DNA of 17,066 bases. Origin: a candidate division KSB1 bacterium (GTDB lineage Bacteria; Zhuqueibacterota; JdFR-76; DREG01). Position 1 is the stretch's first letter. Every line of letters begins with the position of its first letter. The notes under the pieces are model-generated. The model did not search any database, had not been told where the DNA came from, and saw nothing but the letters and a program-made list of their open reading frames with translations. Positions 1 to 17,066 of this stretch are shown here, piece after piece. The translations under genes were made by a program, and so were the position numbers. The stretch spans positions 1 through 17,066 of the forward strand of contig JADFJB010000103.1 in assembly GCA_022566355.1 (NCBI GenBank), written 5' to 3'.

Positions 1-161
1 ATGATTGAATGCAACCATCTGCTCACCTATTTTCCTCTATTGTCCAAAAAGCAAATTATTGATTGTGGTTTACAAAATTATAACTACCTTAAACTTTTTA
101 GGCACTTAAACCTGAAGTTTGATAGTTTTAATCTTAAGAAAAATATGCAAACTTATCAGCC

Positions 162-210
162 TTCAACTCCACTCAGGCCGCTGAATTTATCCATGGTGAG
201 TGGAGTCGAA
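162..210. repeat. Imperfect palindromic intergenic repeat
   Basis: The 14-nt arms TTCAACTCCACTCA (162-175) and TGAGTGGAGTCGAA (197-210) are complementary at 13 of 14 positions around a 21-nt spacer, so the transcript could form a hairpin just before the first gene. Arms of the form TTCGACTCCACTCA resemble short palindromic elements scattered between genes in many Bacteroidota-like genomes; that resemblance is from memory. It lies 19 nt before the preferred start of the downstream gene. Confidence 0.6.
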
Positions 211-229
211 CCATGAGCGTACTAAACTT

Positions 230-1306
230 ATGAACTCTCACCTCATCAAAATCCTGGTTTTAGGCTGCGGCAACATGGGCTCATCACACGCGAGAGCTTA
301 TAAAAACCTGGATGGATTCCAGATTGTCGGGCTCATTGCCAGAAGTCCGGATAGACGAAATCCTCTTGCCAAAGAATTAGGTGATATCGCTCAATTCGAT
401 AACGTGGATAACGCCATCGAATCTTCCCGGGCAAATGCAATCGCAATCTGCACTTATCCTGACAGTCATCATGAATTTGCGATCAAATGTCTCAATGCCG
501 GTTTACATGTTTTCATCGAAAAGCCAATTGCCGAGACAGTTGAGCAGGCGAGGGAAGTGACAACCCTTGCCGAGCAAAAAGGCAAAAAAGTAGTGGTTGG
601 TTATATTTTACGCCATCATCCGGCCTGGATTCAGTTTATTGAACTCGCTCAAACTTTAGGCAAACCGCTGGTGATGCGAATGAATCTAAATCAACAAAGT
701 AAAAGTGATGAATGGATTACGCACAAAAAACTAATGCAATCTATGTCACCTATTGTCGATTGCGGGGTGCACTATGTGGATGTCATGTGCCAAATGACCC
801 GCAGTAAGCCAATACAAGTTCAGGCAATCGGCGCTCGTTTAACCGACGAAATCGATACGGAAATGTACAACTACGGCCAATTGCAAGTGATTTTTGAAGA
901 TAAATCCGTAGGTTGGTATGAAGCCGGTTGGGGTCCGATGATGAGCGAAACAGCCTATTTCGTCAAAGATGTGATTGGACCAAAAGGATGTGTCAGCATC
1001 GTTGAACCTCAGGATGATCGTGAAAATTCTTCTGAGATAGATTCCCATACCAAAGTTTCTGCTTTGAAAAAACATTCTGCTGTATTAAATTACAAGGGTG
1101 AATTTGAACAAAAGGATATTCTTATCGATGTCAGCGACGAACCGGACCACCAGGAGTTGTGTAACCGGGAACAATCTTTTTTTCTCAAGGCAATTCGGGG
1201 AAATGTAGATTTAACGGATCACTTAAATGATGCAATAAATAGTTTGCGAATTGTTCTGGCAGCAGATGAATCAATTCGAACCGGACAGGTTGTTAAATTA
1301 ATGTGA
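230..1306 (+). CDS. Gfo/Idh/MocA family oxidoreductase, cytoplasmic
   Basis: This is an NAD(P)-dependent sugar or polyol dehydrogenase of the Gfo/Idh/MocA family (358 residues from this start). An N-terminal Rossmann fold is marked by GCGNMG at residues 12-17 and the family motif EKP at 97-99. The C-terminal substrate domain carries the expected Asp177...His181 pair (DCGVH). There is no signal peptide or Tat motif, so it should act in the cytoplasm, unlike the two exported relatives in this window. I chose ATG 230 because the upstream in-frame GTG at 200 would add ten residues encoded by the arm of a palindromic repeat, and family members start just before the first beta strand (HLIKILVLG). 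No good Shine-Dalgarno is visible. The substrate cannot be named; oxidation or reduction of a 3-keto sugar is an inference from the downstream DUF1080 gene. Confidence 0.9.
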   Translation: MNSHLIKILVLGCGNMGSSHARAYKNLDGFQIVGLIARSPDRRNPLAKELGDIAQFDNVDNAIESSRANAIAICTYPDSHHEFAIKCLNAGLHVFIEKPIAETVEQAREVTTLAEQKGKKVVVGYILRHHPAWIQFIELAQTLGKPLVMRMNLNQQSKSDEWITHKKLMQSMSPIVDCGVHYVDVMCQMTRSKPIQVQAIGARLTDEIDTEMYNYGQLQVIFEDKSVGWYEAGWGPMMSETAYFVKDVIGPKGCVSIVEPQDDRENSSEIDSHTKVSALKKHSAVLNYKGEFEQKDILIDVSDEPDHQELCNREQSFFLKAIRGNVDLTDHLNDAINSLRIVLAADESIRTGQVVKLM

Positions 1307-1323
1307 GAATGAAACAAAGTAGA

Positions 1324-1395
1324 CAGAGGAACAAAGGCACAAAGTAACAGAGGCACAAAGCAAAAAAGTGACGAAGGAGCAAAGGCATAAAGAAT
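1324..1395. repeat. Degenerate tandem repeat, three 24-bp units
   Basis: Three A/G-rich units of 24 bp (1324-1347, 1348-1371, 1372-1395) share the pattern c-GAGG-x-ACAAAG followed by another A-rich half ending in AAAG. A partial unit precedes them. The reverse strand reads as long Leu/Cys/Ser/Phe open frames, a typical artefact of this repeat type, so I see it as non-coding. Confidence 0.6.
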
Positions 1396-1400
1396 AATAG

Positions 1401-1457
1401 CCCAGGAATTTATTCCTGGGTGAACGAAACAAAAAAAATGTAAAGTCCCGAAGGGAC
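1401..1457. repeat. Two-hairpin intergenic repeat
   Basis: A perfect 9-bp inverted repeat, CCCAGGAAT/ATTCCTGGG (1401-1409 and 1412-1420, 2-nt loop), is followed 24 nt later by a 5-bp hairpin GTCCC-GAA-GGGAC (1445-1457). The paired arrangement, with a run of A between, looks like a known class of dispersed two-hairpin elements. Neither hairpin is followed by a T-tract, so neither is a convincing terminator. Confidence 0.5.
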
Positions 1458-1511
1458 GGATGAAAAAACGAGGAACAAAAGTAAAAATCAAAAATAATCA
1501 TCAACTACCTG

Positions 1512-1553
1512 TCATTGCGAGGAGTCCCGATCTGTCGGGATGACGAAGCAATC
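1512..1553. repeat. Palindromic repeat, ATTGCGAGGAG type
   Basis: The element has outer arms ATTGC (1514-1518) and GCAAT (1548-1552) and an inner pair TCCCGA (1525-1530) / TCGGGA (1535-1540). Elements reading 'cattgcgaggag...gacgaagcaat' occur between genes in many unrelated bacteria (general knowledge). It is open in the frame of the following transporter gene and would give a spurious N-terminal extension from a TTG at 1515. Confidence 0.6.
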
Positions 1554-1568
1554 TTATACATTATAGCG

Positions 1569-1574
1569 AAGGAG
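1569..1574 (+). promoter_or_regulatory. Ribosome binding site deciding the transporter start
   Basis: AAGGAG directly abuts the ATG at 1575 (no spacer) but lies 6 nt before an in-frame TTG at 1581. By spacing, TTG 1581 is the better initiation codon; by codon identity, ATG 1575 is. The two products differ by two residues. Confidence 0.5.
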
Positions 1575-2816
1575 ATGCCATTGAAAGGCAAAATTTACGC
1601 ACAACTTAGCGTTATGATGTTTCTGCAATTCTTTATCTGGGGTGCATGGTTTGTTACACTGGGGACATACCTTACGACAATTGGTTTCTCCGGCAGCCAG
1701 ATTGGCTACACTTATTTGATGAACAATATCGGCGCAATACTTTCGCCTTTTTTTATTGGCATGATCGCCGATAGATACTTTTCTTCCGAAAAAGTTTTGG
1801 GCATCTTGCATCTTTTGGGTGGTCTGGTTATCTATTTTGCGTCTGGTATTACAGATATGTGGCCACTGATTATGGGACTCTTTCTCTATAATTTGTGCTA
1901 TATGCCAACTCTTGCACTGGTTAATGCTGTCTCTTTTAATCAAATGGAAAAACCGGATGCACAATTTCCGAAAGTTCGGGTTTGGGGCACTATTGGTTGG
2001 ATCGTCGCCGGTTTGGTCATCACATTTATTCAATTCAATTTCAATAAAGAAGTAGAAGCAAGTTCGGTTCCTCTGAAAATGGCCGCAATCGCTTCAATTC
2101 TAATGGGCTTATATTCTTTCACTTTGCCAAACACGCCTCCTAAAAATGTCGGTAAGGATGTAAGTATAGGAGATATCCTTGGAGTGAAAGCTCTTCGATT
2201 ACTCAAAGACCGCTCCTTTTTAATCTTTGCCATGTGTTCGTTGTTGATCTCCATACCGCTGGCTTTTTATTACAATTTCACAAATATGTTCCTCAACGAT
2301 TTAGGCATGGAAGGCGTTGCGGGCAAACAGACCATGGGTCAGATGTCGGAAGTGATTTTTATGATTTTGATGCCCTGGTTTTTCATTCGTCTCGGAATCA
2401 AAAAAATGCTCCTGATTGGTATGGCTGCCTGGGTGGTTCGCTATGCGTTTTTTGCCTGGGGTGATCTCGGCGGTCTTGTTTGGATGCTTTATTTGGGTAT
2501 TGTTCTGCATGGTATCTGTTATGATTTTTTCTTTGTAACAGGCCAGATTTACGTTGATAAGAAGGCTGATAAGGAAATCCGTGCCAGCGCACAAGGATTT
2601 ATCGCGTTGCTTACCTATGGGGTTGGACTTGGAATCGGTTCAGTACTCTCCGGAAAAATTGTCGACCTGTTTACCACAGATGGAGCCAAAGATTGGACAT
2701 CAATTTGGTGGATGCCCTGTATTTTTGCTGCATTTGTGACGGTTCTGTTTTACTTGCTTTTTAAAGAGAACAATCAGTCTGCGACTGAAACCAGTGCTGA
2801 AACACAAGTTGCATAA
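1575..2816 (+). CDS. NupG-like MFS transporter (nucleoside:H+ symporter family)
   Basis: This is a 413-residue inner-membrane carrier with about twelve hydrophobic segments, related to E. coli NupG/XapB (Nuc_H_symport). Recognisable signatures are LSVMMFLQFFIWGAWFVTLG near residues 11-30, YMPTLALVN at 109-117, and FPKVRVWGTIGW at 131-142, which match the NupG pattern 'FLQ..iWG.W...LG', 'YMPTL.L.N' and 'FP..R.WGTIG'. E. coli NupG transports nucleosides by proton symport. Relatives next to Gfo/Idh and DUF1080 genes may carry sugars or glycosides, so the substrate is open. The start is ATG 1575 or TTG 1581; the further upstream TTG at 1515 lies in a palindromic repeat and is rejected. The next gene starts 11 nt after the stop, so the two are probably co-transcribed. 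Confidence 0.88.
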   Translation: MPLKGKIYAQLSVMMFLQFFIWGAWFVTLGTYLTTIGFSGSQIGYTYLMNNIGAILSPFFIGMIADRYFSSEKVLGILHLLGGLVIYFASGITDMWPLIMGLFLYNLCYMPTLALVNAVSFNQMEKPDAQFPKVRVWGTIGWIVAGLVITFIQFNFNKEVEASSVPLKMAAIASILMGLYSFTLPNTPPKNVGKDVSIGDILGVKALRLLKDRSFLIFAMCSLLISIPLAFYYNFTNMFLNDLGMEGVAGKQTMGQMSEVIFMILMPWFFIRLGIKKMLLIGMAAWVVRYAFFAWGDLGGLVWMLYLGIVLHGICYDFFFVTGQIYVDKKADKEIRASAQGFIALLTYGVGLGIGSVLSGKIVDLFTTDGAKDWTSIWWMPCIFAAFVTVLFYLLFKENNQSATETSAETQVA

Positions 2817-2827
2817 GGTGCACATTC

Positions 2828-4099
2828 ATGTTAGAAAATCCATTGTTTAGTCGTCGAAAATTTATTAAAACATCGCTTGCGACCGCAGCCGCATTTACTA
2901 TTGTTCCGCGCCATGTTCTCGGGGGCCCCGGTTTTATAGCACCCAGCGATCAATTGACAAAAGCGATTATTGGAGTAGGAGGGATGGGATCAGCCCATAT
3001 AAACTATCCTTACTTCAAGCTGTTAGCCGTGTGCGATGTCGATGAAAATCACTTAAAATCTGCTTTGGTACGTGCAGGTAAAGATGTAACCGGCTATAAA
3101 GATTTTCGTGAAGTTTTGGAACGCCCGGATATTGATGTCATCACTATTGCAACACCGCCGCACTGGCATGCATTGATGTCCATTGCCGCTGCACAGGCAG
3201 GCAAAGATATTTGGTGTGAAAAACCGATGACCCGGACAATCGGAGAGGGCAGGAAAGTCATCGAAGCGGTGCAAAAAAATGGCAGGATTTTTCGTATCAA
3301 TACCTGGTTCCGGTTCCGCAGTAATTATTATGGTTTCGGCACTCCGGTAAAACCCATCAAAAAATTGGTTGATAGTGGTATGTTGGGTTGGCCGTTAAAA
3401 ATAACAGTGAGTGCAAATACCGGCTTCGCCTGGAAATTTTTCTGGAGTGGGAAAACTCATATGCAACCCGAATGGACGCCGCAGGAATTGGATTACGACA
3501 ACTGGTTAGGACCGGCGCCCTATAAGCCCTATAATCCTCATAGGGTGCACCAAACTTTTCGGGGATATTGGGATTATGACGGCGGCGGACTGGGAGATAT
3601 GGGTCAGCATTATTTGGATCCGGTTCAATACATTTTAGGGAAGGATGATACCAGTCCTGTCGAAATCGAAGCGGATGCACCCCAGGCACATCCGGATGCG
3701 GTGGGATCGTGGCGTCTAATCTGGATGAAATACGCCGATGGTTGTGAGATTATACTGGATGGGGAAGCCAAAGAAGAAAATACCCCGTTTATCGAAGGCC
3801 CTAATGGAAAACTATACAAAGACTTTAAGTCGGACATTCCTAAATTGAAAGAAAAATTAGCGGCCTTTCCGGATCCTGAACCGCAATTAACAGACTTTTA
3901 CCAGGCGGTACAAAATCGACAAAAATTTACTCTAAATGAAGAAAATGCCCATCGCTCTGCTACCTTGATTAATTTAGGTAAAATTGCCGTTCGCCTGGGG
4001 CGAAAGCTCTATTTTGACCCGGTGAAACAAGAGTTTATAAACGATGATCTAGCGAACCGGCTCATCAATCAACCTATGCGAGCGCCTTGGGTGCTATAA
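2828..4099 (+). CDS. Tat-exported Gfo/Idh/MocA family oxidoreductase
   Basis: This is a 423-residue NAD(P)-dependent oxidoreductase. A twin-arginine signal occupies the N-terminus (SRRKFIKTSLATAAAF, Arg9-Arg10), so the folded enzyme with bound cofactor is expected outside the inner membrane. The Rossmann motif GVGGMG is at residues 49-54, EKP at 131-133, and the substrate-domain pair Asp257...His261 in GDMGQH. The W/Y-rich middle (NWLGPAPYKPYNPHRVHQTF) is typical of the exported branch common in Planctomycetota and Bacteroidota; related members act as glycosidases (GH109) or sugar oxidoreductases. A GGTG Shine-Dalgarno-like element overlaps the preceding stop region, 7 nt before the ATG. It is probably translated from the same mRNA as the transporter upstream and the DUF1080 lipoprotein downstream. 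Oxidation of a glycoside at C3 is inferred from context. Confidence 0.9.
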   Translation: MLENPLFSRRKFIKTSLATAAAFTIVPRHVLGGPGFIAPSDQLTKAIIGVGGMGSAHINYPYFKLLAVCDVDENHLKSALVRAGKDVTGYKDFREVLERPDIDVITIATPPHWHALMSIAAAQAGKDIWCEKPMTRTIGEGRKVIEAVQKNGRIFRINTWFRFRSNYYGFGTPVKPIKKLVDSGMLGWPLKITVSANTGFAWKFFWSGKTHMQPEWTPQELDYDNWLGPAPYKPYNPHRVHQTFRGYWDYDGGGLGDMGQHYLDPVQYILGKDDTSPVEIEADAPQAHPDAVGSWRLIWMKYADGCEIILDGEAKEENTPFIEGPNGKLYKDFKSDIPKLKEKLAAFPDPEPQLTDFYQAVQNRQKFTLNEENAHRSATLINLGKIAVRLGRKLYFDPVKQEFINDDLANRLINQPMRAPWVL

Positions 4100-4108
4100 A
4101 GATTTTTT

Positions 4109-4134
4109 GACTGGATTGACAGGATGAACAAGAT
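4109..4134. repeat. Short dispersed-type repeat
   Basis: Two imperfect 9-mers, GGATTGACA (4113-4121) and GGATGAACA (4122-4130), stand in tandem within the 41-nt gap. The pattern 'ggattgacaggatgaac' is a recurrent non-coding sequence in environmental bacterial genomes, from memory. It occupies the place where a ribosome binding site would be expected, and none is clear. Confidence 0.35.
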
Positions 4135-4140
4135 AAAGAT

Positions 4141-7100
4141 ATGAGAATAATTTTACGCGGATTCACAATTATATTTTTTAGTTTAATTTTATACAGCTGT
4201 ACGGCGAACAGGAGTGAATTAACTTCAACTTCCGCTACAAAAGGATTCACAATTGAAAAACTGATATCTCGTTTACCTGCCCGCGATGATTTTGAAAGAG
4301 AGTATCTCTTTGGTTCTATTATCAGATTTGGCTCCGCTGGAATTCAGCAGATTTGCCTAAAACTAGATACAGAAGACGATACCCAGGCTCAATTAGCTTT
4401 GAATGGATTGGCCACTTATGTAACTCGTCCAAATGCAGAAAACGAAAGAAAACTCTTCACTAAAGGAATTGGGGTTGCATTAAAGTCAAGCTCAAATTTC
4501 AATATCAGCGCCTTCCTCATTCGGCAATTGCAGTTTGCCGGTGGCGATGAATCAGTCGAATTATTAGCAAAATATTTGACCGATAATAGACTTTGTGAAC
4601 CGGCAACCCGGGCGCTTCTAAGTATAGGCACACCCAAGGCTGAAAAGGGTTTCATCAAAACATTATCAAAAATCAACGCTTCAAATCGCATAACCATCAT
4701 AAAAGCATTGGGTGAATTTCGCAGTCAAAGCGCTGTAAGCCAAATTCGCGAATATGCAAACAGCAATAATCGAGATCTAAAAATGGCGAGTTTGTATGCC
4801 CTCGCAAATATCGGCGATTCTGCTTCTAAAGATATTCTTGATAAAAATTTGAGCGAATCATCTGGTTTTGAAAAAGCGAAAATCAATTCCTTATTCCTCT
4901 TGTTTGCGCAAAGATTGGCAGAAAATGGTCATAAAGATATGAGCGTCGAAATTTGTCGACAATTGATGCAAAGAGAAAATACTGAAACGAATATTCAAAC
5001 TGCCGCTTTGGGCACATTAGTCGATGTTCTGGGTGAAGCTGCTCAACCAGATTTATTGTCAGCAGTAGATAGTAATCAGAAAGCATTACAAATAGGGGCA
5101 ATCGATCTTGCCAACAAAATTAAGGGCCCAAATCAAACTGCACAATGGGTGGAAATAATCGATCAAGTGAGGCCTGATATTAGCGCAAGAATTTTGCAAA
5201 TGTTGGGAGAACGCGGTGACATTTCTGCTTTGCCGTCTATCCAAAAAGCCATGAGAAGTGACAATCAAATCATTCAAATAGCAGCCATTCAATCTGCGGT
5301 AAAGTTAGGCGGGTCAAGTGCGATCCCTGGTCTTTTGAATACTTTTAAGCGCTCTCAAGATTCTGAAATCATCCAAACGATCCAGGATCAGTTACTGTAT
5401 CTTCCTGGAACCGAAATCGTTCGACTGGCAGTTGAAACACTGCCAGGATCTACACCAAAAGTAAAAATTGCCATTCTTGAGTTCCTGGCGGCGCGAAATG
5501 CCAGAAATTACTCCGAATTGGTTTTTCGACAAATCAGCCAAAGTGAACCTGAAGTTCAAATTGCTGCGATCAAAGCACTGGAAAGCTTAGCTAGTGCGCA
5601 AGACTTGCCGAGGTTGATAGATGTATTACTCACTTCAGAAAACAATGTGCTGCAATCAACGTTGCAAAAAACCATTGCAGCGCTGGTTAAAAAAAGCCCC
5701 GATTCTCAAGAGCAGCAATCATATCTTCTAACTAAACTCGAAGGCGCTTCTGCTGATCAGAAGAAACACCTGTTGCCGGTGATCGGAAGGATTGGTGGAG
5801 AATCGGCAGTCAGCGTAGTTGCTGGAGAAACACAAAATATGGATCCTGGCATCAAGGATGCAGCCATCCGAGCCCTGGCTGATTGGCCGGATGAAAGTGC
5901 CATCGATCCATTATTTAAAATTGCGAGTTCAGAAGATAGCTTGACTTATCATGTTCTGGCGTTGCGAGCATGTGCCCGAATTGCCGGCGTCTCTGATTTG
6001 TCTGCAGAAAAGAAAATCGATATTTATAACAAAATTCTTGCAACTGCAAAACGTCCGGATGAAAAGAAACTGGCTTTGGCTGGTTTAGCAGAAATCAAAC
6101 AAACAGAATCTCTGCGAACATTAACGTCTTACCTTGCCAATAACGATTTAAGTCTGGAAGCGTCATTGGCAGCTATTAATGTTTCTTCGGAATATCATCC
6201 GGAAAACGGTGAATTAGGCGGTTCTGAAATTGCCATGGCGTTTATCGAAGAAATGGTAGAACCGGACATTCATTTTCAATTAAAGAAAATCATTGAGCAG
6301 GACAATCTGAATCGACCTCCGAAAGGATTTACTTCCTTGTTTAATGGCATCGATTTAAGTGGTTGGAAAGGCCTGGTTGAAAATCCAGTCAAACGGGCAA
6401 AAATGAGTAGAGAAGAATTGGCCCGGACACAAGTAAAAGCAGACAGCATCATGAATGTCCACTGGCGCGTGGAAGATGGAATTCTGCTTTTCGATGGCGA
6501 GGGCTTTAATCACCTGTGCACCAGGAAAGATTATGGCGATTTCGAAATGCTGGTCGACTGGAAAATCGAAAAGAATGGTGACAGCGGCTTGTATTTGCGT
6601 GGATCGCCGCAAGTGCAGATCTGGGATCCGGAACAATGGCAAGTAGGTTCCGGTGGATTATACAACAACCAAAAAGGCCCCAGTAAGCCATCCGTAATAG
6701 CGGATATGCCGATTGGAGAGTGGAATACATTTCGTATAAAAATGATCGGTGACCGGGTCACCATTCACCTCAATGATCTTCTGGTTGTTGACAATGTCGT
6801 CTTGGAAAATTACTGGGAACGGGATAAACCGATTTATGCCACAGGACAAATTGAACTGCAGACGCATGACAGTCCGGTATATTTCAGGAATATCTATATC
6901 CGCGAAATTCCTCGGCAAGAACCGTTATTCGAAGGCGACCTTTTCAATGGCAAAGATCTAAGCGGATGGCAGCCGATTGGCAGTCCGGAGGGAAGTTGGC
7001 AAGTAGAAGATGGTGTCCTGTTTACCGATGGCAAGGGCGGAGGTTGGCTTTCTACCACTCAAGAATTTGCCAACTTCAAATTGGAATTGGAATTTCGTGT

Positions 7101-7512
7101 TCCAGATGGCGGCAACAGCGGTGTATTCCTGCGAGCGCCTCACGAAGGCGATCCTGCTTATACTGGCATGGAAGTCCAGGTGTTGGATGACTATGCCGAA
7201 AAATATGCGAAGCTAAGGCCCTGGCAATATACTGGCAGCGTTTATGCGGTTCAGGCGCCTTCTTCCCGAGCCAGTAAAAAAGCCAACGAATGGCAAAAAA
7301 TGATCATTATTTGTAATGGCCCAAAAGTGACCGTCGTCCTGAATGACATTGAAATCATCAACACAAATTTGATCGATCATTTGGAAAAGGCACGAACCAA
7401 TCCTGGGATAAAGAGGCGAAAGGGTTACATTGGGTTACAAAACCATAGCACGAAGATTGAATATCGAAATATTAGATTGCAGGAGTTGGAGTTAGTCACT
7501 TCAGATAATTAA
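4141..7512 (+). CDS. HEAT-repeat lipoprotein with two DUF1080 (3-keto-disaccharide hydrolase) domains
   Basis: This is a 1123-residue predicted lipoprotein. The N-terminal hydrophobic segment ends in the lipobox LYSC, with Cys20 as the lipidation site. Residues from about 50 to 715 are a long run of HEAT-like helical pairs (phrases such as 'IIKALGEFRSQSAVSQI', 'AIQSAVKLGGSSAIPGLL' and 'AIRALADWPDESAIDPL' repeat with roughly 30-40 residue spacing). Two consecutive DUF1080 domains follow: about 729-924 (SLFNGIDLSGWKGL, WRVEDGILLFDG, GDSGLYLRGSPQVQIWD) and about 928-1117 (LFNGKDLSGWQPIG, WQVEDGVLFTDG, GNSGVFLRAP, GMEVQVLDD). DUF1080 is a concanavalin-like fold now named 3-keto-disaccharide hydrolase. 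The protein should sit on the periplasmic or outer face. It lies 41 nt after the Tat-exported oxidoreductase, which could supply 3-keto-glycosides. The HEAT region may be a scaffold or carbohydrate-binding platform (inference). Confidence 0.9.
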   Translation: MRIILRGFTIIFFSLILYSCTANRSELTSTSATKGFTIEKLISRLPARDDFEREYLFGSIIRFGSAGIQQICLKLDTEDDTQAQLALNGLATYVTRPNAENERKLFTKGIGVALKSSSNFNISAFLIRQLQFAGGDESVELLAKYLTDNRLCEPATRALLSIGTPKAEKGFIKTLSKINASNRITIIKALGEFRSQSAVSQIREYANSNNRDLKMASLYALANIGDSASKDILDKNLSESSGFEKAKINSLFLLFAQRLAENGHKDMSVEICRQLMQRENTETNIQTAALGTLVDVLGEAAQPDLLSAVDSNQKALQIGAIDLANKIKGPNQTAQWVEIIDQVRPDISARILQMLGERGDISALPSIQKAMRSDNQIIQIAAIQSAVKLGGSSAIPGLLNTFKRSQDSEIIQTIQDQLLYLPGTEIVRLAVETLPGSTPKVKIAILEFLAARNARNYSELVFRQISQSEPEVQIAAIKALESLASAQDLPRLIDVLLTSENNVLQSTLQKTIAALVKKSPDSQEQQSYLLTKLEGASADQKKHLLPVIGRIGGESAVSVVAGETQNMDPGIKDAAIRALADWPDESAIDPLFKIASSEDSLTYHVLALRACARIAGVSDLSAEKKIDIYNKILATAKRPDEKKLALAGLAEIKQTESLRTLTSYLANNDLSLEASLAAINVSSEYHPENGELGGSEIAMAFIEEMVEPDIHFQLKKIIEQDNLNRPPKGFTSLFNGIDLSGWKGLVENPVKRAKMSREELARTQVKADSIMNVHWRVEDGILLFDGEGFNHLCTRKDYGDFEMLVDWKIEKNGDSGLYLRGSPQVQIWDPEQWQVGSGGLYNNQKGPSKPSVIADMPIGEWNTFRIKMIGDRVTIHLNDLLVVDNVVLENYWERDKPIYATGQIELQTHDSPVYFRNIYIREIPRQEPLFEGDLFNGKDLSGWQPIGSPEGSWQVEDGVLFTDGKGGGWLSTTQEFANFKLELEFRVPDGGNSGVFLRAPHEGDPAYTGMEVQVLDDYAEKYAKLRPWQYTGSVYAVQAPSSRASKKANEWQKMIIICNGPKVTVVLNDIEIINTNLIDHLEKARTNPGIKRRKGYIGLQNHSTKIEYRNIRLQELELVTSDN

Positions 7513-7710
7513 CTTGGATAATTCATGAATTGCAGTTTTAAGCTTAAAAATTCCTAATTGTCTAATGGGAAGGATCTATTTCCGAATGTTAAAAAATGCT
7601 GAATATTAAGTTAAAGGTTAAACCAAGGACTATAATTGGCCAAAACTTAATAACCCATAATGAGTAAAACAACCACGACAAATCCATAAACCTTCAAACC
7701 AAGCCAATAT

Positions 7711-7720
7711 TGTCATGACA
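7711..7720. promoter_or_regulatory. Perfect 10-bp palindrome upstream of the C39-like gene
   Basis: TGTCATGACA is a perfect palindrome 11 nt before the Shine-Dalgarno of the broken peptidase gene, so it would lie in a promoter or leader. It could be an operator half-site pair, but it is short and appears once. The rest of the gap 7513-7744 shows no gene. Confidence 0.2.
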
Positions 7721-7731
7721 TAAAATTTATT

Positions 7732-7740
7732 AAGGAGGTG
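7732..7740 (+). promoter_or_regulatory. Strong Shine-Dalgarno sequence
   Basis: AAGGAGGTG is a near-complete match to the 16S rRNA anti-Shine-Dalgarno, ending 4 nt before ATG 7745. It is the best ribosome binding site on the + strand of the window, which makes the start of the following broken gene certain. Confidence 0.75.
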
Positions 7741-7744
7741 AGCA

Positions 7745-8282
7745 ATGAATAAAATTGATCTGAAAAAATATGATATAAAAATGATTCAAATGGGCATCAA
7801 TTTTTGTATTTCCGCTTGTGTAGAATCTATGTTACGCTACCTTGCAAAACACATTCCTTATGCTCGCTTTCCTTTTGTTAACGTTTCTCTGGTTCAAGAG
7901 TATATCATGGGTTTAATGGTTATGAATACTTCCGACCACTTACCGTCGTTTGGCGCCATAAGAGATCACGTGGCTTGCAAATGCTGCAGATTTTGATATA
8001 GAAGTATTTTATCCTGACACATTCGATGATTGGCTTATAAATATCAAAAAAGAAATTGATGATAATTGTCCCATCGCCATTGTAACAAAACTTTCCTTCG
8101 GAGTTCATGCTCGTACTGTTCTTGGCTATGATGATGTTTCAAAAGAACTTATACTTTACAATCCTGGTATGACAATGACTCAGAAGTTTCCGTTACAAAA
8201 GGGAGATCAATATTGTATAGTATCTGGAGTTGAGAAATTTTCCTATGAAACAGCTCAGGAAGATTTTGAAGGTACAAAATAG
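7745..8282 (+). pseudogene. C39-like (papain-like) cysteine peptidase, frameshifted
   Basis: The first frame gives 83 residues and stops at 7994-7996. The second frame (TAG at 8280-8282) continues from about 7962 as EITWLANAADFDIEVFYP and runs about 100 residues to a natural end. Removing one base near 7960-7966 joins them into a protein of about 178 residues. The joined protein has the layout of C39-like peptidase folds: Gln15 before Cys21 in NFCISAC, a distant His in SFGVHARTVLGYDD, and LYNPG supplying the Asn/Asp position. Such domains cleave peptides or leader sequences, or act as transglutaminase- or acetyltransferase-like enzymes; the substrate is unknown. There is no signal peptide. 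The strong ribosome binding site suggests either a recent mutation or a sequencing/assembly error rather than an old relic. Confidence 0.7.
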
Positions 8283-8495
8283 TGCAAAGGATCAACTTAC
8301 TATCCGTCCTAAAAGAGAATTGCACTTATAAGGGCATCTGAACTAATACCCGCTTAAGGCCATATACCGTCTCACCAAAGGGTAAGAATTTTCAGTTTGC
8401 GATTATGAATAATCGTAATCGTTTATGGTTAAACCAAAGGCCAATCCTCCTTATTATATAGCACCATGTTTACCTTGATGGTTTAAGGAAAAAGC

Positions 8496-8524
8496 TTTAC
8501 ATTAGAAAAAGTCAATCTTAGAAT
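8496..8524 (+). promoter_or_regulatory. Candidate sigma-70-type promoter
   Basis: TTTACA (8496-8501) and TAGAAT (8519-8524) are separated by 17 nt, each one mismatch from consensus. The predicted transcription start would fall near 8531, about 4 nt before the ATG at 8535, where no Shine-Dalgarno exists. This suggests a leaderless or near-leaderless mRNA. If the host uses a Bacteroidota-type consensus, this call would fail. Confidence 0.4.
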
Positions 8525-8534
8525 AGAATTACTA

Positions 8535-8840
8535 ATGCCGAGAAAAATCAGTGAAATACAGCAAATAATACAAAAACATGAATATCGCTTTTCAGATCAT
8601 GCAGTTAAGAGAATGATTCAAAGATCAATCGCGCGACACGAAGTTGAGGAAGCTGTTTTGACAGGTGAAATTATTGAGGACTATCCTGAGGACAAATATT
8701 CGCCAAGTTGTCTCATTTATGGCCAAACAGAAGCAGGAAGGGATTTACATATTCAGGCTTCTTTTCCTCCGAAGGTTATTGTAATTACTTTGTATGAACC
8801 AGATCCGGAAAAATGGATCGATTGCCGAATTAGGAGGTAA
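8535..8840 (+). CDS. DUF4258 domain protein, putative toxin of a toxin-antitoxin pair
   Basis: This is a 101-residue soluble protein covering one DUF4258 domain. The diagnostic N-terminal block is FSDHAVKRMIQRSIARHEVEEAVLTGEIIEDYP (His and Arg near residues 22-30 and the 'eRgIs..eV..al..GeiiedYp' pattern, seen here as QRSIARHEVEEAVLTGEI). A C-terminal beta-rich part (LHIQASF, KVIVITLYEPDPEKW) follows. DUF4258 proteins are often encoded beside antitoxin-like genes and are suspected to have a RelE- or BrnT-like fold; their biochemistry is poorly known. The gene ends 6 nt before a YgiT-type zinc-finger gene, whose Shine-Dalgarno lies in its last two codons, so translation is probably coupled. 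There is no Shine-Dalgarno upstream of this ATG. Confidence 0.85.
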   Translation: MPRKISEIQQIIQKHEYRFSDHAVKRMIQRSIARHEVEEAVLTGEIIEDYPEDKYSPSCLIYGQTEAGRDLHIQASFPPKVIVITLYEPDPEKWIDCRIRR

Positions 8841-8846
8841 TTTTTA

Positions 8847-9083
8847 ATGAAATGTACTTTTTGTAGAGGAAAAGTCGAATCTCGAAAAGTAACCTTTGTT
8901 TATGATTATGACAATGATTACTTTTTAATCGAGAACGTACCTGCTGAAGTATGTGTACAATGTGGAGAGAAGACTTATTCTCCGGAAGTTACAGATGATT
9001 TAATTCATATTTCCCGAAAAACACTTAAACCTGCCAGGACAGTACAAGTGCCCGTGTTCGAATATACCAGTCAAGCCGTTTAG
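8847..9083 (+). CDS. YgiT-type zinc-finger protein, putative antitoxin
   Basis: This is a 78-residue protein with two zinc-ligand pairs, Cys3-x-x-Cys6 and Cys36-x-x-Cys39 (VCVQCGEKTYS), the YgiT/MqsA N-terminal zinc-finger arrangement. The C-terminus ends in a strand-like ARTVQVPVFEY, as in short YgiT-type proteins. It lacks the C-terminal helix-turn-helix of full-length MqsA (about 130 residues), so DNA binding and autoregulation would need another mechanism or partner. The ribosome binding site AGGAGG (8832-8837) lies in the final Arg-Arg codons of the DUF4258 gene, 9 nt before this ATG. Toxin-first order matches MqsR-MqsA and HigB-HigA. The role in neutralising the DUF4258 protein is inferred from pairing. 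Confidence 0.85.
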   Translation: MKCTFCRGKVESRKVTFVYDYDNDYFLIENVPAEVCVQCGEKTYSPEVTDDLIHISRKTLKPARTVQVPVFEYTSQAV

Positions 9084-9209
9084 TGTTCTGCTTGCTTGGG
9101 CCGAAAATTGAAGCTCAGTTTTGGAAAAATAACGACCAACTGGCGGATCAAAAATGACATTTTTCTAGTTTGGTAAATGTAACACATCGCAAAATCTTTG
9201 GAGCACACT

Positions 9210-10595
9210 ATGAGTAAACAAAACCCCGACAACTCAACACAAGCCAAAAACATCAACCGCCGTGGTTTTATCCGCTACTCAGCGGCAGCCGGCGCTGGAT
9301 TACTTCTTTCTTCTGTACTATCCAAAGCCGCCGCCAAACAACCACACCCGATCAATACCGCGATTATCGGGGTCGGTCGGCAAGGCAAAATTTTACTCGA
9401 TCTTCTCATTAAAATTCCAAATGTAAAAATGAAAGCGATTTGCGATATCTGGAAATATTCACAATTGATCGGTGAGAGGAGGTGCAAAAGCTACAATCAC
9501 ATCGTAACGGTTTATGAAGACTACAAAGAAATGCTGGCGAAAGAGAAAGAACTTGAAGCTGTTGTGATTGCCACACCGGATTTTGTTCATCATGAAATGA
9601 CCAACGCCTGCCTGCGGGCAGACTTGCATGTCTACTGTGAGAAGGAGATGTCCAACGATATCGAAAAAGCCCGCAGTATGGTGCAAACTGCAAAACAGAC
9701 AGGTAAATTATTGCAGATTGGCCATCAACGGCGCAGCAATCCGTATTATATCCATGCTCATCGGTTGATGCACAAGGACCGGGTTTTCGGCGATATCAAT
9801 TCTATCAATGGCCAGTGGAATCAGCAAAAGCAGATAAGACCGTTTCCGCCGCGCCTGGCGAGCAAATATCCTATTGCTCCGGCTTTATTAAAAAAGTGGG
9901 GATTTACTTCGATGTCGGATTTTTATTACTGGCGCTGGTTTAATAAATTTGCCGGCGGCCCCATGGCCGATTTAGGCTCGCACCAGGTCGATATCTTCAA
10001 TTGGTTTCTTGAAGCGCCGCCCGCCAGCGTATATGCGATCGGTGGCCTCGGTTATGCCCTTACCGAAGCCAAAGCAAACAATGTCGGTTTTACACCGGAA
10101 TGTCTTGATCATACACTCGCTTTGTACGAATGGAAAACCAAACAAGGCACGGTGAGGGGTTATTACCAGGTAAACCTGACCACAAGTTACAATGGCTTTT
10201 ATGAAGTTTTTATGGGCAAGAAAGGCTCTATGGTGATCTCCGAGATCCTGTCCAAACATGCCATGTTCAAAGAACGAAGCGCCGCTACCCTGGAATGGGA
10301 AGACGAGGCGGAAAAGCTTGAAATTGGCGGCGAGCAAGCCATGCTCTTCGATCCTTTGAAATCACGAAAAGCAAAAGGCAAAATGGACAAAGAGGGTTTA
10401 AAGATCGAACAAGATTTAGATAAACCTGCACATCAACCACACCTGGAAAATTTCTTTGCTGCCATTCGTGACGGTGTTCCGCTCAACTGTCCTGCAGAAG
10501 TCGGTTTCGAGACCTGTGTTTCTGTGTTAAAGACTAATGAGTCAGCTGTTACTGGGAAGAAGATTACATTCAATAGCCAAGATTTTGTTGCTTAG
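9210..10595 (+). CDS. Tat-exported Gfo/Idh/MocA family oxidoreductase, EKE variant
   Basis: This is a 461-residue exported NAD(P)-dependent oxidoreductase. The twin-arginine motif NRRGFIR (Arg17-Arg18) precedes a hydrophobic stretch and an AAA-type cleavage region. The Rossmann motif GVGRQG is at 54-59, and the substrate-domain pair Asp254...His258 in MADLGSHQVD. The usual EKP is CEKEMS here (143-148), keeping the Lys but replacing Pro with Glu. I recall CEKEMS in a subgroup of exported relatives, so this looks like a subfamily trait rather than damage. ATG 9210 is preferred because TTGGAG at 9198-9203 is its Shine-Dalgarno (6-nt spacer); the in-frame TTG 9198 would lie on top of it. A hairpin follows the gene, so it may be monocistronic. 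The substrate is unknown. Confidence 0.88.
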   Translation: MSKQNPDNSTQAKNINRRGFIRYSAAAGAGLLLSSVLSKAAAKQPHPINTAIIGVGRQGKILLDLLIKIPNVKMKAICDIWKYSQLIGERRCKSYNHIVTVYEDYKEMLAKEKELEAVVIATPDFVHHEMTNACLRADLHVYCEKEMSNDIEKARSMVQTAKQTGKLLQIGHQRRSNPYYIHAHRLMHKDRVFGDINSINGQWNQQKQIRPFPPRLASKYPIAPALLKKWGFTSMSDFYYWRWFNKFAGGPMADLGSHQVDIFNWFLEAPPASVYAIGGLGYALTEAKANNVGFTPECLDHTLALYEWKTKQGTVRGYYQVNLTTSYNGFYEVFMGKKGSMVISEILSKHAMFKERSAATLEWEDEAEKLEIGGEQAMLFDPLKSRKAKGKMDKEGLKIEQDLDKPAHQPHLENFFAAIRDGVPLNCPAEVGFETCVSVLKTNESAVTGKKITFNSQDFVA

Positions 10596-10608
10596 ATAGG
10601 TTAATCCT

Positions 10609-10643
10609 AAACCTCTCAGGTTTTAGAAACCTGAGAGGTTTTT
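10609..10643. terminator. Rho-independent terminator-like hairpin
   Basis: A perfect 15-bp inverted repeat AAACCTCTCAGGTTT / AAACCTGAGAGGTTT (10609-10623 and 10627-10641, loop TAG) is followed by TT, giving a five-T run at 10639-10643. A-runs on the left arm allow it to work in both directions. Similar 'acct..caggt' palindromes are also dispersed repeats in some genomes, so it may be both. It separates the oxidoreductase from apbE. Confidence 0.75.
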
Positions 10644-10659
10644 AGAATCGATTCTTCCT

Positions 10660-11583
10660 TTGTTAAATCCAACCAAATTCTCCCACAAAGCCATGGCGAC
10701 GGTATTCGAGATACTGCTCTTCGAAAATTCCGTCGACGCCGAACTTGTCAGCAATGCAATATTCGAGGAAATCGACCGCATCGAACAAGAGCTGAGTTAT
10801 TTCATTCCTTCGAGTGATATTTTCAGATTTAATCGATTGCAGGCCGGCCTGCCGTTACGACTGGGCGTGTCGGCATTTGATTGCATCACGCTTGCAAAAG
10901 AAGTCTATACTCAAACCAATGGCGCTTTCGATCCTACCGCAGGAGCATTAATCGCGGGGCGCAGACCCTGGGATGAACAGGAAGAAAATCCCATAGGGGG
11001 TATAGTTCCCCCTGAGAGTGAGGAGATGGCCCAAGTCGGAATGGATGCGATTGCTATTGATACTGAATCTCATAGCGCCACAAAACTGGCCGATGGCGTT
11101 ACAATCGATCTGGGCGGCATCGGGAAAGGCTATGCACTCGACCAGGCCAAAACCATTTTGGAAGATTGGGGAATTGAGACAGCGCTCATCCATGCAGGTC
11201 AGAGTACTTCTCTGCCATTGGGAGCGCCACCGGATCAAAAAGGATGGCCTATGCGCATCCTGGATCCACGCAATGAAAAAGATGAGCTGGCCAGGTTCGA
11301 ATTGCAAAATATGGTAATCAGTGCATCTGCTTCAATTAACGATTCTCATATTCTCGATCCATTTACAGGCGCTCCTGTTGAGAAACGATTGGGTGCGTGG
11401 GCCATCGCTGCAACGGGTGCAACGGCAGATGCGCTTTCGACTGCTTTTATGGTGATGGACTCAGAAAATATTCGGCGCTATTGCGAAGAACATTCTGATG
11501 TTTGGGCTTTCCTGGTAGAAATTGAAAACAGGATAAAATATTTTGGTGATTGGAAAAGATTTTCATTAGAATTGGTTTTTTAG
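10660..11583 (+). CDS. apbE: FAD:protein FMN transferase, ApbE family
   Basis: ApbE enzymes use FAD to attach FMN covalently to a Thr/Ser of target flavoproteins, with Mg2+. Family blocks appear in order: FSHKAMATVFEI (residues 7-18), DPTAGALIAG, IDLGGIGKGYALDQ (the 'DLGGIaKGyavD' motif), ALIHAGQSTSLPLGAP in place of the usual 'NaGGn...G', SHILDPFTGAPV, and ATADALSTAFMVM with the metal-binding Asp. At 307 residues it is near normal length, but it has no lipobox or signal peptide, whereas many characterised ApbE proteins are periplasmic lipoproteins. The TTG at 10660 has no Shine-Dalgarno; ATG 10693 is the next in-frame Met but would cut the FSHKAM block, so the start is uncertain. No FMN-binding target protein is visible in the window. 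Confidence 0.85.
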   Translation: MLNPTKFSHKAMATVFEILLFENSVDAELVSNAIFEEIDRIEQELSYFIPSSDIFRFNRLQAGLPLRLGVSAFDCITLAKEVYTQTNGAFDPTAGALIAGRRPWDEQEENPIGGIVPPESEEMAQVGMDAIAIDTESHSATKLADGVTIDLGGIGKGYALDQAKTILEDWGIETALIHAGQSTSLPLGAPPDQKGWPMRILDPRNEKDELARFELQNMVISASASINDSHILDPFTGAPVEKRLGAWAIAATGATADALSTAFMVMDSENIRRYCEEHSDVWAFLVEIENRIKYFGDWKRFSLELVF

Positions 11584-12424
11584 TGGGCTTATAATCTTAT
11601 CTGAACCAGGTTAATTTGAATAATATCAATTCTTTGAGATATGTGTTTATTTTCAATAATTTGGTATGATGGTTTGGGATAGTCTAGAAAAAATTTACTG
11701 TCAGTAATGCTGAGAATTGAATTTGAGCGTTTTTCACCGGGTTGTATCCTACTGTTGCTCCAAGCGATGGGAAACCTACAAGAAGGACAAATGCCAGAAA
11801 TTCACCAGTGTCTTGTCATACCTGCAGATGAGCTGTGTCTCAATCCCGGAGGGAAGTCATGTTTATAGCCAATTGGGTTCAAAAAAACCCTTGACTTGCC
11901 ATATGGCACAAATATAGGGGTGATATTGCATTTTCATTTCAGCACGAAAATCATCCTCTGTGAGAGATGCTGAAAACGAAGTGAGCAATGTCAATTATTA
12001 ATAAATTATATAGCCAAGGTCATTGCGACTGTAAGGGAAAACCCGGATATTTTCTTTGTTCGGTTACTAAAACATCCTCAATTCGAACCCCGATGTTTTA
12101 CGTATTTTTCAAACACAGGGTTTACTTTTTTCAATAAAACCGGTGATTTCATTAATTAAAATCCTTCTTTGAAAAATCTGAAATTAGAGAGATACGCGCT
12201 ACTTGTTTTGCAGTCTCTATATTATAAACTCAAGTTAAATCTCATAAAATGAATTTTTTTTATGTCAAAAGATTCCATGCGTTAACTTGTTTTGTCTGAC
12301 AAGATTCCTACGAAATGACACCGCTGATAAAGTCATAAATACCATTGAGCCCAATAGCTATTTTTTTTAAGGGGAGATTAGGAGGGGTAGATTTCTAAAA
12401 CCCAAAAAAAACTAACAGACTTAA
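11584..12424. other. Long gene-free AT-rich intergenic region
   Basis: No credible gene is seen in 841 bp. The longest open frame (TTG start 11717 to stop 11917) has no Shine-Dalgarno, family signature or coding-like composition. The stretch TCCCGGAGGGA-xx-CATGTTTATAGCC near 11854-11880 resembles a dispersed non-coding repeat. Inverted repeats are TGCCATATGGCA (11897-11908), TTTCAGCA/TGCTGAAA (11937-11944 and 11968-11975), and TAAAACATC/GATGTTTTA (12068-12076 and 12092-12100). No tRNA cloverleaf was found. Confidence 0.6.
11891..11918 (+). promoter_or_regulatory. Promoter-like sequence with palindrome in its spacer
   Basis: TTGACT (11891-11896) and TATAGG (11913-11918) are 16 nt apart. The perfect 12-bp palindrome TGCCATATGGCA (11897-11908) fills most of the spacer, a common operator position. 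No gene follows on this strand for about 1.5 kb, so it could drive a small RNA, be a relic, or be chance. Confidence 0.25.
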
Positions 12425-13192
12425 TCATTTTAATTTTACTTCAAGCAATACCGGTCGATGATCTGAAGCCAAAGGCTCAGTGACTACCTGGATAGATATA
12501 ATTTCAAATCGGTCTTTTGGCCGAACCATAATATAGTCAATTTCCGTACGGGCAGAGTCTGATGGAAATGTCAGATGATCTGTACCTTTTGCCGGAATCA
12601 TCCAATGTTGCTTGAGCAAGTTGATTACCTCAGAATCGGGAGTCGAATTAAAATCACCACCTAAAACAACCGGTAAAGGTTCATCTCGAAAGAGGTCAAC
12701 CACTTTTTGCGCCTGGGCATAGCGTTCTTCTGCCGTTCGATAAAAATGAATTCCGACAAAAACAATTTCTTTTCCATCCACTTCGATTCTGGCGGCTAAA
12801 GCGGATCGAGGTTCCGCTCCCGGTGGCAATTCGTAGTTAGTTGATTCTTTAATCGGCAATCGAGACAAGATTGCCATGCCATATTCGCCGCTGTCGTAAT
12901 CCATGAATTTACCAAAGGCTGAATACATACCGGTTAATTGGCCTAATTCTTTAGCCTGATCCACTTTGTTGGTTCGGTTGGTGCCATTATCCACTTCTTG
13001 TAAAAATACAATATCGGGATTAAGTCTATTGATTACACCCGCTGTTCTTTCCAAATTCAATTGCCGATCCATCCCTTCCCCGTGGCGGATGTTGTAGGTG
13101 AGTAAACGAAAGGTAGGTTTGCTGCAGGCTTGGAACGAAATTGAGATTGCAAATAATGCAAACAGAAAAATTTTGAAATATCGTATCATCAA
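12425..13192 (-). CDS. Secreted endonuclease/exonuclease/phosphatase family hydrolase
   Basis: This is a 255-residue metal-dependent phosphodiesterase-fold protein. The N-terminal hydrophobic segment (residues 5-20) ends in SFQACS; Cys23 could be lipidated, but the lipobox is poor, so ordinary secretion is equally likely. The catalytic set of the family is complete: Asn34 in TYNIRHGEG, Glu66 in FLQEVD, His149 in GIHF, Asp180 and Asn182 in GGDFNSTPDS, Asp219 in EIDYIMV, and Asp244-His245 in SDHRP. The family includes DNases, sphingomyelinases and inositol-phosphate phosphatases, so the substrate cannot be read from sequence; a scavenging phosphodiesterase or nuclease role is plausible. It is divergent from the glycosyltransferase gene, has no clear Shine-Dalgarno, and has alternative starts at the first two Met codons. 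Confidence 0.88.
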   Translation of the reverse strand: MMIRYFKIFLFALFAISISFQACSKPTFRLLTYNIRHGEGMDRQLNLERTAGVINRLNPDIVFLQEVDNGTNRTNKVDQAKELGQLTGMYSAFGKFMDYDSGEYGMAILSRLPIKESTNYELPPGAEPRSALAARIEVDGKEIVFVGIHFYRTAEERYAQAQKVVDLFRDEPLPVVLGGDFNSTPDSEVINLLKQHWMIPAKGTDHLTFPSDSARTEIDYIMVRPKDRFEIISIQVVTEPLASDHRPVLLEVKLK

Positions 13193-13243
13193 TAGAGATT
13201 CAGGGTAGTATTTAGCTATCTATCTAGTTTATTAATTTGAATT

Positions 13244-13259
13244 TTTACTATACAGTAAA
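13244..13259. promoter_or_regulatory. Operator-like palindrome in divergent intergenic region
   Basis: TTTACT (13244-13249) and AGTAAA (13254-13259) form an inverted repeat with a 4-nt centre, 52 nt upstream of the hydrolase gene start. The minus-strand TTTACT could be a -35 element, with a weak ATTAAT 17 nt downstream, placing the palindrome over that promoter. This is suggestive only. Confidence 0.25.
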
Positions 13260-13441
13260 GTAATGGATCAAACTTGTTATAATCACTTATTTCTTCTGTT
13301 ACTTCAATAACAAAGCTACGAGAAGCAACTTTTTAATTTAGGTGAAGCGCTTAAATCTAAAACCCGGATAGGTTTTTTTCAGAATTATGCGAATGGACCT
13401 GGCAGTTTTTAAACGCTGCGAATTAGCATTTTTAGCTTTCT

Positions 13442-14890
13442 ATGGAAAAAACCTTCCAGGTCTTAGTACGTTTAAAAATAATTTTTGCTGAAAACCAAAT
13501 GAAACCAAAATCTGAAAACAAAGCATGGACAATTTTAACGAAAAAAACGACTCCTATTTGTGTTTTCGTAGTGCTTATTCTTTTTATAGCCTTGTTATTC
13601 AGACTTGGGATTTGGGTTGGCTATTTAGGCAAACCGTACACTTTTATCCATCAGGACACAAACTCTTATTGGCAAACCGGGATTGAGTTAATTACAAAAG
13701 GCCAATTCCCCGGTTTCTTAAGAACGCCGGTTTACCCCTTCTTTCTGGGTTTTCTAAATCAAATATTCAGTTTGTCTTCCCCGGCCATTGCGCTGGTCCA
13801 AATCAGTATTTCGATGATTACATTAGGTTTGATGTTTTACTTCGCTTACCAACTGTTTGGTAAAAGATGTGCCATCATCGCCATGCTTTTTTTTGCATCG
13901 GACATTCCAACCTGTATCTCAAACAATCAGCTTATAACCGAAACTGTTTTCACATTTATGTTGATGTGCACAGTGATCGCGATAGTGCGTCTATCAAGAA
14001 AAGACGCTAGTATTGTATATTCCTCATGGGTTGGATTGGGTTTTTCACTCCTTTGTCTCTGCCGTCCTATTGCGTTATTTTTATTCATTCCCGTAGCGGC
14101 CTGGTATTTTTTTATTCGCCGAAAGAATTCACAACGAGTTTATATTCATGTTCTCAGCTTCCTGGTTTGCTCTCTTCTTTTGCCATCAGCCTGGACTTAT
14201 CGAAATTATATCCATACGGGACAAATATTCTTCTCAACAATTTCTTCAGCGAGTTTATACGAATATCGTGCAGCCTGGAATTATGCCCGGATTACCAATC
14301 GGCCATTTTATACGGTACAAGCTGAATTCCGTCAAAAGAAAGAGAAAGTCCGTAAAGAAGAAAGTCTAAATGAAGGTGAATTGGCACAACGATTCCAGGC
14401 TGAAGGAATTCGTATCCTTTTAAAATACCCTCTCTTAACTTTACGGCAAGGTGTTGAAGGTTTTTTCAAAATGTATTTTGGTATATCAAATGCCGGGATT
14501 AATGCTCTAATCCCAAAGGCTGAAAACCAGCCTTTGAACTTTGCCGAATCTTTTAATAATCCAGGCAAAAAGGATCTTGGCAAATTATTAAATCAAACTT
14601 TCAAAGGACAAAACTTTTGGATTGTTGGAATTAAGGGTTGGACTATTTTGCATCTGCTTTTGCTGTATTCCGGCTTCATTCTTTTAATACCATTTATACG
14701 GGATAAACAAAAAAATCATGCAGTGTTTTGGCTTCTTGTGATCATTGTTGGATATTTCACCCTTTTATCAATAGGCGCGGAAACGACTTCCAGATTCCGT
14801 GTAGCCATTGTACCCATGTTAAGTATCCTTAGTGGGATTGGATGGGCAACCTTGTTTGAGGGTGAGGTTAAGGTTAAGTTTGAGGCTTAG
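13442..14890 (+). CDS. GT-C fold glycosyltransferase, family 39/ArnT-like membrane protein
   Basis: This is a 482-residue polytopic membrane protein with roughly ten hydrophobic helices. After the first helix comes a loop with Asp72 in FIHQDTNSYWQTG and then RTPVYPFFLGFL (94-105), the pattern of GT-C glycosyltransferases that use lipid-phosphate sugars (PMT_2/ArnT-like), in which this loop Asp is catalytic. A hydrophilic stretch (about 296-330, rich in Lys/Glu/Arg) forms an extra-membrane loop. It would transfer a sugar to a lipid, protein or glycan outside the membrane; donor and acceptor are unknown. Neither ATG 13442 nor the internal ATG 13499 (MKPKSENKAW) has a Shine-Dalgarno; the second lies closer to the first helix. 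The last residues (GEVKVKFEA) are encoded by a degenerate hexanucleotide repeat. Confidence 0.8.
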   Translation: MEKTFQVLVRLKIIFAENQMKPKSENKAWTILTKKTTPICVFVVLILFIALLFRLGIWVGYLGKPYTFIHQDTNSYWQTGIELITKGQFPGFLRTPVYPFFLGFLNQIFSLSSPAIALVQISISMITLGLMFYFAYQLFGKRCAIIAMLFFASDIPTCISNNQLITETVFTFMLMCTVIAIVRLSRKDASIVYSSWVGLGFSLLCLCRPIALFLFIPVAAWYFFIRRKNSQRVYIHVLSFLVCSLLLPSAWTYRNYIHTGQIFFSTISSASLYEYRAAWNYARITNRPFYTVQAEFRQKKEKVRKEESLNEGELAQRFQAEGIRILLKYPLLTLRQGVEGFFKMYFGISNAGINALIPKAENQPLNFAESFNNPGKKDLGKLLNQTFKGQNFWIVGIKGWTILHLLLLYSGFILLIPFIRDKQKNHAVFWLLVIIVGYFTLLSIGAETTSRFRVAIVPMLSILSGIGWATLFEGEVKVKFEA

Positions 14891-14896
14891 GTTTGA
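14861..14896. repeat. Degenerate hexanucleotide tandem repeat at gene end
   Basis: Six 6-bp units run across the stop codon of the glycosyltransferase: GGTGAG, GTTAAG, GTTAAG, TTTGAG, GCTTAG, GTTTGA. The repeat encodes the alternating charged/Val tail and supplies the TAG stop, so the native C-terminus may have been replaced or extended by repeat slippage. Confidence 0.5.
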
Positions 14897-15025
14897 GAGA
14901 AGGACGATTTGTGAGGTGCGGTATCGTTTCCTTGCTAGGTTCGCCAATGATTCGCGTGGCTAGCACGAAAATTGAAATCATGTAGATGACGACAATTATG
15001 CCCGGAATGGTTACGAAGCGCTCAT
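14874..15025 (-). pseudogene. Candidate frameshifted single-helix small membrane protein
   Basis: On the minus strand, TGAGGTGAT (15039 down to 15031) is an excellent anti-16S match 5 nt before an ATG at 15025-15023. That frame gives only Met-Ser-Ala-Ser and a stop. If one base is restored just after the ATG, the frame opens for about 50 residues: ERFVTIPG, then the hydrophobic IIVVIYMISIFVLATRII, then a polar tail ending in KPKPQT with the stop at 14876-14874. A membrane helix next to a strong ribosome binding site suggests a real small gene with a one-base deletion or a sequencing error. The tail overlaps the glycosyltransferase 3' end antisense and is partly repeat-derived. The family is not recognised. 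Confidence 0.3.
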
Positions 15026-15297
15026 TTTACATCACCTCACGCAATTAGTCAGACCCAAACAAATAATTATTTGCCACGATCTCTGCTGTTGTTATTGGTT
15101 CAGGATATTATTTACAAACAGCATCCCACCTTAAATCTTAAATTTTAGTTACAATCCCATTCCTACCTTTTTTATTTTACTAAAGCGGAAAAATCCTCTA
15201 TATTTTACCTTTCTTAGCTTATTATTCCACATAGAATAACCGATCAGTTTATAAGCTTATTTAACAATCGCATAAACCAGATTTCATGGAGGAAACA

Positions 15298-16347
15298 ATG
15301 TCAAATCAGATAGTTGAATATCTCAAGGATGAAACGGATTATTTACTCAACCATAAATGTATCGTAAATAAAGATCAGCTACACCTTCCCGGACCTGATT
15401 TTATCGATCGGGTTTTTACGCATACGGATCGTCCGACAAAAGTATTGCGTAATTTTCAATCCATCTTTAACCACGGACGATTAGCGGGTACCGGCTATCT
15501 TTCTATATTGCCGGTCGACCAGGGTATCGAACACAGCGCCGGCGCTTCCTTTGCACCAAACCCAGCTTATTTCGATCCTGAGAATATTGTCAAATTAGCC
15601 ATCGAAGGTGGTTGTAATGCGGTCGCTTCAACATTGGGTTCCCTGGGGTCGGTGGCAAGGAAATATGCACATAAAATTCCGTTTATCGTAAAAATAAACC
15701 ACAATGAATTTCTCTCCTACCCGAATAAGTTCGACCAGATTTTATTTGGCAGTGTCGACCAGGCATTTGAAATGGGCGCTGTTGTAGTGGGTGCAACCAT
15801 TTACTTCGGATCGGATGAAAGCGCACGCCAGATTGTAGAAGTTTCACAGGCTTTTGAATATGCCCATAGCCTGGGATTGGCTACAATTTTATGGTGCTAT
15901 CTCCGAAATTCAGCTTTTAAAGTAGATGGCACCGACTATCATCTTGCAGCCGATTTAACCGGTCAGGCCAACCACTTAGGCGTAACCATCGAAGCGGATA
16001 TTATCAAGCAAAAGCTACCTGAAAACAATGGTGGCTACAATGCGATCAAATTTGGCAAGACTCATAATAAAGTCTATTCAGAATTGTCCTCAGATCATCC
16101 TATCGATCTTACGCGCTACCAGGTTGTCAATTGTTATATGGGTCGCATCGGGTTGATCAATTCTGGCGGTGCATCTGGTGATGATGATTTCGGCCAGGCT
16201 GTCCGAACTTCTGTAATCAACAAACGCGCCGGTGGTACTGGGTTAATTTCAGGCCGCAAGGCATTTCAAAGACCCATGGCAGATGGCGTTAAGTTGCTGA
16301 ACCTGATCCAGGATGTTTATCTAAACAAAGAAGTTACCATTGCATAG
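15298..16347 (+). CDS. fbaB: Class I fructose-bisphosphate aldolase (FbaB/DhnA type)
   Basis: This enzyme reversibly cleaves fructose-1,6-bisphosphate to dihydroxyacetone phosphate and glyceraldehyde-3-phosphate in the cytoplasm (glycolysis/gluconeogenesis), through a Schiff base with lysine. The 349-residue protein closely matches E. coli FbaB throughout: [17 protein letters not shown] (60-76), [43 protein letters not shown], then DIIKQK (234-239, Lys237 the likely Schiff-base residue), [14 protein letters not shown], and the ending [21 protein letters not shown]. The start is ATG 15298, preceded by GGAGG (15288-15292) at 5 nt; the ATG at 15286 overlaps that ribosome binding site and is rejected. 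The gene has a classic terminator and looks monocistronic. I saw no clear promoter between 15026 and 15280. Confidence 0.97.
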
Positions 16348-16372
16348 ATTGTTGTAAATTCTTCCGCCATTC

Positions 16373-16403
16373 AAGGCTGCTCTATTTTGAGCGGCCTTTT
16401 TTT
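16373..16403 (+). terminator. Rho-independent terminator of fbaB
   Basis: AAGGCTGCTC (16373-16382) pairs with GAGCGGCCTT (16389-16398), 10 bp including one G-T pair, around a TATTTT loop. A seven-T run (16397-16403) follows. It lies 26 nt after the fbaB stop codon. Confidence 0.9.
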
Positions 16404-16443
16404 ATTGATGTGCAATAATCTCTAAGATGGTAACAAATCTTAA

Positions 16444-17055
16444 ATGTTAATCAAAAACCAATTTCATGAAGGCATCCGCAACGGCTCAATTACTGTGACG
16501 TTTCGGAATTGGAAAACGTCTCGCGTTAAAGTAGGCCGGCAGTATAGATTCGGACTGAACGATCTTCTCGAAGTGGACTCATTGGACCTCATTGCCGTTT
16601 CTTCAATCATTGAGAAGGAGGCTATTAACGCCGGATTTGCCGGCGTCTCTGAATTGGTTGCTTTCCTCAACAAGAATTCAACCGCCAAAGTGACGGATAA
16701 GTCAAAAGTTTACCGTATCGGGCTTTTTTATATTAAGGATAAAAAATATTCAATCCCTGCAGAAAATATCGAAAGTACTACTCAATCAATTGAAGAAGTC
16801 ATAGCAAAGCTACAGAAGATGGATCGACTGAGTAAGCACGGAGCATGGACAAAAAAGGCCCTCACACTCATCCAAAAAAATCCTCGTACTGCGGCATCCC
16901 AATTGGCAAAAATTCTGCAACGAGAAACTCAACCCCTAAAAGCCGACATACGGAAGCTCAAGAAGTTGGGACTTACGATACCTTTTGAGACTGGGTATGA
17001 ACTATCGGCTTTTGGGAAAACTGTGTTGAAAAAATATGAAGAGTACATAAAATAA
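16444..17055 (+). CDS. ASCH-domain protein with C-terminal helical (winged-helix-like) region
   Basis: This is a 203-residue soluble protein. Residues 1-100 match ASCH-like proteins (PUA-like fold, proposed to bind RNA or modified nucleotides): NQFHEGIRNGSITVTFRNWK followed by RVKVGRQYRFG, LLEVDSLDLI and a closing VYRIGLFYI strand. After a linker, residues 125-200 read DRLSKHGAWTKKALTLIQKN, then 'TAASQLAKIL', 'LKADIRKLKKLGLT' and ETGYELSAFGK, a helical bundle resembling a winged-helix reader with a strand-rich wing. I recall actinobacterial proteins with the same two-part layout (SITVTYRRWK...SKHGPWT...KLKALGLT), so this seems a conserved architecture of unknown function. No strong Shine-Dalgarno is seen before ATG 16444. 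It follows the fbaB terminator and is an independent unit. Confidence 0.75.
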   Translation: MLIKNQFHEGIRNGSITVTFRNWKTSRVKVGRQYRFGLNDLLEVDSLDLIAVSSIIEKEAINAGFAGVSELVAFLNKNSTAKVTDKSKVYRIGLFYIKDKKYSIPAENIESTTQSIEEVIAKLQKMDRLSKHGAWTKKALTLIQKNPRTAASQLAKILQRETQPLKADIRKLKKLGLTIPFETGYELSAFGKTVLKKYEEYIK

Positions 17056-17066
17056 AAATCGAAATT

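Follow-up and report, generated by a model that had tools for sequence, protein, structure and literature searches.

Non-hydrolytic breakdown of glycosides is a recently established alternative to the use of glycosidases. The 3-keto-glycoside locus BT2156-BT2160 of Bacteroides thetaiotaomicron encodes a glycoside 3-dehydrogenase of the Gfo/Idh family together with a DUF1080 protein. PMC9007349 cites BT2157 as a 3-ketotrehalose hydrolase, and a B. thetaiotaomicron DUF1080 protein of solved structure (PDB 8tda) is titled 3-keto-2-hydroxy-glucal hydratase BT2. The lactose route of Caulobacter crescentus (LacABC and CCNA_01705) comprises periplasmic 3-oxidation, cleavage by a DUF1080 protein, a transporter and a sugar reductase, and the succession of oxidation, cleavage, import and reduction was already proposed for lactose use in this organism (PMC9007349). 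The GlycDH-AtOGE-AtHYD-Gfo and levoglucosan operons of Agrobacterium tumefaciens cover oxidation, elimination, hydration and reduction by a Gfo protein (PMC10628242); they use a sugar-isomerase-like TIM-barrel eliminase and a putative hydratase instead of DUF1080, and no carrier is among the four enzymes described. Kastner et al. 2024, cited in PMC12101588, is one of the primary papers on this pathway.

The window analyzed here is the whole stretch of 17,066 nucleotides forming contig C103 of an assembly of 4.6 Mb and 98.5% completeness, the genome being coded G000. It carries four intact and co-directional (+) genes, A, B, C and D. By their families, C, D and A would bring together in one cluster a 3-dehydrogenase, a cleaving or hydrating enzyme and a Gfo reductase. 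The features are the following:

230..1306, + strand: A, Gfo/Idh/MocA oxidoreductase of the cytosol (PF01408, 101 bits; signal sequence absent), proposed to reduce 3-keto-sugars with NAD(P)H
1307..1580, no strand: A-B intergenic region, with short repeats and a palindrome
1581..2816, + strand: B, YegT-type MFS carrier (Nuc_H_symport; PF03825, 419.7 bits), proposed to import the cleaved (keto-)sugar
2828..4099, + strand: C, Tat-exported Gfo/Idh/MocA protein, proposed glycoside 3-dehydrogenase (PF01408 and PF19051)
2828..2932, + strand: twin-arginine signal region of C (FSRRKFIK; R9, R10 and F12 invariant in alignments)
4141..7512, + strand: D, exported HEAT-DUF1080-DUF1080 protein of 1123 residues (HEAT_2 and two PF06439, 321 bits in total)
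4252..6303, + strand: HEAT solenoid of D, residues 38-721 (PF13646; all-helical repeat in the AlphaFold model)
6325..6909, + strand: DUF1080 domain 1 of D, residues 729-923 (PF06439, 152.8 bits; D814/Q824 class)
6940..7488, + strand: DUF1080 domain 2 of D, residues 934-1116 (PF06439, 180.4 bits; N992/E1011 class)
9210..10595, + strand: F, second Tat Gfo/Idh oxidoreductase, possible further member of the cluster

The start of B is most likely TTG 1581, to which we moved it from 1515 because the orthologues begin there and a GGAG lies 6 nt upstream.

We propose, with a probability of about 0.55, that A to D encode a compartmentalised non-hydrolytic route of glycoside catabolism. C, exported by Tat in a folded state with its NAD(P), would act in the periplasm and oxidise a glucoside or disaccharide at C3. 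D would beta-eliminate the 3-keto-glycoside and hydrate the 2-hydroxy-3-keto-glucal into a 3-keto-hexose, using one or both of its DUF1080 domains. B might then act as a YegT-type proton symporter importing the (keto-)sugar, which is the weakest step, and A would reduce the 3-keto-sugar to a hexose with cytosolic NAD(P)H. A preliminary description of the locus had put forward a compartmentalised route of oxidation, cleavage, import and re-reduction. Its enzymes are well supported, but the substrate of its carrier is assigned from context. Its cleavage of 3-keto-disaccharides by DUF1080 has to be recast: because of the titles of solved relatives and of PMC10628242, we replaced plain hydrolysis by elimination and hydration.

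This chemistry is already covered by the B. thetaiotaomicron, Caulobacter, Agrobacterium and levoglucosan systems. What is new here is the architecture of D and the apparent role of a YegT-type carrier; a further difference is the strict pairing of an exported Gfo/Idh oxidant with a HEAT protein bearing DUF1080 domains of two classes (D/Q and N/E, defined below). The window differs from BT2156-BT2160 in that C scores far under the cut-off of BT_2158_fam, the DUF1080 domains of D are two, unlike each other and part of a HEAT protein, and a YegT-type carrier is included. In Caulobacter, the oxidant is LacABC and not a Tat Gfo/Idh protein, and the DUF1080 protein is single-domain.

The preliminary description named a lack of conserved co-occurrence among the findings that would refute its route; the genes do co-occur in relatives, although unevenly. 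A homologue of D stands next to C, on its downstream side, in 82 of the 87 loci of a survey that used C as query and covers the loci that have C, a few genomes present in both sets being counted twice. This adjacency is beyond chance. The exceptions are L055, L094, L123, L096 and L117, the last two ending at a contig edge. C is 65-78% identical in ten other genomes of the phylum and 65-74% identical in 80 named loci (Bacteroidota, KSB1, Calditrichia, Hydrogenedentota, Phycisphaerales, Aminicenantes, Acidobacteriota and others), the relatives surveyed being mostly metagenome assemblies. Outside the window, 76 homologues of D match HEAT and both DUF1080 domains. The pairing of the dehydrogenase with the unusual two-class DUF1080 protein persists across phyla that range from Bacteroidota, with Parabacteroides distasonis as one member, to Aminicenantes and Hydrogenedentota, although D is called a family 16 glycoside hydrolase in databases. 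In contrast, A and B are joined to C-D in a minority of loci: the order A-B-C-D is found in the window's genome, G001, G015 and L060 (Calditrichia), and A-B-C in L096, where the contig ends. B-C-D occurs without A at the locus in G034. Most C-D loci lack A and B, and therefore C-D functions without both or with unlinked partners. The conserved core is the C-D pair, and the four-gene set is a real but minority arrangement. L175, L188, L189, L171 and L176 are independent clusters that combine a carrier, a Gfo/Idh, a DUF1080 and a Tat Gfo/Idh protein.

The search of plasmid records with C gave one useful annotated match, from Parabacteroides. In Parabacteroides distasonis (NZ_OY725779.1, L206 5121-14728), the C-D pair lies behind sigma/FecR, SusD and arylsulfatase genes in a setting like a polysaccharide utilisation locus, and its D is annotated as a family 16 glycoside hydrolase.

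D starts with a signal that contains a lipobox-like LYSC and continues with some 680 residues of HEAT repeats and a pair of DUF1080 domains (mean AlphaFold pLDDT 86.8). It had been taken for a lipid-anchored DUF1080 hydrolase. The HEAT solenoid ahead of the two domains shows that it is not a simple protein of this kind. As to the anchor, D of the window has LYSC, but of 77 homologues only 10 show a lipobox pattern, and ordinary signal peptides prevail among the homologues. Judging from these signals, the export of D is conserved and lipid anchoring is not. Both DUF1080 domains score well above the Pfam gathering threshold (152.8 and 180.4 versus 26.8 bits), and Foldseek matches the DUF1080 part of D to 8tda and 8v31, titled 3-keto-2-hydroxy-glucal hydratase, and to 8rr2 and 9fbe, titled 3-keto-glycoside eliminase/hydratase.

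The catalytic residues of DUF1080 were deduced from conservation; a figure of PMC9765024 marks three putative active-site positions of the family. A profile alignment of 186 DUF1080 domains from the collected loci was used to define the classes. In all the HEAT-tandem proteins with both domains measured (68/68), the residues aligned with N992 and E1011 are Asp and Gln in domain 1 (D/Q), and Asn and Glu in domain 2 (N/E). The positions of Q1013, D1016 and H1102 are kept in both domains, their counterparts in domain 1 being Q826, D829 and H909. The alignment comprises 101 N/E and 79 D/Q domains, five odd ones and one left unaligned. Single-domain DUF1080 proteins are mostly N/E, and so are the solved hydratases in the alignments. 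The Asn/Glu pair plus Gln, Asp and His set of the solved members is complete in domain 2 only, domain 1 having Asp/Gln at the first two positions. In the tree, the tandem D/Q domains form one clade with a support of 100/100, a long stem and short internal branches, gathering 27 of the 28 D/Q rows; the remaining one is a long branch. Domain 2 of the window falls together with its counterparts from G002 and G043, whereas most relatives have their second domains elsewhere in the tree (with weak deep support). Because of this placement, we consider an exchange of the N/E partner in the window's lineage possible.

A rival reading of domain 1 is that the D/Q domain binds carbohydrate and only domain 2 is catalytic. 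We hold this to be a serious possibility, though less likely than not. Domain 1 has Gln in place of the Glu that nearly all the solved relatives shown and the N/E domains possess, and one PDB entry titled eliminase/hydratase has a single domain. However, the conservation of domain 1 is no lower than that of domain 2 (means of 0.70 and 0.66, respectively, with 0.45 for the HEAT part), it retains Gln, Asp and His, and its grouping into a single fully supported clade is unlike that of a degenerating duplicate.

A tentative argument for an eliminase role of the D/Q domain comes from fusions. A PF01261 TIM barrel is fused to an N/E DUF1080 domain in L166, L197 and L204 (detected by Pfam) and in L182, L191 and L196 (detected by a local profile), in proteins of 476-486 residues. 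Fused N/E domains of this phylum thus have one of two partners, a TIM barrel (in six proteins) or a D/Q domain. No separate TIM-barrel (PF01261) eliminase/hydratase was detected among the window proteins scanned; such proteins were found in related clusters. Of 69 HEAT-tandem genes, 1 has a TIM gene or domain within 5 kb, compared with 13 of 38 others, a contrast that serves as a lead and not as a test because the loci were sampled differently. L168, L171 and L176 have both a TIM gene and a D/Q-N/E tandem, which weakens any simple rule of replacement of the TIM barrel by a D/Q domain.

A was described at the outset as a cytoplasmic redox enzyme, and its Gfo/Idh domain and lack of signal sequence bear this out. 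Its membership of the pathway can be questioned, as it might serve another one (e.g. inositol or amino-sugar metabolism) and be transcribed apart from B-C-D. The 274-nt gap between A and B contains four near-copies of an 18-nt repeat at 1326-1487 and a palindrome at 1401-1420 that has one further occurrence in the whole genome, and the A orthologue of G034 is on a contig other than that of B-C-D. A promoter scan of the DNA gave fewer sites than shuffled DNA. Orthologues of A with 59-72% identity adjoin B or C in G001, G015, G012, L060 and L096, and lie upstream of them in G001, G015, L060 and L096, which makes a separate role for A doubtful.

The name NupG-type carrier suits B less well than YegT-type. 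The best PDB match of B is YegT of E. coli (8zoj), with 340 bits versus 233 for NupG. At 11 positions covering the pocket and the proton-coupling residues, B reads RTWAYQEHGYD, identical to YegT, and NupG reads RTFQNQEYGFD. In place of NupG F143, Q225, N228, Y318 and F322, B has W, A, Y, H and Y, as in YegT, so that the uridine-contact set of NupG (F143, N228, Y318 and F322) is replaced by W, Y, H and Y. The coupling residues D323/E264 common to NupG and YegT (PMC11979927) are also kept in B, and the GxxxD proton motif is G311-I-C-Y-D315.

The neighbours of such carriers were then compared. Among the 34 PF03825 loci of the phylum, a Gfo/Idh gene lies within 4 kb in 15, a DUF1080 gene in 9 and either in 18; the Gfo/Idh count has a p-value between 1e-12 and 3e-7 for an assumed background of 4-10% estimated from match counts. 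Gfo/Idh or DUF1080 is found near 11 of the 13 carriers with the YegT signature versus 7 of the 21 with other signatures (Fisher p = 0.005, uncorrected for relatedness). The two remaining YegT-signature carriers lie near contig ends, and the 21 others are mostly away from Gfo/Idh. The 81 neighbours of the 13 carriers include 19 Gfo/Idh (the commonest family), 7 DUF1080 (the third) and 4 TIM barrels. No nucleoside-salvage family appears among the 25 commonest neighbour families, 53 rarer families lying outside this list. The YegT pocket and the Gfo/Idh and DUF1080 enrichment support a sugar-type substrate for B, at the level of substrate class.

That B is a nucleoside transporter standing beside sugar genes by chance is unlikely. 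Its family name and its Pfam/TIGR annotation point that way, and NupG is a proven nucleoside symporter (PMC11979927), but the pocket of B is that of YegT, for which ITC found no significant nucleoside binding (PMC11979927), and sugar-related genes are enriched around carriers of its type. A strict nucleoside specificity, which the preliminary description had named as fatal to its route, is accordingly improbable.

An import role for B has a bearing on E. coli. YegT is an orphan transporter encoded in the yegTUV operon, which is not known to carry the sugar-oxidation genes found beside B. It is conceivable, though rather unlikely, that D carries out both elimination and hydration by itself on its HEAT scaffold, its D/Q domain being a second enzyme class that performs the TIM-barrel elimination step beside the N/E hydratase domain, and that keto-hexoses or related sugars are the cargo of the YegT branch, to which E. 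coli YegT belongs. This offers a concrete substrate idea for a carrier with a solved structure and without a known substrate.

C was correctly recognised as a periplasmic Tat redox enzyme: the twin-arginine pair of FSRRKFIK is present in 86 of 87 homologues. It scores 75 bits with PF01408 and has what is expected of Gfo/Idh/MocA glycoside 3-dehydrogenases, namely a Rossmann NAD(P)-binding domain, the EKP motif (E131-K132-P133) and an Asp/His pair (D257 and H261), these residues being invariant in the alignment. The AlphaFold model of C, of moderate quality (pLDDT 75.6), was compared with solved structures using Foldseek and VIA-align. Its best match is the trehalose-bound glucoside-3-dehydrogenase AL3 of Alistipes (Z 28.7 for 8tdh, and 28.5), followed by a glucuronide-3-dehydrogenase (Z 24.2) and DgpA1 (Z 24.1); a sequence-profile search gave the same top matches. 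The best NCBIfam match is the BT_2158_fam glycoside 3-dehydrogenase, with 164.2 bits, far below the cut-off of 750 bits, for which reason C was not filed as a BT_2158 equivalog. This score and an identity to AL3 of only about 21% keep the C3 regiochemistry putative. We thus propose that C is a putative glycoside 3-dehydrogenase, its C3 specificity being predicted from fold similarity to 8tdh. It is quite unlikely that C is instead a GFOR-type aldose or anhydro-sugar oxidoreductase, acting at C1 and regenerating its bound cofactor with a second sugar, with D only binding or trimming glycan: GFOR is indeed a Tat-exported, self-recycling enzyme, and GFOR (Z about 21.5-21.9) and the Caulobacter aldose-aldose oxidoreductase (Z 21.8) share the fold of C, but their matches are weaker than that of AL3 by about 7 Z units, and the DUF1080 protein to which C is locked has solved relatives that act on 3-keto-sugars.

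For C as a 3-dehydrogenase, the electrons taken up would have to leave its cofactor in the periplasm, and no electron acceptor is encoded among A to D. This weighs against the proposed route, as do the lack of A and B at most C-D loci, the low NCBIfam score, low identity to AL3 and moderate model of C, the missing TIM-barrel eliminase/isomerase, and the other-signature carriers lying mostly away from Gfo/Idh. The gene F directly follows D in G002, G015, G034 and L060, and in many genomes is itself followed by K, a seven-haem cytochrome c, and M, a b561-like membrane protein. The order is F-ApbE-K in G001. In the window, ApbE follows F with a terminator-like hairpin between them. In the window's genome, K and M are on contig C18, so that the F-K-M module is split over two contigs. 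The module is possibly a hint at an electron exit route for C, as a correlation only; a haem-linked partner would be unusual for an exported NAD(P)-type dehydrogenase.

F, K (with a C-terminal TM helix) and M were seen as a conserved module, often with ApbE nearby, at window 9210-11583, L193 4266-6689, L194, L195, L196, L197, L198 and L199. After D, an ORF at 7745-8281 of the window is apparently broken by a frameshift, its two halves being read in different frames. At 8535-9083, a DUF4258 ORF is followed by an MqsA-like ORF (below the Pfam cut-off, E 4e-6); this toxin-antitoxin-like pair sits between D and F, which are adjacent in relatives. The genome of the window also contains a second, ordinary cluster on contig C6 (L047 7733-12113), made of a Gfo/Idh, a TIM barrel, a single N/E DUF1080 and a C-type Gfo/Idh protein. 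Finally, contig C117 of G043 (L204) carries seven Gfo/Idh genes, a HEAT protein and a TIM-DUF1080 fusion within 18 kb.
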